A model generated the notes under the pieces. That model searched no databases and was not told the origin of the DNA. It saw nothing but the letters and a program-made list of their open reading frames with translations. A program made the translations under genes and the position numbers. Positions 1 through 64,000 of a stretch of DNA of 64,000 nucleotides are shown here, in pieces (positions within the stretch are counted from its first letter, which is position 1; each line of letters begins with the position of its first letter). Location: the NCBI RefSeq assembly GCF_014529985.1, contig NZ_JACVMU010000001.1, forward strand, positions 434,001-498,000, in the 5' to 3' direction. This DNA comes from Leucobacter sp. cx-42 (GTDB lineage Bacteria; Actinomycetota; Actinomycetes; Actinomycetales; Microbacteriaceae).

Positions 1-656
1 CGGCTGCGCAGGGTGCGCGCGTAGTCCTGGCCGTCAGCCTGAATGATGCCGTTTCGCAGTTGCTCGGCGATCATGACGATTGCGCCAAGCGCGAGCGCAA
101 CAGCGGGCAGCGTGATGGAACGCAGCCACTCAGACACCGACGTCGAGATAGGCACATAGCCGATTGCGGGGAACCACTTGAGCTGCACCGCGAACGTCAT
201 CACGAGCACGACAGCCACCCAGAAGCCGGGAAGCGCGAAGAGGATGACCGAGCCGGCCTTGACGAGCTTGTCGATCCAGCTGTGCGGGCGCAGGCCGGCA
301 GCGGTGCCGAGGACGCCAGCGAGGACAGCCGAAAGAATGATTGAGGCGGTCACGAGCGACAGCGTGACCGGCAGGCGAATGCCGAGAATCTTGCCGACCG
401 GCTGGTCGTTCTTCCACGAGGTGCCGAAGTCACCCTGGAAGAGATTGACGAGCCACTCCTGATACTGGACGAAGACTGGGCGATCCGCGCCAATCTTCTC
501 AGTCAGCGCAGCGATAGCGTCGGGCGTCGCGCCGCTACCAAGCAGGCCGAGCGCGGGGTTGGGAATCGCCCAGTGGGCGAGGAAGAAGGTACCGCTGGCG
601 ACAACGAACAGCAGCACGATGCCAGAGAGCAGTCTCTTAAGCACGAACGAGAGCAT
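1..656 (-). CDS. Peptide/oligopeptide ABC transporter permease, DppB/OppB type (3' end outside window)
   Basis: The first 218 codons of an inner-membrane permease are visible; the gene runs off the left edge. It begins MLSFVLKRLLSG, with a first membrane helix at residues 9-28, then the extracytoplasmic region typical of DppB (RPVFVQYQEWLVNLFQGDFGTSW) and helices near 95-120 and 135-155. The family forms a heterodimeric channel with DppC for di- or oligopeptides. It lies 78 bp downstream of the matching binding lipoprotein, with a hairpin between them, so the two form one operon. The second permease and the ATPases should lie to the left. The family assignment is firm; the substrate is inferred from the family only. 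Confidence 0.88.
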   Translation of the reverse strand, partial: MLSFVLKRLLSGIVLLFVVASGTFFLAHWAIPNPALGLLGSGATPDAIAALTEKIGADRPVFVQYQEWLVNLFQGDFGTSWKNDQPVGKILGIRLPVTLSLVTASIILSAVLAGVLGTAAGLRPHSWIDKLVKAGSVILFALPGFWVAVVLVMTFAVQLKWFPAIGYVPISTSVSEWLRSITLPAVALALGAIVMIAEQLRNGIIQADGQDYARTLRS

Positions 657-696
657 CTGTGAATCCCGGTGAGTGTAAAGCGAGCATGGGAGCGGG

Positions 697-727
697 AGTG
701 GGGCGACCCGTGATGGGCCGCCCCACT
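697..727 (-). promoter_or_regulatory. Intercistronic hairpin between binding protein and permease
   Basis: AGTGGGGCG at 697-705 pairs perfectly with CGCCCCACT at 719-727, and CCC/GGG can pair inside the loop. There is no T-run after it on the minus strand. Such a stem after a binding-protein gene usually stabilises the upstream message or partly stops transcription, giving more lipoprotein than permease. That role is inferred. Confidence 0.55.
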
Positions 728-734
728 GCCCGGA

Positions 735-2267
735 TTAACCCGCGAGAGTGATCTGGCGGAGGGTCGGGAACATCAGGCCGACAACTGCGTCAACCTTGAA
801 GTCAGCGGTGCTGACGTAGGTGTTCTCGTTCTGACCCCAAACTGCGTTGTACGCCTGCTCGGTGATCGTCTTGTTCAGGGTCTCGATCGCTGAGATCTGC
901 TCGTCGCCTGGGGCTGCGGTGAAGACCGCGTCGACCTGTTCCTGCACGCCGGGCATCGTGTCGAGGCCCGGGTTCGGGTTGTACCACTGCGGATCCTTGA
1001 TCTGGCGCTCGACAGTCGCAACCGGGTTCGAGTCCATTGCGATGACACCGACGAACATCGGGTACTGCGATGCCTTGCCCATGTAGCTCATGAAGTCGGT
1101 CTCTTCCCACTTCACGGTGATGTTGAGCTCTTTGAAGGTCTGCTCAATGATTGCCTGGTAGCCAGCGAAGGGCGGCGCCATGGGCATGGTGACATCGAAG
1201 CCGTCTGCGTAGCCCGCCTCAGCGAGGAGCGCCTGTGCACGGTCGAGATCGTACGGGTAGATCTTGTCGATGCTCTCGTCGTAGCCGGGGAGGCCAACGG
1301 GGAACATCTGGTTGGTGACCTTGCCCTCACCGAGCGCGATCGACTCGTGCATCGCCTGACGGTCGAACGCGTAGTTCAGCGCCTGACGCACCTTCACGTC
1401 ACCAAGCGGCGAACCCATCGCGCCCGAGCGATCTGCGAAGTAGAGGCCTGCCCACATCGAGAGGCCCTTCGACGAGTTCCAACCGTTTGCCTCTGCGAGC
1501 TCACGACCGGTCTTGTCGGTGTAGATCACGTTGAGCTGGCCAGCCTCCATTGCGTTCAGCATTGCGGTGCCGTCGCTCAGCGGGGTGATCTTCAGCGGAT
1601 CGAAGGGGAAGGTGTCTGCGTCCCAGTGGTCAGCAACCTTATCGAAGGCGTATTCGGTACCGGGGACGCTGTCTGCACTCAGGGTGTACGGACCCGAGCC
1701 AACCGGGGTCTCCGAGAGCGTGCCGGCCTCGATCGCCGCGGGAGCGGCAATGTAGCTGCGGCCGAGACCCATGAGGTAGAGCATGGTGTCGTCGCGCTGG
1801 GTGAGGTCGAACTCGATGGTGTCGTCATCGACCTTCTTGATCTCAGCAACGTTCTTGTACGCCTCGAGGGAGGTCGTGCCTTCCTTGAGGTGATTCAGCC
1901 CGCCGACGATCGCATCCGCGTCAACTGGGGTGCCGTCGGAGAACTTTGCGTCGGTGCGAAGCTCGAAGGTGACGGTCTTGAAGTCTTCTGATACTTCCCA
2001 CTCGGTTGCGAGACCGGGCTGGGGCTCACCACTCGCATTGGTGGTGACGAGTCCGTCGTACACAGCCGACAGGTAGGGGCCGTCGAAGCCGAGGTCGGCT
2101 GCTGCGGGATCCCAGTTCGTAACGTCAAGGAAGTTGCCGATGTTGAGCGGCTTCACTGCACCGTCGGCGCCGGCATCATTGCCGCCACCGCCGCCTGAGC
2201 AGCCCGTCAGTGCGAGTGCAGCTGCAGCTGCAGCTACGACTGCAACACCCGTAAGTGATTTCTTCAT
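735..2267 (-). CDS. Peptide ABC transporter substrate-binding lipoprotein (SBP family 5)
   Basis: This 510-aa exported lipoprotein captures peptides (or, in this family, sometimes nickel or other ligands) and delivers them to the downstream DppB-type permease. Residues 1-22 form a signal peptide ending in the lipobox LTGC, with the lipidated Cys at 23, followed by a Gly-rich linker. The mature part has the family-5 pattern, including the YDGLVT region near residue 67. The start is the ATG at 2267, because it places the signal peptide directly at the N-terminus and has GAGAAGA upstream; an upstream in-frame ATG at 2372 would add 35 residues without signal character. Length and lipobox are normal for DppA/OppA proteins. 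Confidence 0.9.
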   Translation of the reverse strand: MKKSLTGVAVVAAAAAALALTGCSGGGGGNDAGADGAVKPLNIGNFLDVTNWDPAAADLGFDGPYLSAVYDGLVTTNASGEPQPGLATEWEVSEDFKTVTFELRTDAKFSDGTPVDADAIVGGLNHLKEGTTSLEAYKNVAEIKKVDDDTIEFDLTQRDDTMLYLMGLGRSYIAAPAAIEAGTLSETPVGSGPYTLSADSVPGTEYAFDKVADHWDADTFPFDPLKITPLSDGTAMLNAMEAGQLNVIYTDKTGRELAEANGWNSSKGLSMWAGLYFADRSGAMGSPLGDVKVRQALNYAFDRQAMHESIALGEGKVTNQMFPVGLPGYDESIDKIYPYDLDRAQALLAEAGYADGFDVTMPMAPPFAGYQAIIEQTFKELNITVKWEETDFMSYMGKASQYPMFVGVIAMDSNPVATVERQIKDPQWYNPNPGLDTMPGVQEQVDAVFTAAPGDEQISAIETLNKTITEQAYNAVWGQNENTYVSTADFKVDAVVGLMFPTLRQITLAG

Positions 2268-2465
2268 GTCTATCTTCTCTCGATTTCGGGACATGGGGAT
2301 GGTGATGAAGACGCCACCGGCCACGCCACCAAGCACCTGACTATCGTTGTCGGGGCACGAGATGGACGGCACTTCTATGGGTCGTCAATTTTCATTCTAC
2401 GCATGTTGACAATAAGCACAACTCCGATTTTGGTAACGAATAAGAAACACTCGTCAGAGTGCAGA

Positions 2466-2499
2466 AAAGCGCCGAACATCAGATGACGTTCGGCGCTTT
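2466..2499 (-). terminator. Rho-independent terminator after the APC permease
   Basis: AAAGCGCCGAAC (2466-2477) pairs perfectly over 12 bp with GTTCGGCGCTTT (2488-2499) around a 10-nt loop. Read on the minus strand the stem ends in TTTTC, as expected for termination of the permease gene that stops at 2527. Confidence 0.8.
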
Positions 2500-2526
2500 C
2501 GCGCGAGTAATGCCGCTCGCTAGTGA

Positions 2527-3963
2527 CTAGTCATCACGCCCAACCGGTGCCGCGTGCGCTGCACGCTCTTCCACGAGCGCAGCCTGCTCAACCGAGGTGC
2601 GACCAGGCAAGAACATGCCGCCAATGAAGACCGCAACGAGCACGCCGCCCCAGATGAACGACTCAGTCACCCCACCCACCAGTACCGGGAGGTTCGAGAC
2701 CGAGATCGCGAGCACACCGAGCAGCCCCAGACCGCCGAGCACCGCAGCCACGACCACACCTGCTGGCGGTCGAGTATCGCCTCCAGCCTTGGCGGATCGG
2801 CCAAACGCAATGACCGCAACGCTCGTGAGGGCCATCATGAAGATGACACCAACCGCGCCAGCTCCCGAGTACCAGGTGTAAATCTGGGTCACAGGATCAA
2901 GCTGCGCGAGCGCCGAGACGAGCACAACGACCGCGGTAATGATCGTGACCCACAGCGATGCGCGCGAGGGCGCGAGGTGCTTGGGGTGCACATCCGAGAG
3001 ACGCTTGGGCAGCACGCCGCGCTGACCGAGGGTGAAGAGGTAGCGCGTGACAATGTTGTGGAACGACAGCATGCACGCAAACATGCTCGTCACGACGAGC
3101 ACCTGCACAATGTCAGCGAAGATCGGTGCGACAACATTGCCAGCGAGGGCAATCACGATACTGTCAGGCGCAGCGTTCGAATCTGCCACTGCGGTATCGA
3201 CACCGAGGCCGGAAATCACAAGCCACGACGAGATGAAGTACAGCACACCGATCGTAATGACTGCGATGTAGGTTGCGCGCGGAACCGTGCGCTCGGGGTT
3301 CTTCGCTTCGTTACGGAAGACCGCGGTCGCCTCAAAGCCGAAGAAGCCGAGGAACGCGAAGAGCAGGCCAAGGCCGGGGGCACCGACGAGCGCCTCGCTC
3401 GGGAAGAGCGGCTTCATCGAGAGCTCCTCACCCGAGAAGAGCACGCCAAGGTCGATTGCGAGCACCGCAACGACCTCAAGCACGAGCACGACACCGAGCA
3501 CCTTTGCCGAGAGCTCAATATCGCGGTAGCCCAGGAAGGCAACAATCGCGATCATGATGCCGGAGATGAGCCACCACGGCGGCGTCACACCGAACCAGAG
3601 GTTGATGAGGTTACCCGCCTGCACACCGAGGTAGCAGGTCATCGACACCGTCAGCAGCACGTAACACACGAGCGCAATCGCGGCGGTGCCGAGGCCGGTG
3701 CGACGGCCGAGACCGCGATCAACGTACGAGTAGAACGCGCCAGCATCGGGCACGCGCGGAGTCATCCAGGTGTACCCAACAGCGAAGAGCAGCAGAATGA
3801 CCGTTGCCGCGAGCACCATCGACGGAACGCCAATGGAACTCGAGCTCAGAATAATGATCGGGAAGTTCGCGGCAACGACCGTGATGGGCGCTGCCGCAGC
3901 AATCACCATAAACACGATCCCGGCGACGCCGAGCCTCCGATTGAGCGTGGGTTCCAACGTCAT
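2527..3963 (-). CDS. APC family amino acid permease
   Basis: This is a polytopic membrane protein of about 478 aa with roughly 12 predicted helices. It has the APC N-terminal pattern LNRRLGVAGIVFMVIAAAAP followed by PDAGAFYSYVDRGLG. The family imports or exchanges amino acids or polyamines. The start is uncertain: ATG at 3963 has AGGAGG only one or two bases upstream, TTG at 3957 sits 7 bases after that AGGAGG, and an in-frame ATG at 3999 has a GGAG upstream. It is followed by its own terminator and sits 179 bp downstream of the amidase on the same strand, so amide-compound uptake and hydrolysis may be coupled. The substrate is not readable from the sequence. Confidence 0.88.
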   Translation of the reverse strand: MTLEPTLNRRLGVAGIVFMVIAAAAPITVVAANFPIIILSSSSIGVPSMVLAATVILLLFAVGYTWMTPRVPDAGAFYSYVDRGLGRRTGLGTAAIALVCYVLLTVSMTCYLGVQAGNLINLWFGVTPPWWLISGIMIAIVAFLGYRDIELSAKVLGVVLVLEVVAVLAIDLGVLFSGEELSMKPLFPSEALVGAPGLGLLFAFLGFFGFEATAVFRNEAKNPERTVPRATYIAVITIGVLYFISSWLVISGLGVDTAVADSNAAPDSIVIALAGNVVAPIFADIVQVLVVTSMFACMLSFHNIVTRYLFTLGQRGVLPKRLSDVHPKHLAPSRASLWVTIITAVVVLVSALAQLDPVTQIYTWYSGAGAVGVIFMMALTSVAVIAFGRSAKAGGDTRPPAGVVVAAVLGGLGLLGVLAISVSNLPVLVGGVTESFIWGGVLVAVFIGGMFLPGRTSVEQAALVEERAAHAAPVGRDD

Positions 3964-4142
3964 TCCTCCTGTTGAATGAGTCCAGGTGCGCCGCCCCATC
4001 GGAGTCTCCGTGGACCTTCTGTGCGCGTTTTCACAGCGAACAAACGGCTCGCTATGCCAGGGGTAAGCATATCCTTTGCCAATTCATTCGAACGAAACGA
4101 GACGCAACGCAGCGAAACAGTGCCCAGCACCCACTCACTTCG

Positions 4143-5534
4143 TTACGCGACGGAAGGCCACCAGTCAGCAGCGGTCCAGAGCGCGAGCTCCTGCTCGACG
4201 GCCGCGCCGATTGTGAAGACCGTCTGGTCGTCGAAGGTGCGACCGACAATCTGCACACCGGTCGGGACGCCGTTCGACGCCTTCCCCGACGGCACGGCCA
4301 GCACGGGCGCGCGGCCAACAATATTGAAGGGCAGCGTCATGAGCTGGCCAAAGACGTTCTCAGAATCGGTGCAGGGCTCGTCGGCCGCAAAACCGGTGTT
4401 CGCCGTCGTCGGGCAGATGAGTGCGTCGTACTTCTCAAGCAGCTCGCCAAAGGGCTCATAGAACGCGGACTCGGCAATCAGACCCTCGACGTAGTCGCCA
4501 CCGGTCTTCGCCGACGCCGCGAACGCCCGAGTGTACGGCATCAGCTGCGCCACGCGCTCGGGCGAATCATTCGCGATGCTCTCGATGAACGCGCCCATGA
4601 TTGCGCCGAAGTGTGCCCACGACACGTCCTTCACACGCTTCGGGCCCCACGGCAGGTCCACCTCGGTCACGGTCGCGCCAGCCGAGCGCAGCGCTTCGGC
4701 AAACCGCTGGGTGTTCGCGATCACGTCAGGGTCAACGTCGTAGCCACCGAGCGTGTAGCTCAGCGCAATCTTCATGCCAGCGAGCGACTGTACCTTCGCC
4801 GAGACGTTGATCTTCGGCAGCGAGGCCGCATCGCCGCGCCACGGCCCCGAAATCACGTTCTGCAGCAGGGCCACATCCGCGACCGACCGTCCCATGGGTC
4901 CGTCAGCACAGTAGGTGTCACTGTTGAACGGCGCGAGACCTGGCACGCGGGCGAACGGCGGCTTGAAACCAACGACGCCACAGTACGCCGAGGGGATGCG
5001 GATCGATCCACCAATATCTGAACCGGTTGCGAGCGTCGTTGAACCGGCCGCGAGGACGGCGCCGGAGCCGCCGGAGGAGCCGCCAGGGGTCATGTCCGGG
5101 TTGAAGGGGTTACGTGTCACGCCCCAGAGTTTCGTGTGCGTGACGGGCGCGCAGCAGAATTCGGGGGTCGTCGCGCGACCGTGCACGACCGCACCAGCGT
5201 CGAAGATGCGCTCGACGATCGGGTGCGTCACGTCAGCGATCACGCCCTTTTCGAGGAGTGATCCTTCCTCGTTCGTGCGACCGGCGATCGGCTGCTCCTC
5301 TTTGATGATCGTGGGGACGCCCTCGAGCGGGCGTGCGGTGCCAGCCGCATAGCGCGCTTCTGACGCACGGGCTGCGTCATAGGCTTCGTCTAGGAATTGC
5401 TCCGTGATCGCGTTGACCGTTGGCTCGGTCGCCTCACCGCGCGCGACCACTGCGTCAAGCAGGTCTACGGGCGAGAGTTCGCGGCTCTGGAAGCGACGAA
5501 CCGCCTCCGATGCTGTGAGGTGATGCAGGTCCAT
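4143..5534 (-). CDS. Amidase, amidase-signature family
   Basis: This 463-aa cytoplasmic hydrolase cleaves carboxamides. The Ser-cisSer-Lys triad of the family is visible: Lys78 in TIIKEEQ, the cis-Ser in GGSSGGSGA (Ser154) and the nucleophile Ser177 in GSDIGGSIR. The start is the ATG at 5534, which has GGGAG five bases upstream; the ATG at 5546 lacks a ribosome site. It is divergent from a TetR regulator, with a 15-bp perfect palindrome between them, and lies upstream of an APC permease. Inference: an inducible amide-utilisation unit. GatA is a relative, but no GatB or GatC is adjacent, so a tRNA amidotransferase role is unlikely. Confidence 0.88.
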   Translation of the reverse strand: MDLHHLTASEAVRRFQSRELSPVDLLDAVVARGEATEPTVNAITEQFLDEAYDAARASEARYAAGTARPLEGVPTIIKEEQPIAGRTNEEGSLLEKGVIADVTHPIVERIFDAGAVVHGRATTPEFCCAPVTHTKLWGVTRNPFNPDMTPGGSSGGSGAVLAAGSTTLATGSDIGGSIRIPSAYCGVVGFKPPFARVPGLAPFNSDTYCADGPMGRSVADVALLQNVISGPWRGDAASLPKINVSAKVQSLAGMKIALSYTLGGYDVDPDVIANTQRFAEALRSAGATVTEVDLPWGPKRVKDVSWAHFGAIMGAFIESIANDSPERVAQLMPYTRAFAASAKTGGDYVEGLIAESAFYEPFGELLEKYDALICPTTANTGFAADEPCTDSENVFGQLMTLPFNIVGRAPVLAVPSGKASNGVPTGVQIVGRTFDDQTVFTIGAAVEQELALWTAADWWPSVA

Positions 5535-5566
5535 GGTGACTCCCATTCGTGTTGCGACATTGCAAA

Positions 5567-5581
5567 CCGTACTTAGTACGG
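5567..5581. promoter_or_regulatory. Perfect palindrome, probable TetR operator
   Basis: CCGTACT-T-AGTACGG is a perfect 7-1-7 inverted repeat in the 74-bp gap between the divergent amidase and TetR genes. Position and symmetry fit an autoregulatory TetR operator covering both promoters. Confidence 0.6.
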
Positions 5582-5608
5582 AACGTGTGCATCTATTAAC
5601 CTACAGAC

Positions 5609-6220
5609 ATGGCAACCCGTCAAGACGCAACGCGGCGACAGTCGACCGCGCGCGGCACACTCACGCGCGAGATCATTGTCGCGACCGCAATTTCTCGGAT
5701 CGAAGCCGATGGTGCGGATCGACTCACCATGCGCGCGGTCGCCGCCGACCTCGACTGCGCAGTGATGTCGCTCTACACGCACGTCAAGAACCGCGATGAT
5801 CTCCAAGCAGCCGTCGTCGCACACCTGATTGCTGAGCTCGATATCCCCGGAGTGATACGCGCGTCCGGCCCCAACTGGGAATCGGTGATGCGGGCGACGC
5901 TTCGCGCGTACTTCGACCTCGCGCTGCGTTTCCCGCGGTCGTTCGCGCTTCTCGCCCTCGCGCCTGCGGAAGCCGCGCACGTCACCGAGCACCTCGACAG
6001 CATCGTCACCCACCTCGGCACACTTGGCTTCTCGCAAGAAAACGCGCGGATCATCCTCGACACCGCCGACGCATTTGCGACAGGATTCCTCATCGTCCGC
6101 GCACAGCCAAGCCTGCCGCGCCTCGCACACAACCCGGCGGAGGACCTCGCGGAGTCAGCCTGGCCAGCGTACGAGGCCGGGATCGAGATACTGCTGGCGG
6201 GGATCCGCGCTCGCATGTGA
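5609..6220 (+). CDS. TetR/AcrR family transcriptional regulator
   Basis: This 203-aa DNA-binding repressor has its helix-turn-helix at about residues 35-62 ([21 protein letters not shown]), preceded by a basic N-terminal arm. The rest is helical and matches the TetR C-terminal ligand-binding type. It is transcribed away from the amidase, with a perfect palindrome in the shared promoter region, so it most likely represses the amidase/permease unit and itself. No clear Shine-Dalgarno precedes the ATG, so the transcript could be leaderless. The ligand is unknown. Confidence 0.88.
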
Positions 6221-6251
6221 ATCTTCAGCCGAAGCGAGTAAGCTGGAGGGT

Positions 6252-6494
6252 ATGTCAGACATGGGGTCCGCTGCTGCCAGCGAGACGAGCACGCTCAGCT
6301 ACGAACAGGCTCGTGACGAACTTATTCAGGTCGTCAGCCGACTCGAACAGGGCGGCATCACGCTCGAAGAGTCACTCCAGCTCTGGGAACGCGGCGAACT
6401 GCTCGCGCAGCGCTGCGAAGAATGGCTCCTTGGCGCTCGCCAGCGCCTCGAGGCCGCACGAAACTCAGCTGCACCGACGGAGGCCGGCAACTAA
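6252..6494 (+). CDS. xseB: Exodeoxyribonuclease VII small subunit
   Basis: This is the 80-aa small subunit of the single-strand DNA exonuclease XseAB. The family core is clear: [20 protein letters not shown] and [24 protein letters not shown], which form the coiled-coil helices that bind the large subunit. The start is ATG at 6252 with GGAGGGT just upstream. DUF4245 follows after 2 bp, an arrangement common in Microbacteriaceae. The usual partner gene xseA is not upstream; a TetR gene occupies that position. Confidence 0.93.
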
Positions 6495-6496
6495 CA

Positions 6497-7207
6497 ATGG
6501 CGAAGAAGTCCAAGGCTCCCGTAGTAGTTGCCGAGCTCGGCAGGCCCGAAACCGCCTCTGAGACGGCGGCACGCAAAGCCGAAAACAGCCGACTGTACAA
6601 GAGCCGCAAGACCGTCAACAACCTGGTCTTCTCGCTGCTCGTGAGCTTCGGACTCATGCTCGTCATCTACTTCATGATGCCGCAGAGCACCGGCGACTTT
6701 GATCAGCGTTCGGTCGACGTCGCGGCAATCGCTGAGCAGTCAGGCCCAGGCCTCAACGACAACCTTGCGGTTCCCGCCGTTGACGCGGGTTGGAAGGCAA
6801 AGTCGGCCAGCCTGAAGCACGAAGATGGCTTCTACGTCTGGCGTATTCACTACACCACGGCAGACGAGGCATACGCCTCCGTCACCCAGATCTTCACGGA
6901 AACCGGCGAGCCCGTACTCGATGTTCCCGGTGTTGAGACCTACCTCAACACCGAGGTGCTTGAGGCACTCGCCCCCACCGGCCAGGAAACCCTCGCGGGC
7001 ACTGACTGGACGCTCTACGACTACCCCGACCGGGCAATCGACAAGAGCAACATCCGTTTTGCACTCTCAGGCGCTGTCGGCAACGACGCGGTCATCGTCT
7101 CCGGCACTGACACTGCCGGCACCATTCGTGTGCTCGCCACCCAGGTCATGGACTCGCTCACCGAGCCCACTGACCAGGCGACGGGCGGATCCGCCGAAAC
7201 ACAGTAA
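6497..7207 (+). CDS. DUF4245 domain-containing membrane protein
   Basis: This 236-aa protein has a basic, Lys-rich cytoplasmic N-terminus, one membrane helix at about residues 36-57 (VNNLVFSLLVSFGLMLVIYFM) and an extracytoplasmic DUF4245 domain. The biochemical role of the family is unknown. It starts 2 bp after xseB and ends 10 bp before the carbonic anhydrase gene, so it is co-transcribed with both. In actinobacteria DUF4245 genes often lie between xseB and glpX/fumC-type central-metabolism genes, as here. Confidence 0.88.
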   Translation: MAKKSKAPVVVAELGRPETASETAARKAENSRLYKSRKTVNNLVFSLLVSFGLMLVIYFMMPQSTGDFDQRSVDVAAIAEQSGPGLNDNLAVPAVDAGWKAKSASLKHEDGFYVWRIHYTTADEAYASVTQIFTETGEPVLDVPGVETYLNTEVLEALAPTGQETLAGTDWTLYDYPDRAIDKSNIRFALSGAVGNDAVIVSGTDTAGTIRVLATQVMDSLTEPTDQATGGSAETQ

Positions 7208-7217
7208 AGGAAGCCGC

Positions 7218-7895
7218 ATGACCGCACCACGCGTAACACCGCAGGAAGCTTGGGATACCTTCATTGCAGGGAACGACCGCTTCGTGAGCGGTACGTCGAA
7301 CCACCCCAATCAGAACGTCGAGCGACGCTCTGAGCTGGTGAACCAGCAGTCACCAGACGTTGCGCTCTTCGGTTGCTCGGATTCCCGCCTCGCTGCAGAG
7401 ATCATCTTCGATTGCGGCCTCGGCGACATGTTCATTGCCCGCAACATGGGGCACGTCGTCGCAGAGTCGATCACCGCATCGATGGAGTACGCCGTCTCTC
7501 ACCTCGGCTCGGCACTCATCGTTGTGCTTGCACACGATTCGTGTGGCGCGGTCGCAGCTGCGATCGACCAGACCACCCGTGAACCCGGCGAGGTCAGCCC
7601 CGCCGTGCGCAACACGCTCGCACCGATCCAGCCCGCTGTGCAGGCGCTCTGGCACCGCGATCACCACGAGTCGCCCTACGTCGTTCCCGGCGAGATCGAC
7701 GCGAACACCGTCGGCCGCCTGCACCTGCAGTCGACCGTGAACGAGCTACTCCGCAACTCGCCGACCATCAGCGCCGCGGTTGACCGCGGTGAGGTCGCAG
7801 TTGTGGGCTGCCAGTACCGCCTTCTCGAAGGCCGTGCAGTGCCATACACTGCTGTTGGTCGACTCAACATCGAGACCAGCGACCTGATTGGCTAA
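7218..7895 (+). CDS. Beta-class carbonic anhydrase
   Basis: This 225-aa cytoplasmic zinc enzyme interconverts CO2 and bicarbonate. The ligands are visible: Cys53 with the Asp55-Arg57 dyad in CSDSR, and His106 and Cys109 in HDSCGA. AAAGGAAG precedes the ATG. It sits in the xseB-DUF4245-fumC group, where bicarbonate supply for anaplerotic carboxylation is a plausible link, but this is inferred from position only. Confidence 0.93.
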   Translation: MTAPRVTPQEAWDTFIAGNDRFVSGTSNHPNQNVERRSELVNQQSPDVALFGCSDSRLAAEIIFDCGLGDMFIARNMGHVVAESITASMEYAVSHLGSALIVVLAHDSCGAVAAAIDQTTREPGEVSPAVRNTLAPIQPAVQALWHRDHHESPYVVPGEIDANTVGRLHLQSTVNELLRNSPTISAAVDRGEVAVVGCQYRLLEGRAVPYTAVGRLNIETSDLIG

Positions 7896-7948
7896 TTAGG
7901 CCTCACACGCTTTTGTAATTCCCCTTCTTTCATCTCGTCAAACAAAGG

Positions 7949-9361
7949 ATGACAGTGACCGAACAGATCGAATACCGCATCGAGCACGACACCATGGGTG
8001 AAGTGCGCGTTCCGAAGAATGCGCTCTACTCGGCGCAGACCCAGCGCGCAGTTGAGAACTTCCCGATCTCAGGCTCGGGTCTTGAGCCTGCACAGATCGT
8101 TGCGCTCGCACGCATCAAGCGCGCAGCCGCAATTGCCAACAAGGAGCTCGACATCCTCCCCGCAGACATCGCAGACGCGATCGTTGCAGCGGCAGACGAG
8201 GTTATCGGCGGCGCACACCACGACATGTTCCCGGTGGACACCTACCAGACCGGCTCGGGCACCTCGTCGAACATGAACATGAACGAGGTTCTCGCGAACC
8301 TCGCAACCAAGCACCGCGGCGATGCAGTGCACCCGAACGACCACGTCAATGCTTCGCAGTCGTCGAACGACGTGTTCCCCACTTCGGTACACATCGCTGT
8401 GACCGGCGCGCTCATCGAGCAGCTCAAGCCTTCGCTTGCACACCTCGCTGAGGCACTCGAGGAGAAGGCTGAACTGTGGAAGACCGCAGTCAAGCCCGGC
8501 CGCACCCACCTCATGGATGCAACCCCCGTCACCTTCGGCCAGGTCTTCGGCGGCTACGCTGCACAGATTCGCTACGGCATCGAGCGCATCGACGCAGCTC
8601 TCCCCCGCGTAGCTGAGGTTCCCCAGGGCGGCACCGCTGTTGGCACCGGCATCAACACCCCACTCGGCTTCCCTGAGAAGGTTATTGCTGAGATCGCAGC
8701 TTCGAGCGGCCTGCCCATCACCGAGGCACGCAACCACTTCGAGGCACAGGCAAACCGCGACGGCCTCGTCGAGGCTTCGGGCGCGCTGCGCACGATCGCT
8801 GTTTCGCTCGTGAAGATCAACAACGATCTTCGTTGGATGAGTTCGGGCCCCAACACCGGCCTCGGCGAGATCCACATCCCCGATCTCCAGCCCGGCTCGT
8901 CGATCATGCCCGGCAAGGTCAACCCCGTTATCCCCGAGGCAGTCCTCATGGTCTGCTCGCGCGTTATCGGTAACGACGCAGCAATCGCTTTCGCTGGCGC
9001 TTCGGGCACCTTCGAGCTCAACGTGCAGATCCCCGTCATGGGCACCGCACTCCTCGAGTCGGTTCGCCTGCTCTCGAACGCTTCGGTGGTTCTCGCAGAC
9101 AAGACCATCAAGGGCCTCGAGGCAAACCTCGAGCGCGCTGCGGCACTCGCTGGCATGAGCCCCTCGACCGTCACCCCGCTGAACCGTCTCATCGGTTACG
9201 AAGCAGCTGCGAAGATCGCAAAGCACTCGGTTGCCAAGGGCATCACCGTGCGCGACGCGGTAATCGACCTCGGCTACGTCGAGCGTGGCGAGGTCACCGA
9301 GGCTGACCTCGACAAGGCACTCGATCTGCTCTCGATGACTCACCCGGGTGTCGCGAAGTAA
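7949..9361 (+). CDS. fumC: Class II fumarate hydratase
   Basis: This tricarboxylic-acid-cycle enzyme reversibly hydrates fumarate to L-malate. The superfamily signature [11 protein letters not shown] lies at about residues 316-326, and the [13 protein letters not shown] and [11 protein letters not shown] substrate-binding segments at 102-114 and 134-144. The ATG at 7949 touches its only purine-rich site (AAAGG), whereas the in-frame GTG at 7955 stands five bases after AAAGGAT, so translation may begin at GTG, two codons later. The length (468-470 aa) is normal, and a strong terminator follows. Confidence 0.95.
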
Positions 9362-9394
9362 TTTCGTTTTCCCTGTGTCGTAATTCGTCACACG

Positions 9395-9431
9395 AGGAGC
9401 CTGGTTACCGTTGCGTAACCAGGCTCCTTTT
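9395..9431 (+). terminator. Rho-independent terminator after fumC
   Basis: AGGAGCCTGGTTAC (9395-9408) and GTAACCAGGCTCCT (9415-9428) form a perfect 14-bp stem with a 6-nt loop, and the stem runs into TTTT. Confidence 0.93.
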
Positions 9432-9532
9432 GCATAAATGGCTACTCAGCGTCACATTTTCCTGATCACACTCTGAGCGCAGACCGCGCAATGCTCAATG
9501 TTCCGTTGCCGTTCTGGACTACTCTAGAAACC

Positions 9533-10162
9533 ATGACTGATGCGCGCGTAGTGAGAACACGGGCTGCCCTCCACCGGGCCGTACTGAACCTCGCGAGCGC
9601 AAAACATATCAGCACCGTCACCGTTTCTGAGCTTGCCGCTGAGGCTGGCATCAACCGTGTGACGTTCTACAAGCACTACGCGACCCCCTCAGAAACTCTT
9701 GCCGATGTCATTGGCGGGATGCTCGCTGAAACTGACAGCGGTCGCGAGACGCGCAACGCATACGCCGACGAGTCGACGCCTCGCATCCTTGAGATGTGGG
9801 CGGGCTTCACCCACCTCGTCGACCACGTTGAAGACAACCACGAGCTCTACCGTCTCGGCTTCGAGGACCCCCTCGACGGCACCGTACGCGAAGCACTCAC
9901 CAAGCACGCCTACGAGTCGCTGCTGTGGCACCTTGAGCTGCGCCGCAACTGGGCAACCACCCCCGCAGACATCGACATCGACATGGTCGCTTGGGTGCTC
10001 GCAAGCGCGCTCGCAACTGCCATCGGCTACTGGCTTGGCGACGCCTCATTTACCCGCGAAGATCTGCGTGCCAACTTCGGTGTCGTGTACCCCGAGTGGA
10101 TGCGCACCGAGCCCGATGGAACTGTGCTCGATCGCGGCGCGCTGTTCCCGCCGCTGCGATAG
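9533..10162 (+). CDS. TetR/AcrR family transcriptional regulator
   Basis: This 209-aa repressor has its helix-turn-helix at about residues 26-52 (ISTVTVSELAAEAGINRVTFYKHY) and a helical ligand-binding C-terminus. The ATG at 9533 was chosen because the family domain starts directly after it; an ATG at 9491 would add 14 residues. It stands alone between the fumC terminator and a repeat-rich intergenic region, and no palindrome or obvious target gene is adjacent. Function beyond DNA binding is unknown. Confidence 0.85.
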   Translation: MTDARVVRTRAALHRAVLNLASAKHISTVTVSELAAEAGINRVTFYKHYATPSETLADVIGGMLAETDSGRETRNAYADESTPRILEMWAGFTHLVDHVEDNHELYRLGFEDPLDGTVREALTKHAYESLLWHLELRRNWATTPADIDIDMVAWVLASALATAIGYWLGDASFTREDLRANFGVVYPEWMRTEPDGTVLDRGALFPPLR

Positions 10163-10232
10163 GCACTGTTCTGAGCTCTTGGTGCTACCCTGCGTTGGCG
10201 CCACCCCCGCGAGGCTTTGGCGCTCAACCCCG

Positions 10233-10320
10233 CGAGATCGACCGATTCTGTCGAGATGGGGTCATTCTTGCGCATGAAAGTGCCAGTTTCGGCAGAAACC
10301 CCCTGTTTCGAGGGGTTAGC
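10233..10320 (+). repeat. Dispersed palindromic intergenic element, copy A
   Basis: About 88 nt that align with the minus strand of 29482-29570. Shared blocks are CGAGAT, TTCTGTCGAGA followed by GGGGT, CGGCAGAAA and CTGTTTCG. Inside, TTCTGTCGAGA and TTTCGGCAGAA form an imperfect inverted repeat (9 of 11), so the transcript can fold into a stem. Confidence 0.7.
10276..10320 (+). repeat. 45-nt repeat, unit 1
   Basis: The pattern is GAAAGTGCC, 8 variable bases, CAGAAACCCC, 9 variable bases, then GGGGTTAGC. It recurs with identical spacing at 10651-10695. CCCC and GGGG around the variable 9-mer can form a small hairpin. Confidence 0.75.
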
Positions 10321-10625
10321 TCGGGGTTGGGGCGAGTTTTAGGCCTATGTTCGCTGGGTTGGCCCCCGCAACCCTCGTCTCGCTGCTCCCGCCGCTAGGC
10401 CAATGCGTGGCGTTGGCGCTCAGTTTCCGCGTCTGGGGCTCTGCTATGGGAGAGAAAGGGCCGGCCCTATGGCCGGGCGTCTTTTCCCCTCACCACGGGC
10501 TTTCGGATGGCTGAGCGAGCTGTGTAGGCACGGGCTGGTGACTAAGGCACTGGTCGGCACAAGCAGTGCATTCACCATTGGCCCCGTGCAGCGCGCCGAG
10601 CACCCCGCGAAACAGGCCCACAAAT

Positions 10626-10667
10626 GCACAGAGGGCACTTTCAAACAATTGAAAGTGCCCTCTGTGC
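10626..10667. repeat. Long perfect inverted repeat
   Basis: Nineteen bases (10626-10644, beginning GCACAGAGGGCACTTTCAA) are followed by the 4-nt loop ACAA and their exact complement (10649-10667). It lies 44 bp downstream of the gcdH stop. Neither strand carries a clear T-run after it, so it may be a terminator of the gcdH transcript, an RNA-stabilising stem or part of the adjoining repeat. Confidence 0.8.
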
Positions 10668-10695
10668 CAGAAACCCCGAGTCTTACGGGGCTAGC
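10651..10695 (+). repeat. 45-nt repeat, unit 2
   Basis: GAAAGTGCC, 8 bases, CAGAAACCCC, 9 bases, GGGGCTAGC. It has the same length and spacing as unit 1, with unrelated variable segments. Its first part overlaps the right arm of the long inverted repeat. Confidence 0.75.
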
Positions 10696-10710
10696 AAGCG
10701 AAAAGTAAGA

Positions 10711-11874
10711 CTAGAACGCTGCGATACCGGTCAGCTCGCGGCCGATGACGAGCTGGTGTACCTCGTCGGTGCCCTCGTAGGTGCGCACCGACTCCAGGTT
10801 CGCCATGTGGCGCATCACGGGGAAGTCGCTCGTGATGCCGTCGCCACCGAGGATGCCACGGCAGGTGCCCGCAATCTTGATCGCTTCACGCACGTTGTTC
10901 AGCTTGCCGACCGAGATCTGGCCGTACGAGAGGTTGCCTGCGTCCTTGAGGCGGCCGAGGTGCAGCGCGAGCAGCAGACCCTTTTCGTACTCAACGAACA
11001 TGTCTGCGAGCTGCGCCTGGATGATCTGCTTCGAGCCGATCGGTGCTCCGAAGACCTGGCGGGTCTGCGAGCGCTCAACAGCGACCTCGAGGCACGAGCG
11101 TGCTGCGCCCATGACGCCCCAAGCGATGCCGTAGCGTGCCTCGTTCAGGCACTTGAACGGCGACGAGAGACCCTTCGAGCCGGGGAGGATCGCGTCGAGC
11201 GGCAGGCGCACGTCGGTGAGCTCGATCTCGGTCTGCAGCGAGGCACGCATCGAGAGCTTGTTCTCAATCGCGGTTGCCTTGAAGCCGGGGGTCTCGGTGG
11301 GCACGACAAAGCCGCGCACGATGCCCTCTTCGTCCTTTGCCCAAATGACACCGACCTTGGCGATGGTTGCGAGGCCGATCCAACGCTTCTTGCCATTGAG
11401 TACCCACTCGTCGCCGTCACGGCGTGCGGTGGTGAGCATAGTGTTGGGGTCCGATCCGCCCTGCGGCTCGGTGAGGCCGAAGAAGCCGACAGCCTCGCCG
11501 CGACCCATTGCGGGCAGCCACTGCTGCTTCTGCTCTTCAGAACCGAACTTGTAGATCGCGCCCATTGCGAGCGAACCCTGCACCGAAAGCGCCGTGCGGA
11601 AGCCCGAGTCAACCGCCTCAAACTCCATCGCTACGAGGCCGTACGCGACCGACGATGCACCCTTCAGGCCGTAGCCATCCATGTACATACCGAAGGCACC
11701 GAATTCGCCAACCTCGGGCAGCAGCTCGACGGGAAGACGGCGGTCCTCAAAGGCCTGGTCGATGATCGGCTTGATGCGGGTCTGCGCGAATTCGCGCGCC
11801 TTCATCTGCCACTCACGCTCCTCTTCGGTCACGAAGTCGGAAACGTTGAACAGCTGGTCAATCGTGGTGGTCAT
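10711..11874 (-). CDS. gcdH: Glutaryl-CoA dehydrogenase
   Basis: This 387-aa FAD enzyme oxidatively decarboxylates glutaryl-CoA to crotonyl-CoA. Within the acyl-CoA dehydrogenase superfamily it carries GcdH-specific stretches, notably CLNEARYGIAWGVMGAA (about 242-258) and LGRLKDAGNLSYGQ. The catalytic base is Glu367 in TYEGTD. The ATG at 11874 is preceded by AAAGGAG; an upstream ATG at 12075 would add unrelated residues. A CaiB/BaiF CoA-transferase lies 70 bp upstream on the same strand, so glutarate can be activated and oxidised by one operon. Confidence 0.9.
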   Translation of the reverse strand: MTTTIDQLFNVSDFVTEEEREWQMKAREFAQTRIKPIIDQAFEDRRLPVELLPEVGEFGAFGMYMDGYGLKGASSVAYGLVAMEFEAVDSGFRTALSVQGSLAMGAIYKFGSEEQKQQWLPAMGRGEAVGFFGLTEPQGGSDPNTMLTTARRDGDEWVLNGKKRWIGLATIAKVGVIWAKDEEGIVRGFVVPTETPGFKATAIENKLSMRASLQTEIELTDVRLPLDAILPGSKGLSSPFKCLNEARYGIAWGVMGAARSCLEVAVERSQTRQVFGAPIGSKQIIQAQLADMFVEYEKGLLLALHLGRLKDAGNLSYGQISVGKLNNVREAIKIAGTCRGILGGDGITSDFPVMRHMANLESVRTYEGTDEVHQLVIGRELTGIAAF

Positions 11875-11944
11875 GATGCTCCTTTGGCTCACTACCGTGT
11901 GAAATGCAGGTGATGTTAGGGAAGAACGGGGCGCGGATCGGTGC

Positions 11945-13138
11945 CTAGCGCGGCAGCCACTCCGCGTTCTGGTGCTCGCCAACGCGCGGGGGCGGGGTGC
12001 CGTAGCGCGGGGGCGTTGCAGAGAACGAGATTGGGGTGGCAACTGAGCGGAGGGTTCGTTCGACACCCTCGTCATCCAGTGCGTGCGTCTCGGCTACGGG
12101 TTCGAGGCCGAGCGAGTCTGCGAGTTCCAGCGCCTGCGCGATCGTGTTCACGCGGCCTGCGGGAATAACCGCGGCGGTGAATTCTTCGATCCACTCCGCT
12201 GCGGGACGGGTCTTCAGGCGGACCTCGAGCGCCTCGCGGAGGCTGACTCGGTTCGCCACGCGATCCACGTTCGTTGCGTAGCGCGGATCAGTCGCCAGCT
12301 CAGGAATACCGAGCACGTCACACAGCCGGGCAAACTGGCCGTCGGTGCCCACTGCGAGCGCGATGGCCTGATCCGCCGCTGCGAAGGTCTCGTAGGGCGA
12401 AATCGACGGGTGGGCGTTGCCCATACGACCGGGCGAGACGCCCGTCTCGAGGGTCGAAGAAGTCTGGTTCGCGAGCGCCGAAAGCAGCGATCCGAGCAGG
12501 GTGACCTTGACGTGCTGGCCGCGGCCGGTCATGTCGGTGCCGGGGGTCTCACGTGCACGGAGTGCGGCCTGGATACCGATGACCGAGTTCAGACCGGTGA
12601 GAATGTCGACGAGAGCGACACCGACCTTGGTGGGCTCGCCACCGTCGGCGTCGGCGCGACCGGTGATGCTCATGAGTCCGCCGACGGCCTGGACGAGCAA
12701 GTCATAACCGGGAAGGTTTTTGCCCTCAGCATCGCCGAAGCCCGAGATCGAGCAGTACACGACACCGGGGTTCTCGGCTGCGACCTCGTCGTAGCTCAGG
12801 CCAAACTTGGCCATCGTGCCCGGCTTAAAGTTCTCGATGACCACGTCAGCGGTGCGCGCGAGTTCGGCAGCGCGTGCCTTACCCTCTTCCGAGCGAAGAT
12901 CGCAGACGACCGAGCGCTTACCGCGGTTCACGCCTGCAAAGTAGGTGCTCTGGCCGATTGCGTTCGTCGGCGGGTTCCACTGCCGAGTGCCGTCGCCCTC
13001 TGGACTTTCGATCTTGATGACGTCTGCGCCGAAATCGGCAAGAATCATCGTGGCGTGCGGACCCGCGAGAACTCGCGAGAAGTCGGCTACTCGAATGCCG
13101 CTGAGCGGCCCCTGGGATGCATGTACGTCGTCGGTCAC
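11945..13138 (-). CDS. CaiB/BaiF (class III) CoA-transferase, probably for glutarate
   Basis: This 397-aa enzyme moves CoA between acyl-CoA donors and carboxylic acids. Family features are the N-terminal LSGIRVADFSRVLAGPHATMILADFGADVIKIE and the catalytic Asp146 in GYDLLVQA. It is co-directional with glutaryl-CoA dehydrogenase, 70 bp ahead of it, which matches the pairing of human SUGCT with GCDH. A succinyl-CoA:glutarate transferase role is therefore inferred from context. The opposite-strand PucR-type regulator starts 83 bp away. Confidence 0.88.
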   Translation of the reverse strand: MTDDVHASQGPLSGIRVADFSRVLAGPHATMILADFGADVIKIESPEGDGTRQWNPPTNAIGQSTYFAGVNRGKRSVVCDLRSEEGKARAAELARTADVVIENFKPGTMAKFGLSYDEVAAENPGVVYCSISGFGDAEGKNLPGYDLLVQAVGGLMSITGRADADGGEPTKVGVALVDILTGLNSVIGIQAALRARETPGTDMTGRGQHVKVTLLGSLLSALANQTSSTLETGVSPGRMGNAHPSISPYETFAAADQAIALAVGTDGQFARLCDVLGIPELATDPRYATNVDRVANRVSLREALEVRLKTRPAAEWIEEFTAAVIPAGRVNTIAQALELADSLGLEPVAETHALDDEGVERTLRSVATPISFSATPPRYGTPPPRVGEHQNAEWLPR

Positions 13139-13181
13139 ATCTCCAGTGTACGTTTGGCCTCGACGTCATTGTGTGACAAAG

Positions 13182-13210
13182 TGCACAACTTGTTTCGTAT
13201 CAACTGTGCA
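13182..13210. promoter_or_regulatory. Inverted half-sites in the CoA-transferase/PucR promoter region
   Basis: TGCACA (13182-13187) and TGTGCA (13205-13210) form an inverted pair separated by 17 bp between two divergent genes. It is a candidate operator for the PucR-type regulator; the arms are short. Confidence 0.35.
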
Positions 13211-13221
13211 ATGATGGCAGC

Positions 13222-14769
13222 ATGGCTACACTGTCGCAGCTCCTCGCGATTCCCAGTTTGGGGCTTCGCCTCATCCAGGCTGGCCGCCGCGATCCTGAGC
13301 TCACCTGGGGATCCGTGACCGAGCTCCTCAACCTCTCGGAGTATCTCGAGGGTGGCGAGATCATTATGACGACGGGCCTCGCGCTCGATGGTGATGATCC
13401 GCGCTGGCGTGACTTCGTTGCGAGCCTCAGCCGAGCGCAGGTCGCCGCGATTGGCTTCGGCATTGGCGTGAATCACGACCAGGTACCGGCGCAACTCGTG
13501 CAGGCAGCAAGCACCTACCAGGTGGCCCTCTTCGAGATTGCCCTTCCGACGCCGTTCATCGCGATCAGTAAGGCGATCGCCGAGCTGTTGCGCACTGACG
13601 AGCTTCGCGAGACGCGCAATGCGCTCCGCATCCAGGAGCGGCTCCTCGACAGTGCCCGCAGTGAGCAAGAGCCGGCGGCCGTGCTCGCGAGTATCGCGCA
13701 GGCAACCGGGCGCCAGCTTGGCGTCGTGAGCAATGACGGCAGTGTGCTCGCAGCCACCGGCGGATTCGCAGCCGCACAAACCGCAGCCCACGGAGCAGCC
13801 CCAGGCTCGGTGCAGGCGATGGAGCAGGTGCCCCTCAACTCCGCCGGATCGCTCCAGCTCCACATCTCAGGCGGCACGCCGCTCTCCCCCGAGGGCCGCT
13901 CGGTCATCGCGGCGGGCGCGATCGTCCTCGGGCTCGGCATCCGTGGCAGCAGCGCTGCCGAGGCGCGCGAACGTCAGCAGTGGGCACGGCTCACCGAGGG
14001 CCTCCTCACCGGGACCCAGGCACCCGCCGCGCTATCAGTACTGTTCCCCTCGCACCCGCTGCCGGAGACCGTGCGCGCGGTTGCCGTGCAGGGATCCGCC
14101 GAAGATCTCGTCGAGTGGCGTTCACGGTCGCGCTCGGGATTCGAGCGCCTCATCACTTCCGCGTTGCCACATATTTCCGCGCCCGGTATCGCACAGGCCT
14201 GGCAGCTCGTGTCTGACACGCCAGCTGCCATCGATGCCGCGGTCTCTGCCGCGCACGCGCATGGCCTCGACGTCGTACTCGGGCGGCCCGTTGCCGCTGA
14301 GGATGCGCCGCTGAGTCGGCGATCCGCGCTCGCCAAGCTCCCGACGCTGTCGACCACCGCGCCCCTCTACATCGCCCCGCGCGTGCCAGAGACCATCTGG
14401 GCGGATCGCACCTCCCCCGTCCTCGAAACCCTCATGACGCTGCCGGGTAGCGCCGCGGACGGCGGGGTCGCTGGCGGCTACCCCGCGCCAAGCGCCGAAC
14501 TTGCCGCGCGCGTGCTTGGTCCACTCGCGCGTGAATCAACGGAGCTCACGGTGGCGGATCGCGAGACGCTGCGAGTCACCCTCCGCGCCGTGTTCGAGGC
14601 CGACGGTCAGCGCGGCCCGGCTGCCACAGCTCTCGGCATTCACCGAAACACGCTGCGTGACCGCATGCAGCGGATCGAGCGACTCATCGGGCGCTCACTC
14701 TCGGAACCCGACGACCGAGCCGAGATCTGGATCGCGCTGCGCCTCGAGGAGCAGACCTTTGCGCAGTGA
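13222..14769 (+). CDS. PucR family transcriptional regulator
   Basis: This 515-aa regulator has an N-terminal PucR domain (about residues 3-115, TLSQLLAIPSLGLRLIQAG), a middle GGDEF-like CdaR-type region and a C-terminal helix-turn-helix (about 460-510, RGPAATALGIHRNTLRDRMQRIERL). PucR-type proteins usually activate catabolic genes next to them. It is divergent from the CoA-transferase/gcdH pair, so it is probably the glutarate-pathway regulator. The ATG at 13222 has no strong ribosome site. Confidence 0.9.
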   Translation: MATLSQLLAIPSLGLRLIQAGRRDPELTWGSVTELLNLSEYLEGGEIIMTTGLALDGDDPRWRDFVASLSRAQVAAIGFGIGVNHDQVPAQLVQAASTYQVALFEIALPTPFIAISKAIAELLRTDELRETRNALRIQERLLDSARSEQEPAAVLASIAQATGRQLGVVSNDGSVLAATGGFAAAQTAAHGAAPGSVQAMEQVPLNSAGSLQLHISGGTPLSPEGRSVIAAGAIVLGLGIRGSSAAEARERQQWARLTEGLLTGTQAPAALSVLFPSHPLPETVRAVAVQGSAEDLVEWRSRSRSGFERLITSALPHISAPGIAQAWQLVSDTPAAIDAAVSAAHAHGLDVVLGRPVAAEDAPLSRRSALAKLPTLSTTAPLYIAPRVPETIWADRTSPVLETLMTLPGSAADGGVAGGYPAPSAELAARVLGPLARESTELTVADRETLRVTLRAVFEADGQRGPAATALGIHRNTLRDRMQRIERLIGRSLSEPDDRAEIWIALRLEEQTFAQ

Positions 14770-14809
14770 GGTGATGTGCCGGGCAATTGCGTGGCCCGTC
14801 CCGAGGATT

Positions 14810-15151
14810 TTACTCAAGCGTCATTCGCACCGTGGCTCGCCATTCGAGGCCGCTCGAAAGGTCGGTCTGCAACAACCCATGCCCGTCTGAGCCGAGGCAG
14901 GAGGCCGCTGGGTAGTACCTGCTTAATAGATCACCACACGCAGCAATGCAGAGAAGCAGGGCTTGCATTGAATCGGCTCCAAAGATTCTTTGACGTACAA
15001 AGAGTTTCTCGTCGGGGGCCCATACCTCGTAGACAAATTCCGCGTACTCGGAGTCCTCATCCGGCGCATGGTGCGATCCGTTCACGCACAAGATCACTAT
15101 CTGCACTGGCCCGTCAGGAGTATCAACGGTACGACTAGCTACGGTCTCCAT
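14810..15151 (-). CDS. Hypothetical protein, DUF6968-like
   Basis: This is a small cytoplasmic protein of about 113 aa with the pattern METVASRTVDTPDGPVQIVI near its start and FGADSMQALLLCIAACGDLL in the middle, which resembles DUF6968-type proteins of unknown function. The start is uncertain: no good ribosome site is seen, and an in-frame TTG at 15220 would add 23 residues. It lies downstream of, and on the same strand as, the 222-aa membrane-anchored protein, 257 bp away. The assignment is by eye and could be wrong. Confidence 0.5.
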   Translation of the reverse strand: METVASRTVDTPDGPVQIVILCVNGSHHAPDEDSEYAEFVYEVWAPDEKLFVRQRIFGADSMQALLLCIAACGDLLSRYYPAASCLGSDGHGLLQTDLSSGLEWRATVRMTLE

Positions 15152-15408
15152 CACGTGAGTTTGCACGACATGATGTTGTATCGCAAGCGTTGACAGGTGA
15201 TGGCCGTCAGCACCCTTCAACAGCGGCCGAACGCTGTTCGATGCAAGAAACCGGACAGGATGTCCGAGAAGCCACTCAGAACGCGCTGTTCAGAGTTTCC
15301 TTCAAGTCTGCCACCGGCCAAACCCGTTCAAACACCCCGTTTTGTGTGACGCGCCCCTTCTTGACGGGGTTGAGTCAGCAGGCGGAGGTGAACTCAAAAG
15401 TGTGCCGT

Positions 15409-16077
15409 CTAGTACAACAAGAACTGCGCGGAAGCCTTGCTCGTGGTCCCAACGACCGCAGTGCGCAGGTGGTAGGTCGCGCCGTCGCCAATCACGTCGT
15501 CGCGCGTGATGTCACACGTTTCGGGATCTGAACGGGTGCGGTCCCAGACAATGGGTTCGGTTTCGAGCGGCTTGCCTGGCACCAGGATGATCTGGCGCTT
15601 GGTCTGATCAGTCTGGCAATCGGTCGAACGCCAGACGATATCGTCACCACTGGAGACTTCAAACGTCATCGCGGCGGTGCCGAGGTCAATGATGCACTCA
15701 ACTTCGCTCGTGTTCTCAACGGTCAGTGAGAGCTCCGGAAGCTCGCCAGGATCGTACGAGTCGTGGTCGACCACCGCGGTCACCATGACGCGCGCCTGAG
15801 CGCACGCATCTGGCTCGCCTTCCTTCTTCTCCGTCGCGGACTTCTGCTTCTCCTGCGCGGTGATGTCGGCTGGCACATCGACCTTCTGCGCGCCAGAACC
15901 GGAGCCGCTGGAATCAGAACCGCCGAACACGCCACTCAACGACATGATGAGCAGCACGATGAGCGCAATGACGATTAGCAGGCCGCCGAACACGACGATC
16001 CGCCGACGACGATAGACACTCTTGTCCAGGCCACCGGTCGGGGCCTGTCCTGGGGTCTGTCGCGCATTGCCTGGCAT
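15409..16077 (-). CDS. Membrane-anchored hypothetical protein
   Basis: This 222-aa protein has a short Pro/Gly-rich cytoplasmic N-terminus, a basic RRRR stop, one membrane helix (about 27-48) and a Ser/Gly linker followed by an extracytoplasmic domain. The domain reads as a beta-sandwich (LPELSLTVENTSEVECIIDLG) with three Cys residues. The family appears to be restricted to actinobacteria; no function is assigned. It lies 18 bp downstream of the acetyltransferase stop and could share its transcript. Confidence 0.75.
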   Translation of the reverse strand: MPGNARQTPGQAPTGGLDKSVYRRRRIVVFGGLLIVIALIVLLIMSLSGVFGGSDSSGSGSGAQKVDVPADITAQEKQKSATEKKEGEPDACAQARVMVTAVVDHDSYDPGELPELSLTVENTSEVECIIDLGTAAMTFEVSSGDDIVWRSTDCQTDQTKRQIILVPGKPLETEPIVWDRTRSDPETCDITRDDVIGDGATYHLRTAVVGTTSKASAQFLLY

Positions 16078-16095
16078 GAATTCAGGCTACCGCGA

Positions 16096-16623
16096 TTACG
16101 CAGAGAGGCGCTTGATCATTCGCGTGTTGCCGAGCGTGTTCGGCTTTACACGGGCGAGATCCAGGAACTCCGCGATGCCCTCATCCGTCGAGCGCAACAG
16201 CTCGGCGTACACGTCAGCCGCAACGAGCGACTCGTTTTCTTCGACCGCAGAGAAGCCGTGGCGCTCGAAGAACGTGGTCTCAAACGTCAGGCAGAAGAGC
16301 TGCTCAAGACCGAGCGCGCGTGCGCGGTCTTGGAGCGCATCGAGCAGCATGTGCCCGATGCCCTTGCCAAGCCACTCTTCAGAGACGCCAAGCGTGCGTA
16401 CCTCACCGAGCTGCTCCCACATCACGTGCACTGCGCCATAGCCGACAACGTTTTCGTCGCCGTCGACCGCAACAAGAAATTCGGGAACTGCCGCGTACAG
16501 ATCAACAAGATCTTTACCGAGCAAAATACGTCGGGCAATCAGCGGTTCCATAAGCGCCACCATTGCGCGCACGTCCTGCGTGCGCGCCTGGCGAATGGTT
16601 ACTGCCGATGCCTGAATTTCCAT
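16096..16623 (-). CDS. Amino-acid N-acetyltransferase, Rv2747 (ArgA) type
   Basis: This 175-aa GNAT enzyme closely resembles mycobacterial Rv2747 in length and in diagnostic stretches: LGEVRTLGVSEEWLGKGIGHMLLD (acetyl-CoA loop), CLTFETTFFERHGF and IAEFLDLARVKPNTLGNTRM. Rv2747 acetylates L-glutamine or L-glutamate for the first step of arginine synthesis. A clpC gene lies upstream and a membrane-anchored protein downstream. The name is by resemblance; substrate preference cannot be read here. Confidence 0.85.
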   Translation of the reverse strand: MEIQASAVTIRQARTQDVRAMVALMEPLIARRILLGKDLVDLYAAVPEFLVAVDGDENVVGYGAVHVMWEQLGEVRTLGVSEEWLGKGIGHMLLDALQDRARALGLEQLFCLTFETTFFERHGFSAVEENESLVAADVYAELLRSTDEGIAEFLDLARVKPNTLGNTRMIKRLSA

Positions 16624-16717
16624 GAGCTGAGTCTACTCTTTCGTGTGATTGCTCGGATCCGCCCCCCTTCAGGGGACAGCGATGGGAGGCGGATCCAGAC
16701 CTCCCGCAGCAGGGAAC

Positions 16718-16757
16718 GCAAGAGGCCGGCACCCCCGAGGGGATACCGGCCTCTTGC
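16718..16757. terminator. Hairpin terminator between clpC and the acetyltransferase
   Basis: GCAAGAGGCCGG (16718-16729) and CCGGCCTCTTGC (16746-16757) form a perfect 12-bp stem, with CCCC/GGGG able to pair inside the loop. It lies 21 bp past the clpC stop. There is no T-run, as is common for high-GC actinobacterial terminators. Confidence 0.7.
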
Positions 16758-16777
16758 AACTGGCTAGCGGGTGAGCC

Positions 16778-19309
16778 TTAGTCGGTCGCGCCCGGGGTGG
16801 GTGCGGTCGATGCTGCGGCTGCGGCTGCGGAAGCCGACGATTCACCGTGAGACTTGGGGTTCGCGCTCTTGGTCTCGAAGGTGAACTTGCCGCTCTCCTC
16901 CTCGATGTCGACCACGACCGTGTCGCCGGCGACGAGCTCTGCACCAAGGATGCGCTCGGAGAGCTGATCCTCGATCTCGCGCTGGATCGCGCGGCGCAGC
17001 GGACGTGCACCGAGCGCGGGGTCGTACCCCAGGTCAGCAAGGCGCTCACGAGCGGCCTGCGAAACCTCGATGTACATGTCGCGATCGAGCAGGCGATCCT
17101 TGAGCTGCTTGACGAAGAGATCGACAATCTTGAGGATCTCGGGCTTGGTGAGCTGCGGGAAGACAATCGTGTCATCGACACGGTTGAGGAACTCGGGCTT
17201 GAAGTGCTTCTTGAGCTCTTCGTTGACCTTGCCCTTCATCTTCTCGTAGCCGTGGCGAACGTCGCCCTCGATCTGGAAGCCAACCGGGCCGCCCGCAATC
17301 GCGGTCGAGCCGAGGTTGGTCGTCATGATGATGACGGTGTTCTTGAAGTCAACGATGCGGCCCTGACCGTCAGTCAGGCGACCCTCTTCGAGGATCTGCA
17401 GGAGCGAGTTGAAGATGTCAGGGTGAGCCTTCTCGATCTCATCGAACAGCACGACCGAGAACGGCTTGCGGCGCACCTTCTCGGTGAGCTGGCCGCCCTC
17501 TTCGAAGCCGACGAACCCGGGAGGGGCACCGAACAGGCGCGAAACGGTGTGCTTCTCGCCGTATTCCGACATGTCGAGCGAGATGAGTGCATCTTCGTCG
17601 TCAAACAGGAACTCAGCGAGTGCCTTCGCGAGCTCAGTCTTACCGACACCGGTAGGACCGGCGAAGATGAACGAGCCCGAGGGACGCTTCGGGTCCTTGA
17701 GGCCTGCGCGCTGGCGGCGGATCGTCTTCGCGAGCGCCGAGATTGCTTCGTTCTGGCCGATGACGCGCTGGTGCAGCGCCTCTTCCATAAAGCGGAGACG
17801 CGAGGTCTCTTCTTCGGTGAGCTTGAAGACGGGGATACCGGTTGCCTGTGCGAGCACCTCGGCGATGAGTCCCTCATCGACCTCAGCGGCCGACTCGACG
17901 TCACCCGAACGCCACTGCTTCTCCATGCGGAGACGCTCAGCGATCAGCTTCTTCTCTTCGTCGCGCTTGCCGGCAGCCTTCTCAAAGTCCTGCTCCTCGA
18001 TGGCCTTTTCCTTGTCAGCACGAACGACCGCGATCTTTTCGTCGAACTCGACGAGCTCGGGCGGGCTCGACAGGATTGAGAGGCGGAGGCGTGCGCCTGC
18101 CTCATCGATGAGGTCGATTGCCTTGTCCGGGAGGAAGCGGTCCTGTACGTAGCGATCAGCAAGGTTCGCGGCAGCGACGATTGCACCGTCGGTGATCGAC
18201 ACCTTGTGGTGCGCCTCGTAGCGGTCGCGCAGACCCTTGAGGATGTTGATGGTGTGCGGCAGCGACGGCTCGTTCACCATGATCGACTGGAAGCGGCGCT
18301 CAAGCGCTGCGTCCTTCTCGAAGTGCTTGCGGAACTCATCGAGCGTGGTCGCACCGATGGTCTGCAGCTCGCCACGTGCGAGCAGCGGCTTCAGGATGTT
18401 TGCTGCGTCAATCGCACCCTCGGCAGCGCCAGCGCCAACGAGCGTGTGGATCTCATCGATGAAGATGATGATGTCGCCGCGGTTGCGAATCTCCTTGGTG
18501 ACCTTCTTCAGGCGCTCCTCGAAGTCACCGCGGTAACGGCTACCAGCGATCATCGACGACAGGTCAAGCACGTAGAGCTGCTTGTCCTTCAGCGTCTCGG
18601 GAACCTCGCCCTTGACGATTGCCTGCGCGAGGCCCTCGACGACTGCGGTCTTGCCCACGCCAGGCTCACCGATCAGGACGGGGTTGTTCTTCGAGCGGCG
18701 CGAGAGGATCTGCATGACCCGCTCAACTTCCTTCTCACGGCCGATGACCGGATCAAGCTTGCCGTCGCGAGCTGCCTGGGTGAGGTTGCGACCGAACTGG
18801 TCGAGCACCTGCGAACCCTTGGTGTCGTTCTGCTGCTCGGGAGCGCCAACCGTGGCGTTCTCCTTGCCAGCCTGGTAGCCCGAGAGCAGCTGAATCACTG
18901 CCTGACGGACACGGTTCAGGTCTGCACCGAGCTTGACGAGCACCTGAGCGGCAACACCCTCGCCCTCACGGATGAGGCCGAGCAGGATGTGCTCGGTGCC
19001 AATGTAGTTGTGGCCGAGCTGGAGCGACTCACGGAGGCTCAGCTCAAGCATCTTCTTCGCACGCGGCGTGAAGGGGATGTGACCGGCGGGCGGCTGCTGG
19101 CCAGTGCCGATGATTTCGGTCACCTGCTCACGCACGGCATCAAGCGAGATGTCGAGCTGTTCAAGCGCCTTCGCGGCAACACCTTCACCCTCGTGGATGA
19201 GGCCGAGCAGAATGTGCTCTGTGCCGATGTAGTTGTGATTCAGCATCTTCGCCTCTTCTTGGGCGAGAACGATGACGCGGCGAGCGCGGTCTGTGAATCT
19301 CTCAAACAT
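16778..19309 (-). CDS. clpC: ATP-dependent Clp protease ATP-binding subunit ClpC
   Basis: This 843-aa AAA+ unfoldase feeds proteins to ClpP. It has two Clp-N repeats ([14 protein letters not shown] occurs twice, near residues 25 and 99), a first AAA module with GEPGVGKT near 212, a UvrB-like middle coiled coil near 430-470, a second AAA module with GPTGVGKT near 555 and a Clp C-terminal domain. AGGAGG stands eight bases before the ATG. It ends with a low-complexity Ala-rich tail. A candidate ClgR box lies about 90 bp upstream. Confidence 0.97.
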
Positions 19310-19396
19310 CGAATACCTCCTGTTTCCGGGGACACATGGCGGTAGCCTCCCGGTCGATAAATCCAGGTTACGCGGTGATATTGCGGCGTGGGGATT

Positions 19397-19414
19397 TGTT
19401 CGCCAGAGGCGTGC
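19397..19414. promoter_or_regulatory. Candidate ClgR box upstream of clpC
   Basis: TGTTCGCCAGAGGCGTGC matches 16 of 18 positions of the ClgR-type consensus as I recall it for actinobacterial clp genes (W-NN-W-CGCYNANRGCG-WWS). ClgR activates clpC and clpP in Corynebacterium and Streptomyces. The match is by eye and the core is only CGCC-AGA-GGCG. Confidence 0.4.
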
Positions 19415-19517
19415 AAGCTTCCCTCAATTCCCCCGGGACGCTGTCCGGCTCGTGAACAGCTGGCAACGCACGGCGAGCGAGGATGCGCGGATCACGCCAG
19501 CTATTTACCGTGCTGCC

Positions 19518-20384
19518 ATGCAGCGATCCCGAGAAGTTTCTTCGCCAGTCGGCGTTGTCCCACCGACGCTTGCGCTGATCCGCGCCCTGAAACCGAGCCT
19601 TGGTCCGAGCGAGAGCGCCGTGGCGGGGGTGATTCTGGACCGTTGCGCCGAGATTCCTGACTGGTCAACACAGGAGCTTGCTGCGGCAGCGGGGACCTCC
19701 GCAGCGACGGTTGTGCGGGCGTGCCAGCGGCTGGGCTTTCGCGGGTATCAGCACCTGCGGCTCGAGCTGGCGCGCGAGGGCGCTCCCCTGCAGTCAGCTG
19801 GAACGAGCGCGAGCTTCGATGCCGTCACGCAGTCATTCACCGGAGCACAGGAAGCGCTGCGGCTGAGCGCTGCGGCAATCGACCGCTCGACTGTATTGCG
19901 AGCGGCGCAGACGCTCTTGAGCGCCAACCGGATCATGTTCACGGCGAACGGGTTCTCCGCCCCACCGCTCCAGGACGCGGCTATGCGATTTGCGACGGTG
20001 GGCCGCCCCGTCGAATCACCGCTCGATATTCTGGCGCAGCAGTTCACCGCGCACACCCTCGGCCCAGATGACGTCTGTCTGGCCCTGACGCACTCCGGCG
20101 CCAACGCGCACACCCTGGCGACTGTGCGCGCGGCGCAGCAGGCCGGCGCCACCGTCATCGTGGTGTGCAGCTATTCCCACGCACCGATTCCCGAGCTAGC
20201 AGACACTGTCATCGCGACCGGGTCGCGCAGTGCCCAGCAGGCCGTTGACCCGTTTTTCTCGCGCGTGAATCACTCGGTCGCGCTCCACGCGCTCCTCACC
20301 GCCTACACGGATCTCGCCGGCGGTGGCGACGCCGCAGGCATGTTTGACGTCGTCGCGACGGCGCTTTCCGACTCCGCCGACTAG
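19518..20384 (+). CDS. MurR/RpiR family transcriptional regulator
   Basis: This 288-aa regulator has an N-terminal RpiR-type helix-turn-helix (about residues 15-90, STQELAAAAGTSAATVVRACQRLGFRGYQHLRLEL) and a C-terminal SIS domain (about 125-260), the fold that binds phosphorylated sugars. The ATG at 19518 gives the normal family length; an open frame extends further upstream but lacks domain support. It heads a plus-strand cluster of phosphatases and an ABC transporter, so a phosphorylated ligand would suit it. A TTTCAT-N5-ATGAAA palindrome lies just upstream of the next gene. Confidence 0.88.
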   Translation: MQRSREVSSPVGVVPPTLALIRALKPSLGPSESAVAGVILDRCAEIPDWSTQELAAAAGTSAATVVRACQRLGFRGYQHLRLELAREGAPLQSAGTSASFDAVTQSFTGAQEALRLSAAAIDRSTVLRAAQTLLSANRIMFTANGFSAPPLQDAAMRFATVGRPVESPLDILAQQFTAHTLGPDDVCLALTHSGANAHTLATVRAAQQAGATVIVVCSYSHAPIPELADTVIATGSRSAQQAVDPFFSRVNHSVALHALLTAYTDLAGGGDAAGMFDVVATALSDSAD

Positions 20385-20477
20385 CAAGTTCACAGCCCGC
20401 CCCGAGTCTTCACTCCGGGTTCCCTCCCGATTTACCGAGCGGTCACATGCGCCCGTGAGAGTGATTCCTGTAACGCA

Positions 20478-20494
20478 TTTCATTCCGCATGAAA
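20478..20494. promoter_or_regulatory. Candidate RpiR operator
   Basis: TTTCAT-TCCGC-ATGAAA is a perfect 6-5-6 inverted repeat 46 bp before the GTG start of the phosphatase gene and 94 bp after the regulator stop. Its form resembles operators of RpiR-type proteins. Confidence 0.4.
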
Positions 20495-20539
20495 CGGCGG
20501 TGCATCACGAATCACACGAAGAATCTGGAGACGCACTTG

Positions 20540-21226
20540 GTGAACGAGCTCACCCTGCAGGGGACTTACAACGCACGCAGCATTGGCGATCCGCGCGCCC
20601 CCTGGCTCGTGCGCACCGCGGCGGTCGACGCGCTCACCGCGGCCGACGAACACCAGCTGCGCGACCTCGGTGTCACCCAGATCATTGACCTGCGCGAGCC
20701 CTCGGAGCACGCGCCACGCAGTCACTCACTCCCGGTCGTCTCAGTGCCGCTGTACGGCGCTGCCCCGCCTGCCGATGGCACGCTCGAAGCGGTCTACCTC
20801 GGCCTCCTCCGCAACAACGGTCGGGCACTCGCTCTCGCGGTCACACAGCTCGCGGTCGCAGAGGGAGCAAGCCTCGTGCACTGCGCAGCTGGCAAGGACC
20901 GCACCGGACTCGTCGTGGCACTCGCCCGGCTGGCCGCTGGCGATGACCGTGCGACGGTTATGGCCGACTACGAGCTCTCCGGCGACCGGGTGCGCCCGCA
21001 GCGCATCGACCTGGTGACACGTCAGCTCAACGGCCTCGGAATTGCGGGCGCGGATCGGGCAGCCGCCGAACGGCTCCACCTCGACAGCCCCGCCGCAGCC
21101 CTTGGCCTCGCGCTCGATGAGCTTGACGCGCTCGGCGGCGCCACCGAATACCTGCTCGCGCACGGCACGCCGCGGGAAGCACTCAGTGCGCTGCAGTCCC
21201 GCGCTCTCGCCGGAGCAGTCCGATGA
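20540..21226 (+). CDS. Tyrosine-phosphatase-like protein (CX5R phosphatase)
   Basis: This 228-aa cytoplasmic enzyme has the cysteine-phosphatase P-loop HCAAGKDRTG, with catalytic Cys115 and Arg121, and an upstream Asp-rich IIDLREPSEH segment. Such proteins (Y_phosphatase3 type) dephosphorylate phosphotyrosine or small phospho-compounds. The start is GTG at 20540, with GGAG about nine bases upstream; an ATG at 20489 has no ribosome site. The stop overlaps the next start by four bases (ATGA), so it is translated together with the metallophosphoesterase. Confidence 0.85.
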   Translation: MNELTLQGTYNARSIGDPRAPWLVRTAAVDALTAADEHQLRDLGVTQIIDLREPSEHAPRSHSLPVVSVPLYGAAPPADGTLEAVYLGLLRNNGRALALAVTQLAVAEGASLVHCAAGKDRTGLVVALARLAAGDDRATVMADYELSGDRVRPQRIDLVTRQLNGLGIAGADRAAAERLHLDSPAAALGLALDELDALGGATEYLLAHGTPREALSALQSRALAGAVR

Positions 21227-22050
21227 GTCGCGCGACCGGCCGGTTCACGGTACTGCACCTCAGCGATGTACACGCGACGGAGTCTGGTGAACTCTACGGT
21301 GCGGTCGATGGTCTCGCGCGCCTCCGCAGCGTGAGCGACTACGCCACCGAGGCGGGCATTACCCCGGAGATCGTGCTCATCACGGGCGACCTCGTGCAGC
21401 GCGAGAATCCCGGCGCCTACGCAGCATTCGAACTCGCGTGCCGCCGCCTCGAGCACGAGCTCGGTGCGCCCGTACTCACGGTGCTCGGCAATCACGATGA
21501 TCCGATCGCGGCGCGCACGCTCACCGGGCACGAGACGAGCCACTTCGGCGTCACGCACATCGAGGACTTCCGCATCGTTCGGCTCGATTCCCACACGGGC
21601 AGTCTCGGGGCCGAGCAGCTCACCTGGCTTGCTGACACGATCCGCGCCCCGTATGGCCGTGGAACGATCATCGCGATCCATCATGCGCCGCTTGATTCGC
21701 CGTTGCCGGCGCTCCGCAAGCAGGGGTTGCGCGATGCTGACGAGCTCTTGCGCGTGCTGCGCGGGAGCGACGTGCGTGCGCTCCTCGCTGGCCACTTTCA
21801 TCACCCGCTAAGTGCGACCGCCGATGGCATCCCGGTCTTTGTCGGTCCGTCGCTCGCCTATCACCAGGTGATGGACGCGGATCCCGACTCTGTCGCCGGT
21901 CACGACTCCCCCATGTTTTCGCTCGTCAGGCTGACAGCCCACGAGGTCAGCGTTGCGACCGTGAGCCTGTGTGAACCACAGCCGCTCTTCCGGAAGCCGC
22001 TCACCCCTGCGGCGAGCGCATCAGCTTCCGCGGCGCTTGCTGAGCGTTGA
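21223..22050 (+). CDS. Calcineurin-like metallophosphoesterase (class III phosphodiesterase type)
   Basis: This 275-aa dinuclear-metal hydrolase shows all the family motifs: SDVHA (Asp15, His17), TGDLV (Asp56), GNHD (90-92), IHHAP (His153) and GHFHH (His191, His193). The arrangement resembles CpdA/GpdQ enzymes that cleave cyclic nucleotides or glycerophosphodiesters. It overlaps the phosphatase gene by four bases and is followed 58 bp later by a binding lipoprotein. No signal peptide is present, so it would act after import. Confidence 0.88.
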   Translation: MSRATGRFTVLHLSDVHATESGELYGAVDGLARLRSVSDYATEAGITPEIVLITGDLVQRENPGAYAAFELACRRLEHELGAPVLTVLGNHDDPIAARTLTGHETSHFGVTHIEDFRIVRLDSHTGSLGAEQLTWLADTIRAPYGRGTIIAIHHAPLDSPLPALRKQGLRDADELLRVLRGSDVRALLAGHFHHPLSATADGIPVFVGPSLAYHQVMDADPDSVAGHDSPMFSLVRLTAHEVSVATVSLCEPQPLFRKPLTPAASASASAALAER

Positions 22051-22108
22051 CGGTTTGTTCTTTCTGTCTTTCCCGTACATCTCATTTCTTGTTATTTAGG
22101 AGAACCAC

Positions 22109-23131
22109 ATGATTCGCAAGCACGCTTTCGGTGCGATTGCCGCGCTCACTCTTGGCACGATCGCGCTGACGGGTTGTTCGTCGCCAGCTGCTGAGGCCGA
22201 GCCGGCGAAGGACGCTGAGCCAGCTTCGCTCACCCTGTACACCTCGGAGCCGCAGGAGAAGATTGACGAGCTCGTCTCAGCGTTCGGCACCGTGCACCCC
22301 GAGATTGAGGTTGAGGTGTTCCGCGCGGGTACCGGTGACCTCACCGCTCGTATCGCGGCTGAGGAGAAGTCGGGCGACATTGGCGCGGATATGCTGCTCG
22401 CTGCTGATGCTGCCACGTTCGAGGATTACGCGGCGCGTGACCTGCTGCTGCAGTACGAGTCGGCTGAGGCCGCAGACATCATGCCTGAGATGGTGGATCC
22501 CGAGGGCTTCTACGTTGGCACCCGCCTGTTGCCGACCGTCATCGCGGTGAACACGAACATCATCACTGACGCACCGACCTCGTGGCAGGATCTCACCGAC
22601 GCACAGTACGCGGGCAAGATTGCGATGCCGAACCCCGATGTTTCGGGTGCGGCAGCGTACAACGCTGCGGTCTGGCTCGACAACGACAAGCTGGGCAAGA
22701 CCTGGCTTGAGGCGCTCGCCAAGAACGAGCCGCTCATCGCTGACAGCAACGGCCCTGTCTCGCAGGCCGTCGCTGACGGCAGCAACCCGGTAGGCATCGT
22801 GGTCGATTCGCTCGTCCGTGACCTTGCGGCTGCCGGTTCCCCCATCGAGGCGGTCTATCCGTCGGAGGGTGTCCCCTACGTCACCCAGCCAGTCGGTATC
22901 TTCGAGAACACTGACGAGCCCGAGGCAGCGAAGCTCTTCGTTGACTTCCTCATCAGCAAGGAGGGCCAGGAGATCGCGGCGACGCAGTCGTACCTGCCGA
23001 TCCGCGAAGACGTCACCGGCCCTGAGGGTGCACCGAAGGTCTCCGACATCACGTTCCTCTCGCCCGATCTTGAGATGATCCGCGCGACCCAGGCTGACGC
23101 AGTACAGACGTTCAATGGCCTCTTCCAGTAA
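22109..23131 (+). CDS. ABC transporter substrate-binding lipoprotein, FbpA/AfuA type
   Basis: This 340-aa extracytoplasmic lipoprotein has a signal peptide ending in LTGC (Cys23) and the iron-type binding-protein fold (LTLYTSEPQEKIDELVSAF). In this family some members bind ferric iron, while AfuA binds hexose phosphates and PhnS-type members bind 2-aminoethylphosphonate. A strong site, TTAGGAGAACCAC, precedes the ATG. The C-terminus overlaps the permease gene by 17 bp. Adjacent phosphatases make a phosphorylated organic ligand more likely than iron; that is inference. Confidence 0.88.
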   Translation: MIRKHAFGAIAALTLGTIALTGCSSPAAEAEPAKDAEPASLTLYTSEPQEKIDELVSAFGTVHPEIEVEVFRAGTGDLTARIAAEEKSGDIGADMLLAADAATFEDYAARDLLLQYESAEAADIMPEMVDPEGFYVGTRLLPTVIAVNTNIITDAPTSWQDLTDAQYAGKIAMPNPDVSGAAAYNAAVWLDNDKLGKTWLEALAKNEPLIADSNGPVSQAVADGSNPVGIVVDSLVRDLAAAGSPIEAVYPSEGVPYVTQPVGIFENTDEPEAAKLFVDFLISKEGQEIAATQSYLPIREDVTGPEGAPKVSDITFLSPDLEMIRATQADAVQTFNGLFQ

Positions 23132-24791
23132 TACGTTTCCGGTTGCGGGGGTGGCTCGACTGGGCCTCCCCCGCGCTGGGGTGCGTCGCGCTGATGGGCT
23201 GACGCTCACACGCGGGGTACTCTGGCTCGCACTCACCGCGCTCGTCGTTGTGCCGATCGGCGCGATCGTCGTACTTGCGGCGACGGGCGGCGGGTGGCGT
23301 GAGCTGCTCTCGTCGACGGTGTTCGAGGCAGCGGTGAATTCGCTCGTCTCTGCGACGCTGTCTGGGGCGCTCGCGGTGGTCGTCGGTACGTTCCTCGCGA
23401 TCCTGCTTGAGCGCACCGATCTTCCTGGGCGTCGCGCGCTCCGTGTGCTGGCGCTCAGCCCCATGCTCATCCCGCCGTTCGTTGGCGCGATCGCCTGGCT
23501 GAGTCTGCTCGGCCCAAGCTCTACGCTCAACCGGTGGTGGGAAGCGCAGTTCGGTCAGCCGCTGTGGAACCTCTATGGCGGTGACGGCGTCATCTTCTTG
23601 CTCACCCTGCACAGCTTCCCCATCGCCATGATGATCGTGACCGCGGCCCTCAAGCGGGTCCCGGCGGATCTCGAGCAGGCAGCCCGCATCGCCGGGTCCT
23701 CAGCGATCCGCTCGCTGTGGGAGGTTACCGTGCCGCTCCTGCGTCCCGCGATGTTGTCGGCGTTCACCCTCGTTGCCGTGGCAAACCTCGCAGACTTTGG
23801 CATCCCCTCGCTCGTTGGCTCGCCGGGCAAGTACACGACGCTGTCAACGCTCGTGTATCGCTATCTGCAGTCGGGCACGGTCGAAGATCCCCTCGCGGTG
23901 GTTGCCGCCATCGGGTTTGTCCTGCTCGTCATCGCTCTGCTCGGCGTAATTGTCGATCTGTTGCGCGCGCAGACCAGGGTCGAGCTTGACGTGCAGGCCG
24001 CTGCCCCCGCGTTGCTCCCGCTCGGTCGCGCACGCGGCCTCGTCGGTGTGATTGCGACGCTGTGCATCGCGGCGCTCACCGTGCTGCCGCTCGTCACCCT
24101 TGCGATGCAGGCGCTCTTGCCCGCACCGGGTGTTCCGTTCACCCCGGAGAACATCACGCTCGACAGCTTCACCCGCGCACTCACCGCGTCTGGCACGCTC
24201 ACCGGTGTCTCGAACTCGCTGTTCCTCGCAATCACCGCCGCGCTCATCTGCGGTGTGCTCGGACTCGCGATCGGCACACTCGTCACCCGCACCCAGTCCC
24301 GAGCAAACCCCGCGATGCTCGGGCTCGCGCTCCTGCCGCAGGCAATCCCCGGGCTCGTGATCGCCGTCGCCTGGCTCGTCATCGCGCCGTACATCGGGCT
24401 CCGCGATACCCCGTGGATCATCCTGTGCGCCTACCTCACCTCGTTCCTCGCTCTCGTGGTGCAGTCGGTGAGTGCGCCGCTCTCGGCAACCCCCACCACT
24501 GCCGAAGAAGCTGCTCGGATCTCAGGCGCCTCCAGGATCCGCGCCCTCTGGGACATCTCGTGCCGCATGGCCGTGCCCGCCGCGATCTCTGGGGCCGTCC
24601 TCGTCGGGCTCACCGCGGTGCGCGAGCTCACGCTCTCCGTACTGCTGCTCTCGCCGGGGTCACAGACCCTCGGTGTCGTCATCTTCAACCTGCAACAGGC
24701 CGGGGCGTACAACGCGTCCTCGGCGCTGTCACTCATCGTCGCGCTTGTCGGCCTGGCCGGACTCGGCCTCACCGCGCGCACCCCTCGTTAG
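23115..24791 (+). CDS. ABC transporter permease with two fused permease domains (FbpB type)
   Basis: This 558-aa inner-membrane protein has about 12 helices and two copies of the permease EAA loop: DLEQAARIAGSSAIRSLWEVTVPLL near residues 185-210 and TAEEAARISGASRIRALWDISCRMA near 465-490. It therefore supplies both halves of the channel. It starts 17 bp inside the lipoprotein gene and is followed after 8 bp by the ATPase gene, completing a one-lipoprotein, one-permease, one-ATPase importer. Confidence 0.92.
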   Translation: MASSSNTFPVAGVARLGLPRAGVRRADGLTLTRGVLWLALTALVVVPIGAIVVLAATGGGWRELLSSTVFEAAVNSLVSATLSGALAVVVGTFLAILLERTDLPGRRALRVLALSPMLIPPFVGAIAWLSLLGPSSTLNRWWEAQFGQPLWNLYGGDGVIFLLTLHSFPIAMMIVTAALKRVPADLEQAARIAGSSAIRSLWEVTVPLLRPAMLSAFTLVAVANLADFGIPSLVGSPGKYTTLSTLVYRYLQSGTVEDPLAVVAAIGFVLLVIALLGVIVDLLRAQTRVELDVQAAAPALLPLGRARGLVGVIATLCIAALTVLPLVTLAMQALLPAPGVPFTPENITLDSFTRALTASGTLTGVSNSLFLAITAALICGVLGLAIGTLVTRTQSRANPAMLGLALLPQAIPGLVIAVAWLVIAPYIGLRDTPWIILCAYLTSFLALVVQSVSAPLSATPTTAEEAARISGASRIRALWDISCRMAVPAAISGAVLVGLTAVRELTLSVLLLSPGSQTLGVVIFNLQQAGAYNASSALSLIVALVGLAGLGLTARTPR

Positions 24792-24799
24792 GTTTACGC

Positions 24800-25906
24800 A
24801 TGTCATCTGTCGCCCTTGAATCCGTCAGTCTCGCATTCCCAGACGGCCATCTCGGCCTCGCCGATATCGACCTCACCATCGGTGACGGCGAGTTCATCGC
24901 GCTCGTCGGGCCGTCTGGCTCCGGCAAGACCACCCTGCTGCGTGCCGTCGCAGGGTTTGCGCGGCCGACTGCTGGCACGATCCGCATCGGTGATGAGATC
25001 GTTGCGAGCGCTGACCGTGCGATTGAGCCAGAGCACCGTGGACTCGGCATGGTCTTCCAGCAGCACGCGATCTGGCCGCACTGGAACGTCGGCCGCAACG
25101 TCGCCTACCCGCTCAAGCGCGCTGGTGTCAGCCGCGCCGAGCGGGATCGTCGGGTGGCCGAGGTGCTCGACCTCGTCGGACTCGCTGGCACCGAAAAGCG
25201 AAACCCTGCGACGCTCTCCGGCGGGCAACGGCAGCGAGTCGCAATCGCCCGTGCCATCGTCGCGCGGCCTCGCGTACTGTTACTCGACGAGGCGCTCTCG
25301 GCGCTCGATGAGCCGCTGCGCGATCGGTTGCGGCTCGAGCTGCGTGCGCTCACACGGGAGCTCGGCCTCACGGTCATTTTTGTCACGCACGACCGCGGCG
25401 AGGCGCTCGCGATCGCGGATCGGGTCGTCGTACTCGACGGCGGACGTATCCAGCAGCAGTCCACCCCAGCCGAACTACTCGCGCGGCCCGCGACGCCGTT
25501 CGTCGCCAAGTTCATCGCCGACGCGACGATCGTGCCCGGGGCGCTCACACGTCACCGCTTCGTCGCCGCAGGACACGAGCTGCGCGTACCTGCCGAGGTG
25601 CTCGGCTCCACACTCGCGTGCGGCGCTGTCGAACTCGCGATCTGCCCAGAGGACGTGCGTGTAGTGGCCGACCCGGACGGACCCGCCATCGTCCGGTCCT
25701 CCCTCTTTGGCCGTGAATGTGACGACCTTATGCTCGACTGGGCAGGCCTGTCGCTGCGCAGCCGAGTGAGCGGCACCCGCGCCGCGGTTGGCGATCGCGT
25801 GCGCATCGAGATCACCAGCGGCACGCTGTACCCGTCCGACTCCCAGCCGACACCAATGCCCCAACCTTCGACGCAGACGCGCGAACCAGCTAGCCTTGCG
25901 GCATGA
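24800..25906 (+). CDS. ABC transporter ATP-binding protein (FbpC/PotA type)
   Basis: This 368-aa ATPase has Walker A GPSGSGKT (37-44), signature LSGGQ (139-143), Walker B VLLLDEALS (about 160-168) and a C-terminal TOBE-like domain (about 270-350). ATG at 24800 is right for the family, although the open frame extends far upstream through the permease gene. The stop overlaps the histidine phosphatase start by four bases. Confidence 0.93.
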   Translation: MSSVALESVSLAFPDGHLGLADIDLTIGDGEFIALVGPSGSGKTTLLRAVAGFARPTAGTIRIGDEIVASADRAIEPEHRGLGMVFQQHAIWPHWNVGRNVAYPLKRAGVSRAERDRRVAEVLDLVGLAGTEKRNPATLSGGQRQRVAIARAIVARPRVLLLDEALSALDEPLRDRLRLELRALTRELGLTVIFVTHDRGEALAIADRVVVLDGGRIQQQSTPAELLARPATPFVAKFIADATIVPGALTRHRFVAAGHELRVPAEVLGSTLACGAVELAICPEDVRVVADPDGPAIVRSSLFGRECDDLMLDWAGLSLRSRVSGTRAAVGDRVRIEITSGTLYPSDSQPTPMPQPSTQTREPASLAA

Positions 25907-26514
25907 CTGAGTTCACGCCCGCTGATTCGCCTGCCGATCCGCCAGCCGTCATTGCGCTCGTTCGCCACGGTGAGACCGATTGGAACAGCGCCCGCCGTAT
26001 TCAGGGCCGCACCGAGGTCCCGTTGAATGAGACCGGCCGCGCCCAGGCGCGGGCGACGGGCGAGCTGCTTGCCGCGCTTGATCCGTCAGTCACGTGGCAC
26101 TCCGTCGTCTCGTCGCCGCTCGGCCGCGCGCACGAGACCGCCGCCATCATCGCGCAGTCCCTCACCCTCACACCCCCGACCATTGACCACGCGTTCATCG
26201 AGCGCGACTTTGGTCCAGCCGAAGGCATGGATGTCGCCGAAGCGATGGACCGCTGGCCGGGTCTTGTCATTCCCGGAGCAGAATCCCTCGACGTGCTTGC
26301 CGATCGCACCGCCCGCGAGTTCGAGCGCGTCCTGACAACCACTCCCGGCTCGATCATTGTCGCTCACGGCGCCATGCTGCGAGCTGGTTTGGCGCGGATC
26401 ACCAACACCGAAGTCCCCCGCATCTTGAACGGTGAGATCTGGTTGTTGCGGCGTGAGGTCGCCGGCTTTTCGGTCGAGCGCGCTGGAGCACCCGCGGAGC
26501 TTTCTCCAGCGTAA
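25903..26514 (+). CDS. Histidine phosphatase family protein
   Basis: This 203-aa phosphoglycerate-mutase-like phosphatase has the catalytic RHGETDWN motif (His22) and the downstream SSPLGRAHETA and VAHGAMLR segments. The family removes phosphate from sugars, nucleotides or other small molecules. It is coupled to the ATPase gene by an ATGA overlap and closes the cluster of RpiR regulator, two other phosphoesterases and the importer. Confidence 0.88.
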   Translation: MTEFTPADSPADPPAVIALVRHGETDWNSARRIQGRTEVPLNETGRAQARATGELLAALDPSVTWHSVVSSPLGRAHETAAIIAQSLTLTPPTIDHAFIERDFGPAEGMDVAEAMDRWPGLVIPGAESLDVLADRTAREFERVLTTTPGSIIVAHGAMLRAGLARITNTEVPRILNGEIWLLRREVAGFSVERAGAPAELSPA

Positions 26515-26541
26515 ACACTCAGCTTTGCCGCAGTAATCTTA

Positions 26542-26561
26542 GACGTTCCTGCTCGAACGTC
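26542..26561. promoter_or_regulatory. Inverted repeat between the phosphatase and acyltransferase genes
   Basis: GACGTTC-CTGCTC-GAACGTC is a perfect 7-6-7 inverted repeat, 28 bp after the phosphatase stop and 22 bp before the acyltransferase start. It has no T-run. It could be a weak terminator or an operator. Confidence 0.4.
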
Positions 26562-26583
26562 CTGAGATGAAAGCCCGCGCACG

Positions 26584-27666
26584 ATGTCTACTGCACCACT
26601 GACTATCCTTGCGCCGGGCATCACCCGAGCAAAACGCATTCCGTATCTCGATACGCTGCGTTCACTTTCGATCATCGCGGTCGTCTTACTCCATGCTGCA
26701 GCGTGGGATTGGTATCGCATGCCCGTCACCGGCAGCGACTGGCAGGTACTCAACGCGTACGACAGCCTCGCGCGGTTCTGCGTGCCGGTGTTCTTCATGG
26801 TGAGCGGCGCACTCTTCCTGCAGCCCGCGCGCAACATTACGATTCGCTCGGTCTTCCGGAAGTACCTGCCCCGCATCCTCACCGCTTTCGTCGTGTGGTC
26901 TGCGTTCTATGCGGTTCTCGGCACATACGGCCCCGGCGGCGACGGTTCGCTGCACACACTCGCCACGCAGTTCGTGCTCGGCCACTACCACCTGTGGTTC
27001 CTCTTCGCGCTCGCAGGTCTGTACCTGGTGACCCCGCTCCTACGCCCCTTGGTGGTGGATGGCAAAATCGCCTGGTACTTTGTCGTCCTCGCGGTGATCT
27101 TCGCGTCGTTGATGCCCTTCCTCACCCAGCTTCCGTTCGTTGGTCACTTGCTGGCTCAGATACTCGACACGATGCGCTTGAACATGGTGCTTGGCTACAG
27201 TCTCTTCTTCGTGCTCGGCTATCTGCTCAGCACGATGCGGCTGACCCGCAAGCGAGTCCGGCTGATCGCGCTGCTCGGCGTCGCCGGCGTCATCGCGACA
27301 TTCGGACTGACCTCGCTGCTGTCGCTCTGGCGCGGTGAACCTTCGGCGCGCTTCTACGACTTCCTTGCGCCCAACGTCATCGCTTCAGCCGTCGCGGTGT
27401 TCGTGCTTGTGCGTGCGTTCAGCACCCACAGCAGCATCGAGGGAACTCCCCCGCACCCGCTCATCGCACTTGTCGGAAAGCTGTCATTCGGCATCTACCT
27501 CGTACACCCGTTCTTCCAGTGGCTGTACCAGCAACTCGGTGTGACCGCAGACTTCGCCCCGACCATCATCTCGGTGCCGGTGCTGACCCTGTTGATTCTG
27601 GTGCCGAGTGGCGCCGTCGCATGGTTCTTACAACGTATTCCGAAGGTCGGCAGCTACATCAGCTAG
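26584..27666 (+). CDS. Membrane acyltransferase, acyltransferase-3 (OafA/WecH) family
   Basis: This 360-aa integral membrane protein has about 10 helices. It opens with the family pattern IPYLDTLRSLSIIAVVLLHAA, whose His is the presumed catalytic residue, and has FCVPVFFMVSGAL near residue 62 and FGIYLVHPFF near 306. Family members O- or N-acetylate cell-surface glycans, lipids or antibiotics. It stands alone and converges with cardiolipin synthase; the acceptor is unknown. The ribosome site is weak. Confidence 0.85.
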   Translation: MSTAPLTILAPGITRAKRIPYLDTLRSLSIIAVVLLHAAAWDWYRMPVTGSDWQVLNAYDSLARFCVPVFFMVSGALFLQPARNITIRSVFRKYLPRILTAFVVWSAFYAVLGTYGPGGDGSLHTLATQFVLGHYHLWFLFALAGLYLVTPLLRPLVVDGKIAWYFVVLAVIFASLMPFLTQLPFVGHLLAQILDTMRLNMVLGYSLFFVLGYLLSTMRLTRKRVRLIALLGVAGVIATFGLTSLLSLWRGEPSARFYDFLAPNVIASAVAVFVLVRAFSTHSSIEGTPPHPLIALVGKLSFGIYLVHPFFQWLYQQLGVTADFAPTIISVPVLTLLILVPSGAVAWFLQRIPKVGSYIS

Positions 27667-27688
27667 CGCGCGGAGTCTCCTGCGGTGG

Positions 27689-29161
27689 TTACTGCAGCGC
27701 GCTCGTCAGTCGTGCGAGGCCGTCAAGCAACTGTGACCGAAGCGGCTGCTTCGACCACTCCTCGATGGTGAGTTCGCGTGAATTGTCACGGTAGTACTCG
27801 GTCACCTGGTCGAGGTCACTGATGAAGCTCTCGCCGTACACCACCATGGAGATCTCCATGTTCAGGCCGAACGAACGCTGATCCATGTTGGAAGAGCCGA
27901 TCACCGCGACCGACCGGTCGACCGTGAAGTGCTTTGAATGCAGAATGTACGGCGGGCGGAACATCCAGATCCGCACCCCGGCCTGCAGCAGCTCCTCGTA
28001 GTACGAACGCTGCGCGTGGTACACCATGGCCTGGTCGCCGGTCTCAGAGACGAACAGCTCGACTTCGACGCCGCGCGCGGTCGCTGCACGGAGCGCGTTC
28101 ATGATCGACCCCTCGGGGACGAAGTAGGGGCTCGTGATACTGATGCGATCCTGCGCCGTGTAGAGCAGCGAAACGAAGACCTGGAGGTTGTTCTCCGCCG
28201 CGTAGCCGGGGCCACTCGGCACGATCTGGCAGTCGAGCGTGCCGGGGAACGAAGGCGTGAGTTCAGGCAGGTTCAGGTGTTCAAGGTATTCACCGGTCTC
28301 GAGGTACCAGTCGCCCTGGAACACGGCCTCAAGGCCGAGCACGATTGGCCCTTCGACGCGCACCATGATGTCGCGCCAGTGCAGACCGCGGCGAATGTTC
28401 GACTTCTTGTTGTAGCTCGAGTCAACGATGTTCTGCGACCCCATGAAGCCGACGCGGCCATCGACCACGATGAGCTTGCGGTGGTTGCGCAAATCTGGGC
28501 GCTGGTACTCACCGCGCCAGGGGCGCACCGGGAGCAGGTATGCCCACTCGGCGCCGATGTCATCGAGCGTTTCGCGGGTGCGCTTTGCGCCTGGGTTGCG
28601 CACGGCAGAAATATGATCGAGCAGCACACGAACCTGCACACCGCGAGCACGTGCCTCACGCATGGCTTGGAAGATCACGTCGGTCGACGCGTCGTGCACC
28701 AGAATGTAGAACTCAATGTGCACGTACTTCTTTGCGGAGCGGATCGCATCAGCCATCCACGCAAACGACCGCTCGTAGTCGATGCACATGCTTGCGCGGT
28801 TCCCGCGAAGCATCGGCTGAGCGCCGAGTGAGCTGCCGAGTTCAACAGCGTTGAGGACGCCGATTTGCAGATCCTCTGGGTCAGTCGTGAGTCGACCGCC
28901 GTCGATTTCAGAAATGCCAGAGACGAACTTGTTGATTGCCTCTTGCTTCAGCTCACGCTTCTTCGGAAGACGCTTGCTGCCAATGATGAGGAAGAGGATC
29001 AGTCCCGGGATGGGGAGCAGAAAAATGGCCAACAGCCAGGCCATTCCGGAGGTTGGGCGGCGGTTTCGGGGAACCACAAACAGGGCAACGATTCGAATGA
29101 TGATTTCGATCGAGAGGATCGAAATCGCCCAGACGTACGCCCAGTTCACATCCGCCACCAC
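27689..29161 (-). CDS. cls: Cardiolipin synthase (phospholipase D type)
   Basis: This 490-aa membrane enzyme joins phosphatidyl groups to make cardiolipin. Two N-terminal helices (about 8-30 and 40-62) precede two HKD motifs: His227-Lys229-Asp234 in RNHRKLIVVDG and His408-Lys410-Asp415 in LHSKHFTVD. The start is GTG at 29161, with AGGAGGG four bases upstream. That ribosome site is buried in a long stem (29164-29210), so translation is probably controlled. It follows a 58-aa membrane protein and lysS on the same strand. Confidence 0.92.
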   Translation of the reverse strand: MVADVNWAYVWAISILSIEIIIRIVALFVVPRNRRPTSGMAWLLAIFLLPIPGLILFLIIGSKRLPKKRELKQEAINKFVSGISEIDGGRLTTDPEDLQIGVLNAVELGSSLGAQPMLRGNRASMCIDYERSFAWMADAIRSAKKYVHIEFYILVHDASTDVIFQAMREARARGVQVRVLLDHISAVRNPGAKRTRETLDDIGAEWAYLLPVRPWRGEYQRPDLRNHRKLIVVDGRVGFMGSQNIVDSSYNKKSNIRRGLHWRDIMVRVEGPIVLGLEAVFQGDWYLETGEYLEHLNLPELTPSFPGTLDCQIVPSGPGYAAENNLQVFVSLLYTAQDRISITSPYFVPEGSIMNALRAATARGVEVELFVSETGDQAMVYHAQRSYYEELLQAGVRIWMFRPPYILHSKHFTVDRSVAVIGSSNMDQRSFGLNMEISMVVYGESFISDLDQVTEYYRDNSRELTIEEWSKQPLRSQLLDGLARLTSALQ

Positions 29162-29163
29162 AA

Positions 29164-29210
29164 TGCCCTCCTGACGATACAGTTCCTATCAACTGTATCG
29201 GTGGAGGGCA
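29164..29210 (-). promoter_or_regulatory. Hairpin sequestering the cls Shine-Dalgarno
   Basis: Read as minus-strand RNA, an outer 8-bp stem (UGCCCUCC with GGAGGGCA) and an inner 10-bp stem (CGAUACAGUU with AACUGUAUCG, 6-nt loop) are joined by a 2/3-nt internal loop. The Shine-Dalgarno GGAGGG is entirely paired, and the GUG start follows two bases after the stem. The stop codon of the upstream 58-aa gene lies 8 nt before the hairpin, so a terminating ribosome could open it. Confidence 0.75.
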
Positions 29211-29218
29211 GGGTTCGG

Positions 29219-29395
29219 CTATTCTTCGCGGGCGGGCAGACCAGCCTTAGCTCGCTCTTCCGTCTCAATCTCGCGATAGATACGTCGTTCTGTACGATCT
29301 GCGCGGAGGATGAGTCGAATGACCAGCCAGAAGAAGACACCGATCACGACAGTCGGAATCAGCGACCAGACTGCGTTCACCCACCAGTTATCCAT
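29219..29395 (-). CDS. Small membrane protein (58 aa)
   Basis: This single-helix protein begins MDNWWVNAVWSLIPTVVIGVF (helix about 9-30) and has a charged cytoplasmic tail, RADRTERRIYREIETEERAKAG. The family is unknown; small proteins of this type accompany lysS in related genomes. The ATG at 29395 was chosen because the helix follows directly; the open frame extends upstream into repeat DNA. Its stop lies just ahead of the hairpin that hides the cls ribosome site. Confidence 0.7.
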   Translation of the reverse strand: MDNWWVNAVWSLIPTVVIGVFFWLVIRLILRADRTERRIYREIETEERAKAGLPAREE

Positions 29396-29481
29396 ATGTC
29401 TAAGCCTAGCCAGCCGCCCCGGGGGAATCCTGTGAACTCGCGACACCGCGTGTCTACGGCAGTAGGCGTTCCCGTTCTTCC

Positions 29482-29570
29482 CCTCAACCGCGCGAAACAG
29501 ACGATTTCTGCCGAGATCACCCATTGCAACGCGCAGAAACACCCCTTCTCGACAGAAACCATCAATCTCG
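29482..29570 (-). repeat. Dispersed palindromic intergenic element, copy B
   Basis: The minus strand aligns with 10233-10320. GGTTTCTGTCGAGA and TCTCGGCAGAAATC inside it form an imperfect inverted repeat (12 of 14), so it can fold into a stem. Confidence 0.7.
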
Positions 29571-29677
29571 TGATGATGGCGACGAGAAGTCGGTAGGCCA
29601 GGCGCGCAGCGAGGGCGAGGCCAGGCCTGCCGGGCGAGCCGAGCCACCCGGCCGGGACCACAAGCGCCGCACAACGC

Positions 29678-29715
29678 AAAGCGCCGCCGGCTCCCACACG
29701 GGGAACCGACGGCGC
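29678..29715 (-). terminator. Terminator after lysS
   Basis: GCGCCGCCGGCTCCC (29681-29695) pairs over 15 positions with 29701-29715, with two G-U wobbles in the minus-strand RNA and a 5-nt loop, and is followed by TTT on that strand. Confidence 0.8.
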
Positions 29716-29730
29716 CAGCCAGCAAAGAAC

Positions 29731-31269
29731 TTACTTCACGAGCGGGAAGAGAATGGTCTCGCGAATGCCGAGGCCGGTGAGGGCCATCAGCAGGCGGTCC
29801 ATGCCCATGCCCATGCCACCCGACGGCGGCATTGCGTGCTCGAGCGCACGCAGGAACTCTTCGTCAACGCCCATCGCCTCATCGTCGCCGCGGGCCGCTT
29901 CTGCTGCCTGCTGAACGAAACGGTCACGCTGCACGACGGGGTCGATGAGCTCCGAGTAGCCCGTTGCGAGTTCGAAGCCACGCACGTAGAGGTCCCACTT
30001 CTCAACGACACCATCGATCGAGCGGTGGTGACGGGTGAGGGGGCTGGTCTCAACCGGGAAGTCCATAACGAAGGTCGGCGCGGTGAGGCCGTCCTTGACG
30101 AAGTGCTCCCAGAGTTCCTCGACAAGCTTGCCGTGGTTGGGAAGCTTCACCTCGACGCCCTCGGCATCTGCAATCGCCTGGAGCTCCTCGACCGAAGTCT
30201 TGGGGGTGATCTCCTTGCCGCACGCCTCCGAGAGGGTGCCGTACATCGAGATGCGATCCCAGTTGCCACCGAGGTCGAAGAGGGTGCCGTCTGCCCACTT
30301 CACGACGTGCGATCCTTCGCGCTCGGTGCCCGCGTTTGCTGCGAGCGCCGCGTTCTGGATGAGCTCCTGCGTCAGGTCAGCAATTCCGTTGTAGTCGGTG
30401 TACGCCTGGTACGACTCGAGCATTGCGAACTCGGGGCTGTGGGTCGAGTCAGCGCCCTCGTTGCGGAAGTTGCGGTTGATCTCGAAGACGCGCTCGAGGC
30501 CACCAACCACTGCGCGCTTGAGGAAGAGCTCGGGCGCGATGCGCAGGTAGAGCTCCATGTCGAACGCGTTCGAGTGGGTGATGAACGGGCGAGCCGAAGC
30601 GCCACCGTGCATCGTCTGCAGCATCGGGGTCTCAACCTCGAGGAAGTCGTGCGATGCGAAGGTCTTGCGTAGGCTCGCCATGGTGCGTGCACGGGTCACG
30701 ACGTTGATGCGTGCCTGCTCGCGCTGGATGAGGTCGAGGTAACGCGCGCGAACACGGGTCTCCTCGTTCAGCTCTGCGTACATGTTAGGGAGCGGAGCGA
30801 GCGCCTTCGACGCGATCTGCCACTCGGTCGCCATGATCGAAAGCTCACCGCGGCGGCTCGAGATGACCTCACCCTTGATGAACAGGTGGTCACCGAGGTC
30901 AACAAGCTCCTTGTACGAAGCGAGCGACTCTTCGCCAACCTCGGCGAAGCTCACCATGCCCTGGATGCGGCTACCGTCACCGGCCTGCAGTGACACGAAG
31001 CACAGCTTGCCGGTGTTGCGCTGGAAGACGACGCGGCCTGCAACGCCGACGATCTCTCCCGATGCGGTGTCGGGGGTCTCCTCAAGGTGCCCCCACTGTG
31101 CGCGCACTGCGGGAATCGAGGTGGTGACGGGAACAGCTACGGGGTATGCGCCGCCAGCGAGATCACCGGAGGCGTTGAGCTTGTCACGCTTCTCCAGTCG
31201 CACCCGCTTCTGTTCGAAGACATCTTCCTCGGTCTCGGCCGGGGTGGTGGGCGCGGTCTGCTCGCTCAT
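29731..31269 (-). CDS. lysS: Lysine--tRNA ligase, class II
   Basis: This 512-aa cytoplasmic synthetase charges tRNA-Lys. It has an N-terminal OB-fold anticodon-binding domain (about 70-170), class II motif 2 FRNEG near residue 268, and motif 3 GMGMGMDRLLM near 487. GGAGGA precedes the ATG. Between DUF2520 and lysS the pantothenate genes seen in mycobacteria (panC, panD, coaX) are absent. Confidence 0.97.
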   Translation of the reverse strand: MSEQTAPTTPAETEEDVFEQKRVRLEKRDKLNASGDLAGGAYPVAVPVTTSIPAVRAQWGHLEETPDTASGEIVGVAGRVVFQRNTGKLCFVSLQAGDGSRIQGMVSFAEVGEESLASYKELVDLGDHLFIKGEVISSRRGELSIMATEWQIASKALAPLPNMYAELNEETRVRARYLDLIQREQARINVVTRARTMASLRKTFASHDFLEVETPMLQTMHGGASARPFITHSNAFDMELYLRIAPELFLKRAVVGGLERVFEINRNFRNEGADSTHSPEFAMLESYQAYTDYNGIADLTQELIQNAALAANAGTEREGSHVVKWADGTLFDLGGNWDRISMYGTLSEACGKEITPKTSVEELQAIADAEGVEVKLPNHGKLVEELWEHFVKDGLTAPTFVMDFPVETSPLTRHHRSIDGVVEKWDLYVRGFELATGYSELIDPVVQRDRFVQQAAEAARGDDEAMGVDEEFLRALEHAMPPSGGMGMGMDRLLMALTGLGIRETILFPLVK

Positions 31270-31338
31270 GGGCGGGTTCCTCCGTCAAATCGATTTTGAA
31301 GCGCGCCGAACACTCTCGTGTCAACGCACCCCACCATC

Positions 31339-32067
31339 TTAGCCGCGCTCGCCCCAGGTTTCTTCTGGCTCCCGAGGTTCAGCCTCAATACCCGCGACAT
31401 TTCGCAGTTCTTCATCAATCGCGGAGGTCACGACACCGCCGAGCAGCAGGTCTGGACGGGAGATTCCGATGCTCGCGAGAATCGCAGCCGGGGTCGCCAC
31501 AGCAGCCCGTGCCGAGCTCAGTGCGGCATCGAGGGCGCGGGCGTAGGTGGGGCGATCCGCCTCCGCCACGATCACGGGTTCGGCCCCCATTTCGACCGCG
31601 AGTGCCTGGCCGATTGGGAGCACCGGCGCGGGAGCGGTCACGGCAACGGCCGCACCCGACAAACGGGCGAGGTCAAGGCTCGTGCCAGTGAACACGATCG
31701 CAGGAGTGAGGGCGATCGGGATGACTCCCGGTGCCGCAGCAAAGACTCCGGCACCGTATTCGGGTGCCGTGTGGATCGCAAGCTGGCCCGGCTGCCATGC
31801 GCCGAGCTTCGTGAGTCCCGCGATAATTCCGGGGAGTTCGCTGCCGGGAACCGCAAACAGGACGAGTTCAGATCGCCGAACAATCTCGGGAACCTCAAGC
31901 ACCGGCACCCCGGGAAGCATGGCCTCGACGCGCTCGCGCGCTTCATCGCCGGTCGCGTTGACACCCGTAATGGCGTGGCCGGCTCCGGCGAGGGCACGAC
32001 CGAGCACCGGGCCGACATTACCTGCGCCGATGATTCCAACGCCGAGGCGGCTCGCTCCAAAACTCAT
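31339..32067 (-). CDS. Rossmann-fold and DUF2520 domain protein
   Basis: This 242-aa protein has an N-terminal NAD(P)-binding Rossmann motif GVGIIGAGNVGPVLGRALAGAG (about 9-30) and a C-terminal DUF2520 domain. It resembles mycobacterial Rv3603c, which lies in the same fol gene neighbourhood. The family looks like a small dehydrogenase of unknown substrate. It overlaps the upstream PH-domain gene by four bases (ATGA), so it is part of the fol operon. Confidence 0.88.
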   Translation of the reverse strand: MSFGASRLGVGIIGAGNVGPVLGRALAGAGHAITGVNATGDEARERVEAMLPGVPVLEVPEIVRRSELVLFAVPGSELPGIIAGLTKLGAWQPGQLAIHTAPEYGAGVFAAAPGVIPIALTPAIVFTGTSLDLARLSGAAVAVTAPAPVLPIGQALAVEMGAEPVIVAEADRPTYARALDAALSSARAAVATPAAILASIGISRPDLLLGGVVTSAIDEELRNVAGIEAEPREPEETWGERG

Positions 32068-33827
32068 GCGTGGTTCCTCCGAAGTGCAGCGCGCTGCTGT
32101 GAATCTTGTAGTTGTGCGTCAAGGACCGCATGTTCAAGCTCTGTGAACAGTTTGCGGGCATCGGCATCAGCGAGGCCGCGCATTTCCATCCGCACGGGAC
32201 CCAGCACGGTGTGCGCCTGCACCGACGCAAGCCCGAGGAACCGGTGCACGAACGGCTGCCGGAAGCTCACCGACTGCGCACGTACGAGCGGCATGATCAC
32301 CAGCACGCGGTTGAGCGCACCGCGGCGAATTCGCAGCGTCGCTTCCTCTCCCTCGCTCGAGGCCGGAGCTGGCGCGGCTTCAAGCGCCTCGCCAGCGACC
32401 GGGACGACGGCCGCGGGAGTCTCGATCCGCACACCAGCGCGACGCTGACCAAACCAGAGCACGGGCGCGGATCGCGGCCCAGCACCCAGGTAGCCCTGGC
32501 CAGTGCCGACGAGCGCATCGACGATGCCGGCGGCTGCTTGCTCGCCGCCGAGGCCAGGCATGATCGTTGCAATCACGCGGATCACGTCGTCGAGCTTGCC
32601 GACCGGAAGAATGAGGTTCTGCGTGGTCGCGTTTTGGCCGCCCTGCGCGACGGTCTGGCCGGCGAGCGTGATGCGCACCTTCCACCAGCCGAGCGGTCGC
32701 CAGAACAGCGGCTGCCGCGCCTCAACCGCGTGCACCTTGCCGAAGGGAATCGATTCGGTGACGGTCGAGGTGAGGCCAGAGCCAATACGCACGGAGTCAG
32801 CCCCGCGTGACAGGGTGAAGCCGTAGCCCTTGTTGAACTGCGCGATCAGAATCGATGCGAAGACAATTGCCATCGGCACGGCGGTGAACAGCACCGCAGC
32901 CGCGATACCAGCTGCAGCACCATCGCCGGCGAAGAGGAGCTTGAAGGCGCCGAATACGAATCCGCCGCCAGCAAGGAGCACGAACGCGATCAGCAACACG
33001 CTCTCCCAGCCGAGCAGCACCGACGCGATGAGGCGCCCTACTGGCACCTTGACAAGGGTCTGCTCAGCGATGGCTTCGGGCGAGATGTCAGCATCCAGAA
33101 TGGAATCAACGTGCCCCGAGAGGCCAGCTGCGCTCAGCAGTTTGGGCTCAACCTGGGCCTGATCTGCGTGCACGGCTGCGGCTGCAGCGTCGGCGGATGC
33201 TGGCGCGACCGGAGTCCCGGTGCCGGGTTGCGCGGTCTTTCCTGCGCGGATCTCCGCAGCTCGTCGCAAGATCTCACCGCGCACGAGCTTCGCGTCGGCA
33301 AAGGAAAGATAGGCCAGCTCGACTTTGCCGCCCTGGCCAGCCGTGACGACCTCCACCTTTGCGAGCCCGAGAATGCGGGCAAACAAACTGCGCTGCAGGT
33401 TCACACTCTGCACACGCTCGAGCGGAGCACGGCGGTGCTTCTTCGAGATCACACCGCTGCGTTCCTCGACCGTGTCGACCGTAATGCGGTAGGTCTGGAA
33501 TTTCCAGACGATCCACGAGAACAACACGATGAGCAGCACGAGCACGAGCGCGCCCCCGAGCGCGAGCGGTACGAGCTTGCGTTCCACGATGAAGTCGATG
33601 GGGTCGCCCGAGCCGTCGATCGCACCGGGTGGCAGTTCACCCTCTGAGAACGCATCGCTCATGAAGAACTGGATGACACGGTCTCGAAGGTTCGCGATGA
33701 TGATGCCCGCGATCACGATGAGCGCGAGGCCACCGCGCAAAAGCGGTGACAGCGGGTGCAAATGACGCCAGCCGTCAGCGTCGGCCTTCCCCGGGAGCGT
33801 GGCTGCGCCGGGCTGCTGCTCGCTCAC
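32064..33827 (-). CDS. Membrane protein with bacterial PH domains (YdbT type)
   Basis: This 587-aa membrane protein has helices near residues 30-48 and 85-108, two more pairs near 240-265 and 275-305, and repeated bPH2 domains (TYRITVDTVEERSGVISKKHRRAPLERVQSVNLQRSLFARILGLAKVEVVTAG). Its partner is the smaller PH protein directly upstream, as with Bacillus YdbS/YdbT. The start is GTG at 33827, overlapping the partner's stop (GTGA). Role unknown; membrane stress resistance is reported for the Bacillus pair. Confidence 0.85.
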   Translation of the reverse strand: MSEQQPGAATLPGKADADGWRHLHPLSPLLRGGLALIVIAGIIIANLRDRVIQFFMSDAFSEGELPPGAIDGSGDPIDFIVERKLVPLALGGALVLVLLIVLFSWIVWKFQTYRITVDTVEERSGVISKKHRRAPLERVQSVNLQRSLFARILGLAKVEVVTAGQGGKVELAYLSFADAKLVRGEILRRAAEIRAGKTAQPGTGTPVAPASADAAAAAVHADQAQVEPKLLSAAGLSGHVDSILDADISPEAIAEQTLVKVPVGRLIASVLLGWESVLLIAFVLLAGGGFVFGAFKLLFAGDGAAAGIAAAVLFTAVPMAIVFASILIAQFNKGYGFTLSRGADSVRIGSGLTSTVTESIPFGKVHAVEARQPLFWRPLGWWKVRITLAGQTVAQGGQNATTQNLILPVGKLDDVIRVIATIMPGLGGEQAAAGIVDALVGTGQGYLGAGPRSAPVLWFGQRRAGVRIETPAAVVPVAGEALEAAPAPASSEGEEATLRIRRGALNRVLVIMPLVRAQSVSFRQPFVHRFLGLASVQAHTVLGPVRMEMRGLADADARKLFTELEHAVLDAQLQDSQQRAALRRNHA

Positions 33828-34342
33828 AGTCCGGACCTACGGGTCTCGGCAAGCTCGACGAGCTTGTCACGCAGCGCCTCAGCTTCAGCTACCTCGAGGC
33901 CGGGGAGGTTCACGCCGGTCGCAGCAGATGCCGTGACAAACTTCAGCGTCGCGAGGCCGAGCATGCGCGCGATAGGGCCGCGGTTCATGTCGACGAGCTG
34001 CAGACGGCCGTAGGGCACCGCAACGATTCGCTCAAACATGAAGCCACGGCGGAAGAGGAAGTCGTCCTCGCGCAGCTGGTAGCCGATCGAACGCATCCGG
34101 CGGAATGAGAAGAACGCACTCACGATGCTGAACGCCACGAGGATGCCACCAATGATGAGCGCACCATTCGATGCTTCTTCGTCACCGGAAAAGAGCACGA
34201 TCGCGGCGACGACCGCAACGATCACGACCACCCACAGCAGGTTGAAGATCAAATCTGACCACACATAGCGTGACGAGATTCGATGCCACCCGTCTTGCGG
34301 GGCATCTGGCTGAACTTCTGGCGACATGGCGTTGTGCGTCAT
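33824..34342 (-). CDS. Membrane protein with bacterial PH domain (YdbS type)
   Basis: This 172-aa protein has two helices (about 29-50 and 62-80) followed by one bPH2 domain (YQLREDDFLFRRGFMFERIVAVPYGRLQLVDMNRGPIARMLGLATLKFVTA). The ATG at 34342 has AAGG upstream; a longer frame to 34498 overlaps the DUF3180 gene and is rejected. It is coupled to the larger PH protein by a four-base overlap, so the two probably form a complex. Confidence 0.85.
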   Translation of the reverse strand: MTHNAMSPEVQPDAPQDGWHRISSRYVWSDLIFNLLWVVVIVAVVAAIVLFSGDEEASNGALIIGGILVAFSIVSAFFSFRRMRSIGYQLREDDFLFRRGFMFERIVAVPYGRLQLVDMNRGPIARMLGLATLKFVTASAATGVNLPGLEVAEAEALRDKLVELAETRRSGL

Positions 34343-34352
34343 GCTTTCTACC

Positions 34353-34889
34353 TTAGTCAGCACCACCGTCACGGAAGGCAGGCTGGTCACTTCCGGGGTT
34401 CTCAGGACTGTGTCCGAGGGACCCAGCGTCGGAGCCATCTGCGTCGTCGCCCGGCGGGATCTGACAGATCCGCTCGATGATGACACCGCTGATCGCAAGT
34501 GCGAGGCCGGCCACGAGCGTCAGCACCATCGGTAGCCAGACAGACACGGATGCGGGGACCGTGCGGCCGATGAGCGAAAGCAGCAGGCCAACACCGAAGC
34601 CAGCAAACGCTGACCCGACAAGCTGTCCGGCACGAGCCAACGCAAGCACGCGCACGGCCTGGAACGGATTGACCGCACCAGTCCCCCGGCGGATCTGCTG
34701 CCGCAGGCGAAGCCCGAAAATCAGCAGGAGCGCCACGAGCAATGCCAGCATCAGCGGCATCGAAAGCGGAGGCGTCAGTGGCGAGAGACCTCGCGAGGCA
34801 AGGAAGAACTGCACGAACAGACCGATGGCTGCGCCGATACTCAGCGCTGCCCAGAGTGCCAGCTGGCTCAACCGTTGCATGGGTCGCAC
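34353..34889 (-). CDS. DUF3180 family membrane protein
   Basis: This 178-aa protein has four predicted helices (about 12-30, 42-62, 84-106 and 118-140) and a hydrophilic C-terminal tail. DUF3180 genes sit next to folK in many actinobacteria, including mycobacterial Rv3605c; function is unknown. The start is GTG at 34889, which is six bases after AGGAGG inside the end of folK; ATG at 34880 is an alternative. Confidence 0.85.
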   Translation of the reverse strand: MRPMQRLSQLALWAALSIGAAIGLFVQFFLASRGLSPLTPPLSMPLMLALLVALLLIFGLRLRQQIRRGTGAVNPFQAVRVLALARAGQLVGSAFAGFGVGLLLSLIGRTVPASVSVWLPMVLTLVAGLALAISGVIIERICQIPPGDDADGSDAGSLGHSPENPGSDQPAFRDGGAD

Positions 34890-34890
34890 C

Positions 34891-35439
34891 TTACGCCTCC
34901 TCAGTCAGAGACTCGGTCATCGTCTCATCAAGCGGCGACGTCGTGTCGCCGGTCTGCGCGAGCAGGGCGGCGACTGATCCGCGCCCTGGAATCACAGCAG
35001 ACGCGTCGAGCAGTGCCCACGGTGACAGCACGAAGTCGCGCACGTGCGCGCGCGGATGCGGCACCTCCAAGCGTTCATCAGCACTCACCTGGTCGCCATA
35101 CGTGATCACATCAATGTCGAGGGTGCGATCGCCCCATCGCACGTCACGCACGCGACCGTGCGCGGTCTCGATGCGCTGGACGAGGTCGAGCAGGGCGAGC
35201 GGCGCGAGCGTGGTCGTGAGACGAGCGACACCGTTGATGTACCGCGGAGCTTCAGGGTCCGGGCCGGTCAGCGTCATCGCGATCGTTTCGCGCAGTGGCG
35301 AGGCCTCGAAAGACAAGATTTCTGCACTCGCGGCAATCTCACGCTGGGCGGCGCGGATCGTCGCACCGCGATCACCCAGGTTCGCACCAAAGGCGAGCAC
35401 TACCTCAACGGGGGCGACGGCATCGGCACCAGTGTTCAA
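34891..35439 (-). CDS. folK: 2-amino-4-hydroxy-6-hydroxymethyldihydropteridine pyrophosphokinase
   Basis: This 182-aa folate enzyme transfers pyrophosphate from ATP to hydroxymethyldihydropterin. The HPPK signature RWGDRTLDIDVITYGD is present near residue 101, with the N-terminal LAFGANLGDR. The apparent start is TTG at 35439, overlapping the stop of the folP-folB gene (TTGA) with GAAGGG nine bases upstream; no ATG is available at the right place. Confidence 0.93.
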   Translation of the reverse strand: MNTGADAVAPVEVVLAFGANLGDRGATIRAAQREIAASAEILSFEASPLRETIAMTLTGPDPEAPRYINGVARLTTTLAPLALLDLVQRIETAHGRVRDVRWGDRTLDIDVITYGDQVSADERLEVPHPRAHVRDFVLSPWALLDASAVIPGRGSVAALLAQTGDTTSPLDETMTESLTEEA

Positions 35440-36707
35440 CGTGCAACACCCTTCGCGAATCGTTCCACGCTCACCGAGACATCGGCAAACACCGCGTCGA
35501 TGGGAGCCTGCGGCTTGTGCACCGTGATGCGAGCGCTGTGCACGCCCGCGAAGCCGAGAGTGACATCTGCGACGCGCTCGGCGACCGTCTCAATGAGGTC
35601 GACCGGGTCGTTCTCAACAGCCGCCACAATCGCCTCGGCGAGCTCGCCGTAGTGCACGGTAGCCGCGAGGTCATCACCCGACGCCGCAGCGCGCAGGTCG
35701 ACCGCAACGTCAGCGTCGATCAAGAACCGCTGCCCCTGCTCACGCTCAAAGTCGAATACACCGTGGTGTGCGAACACCTCAAGGCCGGTGAGCGTCACGC
35801 GGTCGAGTGGCTTGGCCGCCACGGCCGCCTGCTGCGCTTCGGCCGCCGTCATTGCGGGCTCCGCTTGGCGGATCGGCGCCGCCGCAAACGCCCGCAGCAC
35901 TGCGAGAGCCTGCGCTGAGCTAGCAACGTCGTGCACACGCACACCCCAGGCCCCAGCTTGCGCAGCGAACACCGAGGAAACAGCGGTCGTCAGGTCACGT
36001 TCGTGAGCGAGTCCGAGGTCATGAGCTGCCTCGGGCACCTCAGCGAGCACCTCGCCGAGCATTCGCTTACGCGATGTCCCGATGAGTACGGGGAAACCGA
36101 GGTCAGTGAGCGCAGACAGGTTTGCGAGCAGCTCCCATGCCTGTGCGCCCGTCTTATCGAACCCGAACCCGGGGTCGAGCACGATGTGTTCAGGGTCGAC
36201 ACCCGCATTGATCGCGTTATGGGCGCACCTGCCTAACGCCTCCCGCACCTCTGCCACGACGTCGTCGTAGTCGGAGCGGCTGTGGTTCGGGTCGGGAATA
36301 CCACGCCAGTGCCCCGCGATGAACGTGACGTCCATCTGCTCGCTTGCGCGGGCAGCAACCGCCAGCATCTCAGGGTCATGGAGACCGCCGGAGACATCGT
36401 TGATGTAGTCAACGCCAACGGAGACAGCCGCTGCTGCGGTCGAGGCGTTCAGCGTGTCGACTGAGACCGAGTAGCCACGCGCGGTGAGCGCCTGGATCAC
36501 GGGCATGACGCGCTCAAGTTCTTCGGCTGGCGTTACTCGCGTGGAACCGGGCCGGGTGGACTCGCCCCCAACGTCGATGATGTCGGCACCCTGCGCGACG
36601 AGCAGGTCAGCTCGCGCTACTGCGGTCTCGAGGTCGACGTACGAGCCACCATCGCTAAAGGAATCGGGCGTGACATTCAGCACCCCCATAATGAGCGCTT
36701 CGGTCAT
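35436..36707 (-). CDS. folP-folB: Dihydropteroate synthase-dihydroneopterin aldolase fusion
   Basis: This 423-aa protein joins two folate enzymes usually encoded separately. Residues 1-270 are dihydropteroate synthase (MGVLNVTPDSFSDGG at 7-21, DVGGESTRPGS, VLDPGFGFDKT, GTSRKRML). Residues 301-423 are dihydroneopterin aldolase (TLTGLEVFAHHGVFDFERE with the conserved Glu, and ITVHKPQAP). An Ala-rich linker of about 30 residues joins them. No stop or frameshift separates them. folE lies 2 bp upstream and folK overlaps downstream. Confidence 0.95.
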   Translation of the reverse strand: MTEALIMGVLNVTPDSFSDGGSYVDLETAVARADLLVAQGADIIDVGGESTRPGSTRVTPAEELERVMPVIQALTARGYSVSVDTLNASTAAAAVSVGVDYINDVSGGLHDPEMLAVAARASEQMDVTFIAGHWRGIPDPNHSRSDYDDVVAEVREALGRCAHNAINAGVDPEHIVLDPGFGFDKTGAQAWELLANLSALTDLGFPVLIGTSRKRMLGEVLAEVPEAAHDLGLAHERDLTTAVSSVFAAQAGAWGVRVHDVASSAQALAVLRAFAAAPIRQAEPAMTAAEAQQAAVAAKPLDRVTLTGLEVFAHHGVFDFEREQGQRFLIDADVAVDLRAAASGDDLAATVHYGELAEAIVAAVENDPVDLIETVAERVADVTLGFAGVHSARITVHKPQAPIDAVFADVSVSVERFAKGVAR

Positions 36708-36709
36708 GG

Positions 36710-37294
36710 TTACGAGTCCTTACGGCCAGGCGCGATGAGCGCGATTGCTTCTGCGCGGGCCGCAGGCTCCGCGAGTGTTCCACGTGCAGCAACGGTGATC
36801 GCCACTGCGTTTGATTCGCGCACGCCACGATCGGCCACACAGCCGTGGTGCGCTTCAAGGACAACGAGCACGCCCTCTGGGGAGAGCCCGTTCTCGAGAG
36901 CCTGCGCGATCTGTTCGCCAAGCCGCTCCTGCACCTGCGGGCGCGACGCGAGCGAGCCAACGACCTTGGGCAGAGCGCTCAAACCGACGATCTTGGCGCC
37001 TGGCCGATACGCCACGTGCGCTCGCCCGCGGAACGGGAGCAGGTGGTGCTCACACATCGAGCGCAACTCAATGTCGCGCATGATGACAATCTCACCGATG
37101 CCACCCTCGACAGGGATGGCATCGGTCAAAAATTGTTCTGGGTCTTCGCCGACGCCCGAAAAGAACTCGGCGTACGACTCGGCCACACGGGTCGGCGTCG
37201 CTGCGAGTTCTTGGCTTTCGGGGTCAGCACCGATCGCGGCGAGCAGTTCTCGAACTGCTGCCGCGATCCGTGCTCTGTCGATTGGTGCAGTCAC
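36710..37294 (-). CDS. folE: GTP cyclohydrolase I
   Basis: This 194-aa enzyme makes dihydroneopterin triphosphate from GTP, the first step of folate synthesis. Zinc-site features are SMCEHHLLPF (Cys and His) and the second Cys in HHGCVADRG. The start is GTG at 37294, 5 bp after the ftsH stop. It is followed by the folP-folB fusion and folK, giving the folate pathway in order. Confidence 0.95.
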   Translation of the reverse strand: MTAPIDRARIAAAVRELLAAIGADPESQELAATPTRVAESYAEFFSGVGEDPEQFLTDAIPVEGGIGEIVIMRDIELRSMCEHHLLPFRGRAHVAYRPGAKIVGLSALPKVVGSLASRPQVQERLGEQIAQALENGLSPEGVLVVLEAHHGCVADRGVRESNAVAITVAARGTLAEPAARAEAIALIAPGRKDS

Positions 37295-37299
37295 CGGAG

Positions 37300-39354
<2,055 letters not shown>

Positions 39355-39487
39355 GTCCGGGCCTTTCCGGGATCGTTGTGCCGGCGGGTCTCGGCACGTC
39401 GTTTAGCGTATCCCGAACCACTGACAGTCGGCTCCATCTCGTTGCCGTTTCCGCTCAGGGCGGATCAAGTCTGGGTGCGGGATGTGA

Positions 39488-39529
39488 GAAAAACAGAGCG
39501 GGCAGCAACCAAATGGCCACTACCCGCTC
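39488..39529 (-). terminator. Terminator after hpt
   Basis: In minus-strand RNA GAGCGGGUAG pairs with CUGCCCGCUC over 10 bp (one G-U), with a 14-nt loop, and is followed by UGUUUUUC. It separates hpt from ftsH. Confidence 0.9.
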
Positions 39530-39568
39530 GCTCTTACTGAGTTCTGAGCCCTCGCGTGAGGGAAGGAC

Positions 39569-40123
39569 TTAGTCCTCGTATACGTGCGGCGCGAGGATCG
39601 CGACGTCGCGCAGGTTGCGGTAGTCCTCCGCGTAGTCGAGGCCGTAGCCTACGACGAATTCGACGGGAATGTCGTACCCAACGTACGCAACGTCGACCTC
39701 GACCTTGAGTGCCTCGGGCTTGCGCAGCATGGTGCAGATGCGCACCGACTTTGCACCACGGCTCTCGAGGTTCTCCTTCAGCCATGCGAGGGTGAGGCCA
39801 GAATCGATGATGTCCTCAACGATCAGGACGTCACGACCGGTGATGTCAGCGTCAAGATCCTTGAGAATCTTCACAACACCGCTCGACTTCGTGCTCTTGC
39901 CGTATGACGAGACTGCCATCCAGTCCATCTGCGCGTGGAAGCGCAGTTCGCGTGCGAGGTCTGCCATCACCATGACAGCTCCCTTGAGAACGCCGACGAG
40001 CAGCGGCGGCTCATCGCCGTAGTCTGCTTCAATTTCGCGTGCCATTTCAGCGAGGCGCTGGTGGAGCTCCGCTTCCGTGTGGAGAACGGTTGTGAGATCG
40101 TCACCCAGTTGCTTTGAATCCAT
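39569..40123 (-). CDS. hpt: Hypoxanthine phosphoribosyltransferase
   Basis: This 184-aa purine-salvage enzyme makes IMP or GMP from hypoxanthine or guanine and PRPP. The PRPP-binding motif VLIVEDIIDSGLTL is present near residue 99, with the flexible-loop SSYGKST near 72. It lies 38 bp after tilS and before ftsH, a conserved actinobacterial order. The gene ends with a strong terminator. Confidence 0.95.
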   Translation of the reverse strand: MDSKQLGDDLTTVLHTEAELHQRLAEMAREIEADYGDEPPLLVGVLKGAVMVMADLARELRFHAQMDWMAVSSYGKSTKSSGVVKILKDLDADITGRDVLIVEDIIDSGLTLAWLKENLESRGAKSVRICTMLRKPEALKVEVDVAYVGYDIPVEFVVGYGLDYAEDYRNLRDVAILAPHVYED

Positions 40124-40161
40124 GCGGATATATTACTCGCCCGAGCTGGACATTTGCACGG

Positions 40162-41199
40162 TCAGGCGTGGGGCATGAAAACGAGGCTGCCCGCTACGCG
40201 CTGCACCGTGACACCCGTAGCGTTGACGCCGCTCTGTCCGCGCCAGTCAGTGACGAGCGAAACGATGTGCTGCGTGTGCTCCCGCGTGAGTTGCGCACCA
40301 CACAGCGCCGCGGCAAATCCGCGAATGACGCGGTTACGCACGGCGGGAAGGAGATCCGCCAATGCCGAGATCGGCAGTTCGTCAGCGGGCATGTCGGCAG
40401 CGCGGCCAGCCACGATCGAAGCAAGCGATGCAGTCGCGAGCGCGTCGAGCGCATCGGCGTCCTCGCGGGCGATGTCGGCCGTGCGCGCGAACGCAGCGGC
40501 AACGCCAGGACCAAGCTCGCGCTCAAGCACGGGAAGCGCGACCCGGCGCGCACGCACGCGGGTAAACACGGTGTCACTGTTGTGCGGATCCTGCCACGGC
40601 TCGAGCTCGTGATCCGCGCACGATGCAACGGTGTCGGCGCGCGTGATCCCCGCTGCCTCGGTGAGCAGCGGACGAACGATCCGTACCCCGGGCGCGAGCT
40701 CGCGTTCGGCAGGGATACCCGCGAGCGAGCGCGTCCCAGAACCGCGAGCCAGCGCGAGCAACACCTGCTCGGCCTGGTCATCGCGGGTGTGCGCGGTGAG
40801 TACGACAGTCGCGGAGCGCTCCGTGGCGATCGCAGCAAGCGCGTCATACCGGGCGGATCGCGCGGCCGCCTCAGTGCCGCCCGATCCTGGTGCGGTGGGC
40901 ACCTCGATCCGGCGCACGTCGACCGGGATGCCGTAGTCACGGGCGTGCGCGGCTGCGCGCTCGGCGATTTCGGCGGATCCCGCCTGCAGACCGTGGTCGA
41001 TGACGGCGGCGCGGATCCGCACCCCACTCCCCCGGAATGCCGCCGAGGCGGCCTCCTCTGCGCACGCAACCAGGAGCGCAAGTGAGTCTGCTCCGCCCGA
41101 CAGCGCGACGATGAATGTCGCGTCTGCGTGCGCGCGCAGGACGGGGCGGATCGCGGCACGGATCCGCATCCCAGCGGCAGAACGCACAAGTCGAAGCAT
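40162..41199 (-). CDS. tilS: tRNA(Ile)-lysidine synthase
   Basis: This 345-aa ATP-dependent enzyme modifies the wobble C of tRNA-Ile(CAU). The PP-loop motif SGGADS is at residues 34-39, followed by DHGLQAGS and [19 protein letters not shown], both typical of TilS. The ATG at 41199 gives the normal start; a TTG-type upstream extension to 41265 would run into the ppa promoter. It leads the tilS-hpt pair and is divergent from ppa. Confidence 0.93.
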
Positions 41200-41302
41200 G
41201 ATTCCTACGGTACTCGCACGTGACGTCGGGTACGATTGGAACGCTTTTGCACATTTGCACATCACGGCGGGTTACCGCCCAGACCAGTCTGAAGGAGCGC
41301 CC

Positions 41303-41797
41303 ATGGCCGCCGGATTCGACGCAGTCATCGAGATTCCCAAGGGAAGCCGTAACAAGTACGAGGTAGATCACGAGACTGGCCGGGTATACCTCGACCGCGT
41401 GCTCTACACCGGCTTCGTCTACCCCACCGACTACGGTTTCTTCGAGGAGACCCTTGGCGAAGACGGCGATCCGCTCGACGTTCTCGTGCTGCTCGACTAC
41501 CCGGTCTTTCCCGGCGTTGGCATCAAGGTTCGCCCCGTTGGCGTCCTCAAGATGAGCGACGAGGCTGGCGGCGACGACAAGGTCATCGCAGTTCAGGTCA
41601 AGGATCCCCGCTGGGCACACATTCAGGACGTCGCTGACATCCCTGAGTACACCCGCAAGGAGATCGAGCACTTCTTCGAGCACTACAAGGATCTTGAGCC
41701 CAACAAGTGGGTCAAGGTTGACGCGTGGGGCTCGGCAGCAGACGCTGAGAAGCTCATCATCGAGGCGCAGGAGCGCCTGCAGGCAGAGGGCCACTAA
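41303..41797 (+). CDS. ppa: Inorganic pyrophosphatase
   Basis: This 164-aa soluble family I enzyme hydrolyses pyrophosphate. The metal-binding signature [10 protein letters not shown] is at about residues 55-64 and the substrate Lys/Glu segment [11 protein letters not shown] near 10-20. GAAGGAG precedes the ATG at 41303. It is divergent from tilS and ends with a strong terminator. Confidence 0.97.
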
Positions 41798-41808
41798 GTC
41801 CAGCCAGC

Positions 41809-41849
41809 CAAGAACCCGGAGGCTTCCCGCCTCCGGGTTCTTGCGTTTT
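41809..41849 (+). terminator. Terminator after ppa
   Basis: CAAGAACCCGGAGGC (41809-41823) and GCCTCCGGGTTCTTG (41829-41843) form a perfect 15-bp stem with loop TTCCC, followed by CGTTTT. Confidence 0.95.
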
Positions 41850-41917
41850 ATCTCGGGTTATCAGCGCGCATACGGCTTGCAACCCCATCATTTCCCATAA
41901 GCTTTACGCAGCAATTC

Positions 41918-41932
41918 GTGTGAAGTTCACAC
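41918..41932. promoter_or_regulatory. Perfect palindrome upstream of nagB
   Basis: GTGTGAA-G-TTCACAC is a perfect 7-1-7 inverted repeat ending at the base before the AGGAGAGG ribosome site of nagB. It is a candidate repressor operator for amino-sugar genes; it does not match the DasR site, and its TGTGA/TCACA half-sites are too close for a CRP site. Confidence 0.5.
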
Positions 41933-41953
41933 AGGAGAGGACCTCGTTTCCAT

Positions 41954-42694
41954 ATGGAGATTCACGTCATCGCAGATCCGCAGGAGCTTGGTGCGCTCGC
42001 AGCGTCGCACGTCGTCGCAGCGATCGAACGCAACTCGCAGGCGGTCATCGGCCTTGCCACCGGTTCCACTCCCCTCCCGCTGTACCGCGCGTGGGCTGCA
42101 TCGGTCGCAGAGTCGAAGCTCGACGTCTCCCAGGTTCGTGGCTTCGCCCTCGACGAGTACGCAGGCATCTCACCTGAACACCCCGAGAGCTACCGCTCGG
42201 TGATCACCAACGAGGTCGTCATTCCCGTCGGCCTCACGCCAGAGTTCGTGCGGGTTCCCCCGTCGTCAGCCACTGACGCAGACGCGGCTGAATACGACAA
42301 CGCGATCAAGGCAGCGGGTGGCATTGACCTGCAGATCCTCGGCATCGGCCGCAACGGTCACCTCGGCTTCAACGAGCCAGGCACCGCGTTCGACTCGCGC
42401 ACGCACCGCATCAGCCTCACCCCTGAGACCATCGAAGACAACGCTCGCTTCTTCGATTCCGTTGAAGAGGTACCGACTGAGGCGATCACTCAAGGCCTCG
42501 GCACGATTCTCGATTCGCGCATCGCGCTCGTCATCGCCACCGGTGAGTCGAAGGCTGCGGCCGTTGCCGCGGCAATCACCGGCGAGGTCACGACCGACAT
42601 GCCCGCGAGCATCCTGCAGCGTCACCCGAACGTGATCTGGTGCCTCGATACCGCGGCAGCCTCGCAGCTGCCGGCTGAACTCATCGGCGCGTAA
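41954..42694 (+). CDS. nagB: Glucosamine-6-phosphate deaminase
   Basis: This 246-aa enzyme converts glucosamine-6-phosphate to fructose-6-phosphate and ammonia. Family segments are GLATGSTPLPLYRAW (about 33-47), LDEYAG (Asp67) and GIGRNGHLGFNEPG (His136, Glu141); the Asp of the E. coli DGHIAFNEP motif is Asn here, as in many short Gram-positive enzymes. The AGGAGAGG site is 13 bases from the ATG, unusually far, but no other start fits. Confidence 0.93.
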   Translation: MEIHVIADPQELGALAASHVVAAIERNSQAVIGLATGSTPLPLYRAWAASVAESKLDVSQVRGFALDEYAGISPEHPESYRSVITNEVVIPVGLTPEFVRVPPSSATDADAAEYDNAIKAAGGIDLQILGIGRNGHLGFNEPGTAFDSRTHRISLTPETIEDNARFFDSVEEVPTEAITQGLGTILDSRIALVIATGESKAAAVAAAITGEVTTDMPASILQRHPNVIWCLDTAAASQLPAELIGA

Positions 42695-42720
42695 CACCCC
42701 GCCGCTCCAGCTTCCGTCGT

Positions 42721-42766
42721 CCCCTCGCACGCCCCGTATATGGTGGCCTGCGAGGGGTTCGTCTTT
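42721..42766 (+). terminator. Terminator after nagB
   Basis: CCCCTCGCA (42721-42729) pairs with TGCGAGGGG (42749-42757), extended inside by GCC/GGC across one mismatch, and is followed by TTCGTCTTTT. Confidence 0.8.
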
Positions 42767-42781
42767 TCAAGGGAGTGACTG

Positions 42782-43447
42782 ATGACGCGACAGACGGCAC
42801 GACGTCAGGTGATCCGCCAAAACATATTCTCGGCGCTCGCGGTCATCGCGTGCCTCGTGGTGCTGTGGATCGACGTCCGCACCGGGCTCTGGAGCGAGGT
42901 CGTCGTGCTCTCGGGCATCGTCGGTGGTCTCATCACGTTCCTGCTGACGGCGTTCGTCTTGCGCAGCACCCTCGCGCGCGCCAACGCACGCCGGTGGGCT
43001 CCGGTGAATCGACTTGCGCTCACGGAGTTTCTGCACGCCATCGCAGATGAGCAGCGCAGTGAGCTTTCGCGCGGCATCGTGGTCGCGCGCTCACTCACCC
43101 TCGCCACGCGAGATGGGGCGGATCAGCCCACCCACGAAGAGCTTGAAGCTCTACGCACCCAGGCATTGCGTGACCGCCAGGATCTCTCGCGAGCACTGAG
43201 CTCGTGGGCAGAGTTTCTTGCCACCAATAGCGACGACGATCCGGTGCTGTTGCACGTCGCGCAAATTGCGATTCAGCTCGACCTTGTGCGCGACTGCGCA
43301 ATCTCACAGGAGACGAGTCCGACCGCAGAAAACACTGCACAGCTCCGCGCAGCGATCGCGGAAAGCAACGGTCGTTTCGCGGCACTTGTCGACGAACTAC
43401 AACGTCAGATTCGGGTGCATGACGAAGATAGTGCGGCAAGCCGCTGA
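42782..43447 (+). CDS. Hypothetical protein with two membrane helices
   Basis: This 221-aa protein has two helices near residues 15-32 and 38-60, followed by a long, charged, mainly helical cytoplasmic domain. No family is recognised. It starts 15 bp after the nagB terminator and ends 61 bp before nrdI. Function unknown. Confidence 0.7.
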   Translation: MTRQTARRQVIRQNIFSALAVIACLVVLWIDVRTGLWSEVVVLSGIVGGLITFLLTAFVLRSTLARANARRWAPVNRLALTEFLHAIADEQRSELSRGIVVARSLTLATRDGADQPTHEELEALRTQALRDRQDLSRALSSWAEFLATNSDDDPVLLHVAQIAIQLDLVRDCAISQETSPTAENTAQLRAAIAESNGRFAALVDELQRQIRVHDEDSAASR

Positions 43448-43508
43448 CGCACCCGGGGCTTCCAAGTTCCGGGGCTAGGCTGATGGGACACACGAGGTCA
43501 GGAGCAGC

Positions 43509-43949
43509 ATGATTGTCTACTTTTCGTCGGTGAGCGGATACACCCACCGGTTCGTTGAAAAGCTTGGCATTTCTGCGCGTCGTATCCCGATCCGCCCCCG
43601 CGTTGAGGGGATGCTGCACATCACCGAGCCGTCGGTACTCATCGTGCCAACGTACGGTGCCGGCCCAGCAACGAAGGCCGTGCCAAAGCAAGTCATCGAG
43701 TTCCTGAACATCAAGGAAAATCGTGACCTCGTCATCGGCGTCATCGGTGCGGGCAACACCAACTTTGGCGAGGCCTTTGGCATCGCAGGTGACATCATCT
43801 CGAACAAGCTGCAGATTCCGCTGCTCTATCGCTTCGAGATTTTCGGTACCCCCGAAGACGTCGAGACGGTGCAGAAGGGCATTCCAGAGTTCGTCGAGCG
43901 GCGCATCGCAGAGCTCGGGCTCGTGCCGCCGTTCGCAGCCGCCGAATAG
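43509..43949 (+). CDS. nrdI: NrdI flavodoxin-like protein
   Basis: This 146-aa FMN protein supplies oxidant for assembling the dimanganese-tyrosyl radical cofactor of class Ib ribonucleotide reductase. NrdI hallmarks are IVYFSSVSGYTHRFVEKLG, PTYGAGP and VIGAGNTNFGEAFGIAGD. nrdH, nrdE and nrdF, which normally accompany it, are not in the flanking DNA. GTCAGGAGCAGC precedes the ATG. Confidence 0.93.
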   Translation: MIVYFSSVSGYTHRFVEKLGISARRIPIRPRVEGMLHITEPSVLIVPTYGAGPATKAVPKQVIEFLNIKENRDLVIGVIGAGNTNFGEAFGIAGDIISNKLQIPLLYRFEIFGTPEDVETVQKGIPEFVERRIAELGLVPPFAAAE

Positions 43950-44031
43950 TCGGATAGCCGAATAGCCGGTGCGGGGAGCGCGACTCCGCATCGATGTGTC
44001 GACGCGCCCACCCGCCGCCGCGGCTCAGTGT

Positions 44032-44595
44032 TTACGCTGCGAAGTGCTCGTTCCAGAATGCCCGCAGCTGCTCGCTCTTGTGGAAGACGATCTGGTCCCA
44101 CTCGTCCTGCGTCGTCGAGCTGTCTGCGAAGTCTGAAGGCACCTTGAATACCTGCAGCGGCACGTTGAAACGCTCGCACATTGCGGCGTAGGCGTAGCCC
44201 TCCATGTCACACAGCTTCGCGCCGAGACCCGAGATCGTTGCACGCTGGGTGTCGTCACTCACGAACTGATCGCCGGTTGCCATGACCGTGGTGTGTTCTG
44301 CGGGAACCAGCACGTCAGCGTCAGACTCGATCGTGGGCGACGCAAGCTCGAAGTCGTGCTGCACGAAACCGGTCACCTGGTAGATGGTGTCAAGGTCGAG
44401 GCGGTCGTCACCGTCACCCACGACACCCGCAGTACCGAGTACGACGACCCGGTCGATGGTGCCCTCTGCGAGCACGTCTGCAAGGCCCACTGCCGCGTTG
44501 ATCTTGCCAACGCCGGTGACGAGGTGCGGGACGTCTTCAAACGCTGCTGCTTCATCACTGTGGGCGAAGACGAGCAGGGTGTTCTGTGCTGCCAT
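44032..44595 (-). CDS. 5'-methylthioadenosine/S-adenosylhomocysteine nucleosidase-like protein
   Basis: This 187-aa PNP-fold nucleosidase has the TGVGKINAA phosphate-site-like loop (about 27-35), VVVLGTAGV (about 50-58) and CDMEGYAYAAMCERF with the catalytic Glu and Asp region near 130. It is shorter than E. coli MtnN. AGAGGAG precedes the ATG at 44595. The MtaD-like deaminase lies two genes away, which supports an MTA/SAH role; other purine nucleosides remain possible. Confidence 0.85.
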   Translation of the reverse strand: MAAQNTLLVFAHSDEAAAFEDVPHLVTGVGKINAAVGLADVLAEGTIDRVVVLGTAGVVGDGDDRLDLDTIYQVTGFVQHDFELASPTIESDADVLVPAEHTTVMATGDQFVSDDTQRATISGLGAKLCDMEGYAYAAMCERFNVPLQVFKVPSDFADSSTTQDEWDQIVFHKSEQLRAFWNEHFAA

Positions 44596-44960
44596 GGGGA
44601 GCTCCTCTAAGTTGAAAGTCTGCCTCGAAGTGCGCTTCGTGCAAAGTTTTTGCTTGACACACATCGAGTACCTGTTCTATTCTTACAGGCTAAGTCGGAG
44701 TTTGCGTTTCGCAGCTCGAATTCTTCCACAGACTTCTTCTCTTACAGAAGTCGCCTACAACTCGAAATCGCTGCTTTCGCACATTTTCTCGAACTGAGAC
44801 TGGTCCGCCTCCCGGGCCCACGCGCTCTCGTTCTCCAGGCTCCTGACTTTCGACTCCACCGAGCATCCGGCTCGGTTTCGGCGAACCAACCTGCGGCATA
44901 TCCGCACACCGGCTCTCCGTAATTACACGAACCCAATTGCACAAGAAGAAAGGACTTCTC
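44596..44960 (+). other. Divergent intergenic region with promoter and long structured leader
   Basis: This 365-bp gap between the nucleosidase and a 96-aa unknown gene holds a near-consensus plus-strand promoter (44654-44683), so the transcript would carry a leader of about 270 nt. The leader has two perfect 7-bp hairpins (44731-44752 and 44858-44876). No convincing short open frame is seen in it. Confidence 0.65.
44654..44683 (+). promoter_or_regulatory. Near-consensus sigma-70-type promoter
   Basis: TTGACA (44654-44659) and TATTCT (44678-44683) are separated by 18 bp. It points toward the 96-aa gene. This is the best promoter match noticed in the window. Confidence 0.75.
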
Positions 44961-45251
44961 ATGCACACCTTCAAGAACATTTCTGCTTCGCAGCGAATCG
45001 CACGTACGCCGTACCACGCGCTTGATCAGGACACCAAGGCAGGCGTCGTCCAGATTCCCGCGTGGGCTGAAAAGCGATCGGTGTATCGCGCCGAGGGCCG
45101 CACCCTCTACATCGTAGAAACTGCAGACCTCGATGAGGCACGTACCGACCTGGCGACGATTTCGCGCGCAGGCTGGGACGTCGACGTAGAGCCGCTTGGC
45201 GAGGGCGCACGCATCTCGCTGACGCGCCGCGACCTCGCGATCGCCGCTTAA
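44961..45251 (+). CDS. Small hypothetical protein (96 aa)
   Basis: This soluble 96-aa protein contains VVQIPAWAEKRSVYRAEGRTLYIVETADLDEARTDLATISRAGWDVDVEPL in its middle, with no membrane helix and no recognised family. GAAAGGACTTCTC precedes the ATG at 44961. It is expressed from a strong promoter with a long leader, and overlaps the 3' end of the convergent MtaD-like gene by four bases. Confidence 0.75.
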   Translation: MHTFKNISASQRIARTPYHALDQDTKAGVVQIPAWAEKRSVYRAEGRTLYIVETADLDEARTDLATISRAGWDVDVEPLGEGARISLTRRDLAIAA

Positions 45252-46543
45252 CCGATTAGACGTTCACGCGCCGCTCTGGCGCGCTCAAGCACCTCACGCT
45301 TATTCAGTGTGAGGTGCTTTCCGTTTGTATAGAGGTGACGGCCAGCGACCCAGACCTCACGCACGTCTGCCCCGGTGGCTCCGTAGCCGAGGAATGCCGT
45401 CGCATCGCTCGCGCTGATGGGGGCCGCCGCAGTGGCTCCGAGATCGATCGCAATGAGATCTGCGTACTTGCCTGCTTCCAGGGCACCGGCATCGGGGAAT
45501 CCAATGGCGGCGGATCCCCCAGCCGTCGCTGCGTGCAACGCCTGCGCGGCAGTCACCGTCTGTCCAGGCTCTCGCCGCGGCAGCAAGGCCGCGAGCTTGA
45601 TCTCCTCAAACAGGTCGAGCGAGTTGTTGCTCGCCACCGAGTCGGTGCCGAGCGCGAGCTGCACACCTGCGGCAATCAGGTCGGCGAATGGCGCGATGCC
45701 GCAGCCAAGCTTGAGGTTCGACACCGGGTTGTGACTCACAGAGACGCCGGCGGCCGCGAGCGCTGCGGGCTCCCCCACCGCGAGCTGCACGCAGTGCGCG
45801 GCGTGCACGTCTGCATCGAAGAATCCGAGCCCGGCAAGAAATTCCACGGGCGTCGCATCGTACGCCGCTCGAATCGTTTCGACCTCTGCGACCGACTCGG
45901 CAATGTGCGTGTGCACGGGTACGCCATGCTGCACGGCAAGGTCGCGCACCTCGCGCAAAAATTCCGGGGTGCACGAGTACGGCGCGTGTGGCCCGAAGCC
46001 GATGCGCACCTGCGGATCCGCGCCGTATTGCTCGGCCAAGGCGACGGTCGCCGCAAGAATCTCACGGCCGGTCTGCTGCGACACGTTCGGGAAGGGTGCC
46101 TGCTCGAACGCGGTTGCCGCGAGCGAGGCGAACACCCGCATGCCAGAAGTGCGCACGCGTTCGATGAGTGCGGCGTCCCAGGTATACAGGTCGGCAAACG
46201 CGGTGGTGCCCGTCTCAATCATCTCGATGAGGGCGAGGTCGAGGCCTGCGGCGATGTCCTCCGGCGTGAGCTGCTGCTCAGCGGCCTGCACCGCATCAAG
46301 CCACGGCATGAAGCCGTCGTCATCCGAGATGCCGCGCATGAGGGTCATCGCGGAGTGCGTGTGACCGTTCGTGAGTCCCGGCATAAGGAGCTGCTCAGCG
46401 AGCACGCGGTCGGGCACCGATTCGGTGCGAGCGGGGCCGGCGTAGGTGATCCGCCCGGCAGCGTCCCACGCGATTTCTGCGTCAGTGAGTACGCCTGCTG
46501 GCGTCAACATTGCGGCGGCGCGAATAACCGTGTGCTCAGTCAT
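45248..46543 (-). CDS. Amidohydrolase, 5'-methylthioadenosine/S-adenosylhomocysteine deaminase (MtaD) type
   Basis: This 431-aa metal-dependent deaminase has TNGHTHSAMTLMRG (His61, His63), HTHIAES, HCVQL and LGTDSVASNNSLDLFEEIK, the pattern of MtaD/TrzN-type amidohydrolases. These deaminate MTA, SAH or adenosine, or in some strains chlorotriazines. A nucleosidase that uses MTA/SAH lies across a small gene, so SAM-byproduct salvage is the most likely role. Confidence 0.85.
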   Translation of the reverse strand: MTEHTVIRAAAMLTPAGVLTDAEIAWDAAGRITYAGPARTESVPDRVLAEQLLMPGLTNGHTHSAMTLMRGISDDDGFMPWLDAVQAAEQQLTPEDIAAGLDLALIEMIETGTTAFADLYTWDAALIERVRTSGMRVFASLAATAFEQAPFPNVSQQTGREILAATVALAEQYGADPQVRIGFGPHAPYSCTPEFLREVRDLAVQHGVPVHTHIAESVAEVETIRAAYDATPVEFLAGLGFFDADVHAAHCVQLAVGEPAALAAAGVSVSHNPVSNLKLGCGIAPFADLIAAGVQLALGTDSVASNNSLDLFEEIKLAALLPRREPGQTVTAAQALHAATAGGSAAIGFPDAGALEAGKYADLIAIDLGATAAAPISASDATAFLGYGATGADVREVWVAGRHLYTNGKHLTLNKREVLERARAARERLIG

Positions 46544-46570
46544 ACCGCCAGGCTAGCGGGGTGGGGAGAT

Positions 46571-47362
46571 CTACGCACCCATGCGACGGTTACGGGCCGA
46601 GTAATCTCGGAGCGCACGGAGGAAGTCGACCTCACGCAGGTCGGGATACAGTGCGTCGACGAAGTAGAACTCCGAGTGCGCGGCCTGCCAAATCATGAAG
46701 TCAGAGAGACGCTGTTCGCCCGACGTACGAATCACGAGGTCGGGGTCGGGCTGGCCACTCGTCCACAGGTGCTCTCCAATGAGCTCTGGGGTGAGGCGTT
46801 CGCCGAGCGTATCGATTGAGCCGCCAGCGGCCTCGTGCTCAGCGATCACACTGCGCATTGCCGCAGCGATCTCGCTGCGGCCGCCGTAGCCGACCGCGAG
46901 GTTGATGTGCAGGCCGGTGCGGTCCTTTGTGCGCTTTTCGGCCGCAACGAGCGCTTCGGCGAGCTCGGGCGCGAGCCCCTCGCTCGCGCCGACGTGCTGC
47001 ACCTTCCAGCCGGGATGCTCGGAGAGCAGTGTCGCGAGCTCTGCGATGATACCGAAAAGGTCATCGAGCTCGACGTTGTCGCGCCCCTTCAGGTTGTCAG
47101 CCGACAGTAAGTACAGGGTGACGACCTCAATACCTGACTCTTCGCACCAGCCAAGGAACTCAGGAATCTTGCGCGCGCCAGCGCGGTGGCCGAACGCCGC
47201 GCGCTCTTGCAGGCGCAGCTTTGCCCAGCGACGATTGCCGTCGACGATGACCGCGACGTGCTTTGGCACACGCGCCACGTCAATCTCGCGCCGGAGCCGC
47301 CGCTGATAAATGCGGTACAGCAGCCCGGTACGCGGCTCAGATGGAGTTTTCGTCACAGGCAA
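46571..47362 (-). CDS. Isoprenyl (Z-prenyl) diphosphate synthase
   Basis: This 263-aa cis-prenyltransferase of the UppS family has HVAVIVDGNRRWAK (Asp41, metal and substrate), FGHRAGA, YLLSADNLKGR and RTSGEQRLSDFMIWQ. It sits next to a TrhA gene as mycobacterial Rv1086 sits next to Rv1085c, which suggests a short-chain Z,E-farnesyl type; chain length cannot be read. The start is uncertain: TTG at 47362 or GTG at 47356, neither with a well-placed ribosome site. Confidence 0.88.
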   Translation of the reverse strand: MPVTKTPSEPRTGLLYRIYQRRLRREIDVARVPKHVAVIVDGNRRWAKLRLQERAAFGHRAGARKIPEFLGWCEESGIEVVTLYLLSADNLKGRDNVELDDLFGIIAELATLLSEHPGWKVQHVGASEGLAPELAEALVAAEKRTKDRTGLHINLAVGYGGRSEIAAAMRSVIAEHEAAGGSIDTLGERLTPELIGEHLWTSGQPDPDLVIRTSGEQRLSDFMIWQAAHSEFYFVDALYPDLREVDFLRALRDYSARNRRMGA

Positions 47363-47467
47363 AGTCTATCTGTCTGCTTCCTGGACAAGCCCGGCTGAGC
47401 TGAGGATTGGCTGGTGATCGTCAACATATATGCCCGTTGAAAACTGTAGAGAACTTACACTCATCAC

Positions 47468-48271
47468 ATGACCACTTCAGGCGCCTCGAACCAGCAGCCC
47501 GACGACGATTCTGGCGTGCCTGATCACGAAGAGCGCCGGTTCCCAGAGCCTGACAAGCTCTCGCTCCCGCTCCTGACCGAAGCGCTCGAGCATTCCGCGC
47601 ACAAGCCAGTCGCCCTCGACGTGCACGGCCAGCCGAAGCCAGCGTGGCGCGGCTGGATCCACGCCGGGACGTTCCCCATCGCGGTCGCGGCGGGCATCGT
47701 GCTGATCGCGCTCGCGCACGGCCCCGTCGCCAAGTGGGCTGCGGCTGTCTACCTGCTGTCGAGCGCGCTGCTCTTCGGTGTCTCCGCGCTCTATCACCGC
47801 ATCAACTGGAAGGATTCGACGAAGCAGCTCTTCCGCCGCCTCGACCACGCGAACATCTTCCTCCTCATCGCGGGCACGTACACGCCAATCGCGCTCCTCG
47901 CGCTCCCGCTGGACACCGGCGTGATTCTGCTGTGCGTCATCTGGGCTGGGGCCTTGCTCGGCATCGGCTTCCGCGTCTTCTGGATCAACGCCCCGCGCTG
48001 GCTCTACGTGCCGCTCTATCTCGCGCTCGGCTGGGTCGCTGTCATGTACCTCGGCGACATCTACCGCGCGAGCCCTGCCGCAATGATTCTTGTCGTCGCC
48101 GGTGGCCTGCTCTACTCAGCAGGATCGGTCGTCTACGCCCTCAAGCGCCCGAACCCGGTGCCAGGCGTCTTCGGCTTCCACGAGATCTTCCACACGCTGA
48201 CGGTGCTTGCGTTCATGTGCCACTGGACCTCGGCGCTGTTGCTCGCGCTCGATCCGTTCTATCTGCGGTAG
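47468..48271 (+). CDS. trhA: Hemolysin III family (PAQR/TrhA) membrane protein
   Basis: This 267-aa protein has seven predicted helices after a 60-residue hydrophilic N-terminus. The PAQR metal motif is complete: SALYH (Ser-x3-His), LDHAN (Asp) and HEIFH (His-x3-His). Bacterial members affect membrane-lipid composition. It is divergent from the prenyl synthase, as Rv1085c is from Rv1086. Confidence 0.92.
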   Translation: MTTSGASNQQPDDDSGVPDHEERRFPEPDKLSLPLLTEALEHSAHKPVALDVHGQPKPAWRGWIHAGTFPIAVAAGIVLIALAHGPVAKWAAAVYLLSSALLFGVSALYHRINWKDSTKQLFRRLDHANIFLLIAGTYTPIALLALPLDTGVILLCVIWAGALLGIGFRVFWINAPRWLYVPLYLALGWVAVMYLGDIYRASPAAMILVVAGGLLYSAGSVVYALKRPNPVPGVFGFHEIFHTLTVLAFMCHWTSALLLALDPFYLR

Positions 48272-48283
48272 CGGACAGCCGGC

Positions 48284-50191
48284 CTAGCGCCCGCCGATCA
48301 CCTGCAGCACGGCTGCGCCGTAGCGTTCAAGCTTGACCTCGCCGATGCCAGAGATCGCGAGCAGTCCGACGTCGTCCTGCGGCTGGTGCTTCGCGAGCGC
48401 AGCAAGGGTCGCGTCGCCGAAGACCACGTAGCCTGGCACGCCCTGCTCCTTCGCCTCGCCAGCCCGCCAGATGCGCAGGCGTTCGAAGACCTCGGTCTGC
48501 TCGGGATCGAGTTCGGCGGCCGCGGCGGATCGTTTCGCGGTGCCGCCGGATCCACCACGTGACGAGCCTGACGAGGCCGCACGCGCAAGCACTTCCTCGC
48601 GCATCATGACGGTGCGTTCACCGCGCTGAACGGCGATGGCGTCTTCCGTGGGGTACAGCACGCCCCACTCACCGCGGGACTCGACGATGCCGGCCGCAAT
48701 GAGGTGTCGCACGACCCCGCGCCACTGCGCGACGGAGAGGTCTTTGCCGATCCCCCACGTCGAAATCTCGTCGAGCTTCAGCTGGGTCACGCGCTCAGAA
48801 GCGGTACCGCGCAGTACATCGATGTGCTGACCGGCCGCGAACGTGCGACCACGCTCGCGCTGTATGCGGATCACGGTCGACAGCAGTTTCTGCGCGGGAA
48901 TGGTCGCGTCCCAGAGCTTTGGCGGATCAAGACACACGTCACAATTGCCACAGTTCTCGTCGATCGGGCGCGAGGTGTCGCCAAAGTAGCGCAGCAGGAA
49001 GCCGCGGCGGCAGGTCACCGTCTCGCAGAGCGCGAGCATGTGGCCGAGGTGCTGGGTCTGGTTGAGCTTCGTGGCAAGGTCGCCGTCGTTGTTCTCAATC
49101 ATCTGGCGTTGCTGGACGACGTCCTGCAGGCCGTAGGCCATCCAGGCTTCCGAAGGGGCGCCGTCGCGGCCTGCACGACCCGTCTCCTGGTAGTAGCCTT
49201 CGATGGACTTGGGAAGGTCAATGTGTGCAACGAAGCGTACATCGGGCTTATCAATGCCCATGCCAAACGCGATCGTTGCAACGACTACGACGCCGTCTTC
49301 GCTGAGGAAGCGGCGCTGCGTATTCAAGCGCTGCTCGGCCGGTAGACCAGCGTGGTACGGCATTGCATCAATACCGGCCTGGCGCAGGGCCGTCGCGGTC
49401 TGCTCGACCTTCTTCCGGCTCAGCGCATAGACGATGCCGGCATCACCGGAGTGGTTATCACGCACGAACGAGATGAGCTGCGCACGCGCGTTCTGCTTTG
49501 ACGCGATCTGGTACTTGATGTTCGGGCGGTCGAAGCTCGAGACGAAATGCCGAGCGTTGCCCAGGTGGAGGCGCTCAGTGAGCTCCTGGTGCGTTGCGGG
49601 GGTAGCTGTTGCAGTGAGGGCGATCCGCGGGACATCTGGCCAGACCTCGGCCAGCATGCCGAGACGAAGGTAGTCAGGACGGAAGTCGTGACCCCACTGC
49701 GACACACAGTGCGCCTCATCGATCGCGAACAGCGAGATATTGCCGCGCTGCAAGAACTCGACGGTCGCTGGCACAGCAAGCCGCTCTGGCGCGATGTACA
49801 GCACCTCAAGCGTGCCCGCGAGGAACTGTCGTTCGACGTCGGCACGCTCCTCTGGCGACATCGCAGAGTTCAGTGCGCCAGCGTTCACGCCAGCGAGGCG
49901 CAGTGCCATCACTTGATCGTGCATAAGCGCAACGAGCGGCGAGAGCACGACGCCGGTGCCCTCACGCACGAGCGCAGGGATCTGGTAGCAGAGCGACTTA
50001 CCGCCGCCGGTCGGCATGAGCACGACCGCATCGCCTCCAGCGACGACGTGATCGATGATCTCCGCTTGCTCGCCACGGAACGCCTCGTAGCCGAAGACGT
50101 CACGCAGCACCGACTGCGGGGTCACCGACTGCAGAGCCATTGCCTCGGGGCTCGCCGAAACATGCCCGGTGGGCACCCCGAGGTCAGTCAT
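48284..50191 (-). CDS. recQ: ATP-dependent DNA helicase RecQ
   Basis: This 635-aa 3'-5' helicase functions in recombination and repair. Walker A MPTGGGKS is at about residues 59-66, followed by [18 protein letters not shown], motif VI GRAGRDG, a zinc site with Cys in [12 protein letters not shown] and CGNCDVC, a winged-helix domain and a C-terminal HRDC domain. It is 8 bp downstream of the 88-aa membrane protein gene. The ATG at 50191 lacks a ribosome site; ATG at 50140 is an alternative. Confidence 0.95.
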
Positions 50192-50199
50192 GGGTTGGG

Positions 50200-50466
50200 T
50201 TACGCGGTCGGCTTCGCGTCGGGCTCAGCCTGAGCGGTGCCCTCATCGTTGCGCTGAGCCTCAGCCAGCTCGTTCGCGATTTCCTCGCGCACCTCGTGGC
50301 GGTACTGGCTGCGGCGAATGCGACGCACCAGCAGGAAGCCGAGCACGATGACCGCAGCCGCGAAGACCGCCGTGAAGATAAAGCCCTCAACGCCGGGCGA
50401 AACCGCGTTCGCGTCGAACTCCGGCTCGCTCTCAAGCGCCCAGGTGGTCAGTGCGTAGATGCTCAC
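50200..50466 (-). CDS. Small membrane protein, Rv1083-like (88 aa)
   Basis: This single-helix protein (helix about 28-48, [24 protein letters not shown]) has a charged C-terminal tail. It directly follows mca, overlapping by four bases, as Rv1083 follows mca (Rv1082) in mycobacteria. The family has no assigned function. Translational coupling to mca suggests a related role. Confidence 0.8.
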
Positions 50467-51329
50467 GCGTTCTCCTCAATTCCTTGGAACAGATCAGTCT
50501 CAAATTCGCTCGTCATCACGCGTGATGCAGCGAGGCGGTAGTCCTCGAACGGCCACGCCTGACGCTGCAGGTCGTTCGGCCAGAAGAAGAAGTTGCTGTC
50601 GGGGGCGACCTGGCTCGCGTGTGCGCGGAGCGCCTCATCGCGCTTCTCGAAGAAGCGGCTCACGTCGACCTTCGCGGTACCGGAGTAGCCGCGCTTGCTC
50701 ATCCACTCACGCAGCTCGCGGAACTGCGGCAGCAGCTCCGACTCAGGATCGTGCGCCTCAAGCCAGTCGTACACGGCGTTGACGCGCTCTGAGTTGAAGA
50801 TCTCTTCGTAGTACATCTTCTTGATCGTCCACGGCTCGCCTGCCTCGGGGAACGACTCTGCGTCACCGGAGAGATCCCACGCAATCTTGCTGATCTCGTG
50901 GCAGCGAATGTGATCGGGGTGCGGGTAGCCACCCTGCTCGTTGTAGGTGATCATGACGTGCGGCTTGAAGTCACGCACGATGCTCACCAGTACCTCCGCC
51001 GAAATCTCGGTGGGGACCTTTGCGAAGCAGTTTTCGGGCAGCGGATCGCCCGACTCGGGCAGGCCCGAATCTTCGTAGCCGAGCCACTTGTGCTCGAAGC
51101 CGATGATTTCCTGCGCGCGCTCCATCTCGGCGCGGCGCAAGCCAGCGAGGTCACGACGGCTGCGCGGATCGCGAGCAACCAGCTCGTTGAGCACGTCGCC
51201 GCGCTCACCACCAGTACAGCTCACGATGAGCACTTCTACACCCTGTTCGAGGTAGTGCGCGTACGTCGCTGCACCCTTGCTTGACTCGTCGTCAGGGTGC
51301 GCATGCACCGCGATAAGCCTGAGCGTCAT
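50463..51329 (-). CDS. mca: Mycothiol S-conjugate amidase
   Basis: This 288-aa zinc amidase cleaves mycothiol adducts of toxic electrophiles. The zinc motif AHPDDES (His11, Asp14) and HPDHIRCHE (His140) match the MshB/Mca family, and the length and C-terminal extension fit Mca. The ATG at 51329 follows GGAAGGG by about six bases; upstream in-frame starts run into the promoter palindrome. Its presence shows a mycothiol-using actinobacterium. Confidence 0.93.
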   Translation of the reverse strand: MTLRLIAVHAHPDDESSKGAATYAHYLEQGVEVLIVSCTGGERGDVLNELVARDPRSRRDLAGLRRAEMERAQEIIGFEHKWLGYEDSGLPESGDPLPENCFAKVPTEISAEVLVSIVRDFKPHVMITYNEQGGYPHPDHIRCHEISKIAWDLSGDAESFPEAGEPWTIKKMYYEEIFNSERVNAVYDWLEAHDPESELLPQFRELREWMSKRGYSGTAKVDVSRFFEKRDEALRAHASQVAPDSNFFFWPNDLQRQAWPFEDYRLAASRVMTSEFETDLFQGIEENA

Positions 51330-51344
51330 CCGCATCCCTTCCAT

Positions 51345-51362
51345 GTCTCTCCCGGGAGAGAC
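51345..51362. promoter_or_regulatory. Perfect 18-bp palindrome in the mca/DUF4307 promoter region
   Basis: GTCTCTCCC-GGGAGAGAC is a perfect uninterrupted palindrome 16 bp upstream of the mca start, within the 93-bp gap shared with the divergent DUF4307 gene. It is a candidate dimeric-regulator operator. Confidence 0.55.
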
Positions 51363-51422
51363 CGCTACGCTGGCAACTGGACTCATTGTAGTCAACCAAA
51401 ATCTATCAAGCTGGAGGTTCCC

Positions 51423-51827
51423 GTGACGTCGCATGACGCCCTCGCCGATCGTTATGGCACCGGCCGCAATAAGCGGATCGATCGCCGAGTCGGTTGGACC
51501 ATCGCAGTCATTGCAATTCTCGCGGGTCTCGCCGTGGTGCTCTTCGGCGGTTGGCAGCAGAACAACCAGGTGAACATGCAGAACATCGGCATGGACATCA
51601 TCGATGACCAGACCGCTTCAGCGCGTTTCTCGGTTACCGCACCTGCCGACGCCAAGGTCGCTTGCTCGGTTGAGGCGCTCAACCGAGCCAAGGCAACCGT
51701 CGGTTGGCAGATCATTGAGGTCCCCACTGGTCAGGCAACTAACCACAAGGTCACGGCAACGATCAAGACGACCGGGCCCGCCGTCTCCGCTGCCGCGCAC
51801 GAGTGCTGGGTCTTCGACGCGAAGTAG
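51423..51827 (+). CDS. DUF4307 domain-containing membrane protein
   Basis: This 134-aa protein has one membrane helix (about 27-47) and an extracytoplasmic DUF4307 domain with two Cys (KVACSVEALNRAKATVGWQ and HECWVF). It matches the position of Rv1081c next to mca. The start is GTG at 51423 with GGAGG upstream. Function unknown. Confidence 0.88.
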   Translation: MTSHDALADRYGTGRNKRIDRRVGWTIAVIAILAGLAVVLFGGWQQNNQVNMQNIGMDIIDDQTASARFSVTAPADAKVACSVEALNRAKATVGWQIIEVPTGQATNHKVTATIKTTGPAVSAAAHECWVFDAK

Positions 51828-51836
51828 CGCGGCGCG

Positions 51837-52484
51837 CTACAGCGCAGAGGTACGAATCAACACGTGCCCGCGAGAGCCTGACATGCGGGTCCACGTGCGC
51901 GACTTCACGACGCGAAGCGTCTCTTCGTCGCGCAGGAAGCCCATGGTTTCTGCGGCGAACGCTGCGGCTGCCGGCAGACCAGGCGCGATCTCCGCGCCCC
52001 ACACCGAGCGGCGCACCTGCTGCACGACCGCTTCACCCGGTGACTCTGGCAATGCAGCATTGACGCGCTCGATGCCCTGCTCCGCGACTGTCGCGAGCGA
52101 CTGCGCGTCGATTGCGCACACCGGTTCCCAGCCCGCGGTGGGCGGCAGCACGCCGGTCCACGCGGCCATTGCGGTCACGTCGGGCACATCGAGGCTCAAG
52201 CCGAGCATGCCCATGTGCGCGATTCTGTCGAGCAACGCACGGCCTTGCACGACGACGTCAACGGGAGCCTCCGGCGCTTCTTTCAGCGCGAAGGCCCGCA
52301 TGACGAGCACAACGGGCGACGAATCGAGCAGGGTCGACGGCGCTTGGGTGCACCCGTAGACAGCGAGCACGGCATCACGTGTGGTGATCCGCACTTCGCT
52401 CTCCCCTGCTTTTTGGAGACGTTCGAGGAAAATTCGAAGGTCATCTCGGGTGGCGTGATCGGCAATCGCAAGCTTCATGGACAT
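51837..52484 (-). CDS. Hypothetical protein
   Basis: This is a soluble protein of about 215 aa with no signal peptide or membrane helix and no recognised family. Its first part (SMKLAIADHATRDDLRIFLERLQKAGESEVRITTRDAVLAVYGC) looks like a small alpha/beta domain. ATG at 52484 or 52478 is possible; GGGAAG upstream suits 52478 slightly better. It lies between DUF4307 and greA, divergent from greA. Confidence 0.7.
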   Translation of the reverse strand: MSMKLAIADHATRDDLRIFLERLQKAGESEVRITTRDAVLAVYGCTQAPSTLLDSSPVVLVMRAFALKEAPEAPVDVVVQGRALLDRIAHMGMLGLSLDVPDVTAMAAWTGVLPPTAGWEPVCAIDAQSLATVAEQGIERVNAALPESPGEAVVQQVRRSVWGAEIAPGLPAAAAFAAETMGFLRDEETLRVVKSRTWTRMSGSRGHVLIRTSAL

Positions 52485-52561
52485 TACTTCCCACCTTATC
52501 GGCGCTCGCTGATACCCTGGTTGGAGCCCGGGTAACCATCCCCGAGCATGCCGCGCGTCCA

Positions 52562-52576
52562 CTGCGAAATTCGCAG
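52562..52576. promoter_or_regulatory. Perfect palindrome in the greA leader
   Basis: CTGCGAA-A-TTCGCAG is a perfect 7-1-7 inverted repeat 58 bp before the greA start. A second small hairpin (CCCGC-attta-GCGGG) follows at 52589-52603. Confidence 0.45.
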
Positions 52577-52634
52577 ACCGGGCGCGCTCCCGCATTTAGC
52601 GGGCACAACTCCCCACGAAAATGGAGCCCATCAC

Positions 52635-53120
52635 ATGGCAGACCCCACGCAGACCTGGCTGACCCAGGAGGCATTTGACCGACTGCAGGCAGAGCTCGAC
52701 GAACTGTCGGGCCCCGGCCGCAAGGATATCGCAGCACGCATCGAAGCTGCGCGCGAAGAGGGCGACCTCAAGGAGAACGGCGGCTACCACGCTGCGAAAG
52801 ACGAGCAGGGCAAGATGGAAGCGCGCATCCGCGACATCGAAGCACTCCTCAAGACCGTCGTCGTCGGCGAGGCGCCCAAGGCGCAGGGCATCGTTGAGAT
52901 CGGCACCATCATCACCGCTGAGATCTTCGGCGACGAGACTCGCTTCCTGCTTGGCAGCCGCGAGCTCGCTGATGGTTCTGACCTCGACGTGTACAGCGCT
53001 GAGAGCCCCCTCGGCAAGGCCATCCTTGGCCTGAAGGTTGGCGACGAGGTCAGCTACGCTGCACCCAACGGCAACCAGATTCCCGTGAAGGTGCTCGCAG
53101 TCGAGACTTACCAGGGCTAA
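52635..53120 (+). CDS. greA: Transcription elongation factor GreA
   Basis: This 161-aa factor rescues backtracked RNA polymerase by stimulating transcript cleavage. It has the N-terminal coiled coil with the tip acidic pair (AREEGDLKENGGYHAAKDEQ, about 38-57) and the C-terminal FKBP-like domain (SPLGKAILGLKVGDEVSYAAPNG). It is divergent from the hypothetical gene and followed by a strong terminator. Confidence 0.95.
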   Translation: MADPTQTWLTQEAFDRLQAELDELSGPGRKDIAARIEAAREEGDLKENGGYHAAKDEQGKMEARIRDIEALLKTVVVGEAPKAQGIVEIGTIITAEIFGDETRFLLGSRELADGSDLDVYSAESPLGKAILGLKVGDEVSYAAPNGNQIPVKVLAVETYQG

Positions 53121-53134
53121 TCCCCCGCACACGC

Positions 53135-53186
53135 AGAGACGCCTCGGGAGTTGCCAACTGGCAGCCACCGGGGCGTCTCTCGTGTT
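53135..53186 (+). terminator. Terminator after greA
   Basis: AGAGACGCCTCGG (53135-53147) pairs with CCGGGGCGTCTCT (53168-53180) over 13 bp with one G-U, followed by CGTGTTT. Confidence 0.85.
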
Positions 53187-53207
53187 TGGTGCGGGGTGAT
53201 CCGCGCC

Positions 53208-54122
53208 CTACGAACGGTCGCGATCGCGCTCGTCCTCGAGGTACTGCACCGCAAGCACCTCAGTCACGGGGCGATCATGCTGACGCGGATCGGGTTCATC
53301 AGCGCCACCGGCTGTCACGCGCGCGTGAGACTGCCGCATGCGACGTTCCACGAGGCTCGCGCACGCAGACAGGATGATGCAGAGCACGATGTAGATGCCG
53401 CCGATCACGAATGCCGACTGCAGCAACGGACGTCCAGGCGAGCTACTCATGAGTTTCGCCAAGTACAGCAGCTCGGGATACGTGATGATGAAGCCGAGCG
53501 CGGTGTCTTTCATCGTGACGACCAGCTGCGCAACAAGCACCGGGAGCATGGCGCGGATCGCCTGCGGCAGGAGAATCAACCGCATCACGCCGTTCTTGCG
53601 CAGACCAATTGAATACCCAGCCTCGGCTTGCCCCTTTGGAAGCGCTTCAACACCAGCACGGATGGTCTCTGCAATCACCGATCCGTTGTAGACCATGAGT
53701 GCGAGCACGACCGCCCAGTACGGGTCCATACGGATGCCGACGCTCGGCAGGCCGTAGTAGAGCAGCATCATCATGACAAGCACGGGCACGGCTCGGCAGA
53801 CCTCAGTGATGACGAGCACTGGCCGCCGCACCCAGGCGTGGTCTGAGAGCCTGCCGATCGCGAGCACAAACCCGAAGACCATACTCAGCACAGCTGCTGC
53901 GGCGAACGCGGCAAGCGTCTTCCCGAGCGCCTGCGCGATCTGCACCCACACCGTGGTGTACGTGAAGACCTGCCATTTCGCGGCAGAGAACTGACCGGAC
54001 AGTGCGAAGCGATAGACGATGGCGCCGATGATCGCCACGACCACCACGACCGTGACCACCGCGAGCACGCGGTTGCGGCGCACCGCTTTCGGGCCAGGGA
54101 CGTCGTACAAGATTGCGGTCAT
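53208..54122 (-). CDS. Amino-acid (glutamate-type) ABC transporter permease, GluD position
   Basis: This 304-aa permease of the polar amino-acid family has about five helices, the permease loop LPKGQAEAGYSIGLRKNGVMRLILLPQA near residue 165 and a hydrophilic C-terminal tail. It overlaps the other permease by four bases (ATGA). With the ATPase, lipoprotein and partner permease, in the order ATPase-lipoprotein-permease-permease, it matches the Corynebacterium gluABCD layout. Confidence 0.9.
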   Translation of the reverse strand: MTAILYDVPGPKAVRRNRVLAVVTVVVVVAIIGAIVYRFALSGQFSAAKWQVFTYTTVWVQIAQALGKTLAAFAAAAVLSMVFGFVLAIGRLSDHAWVRRPVLVITEVCRAVPVLVMMMLLYYGLPSVGIRMDPYWAVVLALMVYNGSVIAETIRAGVEALPKGQAEAGYSIGLRKNGVMRLILLPQAIRAMLPVLVAQLVVTMKDTALGFIITYPELLYLAKLMSSSPGRPLLQSAFVIGGIYIVLCIILSACASLVERRMRQSHARVTAGGADEPDPRQHDRPVTEVLAVQYLEDERDRDRS

Positions 54123-54775
54123 CGCGCGATCCTCCACTTCTTCTCAAGTCGGTTTTGCATGAAGCTCAAGATGAACACGAGCACCACGAACACGGCGGCA
54201 ACCCACAGGAGGACTTCCATGGGGCTGCCCGGGCGATCCGCCGCATCGTTGATCGTTGCGCGCAACGCGGCAAGTTCTGCGACCGAGAATCCGGCCGCGA
54301 TCGTCGTGTTCTTCAGCAGCGCGATAAACACGCTCATCATTGGCGGCACAACCGAGCGGAACGCTTGCGGAAGAACCACGAGCGTCATGACCTGACCGAA
54401 CGGGAGGCCAATGGCGCGTGCGGCTTCGGCCTGCCCCACCGGCACCGTCGAGATGCCCGCGCGCAGCACCTCTGCGACGTAGGTGGCCGTGTACATGCCG
54501 ATCGCGATGACGCACAACACGATCGTGCTGAGCTTGGGAAGTCCGAGCGCGGGATACCCGAGCACGAAGAAGAAAAACACCAGGGTCAGCGGCGTATTTC
54601 GAATGATGTTGACGTACGCAGCGCCGACCCCACGGGCAATCGGTACCGGCGATACCCGCATGGCTCCGATGACGCTTCCGAGGATGAGCGCGATGATGCC
54701 ACCACCAAAGAACACAATGAGGGTGTTCTTCGTTGCGGTACCCCAGAGATCGAGGTTGCCGAAGATGACGTCCAT
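54119..54775 (-). CDS. Amino-acid (glutamate-type) ABC transporter permease, GluC position
   Basis: This 218-aa permease has about five helices and the loop VPVGQAEAARAIGLPFGQVMTLVVLPQA near residue 130. AGAGGACG precedes the ATG at 54775. A perfect 12-bp hairpin lies between the lipoprotein gene and this one. It forms the membrane channel with the overlapping GluD-type permease. Confidence 0.9.
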   Translation of the reverse strand: MDVIFGNLDLWGTATKNTLIVFFGGGIIALILGSVIGAMRVSPVPIARGVGAAYVNIIRNTPLTLVFFFFVLGYPALGLPKLSTIVLCVIAIGMYTATYVAEVLRAGISTVPVGQAEAARAIGLPFGQVMTLVVLPQAFRSVVPPMMSVFIALLKNTTIAAGFSVAELAALRATINDAADRPGSPMEVLLWVAAVFVVLVFILSFMQNRLEKKWRIAR

Positions 54776-54799
54776 GGGTCGTCCTCTCTCAAACAGGTC

Positions 54800-54828
54800 G
54801 AGTGTGGGGCGAGGCCCGCCCCACACTC
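54800..54828 (-). promoter_or_regulatory. Intercistronic hairpin between lipoprotein and permease genes
   Basis: GAGTGTGGGGCG (54800-54811) and CGCCCCACACTC (54817-54828) form a perfect 12-bp stem with a 5-nt loop and no T-run, a position typical for raising binding-protein levels over permease levels. Confidence 0.65.
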
Positions 54829-54853
54829 AGGGACAGTAAGAAGCCGGTGCTGA

Positions 54854-55759
54854 CTAGTAGGCGTCAACCTTGGGCTGGTCGACGACAATGCCGGAGGAGC
54901 CAAGGTTGTTGTCGAAGATTGCTTTCCAGACGTCGCCGCCGTCGGTCAGTACGGTGTTGATCCACGAGCGAAGTGCGTCATCGCCCTTCGGGAGGCCAAC
55001 GCCGTAGAGCTCCTGGGTGAAGAGACCGCCCGTAACCTTGATGTCATCTGGGTACTGTGCTGCATACCCAATGAGGATGGCCTGGTCAGTGGTGACCGCG
55101 TCAACCTGGCCATTGATGAGGTCTTCCACACACGCCGAGTACAGGTCGTACTCCTGGGTCTTAATCCCGGGGAAGTTCGCCTTGATGTTCTGAATCGGAG
55201 TCGACCCGGTCGCCGAACACACGGTCTTGCCCTCGAGTTCCTCGATCTTGGTGACCTCGTCGGCGTCCTGTGCTACGAGGAGCCCCTGGCCAGTCTCGAA
55301 GTACGGGCCAGCAAAGTCGATGTCTTGCTTTCGCTTGTCGTTGATCGAGTACGTGCCGACGTAGTAGTCAATATCGCCGTTCTTGATCGACTGCTCACGG
55401 TTCACCGAGGCGATCGCTTTGAACTCGATCTGGTCCTCGTCGAAACCGAGCGACGCAGCGATCCAACGCGCAGTATCGACGTCAAATCCCGTGCGCTCCT
55501 GCGTAGTCACGTCGAGGTAGCCGAGACCAGGCTGATCTTCCTTCACGCCGACAATGACGCCACCGCGCTTGACCATCGCGTCATAGGTCGGACTGCCCGT
55601 GAGTGACACGTCAGTCGCGACCTCCCACGGTGTACTGCTGGTGCTCGAGCCGTCGGTCGCTGGCTCCTTCGCACCATCGGTCGGGCTGCCGCTTGCGCAG
55701 CCGGTGAGCGCGAGCGCGGCGACAATGCCGAGCCCTGCAATGAGACGTGTACGTCGCAT
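54854..55759 (-). CDS. Glutamate-type ABC transporter substrate-binding lipoprotein
   Basis: This 301-aa lipoprotein of SBP family 3 has the lipobox LTGC (Cys21) and the pattern GVIVGVKEDQPGLGYLDVTTQERTGFDVDTARWIA, which is the GluB/GlnH type. It binds acidic or polar amino acids. AAAGGAAG precedes the ATG at 55759. It is transcribed after the ATPase gene, with a 53-bp gap. Confidence 0.9.
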   Translation of the reverse strand: MRRTRLIAGLGIVAALALTGCASGSPTDGAKEPATDGSSTSSTPWEVATDVSLTGSPTYDAMVKRGGVIVGVKEDQPGLGYLDVTTQERTGFDVDTARWIAASLGFDEDQIEFKAIASVNREQSIKNGDIDYYVGTYSINDKRKQDIDFAGPYFETGQGLLVAQDADEVTKIEELEGKTVCSATGSTPIQNIKANFPGIKTQEYDLYSACVEDLINGQVDAVTTDQAILIGYAAQYPDDIKVTGGLFTQELYGVGLPKGDDALRSWINTVLTDGGDVWKAIFDNNLGSSGIVVDQPKVDAY

Positions 55760-55812
55760 GGTGTCTTCCTTTCGTGGTGTGCGCAGGCCGTGGGGTGGCC
55801 AGCACACGGGGC

Positions 55813-56559
55813 TTAGTGGGTGATGAGTTTGGAGAGAAAGTCTTTGGCTCGGTCGCTCTGCGGGTTCAGGAAGAACTCGTCTGGCGTCGCCTGCTCGATA
55901 ATGCGGCCGTCTGCCATGAACACCACGCGATCGGCTGCCTTGCGCGCGAAGCCCATCTCGTGTGTGACCACGATCATCGTCATGCCCTGCTGCGCGAGCT
56001 GCACCATGACATCGAGCACCTCGGTGATCATCTCCGGATCAAGCGCAGACGTCGGCTCATCGAAGAGCATGACCTTTGGCTGCATCGCAAGCGCTCGAGC
56101 AATTGCCACGCGCTGCTGCTGCCCGCCGGAGAGCTGTGCAGGGAGCTTCGCCGCCTGCTTATCAACGCCAACGCGGGCAAGGAGTTCCATCGCCTCGCGC
56201 TCGGCGTCTGCTTGCTTCATGCCTCGGACGCGGATCGGCCCCAGCGTCACATTCTCCAGAATCGTGAGGTGGGCGAACAGGTTGAACGACTGAAACACCA
56301 TGCCAACATCGGCGCGCAGCTGGGCAAGCCCACGCCCCTCTGCCGGGAGTTCTGTGCCGTCGATGCGGATCGATCCGCTCGTGATCGTCTCCAGCCGATT
56401 AATCGTGCGGCACAGGGTCGACTTGCCGGAGCCAGACGGCCCAACGATCACGACAACCTCGCCGGCGTGCACCGACAAGTTCACATCAGTCAGTGCCTGA
56501 AACTCGCCATAGTGCTTCTGCACGTTTACTACGACGACAAGCGGTTCTTCCGCGCTCAT
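55813..56559 (-). CDS. gluA: Glutamate-type ABC transporter ATP-binding protein
   Basis: This 248-aa ATPase has Walker [10 protein letters not shown] (40-48), the signature LSGGQQQR, Walker [13 protein letters not shown] and the switch His (VVTHEMGFA); it is closest in pattern to GluA/GlnQ. GGAGG precedes the ATG. It is the first gene of the gluABCD-like operon, whose 275-bp promoter region carries TTGAG repeats and inverted repeats. Confidence 0.9.
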
Positions 56560-56622
56560 CTTGCCTCCACCGTTGGATTCGTTCGTCCGCAGCGGGTCAC
56601 GCTGGAGACGTTGGTCATTCGA

Positions 56623-56698
56623 CGGTTCAACGCAGAGGCACCGCGAGACACTCTGGGTCTCGCGCTCTCAGGGGGTCGATCGCTTCTTCGTTGAACCG
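56623..56698 (-). promoter_or_regulatory. Nested inverted repeats in the glu leader
   Basis: CGGTTCAACG (56623-56632) is the complement of CGTTGAACCG (56689-56698). Between them CGCGAGAC (56642-56649) pairs perfectly with GTCTCGCG (56657-56664). Both stems would form in the leader of the glu operon. No known riboswitch pattern was recognised. Confidence 0.5.
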
Positions 56699-56743
56699 GT
56701 CAGACCCTCACGTTAGGGGTGGTTACTCCTCCGATTCAGTGCT

Positions 56744-56782
56744 TTGAGCTGATCTTGAGGAAGGCCTTGAGCATTACTTGAG
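56744..56782. promoter_or_regulatory. Four TTGAG direct repeats in the glu promoter region
   Basis: TTGAG occurs at 56744, 56755, 56767 and 56778, giving spacings of 11, 12 and 11 bp, one helical turn each. Tandem repeats at this period are the usual binding form of OmpR/PhoB-family regulators, and such a regulator is encoded directly upstream. Confidence 0.6.
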
Positions 56783-56834
56783 GTTGGCTCGCTGAGGGGT
56801 GAGATTGATGATCAATTTGACGGGTTCGCAGAGG

Positions 56835-57839
56835 TTAACGGCGCTGCGATCTGAAGTAGTCTGCGGCTCCCGGGTGCAACGGCATGGGGTCGGTGAAGAT
56901 AGCCTCACGGGTATCGAGCAGTGCTGCGACGGGTGCCTTGCGCGCGATCGCAGCCCGTTCCGCGAACAGGGTCTCAGTCACCTCTCGAATCTCGCCGCGG
57001 TCTGCATCAGCCGCCGTAACCAGGTAGTTCGGAATCGTCATGGTGCGTGTCTGATCTTCGATTCCGTAGGTGCCTCGTGGGAGCTCAGATAGCCCGTAGA
57101 CGTCTGCGTGATCCGCGTTCAACTGGTCAAGAATCTCGGGCGTCACTGGCAAAATGCGGATCGGAAACTCGGCTGCGAGGTCAGCGACACCCGGGGTCGG
57201 AATAGCGCCGACCCAGAAGAACGCATCGATCTCGCCGGCTCGCAGTGCCTCCGCAGCGGGCTGCGTGCCCAGGGTGACCCAGCGCGGTGCGGTGTCGGTG
57301 TCGATGTCGGTGTCGGCCTCTGTCTCGGCCTCGGCTCCGATGTCACGCTCGCTCATGCCGGCGGCTTCGAGGATGCGATGCGCGATCACCTGCACGCCTG
57401 AGCCAGGTGAACCGAGGGAAATACGAGCATCTGCGAGGTCGGCGAGCGTCACAAAACTCGAGTCTTTGGCCACCACGATGTGCACGTACTCGTCATACAG
57501 CCGCGCGACCGCGGCGAGTTCGAGCGGCTCAGCAAAATCACCCTCGCCAGCCAACGCATCTGCAACGGTATCCCCCTGCGCGAAACCAAGGAGTGCCTCT
57601 CCCCGACCGATGCGCTGCAGGTTGTCGACCGAGCCATCAGTCTCAACCAGCGTCATCTCACGATCGGTGCGCGCCGAGAGCTCGTTCGCCAACGCCGTGC
57701 CATACGCGTGGTAGACACCGCCGGGATTGCCGCCAGCAATGACGCCGGGGGCATGCGGAGCGGCGCACGCGGTGAACAACAATAGCCCCACGCACAGCAC
57801 CGCGGCCGTGGTCAGTCTGCGTACCCAGTGTGTGATCAT
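56835..57839 (-). CDS. TAXI family solute-binding lipoprotein in a two-component operon
   Basis: This 334-aa lipoprotein (lipobox LFTAC, Cys25) has the TAXI pattern VIAGGNPGGVYHAYGTALANEL near residues 33-52 and DAFFWVGAIPTPGV near 210-225. TAXI proteins normally work with TRAP permeases; a Thermus member was crystallised with glutamate. No TRAP permease is nearby. The gene overlaps the histidine kinase by four bases, so it is probably a ligand receptor for the kinase. An acidic Asp/Glu/Thr insert lies near residues 168-184. Confidence 0.88.
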   Translation of the reverse strand: MITHWVRRLTTAAVLCVGLLLFTACAAPHAPGVIAGGNPGGVYHAYGTALANELSARTDREMTLVETDGSVDNLQRIGRGEALLGFAQGDTVADALAGEGDFAEPLELAAVARLYDEYVHIVVAKDSSFVTLADLADARISLGSPGSGVQVIAHRILEAAGMSERDIGAEAETEADTDIDTDTAPRWVTLGTQPAAEALRAGEIDAFFWVGAIPTPGVADLAAEFPIRILPVTPEILDQLNADHADVYGLSELPRGTYGIEDQTRTMTIPNYLVTAADADRGEIREVTETLFAERAAIARKAPVAALLDTREAIFTDPMPLHPGAADYFRSQRR

Positions 57840-59215
57840 TCGCCGTCACCTTCCGAAGTGAACCGCAGTTCCACGTGCAACCCTCCGCCCTCCGGCGAGC
57901 TCAAACACAGCGTGCCGCTCGCGCTTTCCAGCAGCTGATTCGCGATTGACAGGCCGAGTCCTGAGCCAGCGATGTTCTGATCACGGGTGTTCCGCCAGAA
58001 GCGGGTCTTTGCCCGCTCAAGGTCAGCGGGTTCGAGCCCGGGGCCGGAATCGCGGACGCTGATCCGCGCCCCATCATCGGTACGTTCTGCCCGCACGTCG
58101 ATGCGACCGCCGCGCGGCGAGAACTTCACCGCATTGTCGAGCACTGCGTCGAGCGCGCTTTCGATCACCGTACGGTCGGCAATAAGCATGAGCCCAGGCT
58201 CTGCAAACGCCGAGACTTTGATGAGCCGCTGGCTTGCGACAGCGCGCCAGGCATGGGCGCGGCTGTGGGCGAGCTCGCCGAGATCGACCAGCAAGCACGT
58301 TGGTTCAGACTGCGCAGTGCGGGCCAGCCGCAGCAGCGTGTCCAAGATTTGTGTCATTCGTTTGCCGTCTTCACGGGTATTTTCGATGTCGGATGCCCAT
58401 TCTCCACCGAGACCCGTGGCCAAGACTTCCACCCGCATCAGGAGCGCACCGAGCGGATTTCGTAGCTCGTGCGATGCGTTCAACACGAACTCCTGCTGCC
58501 GGGTGACCACCTGGTCGATCTCGGCAGCCATCGTGTTAAAGAGCTTGATTTGCGACTGGAGTTCCGGCGGCCCTGTGGTGTCCGCGATACGGGCCTCCGT
58601 CTCGCCCCTGGCAAAGGCCTGCATCGCCTCGTCCACTCGCCGCAACGGAGCAAGCACCCACCGAGAAAGCTGAAAAATGACCAGGGTTGCGAGACCGACA
58701 GTCACGAGCGAAATAGCCCCAAGCAGCAGCCACTGCCCCCAAATACCGCGGTTCGTCTGATCCACGCTTGCCCCTATGGAGATGGCGCCGACCACGAACC
58801 CATCGTTCACGATGGGTTCTACAATCGTCGCCGGTTGACGGGACCAGGGCAGCGGGCCGACGGCGACCTCACCGCGTCTGCCAGACAGCGCGAGGCCGAC
58901 GGCGGCCTGCAACTCGGCGGAAATCTCCGCACGGCGTTCAGTCGTCGTTGCCCAGGCTTCGCCAGCCTGATCGAACACCGTAATCTCGGCGTCGTACAGG
59001 TCACCGTACCGCCGCATATCTGCTTCGAGCGCAGCTGGGTTCTGGTCTGCGAGCGCCTGCCGAGCTACGGACAGAAAGTAGTGCGCATCGCCAAGCTGCT
59101 GGTTGGAAAGCTGTTGTTCTGCCGTGCGGGCAAGGCTCCACCCGTATGCGCCACCGAGGGCCATCAACACGACGATCAGCGGCGTGAGAAAGGCGACAAC
59201 AAATCGCTTTCGCAT
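57836..59215 (-). CDS. Sensor histidine kinase
   Basis: This 459-aa membrane kinase has helix 1 (about 6-25), an extracytoplasmic sensor of about 130 residues, helix 2 (about 162-182), HAMP (about 183-236), HisKA with His249 in NASHELRNPLG and an ATPase domain with Asn361 (DNAVKFSP), DSGPG and GSGLGLS. It starts 3 bp after the response-regulator gene and overlaps the TAXI lipoprotein gene, so three products are made together. Confidence 0.93.
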   Translation of the reverse strand: MRKRFVVAFLTPLIVVLMALGGAYGWSLARTAEQQLSNQQLGDAHYFLSVARQALADQNPAALEADMRRYGDLYDAEITVFDQAGEAWATTTERRAEISAELQAAVGLALSGRRGEVAVGPLPWSRQPATIVEPIVNDGFVVGAISIGASVDQTNRGIWGQWLLLGAISLVTVGLATLVIFQLSRWVLAPLRRVDEAMQAFARGETEARIADTTGPPELQSQIKLFNTMAAEIDQVVTRQQEFVLNASHELRNPLGALLMRVEVLATGLGGEWASDIENTREDGKRMTQILDTLLRLARTAQSEPTCLLVDLGELAHSRAHAWRAVASQRLIKVSAFAEPGLMLIADRTVIESALDAVLDNAVKFSPRGGRIDVRAERTDDGARISVRDSGPGLEPADLERAKTRFWRNTRDQNIAGSGLGLSIANQLLESASGTLCLSSPEGGGLHVELRFTSEGDGE

Positions 59216-59218
59216 TGA

Positions 59219-59890
59219 TCAACTCACCGCAAGCCGATACCCAAGCCCCCGCACGGTATCGATGAGTGATTCGCGGTCGAGTTTGCGGCGGATCGCCCCG
59301 ACGTGCACCTCAAGCGATCGGTTGAACCCCGTCCAGTCGGTGCCCCACACCTCCCGGATGATGCGATCTCTCGGAACCGCAACCCCCGGATACCGCGCGA
59401 GAACCTCCAATATCTCAAACTCTTTCGGCGTGAGTTCAACCGATACCGCAGCCACCGTGGCGAGCCTGTTGGTGATGTCGATATAGACGTCGTGCACGTC
59501 GATCACCAAGCCGAGTTCACCCGCGACCGGCACCATACGAGACCGTCGTGTCACCGCTTCGATGCGCGCAACGAGCTCACGCACGTCGTACGGCTTCACT
59601 ACGAAATCATCCGCACCAGCATGCAACCCTCGGATGCGTTCCTCAACCTGGCTTCGTGCGGTCGCGATGATGATGGGGACGCCGGAGAATGCGCGGATCC
59701 GCCGACATACATCAAGGCCGTCGATATCGGGCAGCCCCAGATCAAGGATCACCGCTGCTGTTTCTGGCGAAACTGCGTCAATCGCAGACGCACCGTCTGC
59801 AGCTTGCACCGTGCTGTAGCCAGCCTTCCCGATGAAGGCGCTCAGCGCGTCAGACACCCGTTCGTCATCTTCGACAACCAGAATTTCCAC
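59219..59890 (-). CDS. OmpR-family response regulator
   Basis: This 223-aa protein has a receiver domain with the acidic pair EDD (7-9), phosphorylated Asp50 in ILDLGLPD and Lys99 in VVKPYD, and a winged-helix output domain (about 130-223, ELTPKEFEILEVLARYPGVAVPRDRIIREVWG). The start is GTG at 59890. It heads the regulator-kinase-TAXI operon. Tandem TTGAG repeats in front of gluA are its most likely target. Confidence 0.93.
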   Translation of the reverse strand: MEILVVEDDERVSDALSAFIGKAGYSTVQAADGASAIDAVSPETAAVILDLGLPDIDGLDVCRRIRAFSGVPIIIATARSQVEERIRGLHAGADDFVVKPYDVRELVARIEAVTRRSRMVPVAGELGLVIDVHDVYIDITNRLATVAAVSVELTPKEFEILEVLARYPGVAVPRDRIIREVWGTDWTGFNRSLEVHVGAIRRKLDRESLIDTVRGLGYRLAVS

Positions 59891-60015
59891 CGGAAGTACA
59901 CCTCTCTGTTGTGCCCCCTTGACCCATCACTTTAGAGGGGAACAGAGCACGTCGAAAGCTGTCACGCACGACTTGTGATCCTTCACACACCGAAATGAGC
60001 TTGTCTGAGGAAACA

Positions 60016-60053
60016 CTAGCGCCCTCCCCACAAAGTTGTGGGGAGGGCGCTAG
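60016..60053 (-). terminator. Hairpin terminator after ilvA
   Basis: CTAGCGCCCTCCCCACAA (60016-60033) and its exact complement (60036-60053) form an 18-bp stem around AG. On the minus strand it is followed by TGTTTCC. It separates ilvA from the two-component operon. Confidence 0.85.
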
Positions 60054-60078
60054 CTCGCCGTGCGGGCGAGTTTGTCAG

Positions 60079-61323
60079 CTAGTAACGCTCGCCTACACGC
60101 ACCTCGTAGCCTTCGGCGCGAAGCGCCTCAACTACCTCGACGCCGTGCTCTGAGCCACGGGTCTCAATGTGCAGCTCGAGCTCAACCTCACTGATGGGGA
60201 GCTCGGTCGCGTGACGAGTGTGCAGCACCTCGACAACGTTTGCGTTGTGCTCAGCCACGATCGACGCGGTGCGCACGAGCTGGCCAGGTACATCAGGGAG
60301 CAGGATGCGGAGCTTGAGGTAACGCTTCGACGCAGCCAGGCCGTGACCGATCACACGCTGCAGCAGCAGCGGATCAATGTTGCCACCCGAGAGGATGGTC
60401 GCAGTCTTGCCTGCAACCTTGATCTTGCCTGCGAGCATCGCAGCAACGCCAGCCGCACCCGCGGGTTCAACCACGAGCTTGGTGCGCTCGATGAGCATGA
60501 CAATGGCGCGTGCGATGTCATCATCGCTCACGGTCACCACTTCATCAACGAAGTCGCGGATCAGATCAAAGTTCAGCGTGCCAGGGCGCGCGACAGCGAT
60601 GCCGTCAGCGATGGTGGGACGTGTCTGGATCGTCACGGGTTCGCCTGCCTCGAGCGAAACCGGGTAGGGCGCAGCGTTTTCAGCCTGCACACCAATGACC
60701 CGGATCGTGCGGCCGTGCTCGGCAGCCCACTTCTTTGCAGCGACTGCAATGCCCGCGATGAGGCCACCGCCACCGATCGGCACGACAAAGTTCTCGATGT
60801 CGGGCTCGACCTCGAGCATCTCGAGTGCAATCGTGCCCTGGCCCTCGACGACAGCGGGGTCATCGAACGGCGGGATGAAGATCGCACCCTGCTCCTTGAC
60901 GAACGCCTGCGCTGCCGCATTGGTCGCGTCAAAGGTCTGGCCGACAAGCTCAACGTTTGCGCCGTAGCCACGGGTTGCCTGCAGCTTCGGCAGTGCAACA
61001 CCAAGCGGCATGAAAATGGTCGCCTTGATGCCGAGCTCGCGCGCCGCATACGCCACGCCCTGCGCATGGTTACCAGCCGACGCGGCGACGACGCCGCGTG
61101 CACGCTCTTCTGCCGTCAGCTGTGACAGCCGGTTGTACGCACCGCGAAGCTTGTATGCGCCGGTGCGCTGCAGGTTTTCACACTTGAGGAACACATTCGG
61201 CACCTCGAGAATGTCGGCGAGGTAGCGCGATGATTCGAGCGGCGTCTTGCGGGTTACCTGGTGCACCACACCGAGCGTCCGTTCGAAGTCGGCGAGCTCG
61301 GGGGTGCCGTTCTGCCAGGTCAT
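60079..61323 (-). CDS. ilvA: Threonine ammonia-lyase
   Basis: This 414-aa PLP enzyme deaminates threonine to 2-oxobutyrate. The PLP Lys58 sits in GAYKLRGA, the PLP-phosphate loop is IGGGGLIAG, and one C-terminal ACT-like domain is present (about 330-414). The single short regulatory domain resembles the catabolic/short type rather than E. coli IlvA. It overlaps the AI-2E family gene by four bases and is followed by a strong hairpin. Confidence 0.93.
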   Translation of the reverse strand: MTWQNGTPELADFERTLGVVHQVTRKTPLESSRYLADILEVPNVFLKCENLQRTGAYKLRGAYNRLSQLTAEERARGVVAASAGNHAQGVAYAARELGIKATIFMPLGVALPKLQATRGYGANVELVGQTFDATNAAAQAFVKEQGAIFIPPFDDPAVVEGQGTIALEMLEVEPDIENFVVPIGGGGLIAGIAVAAKKWAAEHGRTIRVIGVQAENAAPYPVSLEAGEPVTIQTRPTIADGIAVARPGTLNFDLIRDFVDEVVTVSDDDIARAIVMLIERTKLVVEPAGAAGVAAMLAGKIKVAGKTATILSGGNIDPLLLQRVIGHGLAASKRYLKLRILLPDVPGQLVRTASIVAEHNANVVEVLHTRHATELPISEVELELHIETRGSEHGVEVVEALRAEGYEVRVGERY

Positions 61324-62525
61324 GCGTTTCCTCCTCCACGCGTCAGACGCGCAATGTATTTCGCCCGGGATTTAGCTTCGTGCTTCACGTGGTCTCTTCG
61401 ATGAAACTCCGCTGCCGGGTCTATGTTTGGGTCCCACTTCTTCTGCACGAGTGTGTTCACAATAGCGTTCGCAGAAGCTGCGAGCGGAACCGCGAACAGC
61501 GCGCCGGGAATACCCGCAAGAAGCGCACCGGCCGACACCGCGAGGACAACACCGAGCGGGTGAACTCGAACTGCGTTACCCATGACGAGCGGCTGCAGCA
61601 CGTGGCCCTCGATCTGGTTAACGAGGATAACGACGCCGAGCATCAGCAGCGCGTTAATCGGACCGTTGTAGACGAGCGCGATGAACGCGGCAAGCATACC
61701 GGTCGTAATTGCACCGAGGAACGGAATGAACGAGCCAAGGAACACAAGAATCGCAATCGGAATTGGCAGCGGCACTCCAAGGATCGCAGCGCCAACGCCG
61801 ATGCCAAACGCGTCAACGAATGCTACGAAGATCTGTACGCGGACGTACTGACCGACCGACAGCCAGCCAGCGCGGCCAGCCGCATCGACGGGCGAATGCG
61901 CCTTGGCAGGCAGGAAGCCAATCACCCAGATCCAGATTCGACGGCCGTCGATCAGCAAGAAAATGAGCGTGAAGAATGTGAGCAATGCACCGGTGATGAC
62001 CTGGCCAGCTGAGACTGCGACGCCCATGGCGCCGCTCCAGATCTCACCCTGGTACTGCGACAGGCTAGACAGGAGATCTTGCAACCAGTTCTTCATCTCA
62101 TCAACCGGGAGTCCCCAGCTGTTGTGCGAAATCCAGAGCAAAGACTCTTGCCAGACCTGTTCAGATCGGGTTACGAGGTCGTCGAGCCCATTCCGCAACT
62201 GCGAGACGATGAGGGTAATCAACACCCACAGCGTCGCAAACAGCAGGATGAGCGAAGAGAGCACACCCGACCAACGCGGCAGTCCGCGTCGTTCAAACCA
62301 GCTCACGATCGGCATCAACAGCGCCGTCAGCAGAATTGCGATCAGGACGGGCACGACAATAATGCGTACCTGCACGATGCCCCAGAGCAGAGCTGCAGAG
62401 GCCAGGGCGATAATAATCAGTCGCCATGACCAAGCCGCGGCAACGCGAATACCGAGCGGTAGCTCGTATGTTGCGTTGCGCTCGTCCACCGGTTCACCCG
62501 AGGATCCACCACGTTGTTCTTCCAC
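61320..62525 (-). CDS. AI-2E family transporter (PerM/TqsA type)
   Basis: This 401-aa membrane protein has about eight helices, the long middle extracytoplasmic/helical segment and the conserved LIFLLIDGRRIWIWVIGFLP and FIPFLGAITTGMLAAFIALVYNG regions. The family exports varied small molecules or signals; the name does not prove AI-2 transport. The start is GTG at 62525. Its stop overlaps the ilvA start, so an amino-acid-related export role is possible. Confidence 0.88.
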   Translation of the reverse strand: MEEQRGGSSGEPVDERNATYELPLGIRVAAAWSWRLIIIALASAALLWGIVQVRIIVVPVLIAILLTALLMPIVSWFERRGLPRWSGVLSSLILLFATLWVLITLIVSQLRNGLDDLVTRSEQVWQESLLWISHNSWGLPVDEMKNWLQDLLSSLSQYQGEIWSGAMGVAVSAGQVITGALLTFFTLIFLLIDGRRIWIWVIGFLPAKAHSPVDAAGRAGWLSVGQYVRVQIFVAFVDAFGIGVGAAILGVPLPIPIAILVFLGSFIPFLGAITTGMLAAFIALVYNGPINALLMLGVVILVNQIEGHVLQPLVMGNAVRVHPLGVVLAVSAGALLAGIPGALFAVPLAASANAIVNTLVQKKWDPNIDPAAEFHRRDHVKHEAKSRAKYIARLTRGGGNA

Positions 62526-62604
62526 ACTGGTCAGTCTACTGACGTGCTACTCCATGTGGCGCATGTAATTCACAGCAATCGGGCGCGGATCGGCCAAACG
62601 AAAA

Positions 62605-62634
62605 GGGGCGGACCGGCTTTCGCCGATCCGCCCC
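62605..62634 (-). terminator. Terminator after the PiT operon
   Basis: GGGGCGGA (62605-62612) and TCCGCCCC (62627-62634) extend inward through a G-U and CGGC/GCCG to about 13 pairs in minus-strand RNA, followed by UUUU. It is 13 bp past the stop of the 98-aa gene. Confidence 0.88.
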
Positions 62635-62647
62635 AAAATTCCTGTGA

Positions 62648-62944
62648 TTAGCCGTGCAGCGCAGGGACAATCAGGTAGATGCCCACAAGCACGACCACAG
62701 CCGAGAGCGCGAAGCATACGTATGCGCCTGCGGTTGCCCAACCGGGGCGGCCGTCTTCTTCAAGGTCATCGTCTTCAGCATCGCGCGAAGGACCGTTGGG
62801 CGCCTTCGAGCCGTCAGCAAGACGCGGCGCAGGCTTCGGTGTTGCGAGGAAGCGGATACCGAGCGAGTACAGGGCAACTACGAAGACCGACGCGAAGAGC
62901 GCTGCTCCGAAGACCTGAACGAATGCGATCCAGTCGATGGTCAT
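62648..62944 (-). CDS. Small membrane protein (98 aa)
   Basis: This protein has two predicted helices (about 8-32 and 70-93) separated by a charged, acidic cytoplasmic loop (PSRDAEDDDLEEDGRPG). It overlaps the phosphate transporter gene by four bases (ATGA), so it is likely to be made with it. No family is recognised; similar small genes follow PiT transporters in related genomes. Confidence 0.75.
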   Translation of the reverse strand: MTIDWIAFVQVFGAALFASVFVVALYSLGIRFLATPKPAPRLADGSKAPNGPSRDAEDDDLEEDGRPGWATAGAYVCFALSAVVVLVGIYLIVPALHG

Positions 62945-64000
62945 TTGTCGCCGTCCTTCTTCTGCTGCTTTTCTGCAGCACGTGCTGCCTTTTCTGCTTC
63001 ACGCGCAGCCTTGTCAGAACGCACGGCGCTCTGTGCAACGGGAGTGAGGGGCGGGAGGGTGCCGGTCTTGGTGCGAACACGCTTGACCTTGCTCTTACGA
63101 ATACGGACCGCGTGGCCTGCCTCAGCGACGTCTGCAATTGCGTTCGAAGCCGTAACCGCATTGCGGCGCGAGCGGAAGAAGATGAATCCGATCACGAGCG
63201 CGCCAACGACCGCGTCGATGATGATGCCAACCATGCCGAGGTGAGCGATGACCGCCGCAAGCGCGCCGACGAGGCCGGCTGCGGGGAGGGTGAAGAGCCA
63301 GCCGGAAGCAATGCGGCCGACGGTACGCCAACGCACGGTCGAACCACGGCGGCCGAGGCCGGAGCCGATGACCGAGCCCGAAGCAACCTGAGTCGTCGAG
63401 AGTGCGAAGCCGAGGTGGCTCGAAGCGAGAATCGTTGCAGCGGTCGAAACCTCAGCGGCGAAGCCCTGCGCGGGCTTGACATCGGTGAGGCCCGAGCCCA
63501 TCGTGCGGATGATTCGCCAGCCACCGGAGTAGGTACCAATTGCAATCGCGAGTGCACACGCGATGATGACCCAGAGATGGGGGCCAGTGTCGGGATCCTG
63601 CATGTTCGCGGCAACGAGCGTGAGGGTAATCACGCCCATGGTCTTCTGCGCGTCGTTCGTGCCGTGCGCAAGTGCAATCAGCGACGACGACACGATCTGT
63701 GCGTAACGGAAGCGGCCGCGGCCGTCCTTCTTACCGTCGTGACGACGGGTAATTGCATACGCAGTCTTAGTCGCGGCGAATGCCACGATGCCAGCGGTGA
63801 GCGGTGCAGCAAGCGCGGGCAGCAGGATCTTCGAAACGAGACCGCCACCGTTAATCGCGCCAAAACCGGCGCCGACAACTGCGGCACCAATGAGACCACC
63901 GAAGAGTGCGTGTGACGAGCTCGAGGGCAGGCCGTAGAGCCAGGTCACTAGGTTCCAGACAACGGCGCCAATGAGGCCCGCAAAGATCATTTCTGGCGTA
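62941..64000 (-). CDS. Inorganic phosphate transporter, PiT family (5' end outside window)
   Basis: At least 352 C-terminal residues of a low-affinity phosphate:cation symporter are present; the frame stays open through the right edge (before MIFAGLIGAV it reads TPE). The family signature ALAHGTNDAQKTMGVITLT is present, with the GLPSSSSHALFGGLIGA repeat near the left of the visible part. The C-terminus is a long basic/Ala-rich tail with predicted coiled coil (DKAAREAEKAARAAEKQQ). Confidence 0.93.
   Translation of the reverse strand, partial: TPEMIFAGLIGAVVWNLVTWLYGLPSSSSHALFGGLIGAAVVGAGFGAINGGGLVSKILLPALAAPLTAGIVAFAATKTAYAITRRHDGKKDGRGRFRYAQIVSSSLIALAHGTNDAQKTMGVITLTLVAANMQDPDTGPHLWVIIACALAIAIGTYSGGWRIIRTMGSGLTDVKPAQGFAAEVSTAATILASSHLGFALSTTQVASGSVIGSGLGRRGSTVRWRTVGRIASGWLFTLPAAGLVGALAAVIAHLGMVGIIIDAVVGALVIGFIFFRSRRNAVTASNAIADVAEAGHAVRIRKSKVKRVRTKTGTLPPLTPVAQSAVRSDKAAREAEKAARAAEKQQKKDGDK

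Follow-up and report, generated by a model that had tools for sequence, protein, structure and literature searches.

A two-component system of the GluR-GluK type in Leucobacter sp. cx-42 probably includes a dedicated third part, a TAXI solute-binding lipoprotein that, once loaded with ligand, would act as the receptor of the kinase, with the response regulator raising expression of the adjacent gluABCD genes. The genes lie within a 64,000-nt stretch (the window) of a 2.77-Mb genome with a tool-given completeness of 100. As the sequence-only reading of this DNA had noted, three genes form one tight operon and encode a regulator of the OmpR type, a histidine kinase and the TAXI lipoprotein, with a 3-bp gap between the regulator and kinase ORFs (59216-59218) and a 4-bp overlap between those of the kinase and TAXI. 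The gluABCD-like transporter is indeed located downstream of this trio, as judged from the coordinates and from matches to ABC_tran, SBP_bac_3 and BPD_transp_1 (Table 1).

Table 1. Genes and candidate regulatory elements of the locus, in window coordinates.
Feature	Position	Strand	Remarks
OmpR-family response regulator, GluR-like	59219..59890	-	Response_reg + Trans_reg_C
Histidine kinase, GluK-like	57836..59215	-	HAMP/HisKA/HATPase_c (Pfam), HisKA H249
TAXI solute-binding lipoprotein, proposed kinase receptor	56835..57839	-	NMT1_3, TIGR02122
Four CTCAA direct repeats, proposed GluR box	56744..56782	-	minus-strand starts 56782, 56771, 56759, 56748; period 11-12-11
-35-like element CTGAAT, proposed	56734..56739	-	adjoins last repeat
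-10-like element TAACGT, proposed	56710..56715	-	position fits TA-rich stretch of relatives' consensus
gluA, ABC ATPase	55813..56559	-	ABC_tran; top NCBIfam match GlnQ, under GlnQ cut-off
gluB, family-3 binding protein of ABC transporter	54854..55807	-	SBP_bac_3
gluC, permease	54119..54826	-	BPD_transp_1
gluD, permease	53208..54137	-	BPD_transp_1

An OmpR-type regulator and a histidine kinase beside gluABCD are also found in S. coelicolor, where GluR-GluK (SCO5778-5779) controls gluABCD (SCO5774-5777) and the motif used by GluR is upstream of gluA (PMC9739842, PMC10345050). The Streptomyces loci retrieved here have the same gene context; the Leucobacter order differs from that of S. coelicolor in being colinear, with TAXI inside the same operon. 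Because the regulator and kinase match GluR-GluK, the control of gluABCD is the half of the idea that was already known, and the earlier suggestion that the regulator governs glutamate-type uptake draws its support from this precedent. The new half is the TAXI protein as a fixed third part, which was not found described in the literature searched. The word TAXI is absent from PMC9739842 and from the GluR-GluK passages of PMC10345050, no title or abstract opening returned by a search for TAXI with kinases described a TAXI as a kinase partner, and a search for SCO5780 returned no papers.

The attachment of TAXI to the kinase and regulator is seen well beyond this genome. Among 79 genome_contigs loci retrieved with the TAXI query, 71 contain the kinase and 62 contain both the kinase and gluA (at least 60% identity). 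All but one of these 62 have a regulator match, 17 with TAXI and kinase on one strand and the glu genes downstream, and 44 with TAXI convergent and the glu genes divergent, so the trio survives rearrangement. Regulator identity is 96% in Leucobacter cx-328, 58-75% across 23 other Microbacteriaceae-group loci, and 43-50% in 50 loci of the set L054-L112. The same trio also adjoins MHS symporters, AnsP-like permeases or Nramp proteins; with the transporter thus swapped (ABC, MHS, APC, Nramp), the kinase and regulator stand out as the constant partners of TAXI.

Co-occurrence was followed in two samples. Eight of 299 genomes from the window's family contain a kinase relative (46-100% identity), and TAXI at 50-100% is found in exactly these eight; TAXI matches of any level occur in 17, and the trio is patchy in the family. 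Nine further kinase matches (29-31% identity) come from genomes without a TAXI match, and were taken to be other kinases, given the drop from 46% (417 bits) to 31% (176 bits); a kinase without TAXI was accordingly dropped as a counterexample. In a genus taken to be Streptomyces, TAXI is found in all 91 genomes and the kinase in 90, with TAXI located 1.49 Mb from the kinase in one of them. Five Streptomyces loci seemingly without a kinase prove to have one at a distance of roughly 10-26 kb, on a contig of equal length.

The TAXI tree separates these proteins from their transport relatives. Thinning 148 TAXI rows at 72% identity gave a 79-row tree, and removal of eight rows that were odd or had long branches (3 TRAP, 5 unlinked) left a 71-row tree. 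On the smaller tree a branch with 100/99 support parts kinase-linked from TRAP-linked TAXIs; two changes between the two associations are needed on the 79-row tree and one on the 71-row tree. Gene neighborhoods tell a similar story, with the kinase-linked TAXIs mostly lacking a nearby TRAP permease, as had been expected: among 147 TAXI frames, 98 have only a kinase nearby and 4 have both, examples of the latter arrangement being L178, L190 and L064. A phylum sample of 51 TAXI frames, one of them from an added Microbacteriaceae region, divides into 26 with TRAP only, 15 with kinase only, 2 with both and 8 with neither; two regions with DctM (L223 and L226), in which no TAXI frame passed the score limit, are uncounted here.

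By a slight margin over doubt, we favor a broader history in which, early in Actinomycetota, one TAXI subfamily gave up transport on a single occasion and turned into the dedicated receptor of a sensor-kinase family. Together with its kinase and regulator it would later have been joined to varied uptake systems (glutamate ABC transporters, MHS acid symporters, amino-acid permeases, Nramp). The pocket residue facing the ligand amino group would be acidic beside transporters expected to carry amino acids, and neutral beside others. On this view, Streptomyces GluK would sense glutamate as a two-protein receptor. Many sensor kinases have no assigned signal; were TAXIs the receptors of this kinase family, which is seemingly near-universal in Streptomyces, GluR-GluK would have its missing sensor component right beside it, and the linked transporter together with the pocket residues would allow ligands to be predicted for many related kinases.

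The TAXI protein of the window belongs to its family by both profile and fold. It scores 184.8 bits against NMT1_3 (cut-off 27) and 222 bits against TIGR02122 TRAP_TAXI (cut-off 84.35), and the solved structures closest in fold to its model (mean pLDDT 90.3) are those of TAXI proteins, of which several contain glutamate (1us4, 8u79, 9ibo, 8s4j). Glutamate binding is established in other TAXI proteins such as VcGluP, and the fold and key pocket residues of VcGluP and TtGluBP (PDB 8s4j and 1us4) are common to the window TAXI (PMC11574862). By alignment, Y43, S70, Q88, E117, G148 and the aromatic W209 are counterparts of VcGluP glutamate contacts; in VcGluP, Y45A and Q93A lower affinity 213- and 990-fold, respectively (PMC11574862). 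Glutamate is the presumed TAXI ligand in Leucobacter. The pocket is not uniform, since the Q88 equivalent is A or T and the E117 equivalent is D in the 53 other glu-linked rows. Residue 117 agrees with the cargo in 42 of 42 rows, a match without statistical support because on the tree it comes down to a single change, with one independent pair. L203 and L109 were considered as cargo tests and dropped, as no informative transporter adjoins either.

How the kinase might receive its signal is suggested by its AlphaFold2 model (mean pLDDT 77.8, pTM 0.39), in which residues ~32-158 form a sensor domain of mixed helix-strand layout between two membrane helices, an arrangement that would place the domain outside the cell. 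Its match to sCache_3_2 is weak (E 0.043, under the cut-off), and the 50 PDB matches listed for the kinase model consist largely of kinase cores or long multidomain alignments, none of them clear for the sensor domain. Contact between TAXI and the kinase is putative. Co-divergence was given no weight in this regard: among 46 nonredundant of 91 loci, the partial correlation between TAXI and sensor domain divergence, given kinase and regulator, is 0.305 (reached in 0 of 2000 permutations), a value exceeded by the 0.375 between TAXI and the regulator given the other two.

A sensor domain of this kind raises the question of whether GluK senses glutamate directly, with TAXI raising local glutamate or tuning sensitivity while being dispensable for signaling. 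The modeled layout could hold a small ligand and, as related in a review (PMC9739842), Li et al. 2017 found by biolayer interferometry that glutamate, not glutamine, binds GluK itself. This reported binding is the main evidence against the TAXI-receptor reading, and because of it TAXI may be unnecessary or secondary. Against direct sensing, every genome of the family sample with a close kinase relative also has TAXI (8/8), and TAXI is retained across the Streptomyces-like genus, even with one pair lying far apart; the conserved TAXI pocket and the variety of transporters beside the trio also weigh against it. We consider direct sensing rather unlikely. The claim that TAXI is the kinase receptor has the backing of linkage, co-occurrence, tree and pocket, and is qualified by what the review says of the kinase.

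In the preferred reading, a TAXI lipoprotein anchored outside the cell membrane would bind glutamate, and the closed, loaded form would dock on the kinase sensor domain and alter kinase activity. The kinase would phosphorylate the OmpR-type regulator, which, bound to the tandem CTCAAG repeats that directly precede the gluA promoter, would raise gluABCD transcription. The ABC transporter, served by a binding protein of its own (GluB), would carry out uptake, TAXI being a receptor and not a transport subunit.

A binding protein encoded together with a kinase that has a predicted extracytoplasmic domain is an arrangement shared with BctC-BctE and DctB-DctS. In Bordetella pertussis, the binding protein BctC is required for the ligand response of the kinase and uptake genes are controlled, similar to what is envisaged here, though BctC is a TctC-type subunit of the regulated transporter whereas the window TAXI stands outside the neighboring ABC transporter. 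Likewise, in DctB-DctS-DctA of B. subtilis, co-receptor, kinase and transporter sense jointly, as proposed here, but the ligands are C4-dicarboxylates and DctB is no TAXI. DctB is of the DctP type. Extracytoplasmic accessory proteins that restrain kinases are also known, CpxP and CseA among them, and by their example TAXI might be an inhibitor, its ligand-free form keeping the kinase off until glutamate releases it. The same genomic evidence fits this alternative and the receptor model, and the present data say nothing on sign; the sign of the response is one that we infer, and inhibition seems to us more doubtful still than direct sensing.

Upstream of gluA, the four TTGAG repeats noted earlier at 11-12 bp intervals are present on the + strand at 56744, 56755, 56767 and 56778 (spacing 11-12-11 bp), and read CTCAA in the direction of gluABCD transcription. 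A three-copy pattern has 2 overlapping matches in the window and 0 in 100 shuffles. Exact CTCAA-N6-CTCAA occurs four times in the genome, two of them at this site, and the backwards pattern three times, so that one pair alone is unremarkable, and what is rare is two pairs in register. A one-mismatch genome scan was uninformative (55 and 54 matches versus 58 and 54 for the backwards control). Conservation in relatives with the colinear operon, the check that had been named for this site, is complete among those examined, the repeats preceding gluA at all 26 loci (that of the window among them) versus 0.095 expected by shuffling. Chance was rejected on the shuffles, the genomic pair counts and this conservation. 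Among the divergent loci, 34 of 44 have the repeats before gluA by one pattern, and the remaining 10 have a related site recognized after the fact, without a shuffle control. The repeats are proposed as a putative regulator site. A strict sigma-70 scan before gluA returned zero promoters, picking up neither the -35-like nor the -10-like element; TGAC or TGAA stands at a place comparable to that of the former in only 13 of the 26 colinear loci, and in 30 of the 34 divergent loci of Streptomyces type.

VcGluP works with a TRAP permease (PMC11574862), whereas a search of the entire Leucobacter genome with PF06808 (E <= 0.001) gave no DctM match, and no DctM/DctQM permease was found genome-wide. 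The reported absence of a TRAP permease is thus upheld, and the possibility of one encoded elsewhere in the genome was rejected. A TAXI without TRAP is also seen in B. pertussis, where the proposed transport partner is GltS (PMC12344293, a text that contains none of the words histidine kinase, two-component and sensor); GltS is not among the eight proteins scanned in 53208-61323. That precedent, and the position of TAXI near transporter genes, might suggest an extra transport binding protein that delivers glutamate to a permease, be it the ABC transporter or a different one, and is tied to the kinase by shared regulation, an idea to which we give little credence because gluABCD already has GluB, the neighboring transporter varies while kinase and regulator do not, and in divergent loci TAXI lies outside the transporter operon, with no box (a sign of autoregulation) seen before the separate TAXI gene by pattern scan. 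Should TAXIs serve as kinase receptors, a gene with the annotation "TRAP transporter subunit" may have no link to transport. Genome-wide there is a single match to the TAXI protein; a second NMT1_3 match elsewhere in the genome scores 23.7 bits, under the cut-off of 27.

The regulator, kinase and TAXI genes of the window are separated by a gap of 3 bp and an overlap of 4 bp, respectively, and are followed on the minus strand by gluA, gluB, gluC and gluD, so that the tight operon with glutamate-type genes downstream claimed by the sequence-only reading is borne out by the coordinates. The nearest named relative found, Leucobacter sp. cx-328, has the same gene order and a TAXI that is 93% identical. 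The claimed absence of a TRAP permease also stands, as the marker DctM has no match in the whole genome (2.77 Mb), in which one TAXI protein was found.

Operon genes and putative promoter elements in the window
Feature	Position	Strand
OmpR-type response regulator	59219-59890	minus
Histidine kinase	57836-59215	minus
TAXI lipoprotein	56835-57839	minus
Putative -35-like element	56734-56739	minus
Putative -10-like element	56710-56715	minus

The proposal that the regulator controls glutamate-type uptake proved to have a precedent. The accessible parts of two reviews (PMC9739842, PMC10345050) describe GluR-GluK (SCO5778-5779) of S. coelicolor as an apparently widespread actinobacterial system that regulates the adjacent, divergent gluABCD, with GluR acting at a motif upstream of gluA and GluK recognising glutamate, not glutamine. 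This control is thus already known, and the new element is the TAXI. Streptomyces loci contain the TAXI, the kinase and regulator on the opposite strand, and then gluABCD; this order fits the SCO5774-5779 numbering and places the TAXI just beyond gluK, from which we infer that SCO5780 is this TAXI. No paper found by our literature search names SCO5780, and neither that search nor term searches of TAXI papers turned up a TAXI-kinase link, though the subscription literature lay mostly outside their scope and absence is unproven. BctC-BctE and DctB-DctS are known binding-protein-assisted kinases and TAXI-GltS is a known case of a TAXI without TRAP (PMC12344293), as far as the accessible text of these sources goes.

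The partner of the TAXI is the kinase, not one particular transporter. Among 79 loci retrieved from genome_contigs with the TAXI as query, 71 include the kinase and 62 gluA as well. Five of the eight kinase-less loci are from Streptomyces, with a kinase 73-76% identical about 10-26 kb off, on a contig equal in length to the one that bears the TAXI; in two (L051 and L059) the contig breaks off at the TAXI, the L051 genome having a kinase match cut by the end of another contig; and the last (L113) is a distant match from an Anaerolineales genome. These loci were picked by similarity to the window TAXI, and a less selected phylum sample was therefore added (396 genomes, of which 43, including that of the window, have a TAXI). 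Its 52 TAXI sites outside the window, together with an extra region from Microbacteriaceae, gave 51 scored TAXI frames, with a TRAP permease only within 3.5 kb in 26, a kinase only in 15, both in 2 and neither in 8, one of which (L207) has a kinase 5.7 kb off. All 147 scored TAXI frames, not deduplicated, divide into 27 with TRAP only, 98 with kinase only, 4 with both and 18 with neither; kinase-linked TAXIs thus mostly have no TRAP permease close by (98 against 4). Two TAXI-TRAP loci (L178 and L190) have a kinase and regulator nearby, possibly reflecting two-component control of a TAXI-TRAP system, and in four from the phylum sample (L193, L198, L199 and L200) TAXI-TRAP adjoins an amino-acid-type ABC transporter without a kinase match.

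Kinase-TAXI loci that lack gluABCD often have as neighbour an MHS symporter, an Nramp protein or an AnsP-like amino-acid permease (scoring under the AnsP cut-off). The best matches of the MHS symporter are PRK10406, which we take to be a KgtP relative, and TIGR00883, both under cut-off. Three loci (L052, L109 and L203) show no telling neighbour beside the TAXI-kinase pair. In one Amycolatopsis locus (L108, 11086-15669) an NAD-dependent glutamate dehydrogenase adjoins the regulator of the trio, in the transporter's place.

A TAXI match is present in 17 of 299 genomes from the window's family; the 8 with at least 50% identity are exactly those with a kinase match of at least 46%. The other 9 carry more distant TAXIs, with a distant kinase-regulator pair in 8 and a TRAP permease in the remaining one (G193). 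Of 91 sampled genomes whose genus we took as Streptomyces (of 12 stretches compared, 11 have 161-2535 31-mers in common with named loci of Streptomyces or of the Amycolatopsis set, the best partners being Streptomyces throughout), all have the TAXI and 90 the kinase, the exception being an assembly 82% complete in 1770 contigs. Three of these kinase matches contain one in-frame TGA each, and the TAXI is in two pieces in two genomes. The starts of kinase and TAXI (n = 90) lie less than 2.5 kb apart in 70 genomes and 2.5-30 kb apart in 15; in 4 genomes they fall on different contigs, and in one the distance is 1.49 Mb.

With eight long or odd rows left out, the tree of the 71 other TAXIs has one branch (support 100/99) that divides 45 kinase-linked from 12 TRAP-linked rows, the kinase side also holding 7 unlinked rows and one with both. 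The tree of all 79 rows needs two changes, with the TRAP row L222 on a long branch among kinase-linked rows. The root was not inferred, so descent of the receptor from a transporter protein is a suggested direction.

Among solved structures, those nearest to the TAXI model (pLDDT 90.3) are TAXIs, several of them glutamate-bound. The glutamate contacts of VcGluP, taken from the accessible text of PMC11574862, align with window residues Y43, S70, Q88, E117, G148, W209 and V210 (chain offset 28, our own reading). The Microbacteriaceae group has 26 glu-linked rows, three of them Actinomycetota MAGs, and these show no variation at any of the seven. In 53 other glu-linked rows the Q88 position is A (42) or T (11) and the E117 position is D (53); the latter is N (10) or S (2) in 12 MHS-linked rows and N in 2 Nramp-linked rows, and both positions vary in 27 TRAP-linked rows (Q in 11, E in 11). 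In VcGluP the acidic residue meets the amino group of the ligand. Among nonredundant kinase-linked rows, an acidic counterpart goes with a presumed amino-acid transporter in 42 of 42; this traces to a single change on the tree, so the match between an acidic residue and amino-acid cargo is offered as a prediction and not as a statistical result.

The window TAXI has a lipobox, LFTAC, slightly off consensus. Aligned Microbacteriaceae relatives have a cysteine at the corresponding position, in several cases within a more typical lipobox, and the aligned Streptomyces TAXIs have an N-terminal hydrophobic stretch in place of that cysteine; in both forms the protein is probably tethered to the membrane. 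Most likely, glutamate-loaded TAXI would dock on the kinase sensor domain. That domain, modelled as 120-130 residues in a mixed helix-strand layout with weak likeness to a single Cache domain, could for these reasons be a glutamate binder in its own right, which is what has been reported for GluK; TAXI docking and direct binding can both be true. Co-divergence of the TAXI with the sensor domain has no stronger standing than that with the regulator. An acidic low-complexity insert, EAETEADTDIDTDT, at about 57285-57347 (residues about 165-185), where model confidence is low, looks like a coding microsatellite; of the other aligned relatives only that of Leucobacter cx-328 has it, two residues shorter. 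At L025 9237-10158 (genome G074) the TAXI gene, left as pieces, is in two overlapping frames; either a genuine frameshift or a fault in the assembly may explain this.

The four TTGAG repeats claimed for the glu promoter region were confirmed between TAXI and gluA at 56744, 56755, 56767 and 56778, and read as CTCAA direct repeats in the gluA direction. They are conserved in the relatives examined that keep the colinear operon: of 26 such loci, window included, all 26 have the relaxed pair CTMAR-N6-CTMAR in the stretch from TAXI to gluA (0.095 expected from dinucleotide shuffling), and all 26 also have the strict CTCAA-N6-CTCAA. Between regulator and gluA of 44 divergent loci, the relaxed pair occurs in 34 (0.045 expected) and the strict pair in none. 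The remaining 10, from genera that we place in the order Pseudonocardiales, share a related site, CCTAAGTNTTNCTCAA, a form recognised after the fact and without a shuffle control. The second half-site is followed, at a -35-like position, by TGAC or TGAA in 13 of the 26 colinear loci and in 30 of the 34 divergent loci of Streptomyces type; an activator that binds beside a -35 element would have this arrangement. Before gluA in the window, where the putative elements lie, a strict sigma-70 scan gave no promoter.

Over 95 loci (L019-L113) the relaxed pattern lies mostly before gluA, with matches elsewhere in L025, L035, L042, L053, L056, L057 (where gluA, if present, is beyond the stretch covered), L063, L108 and L113. 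In two Amycolatopsis loci with gluA unmatched, a CTCAAG pair precedes the AnsP-like permease (L053 11003-11018 and L056 11038-11053). In Leucobacter cx-328 a weaker pair, CTCAG-N6-CTCAA, lies 132 bp before the regulator (L035 5818) and is a possible autoregulation site. Nramp-linked trios have another direct repeat of period 11, CTCTTA / TAAGAG, between regulator and transporter (L030 7163-7307 and L031 12322-12414), and CCTTA-type pairs were seen by eye in some MHS-linked loci.
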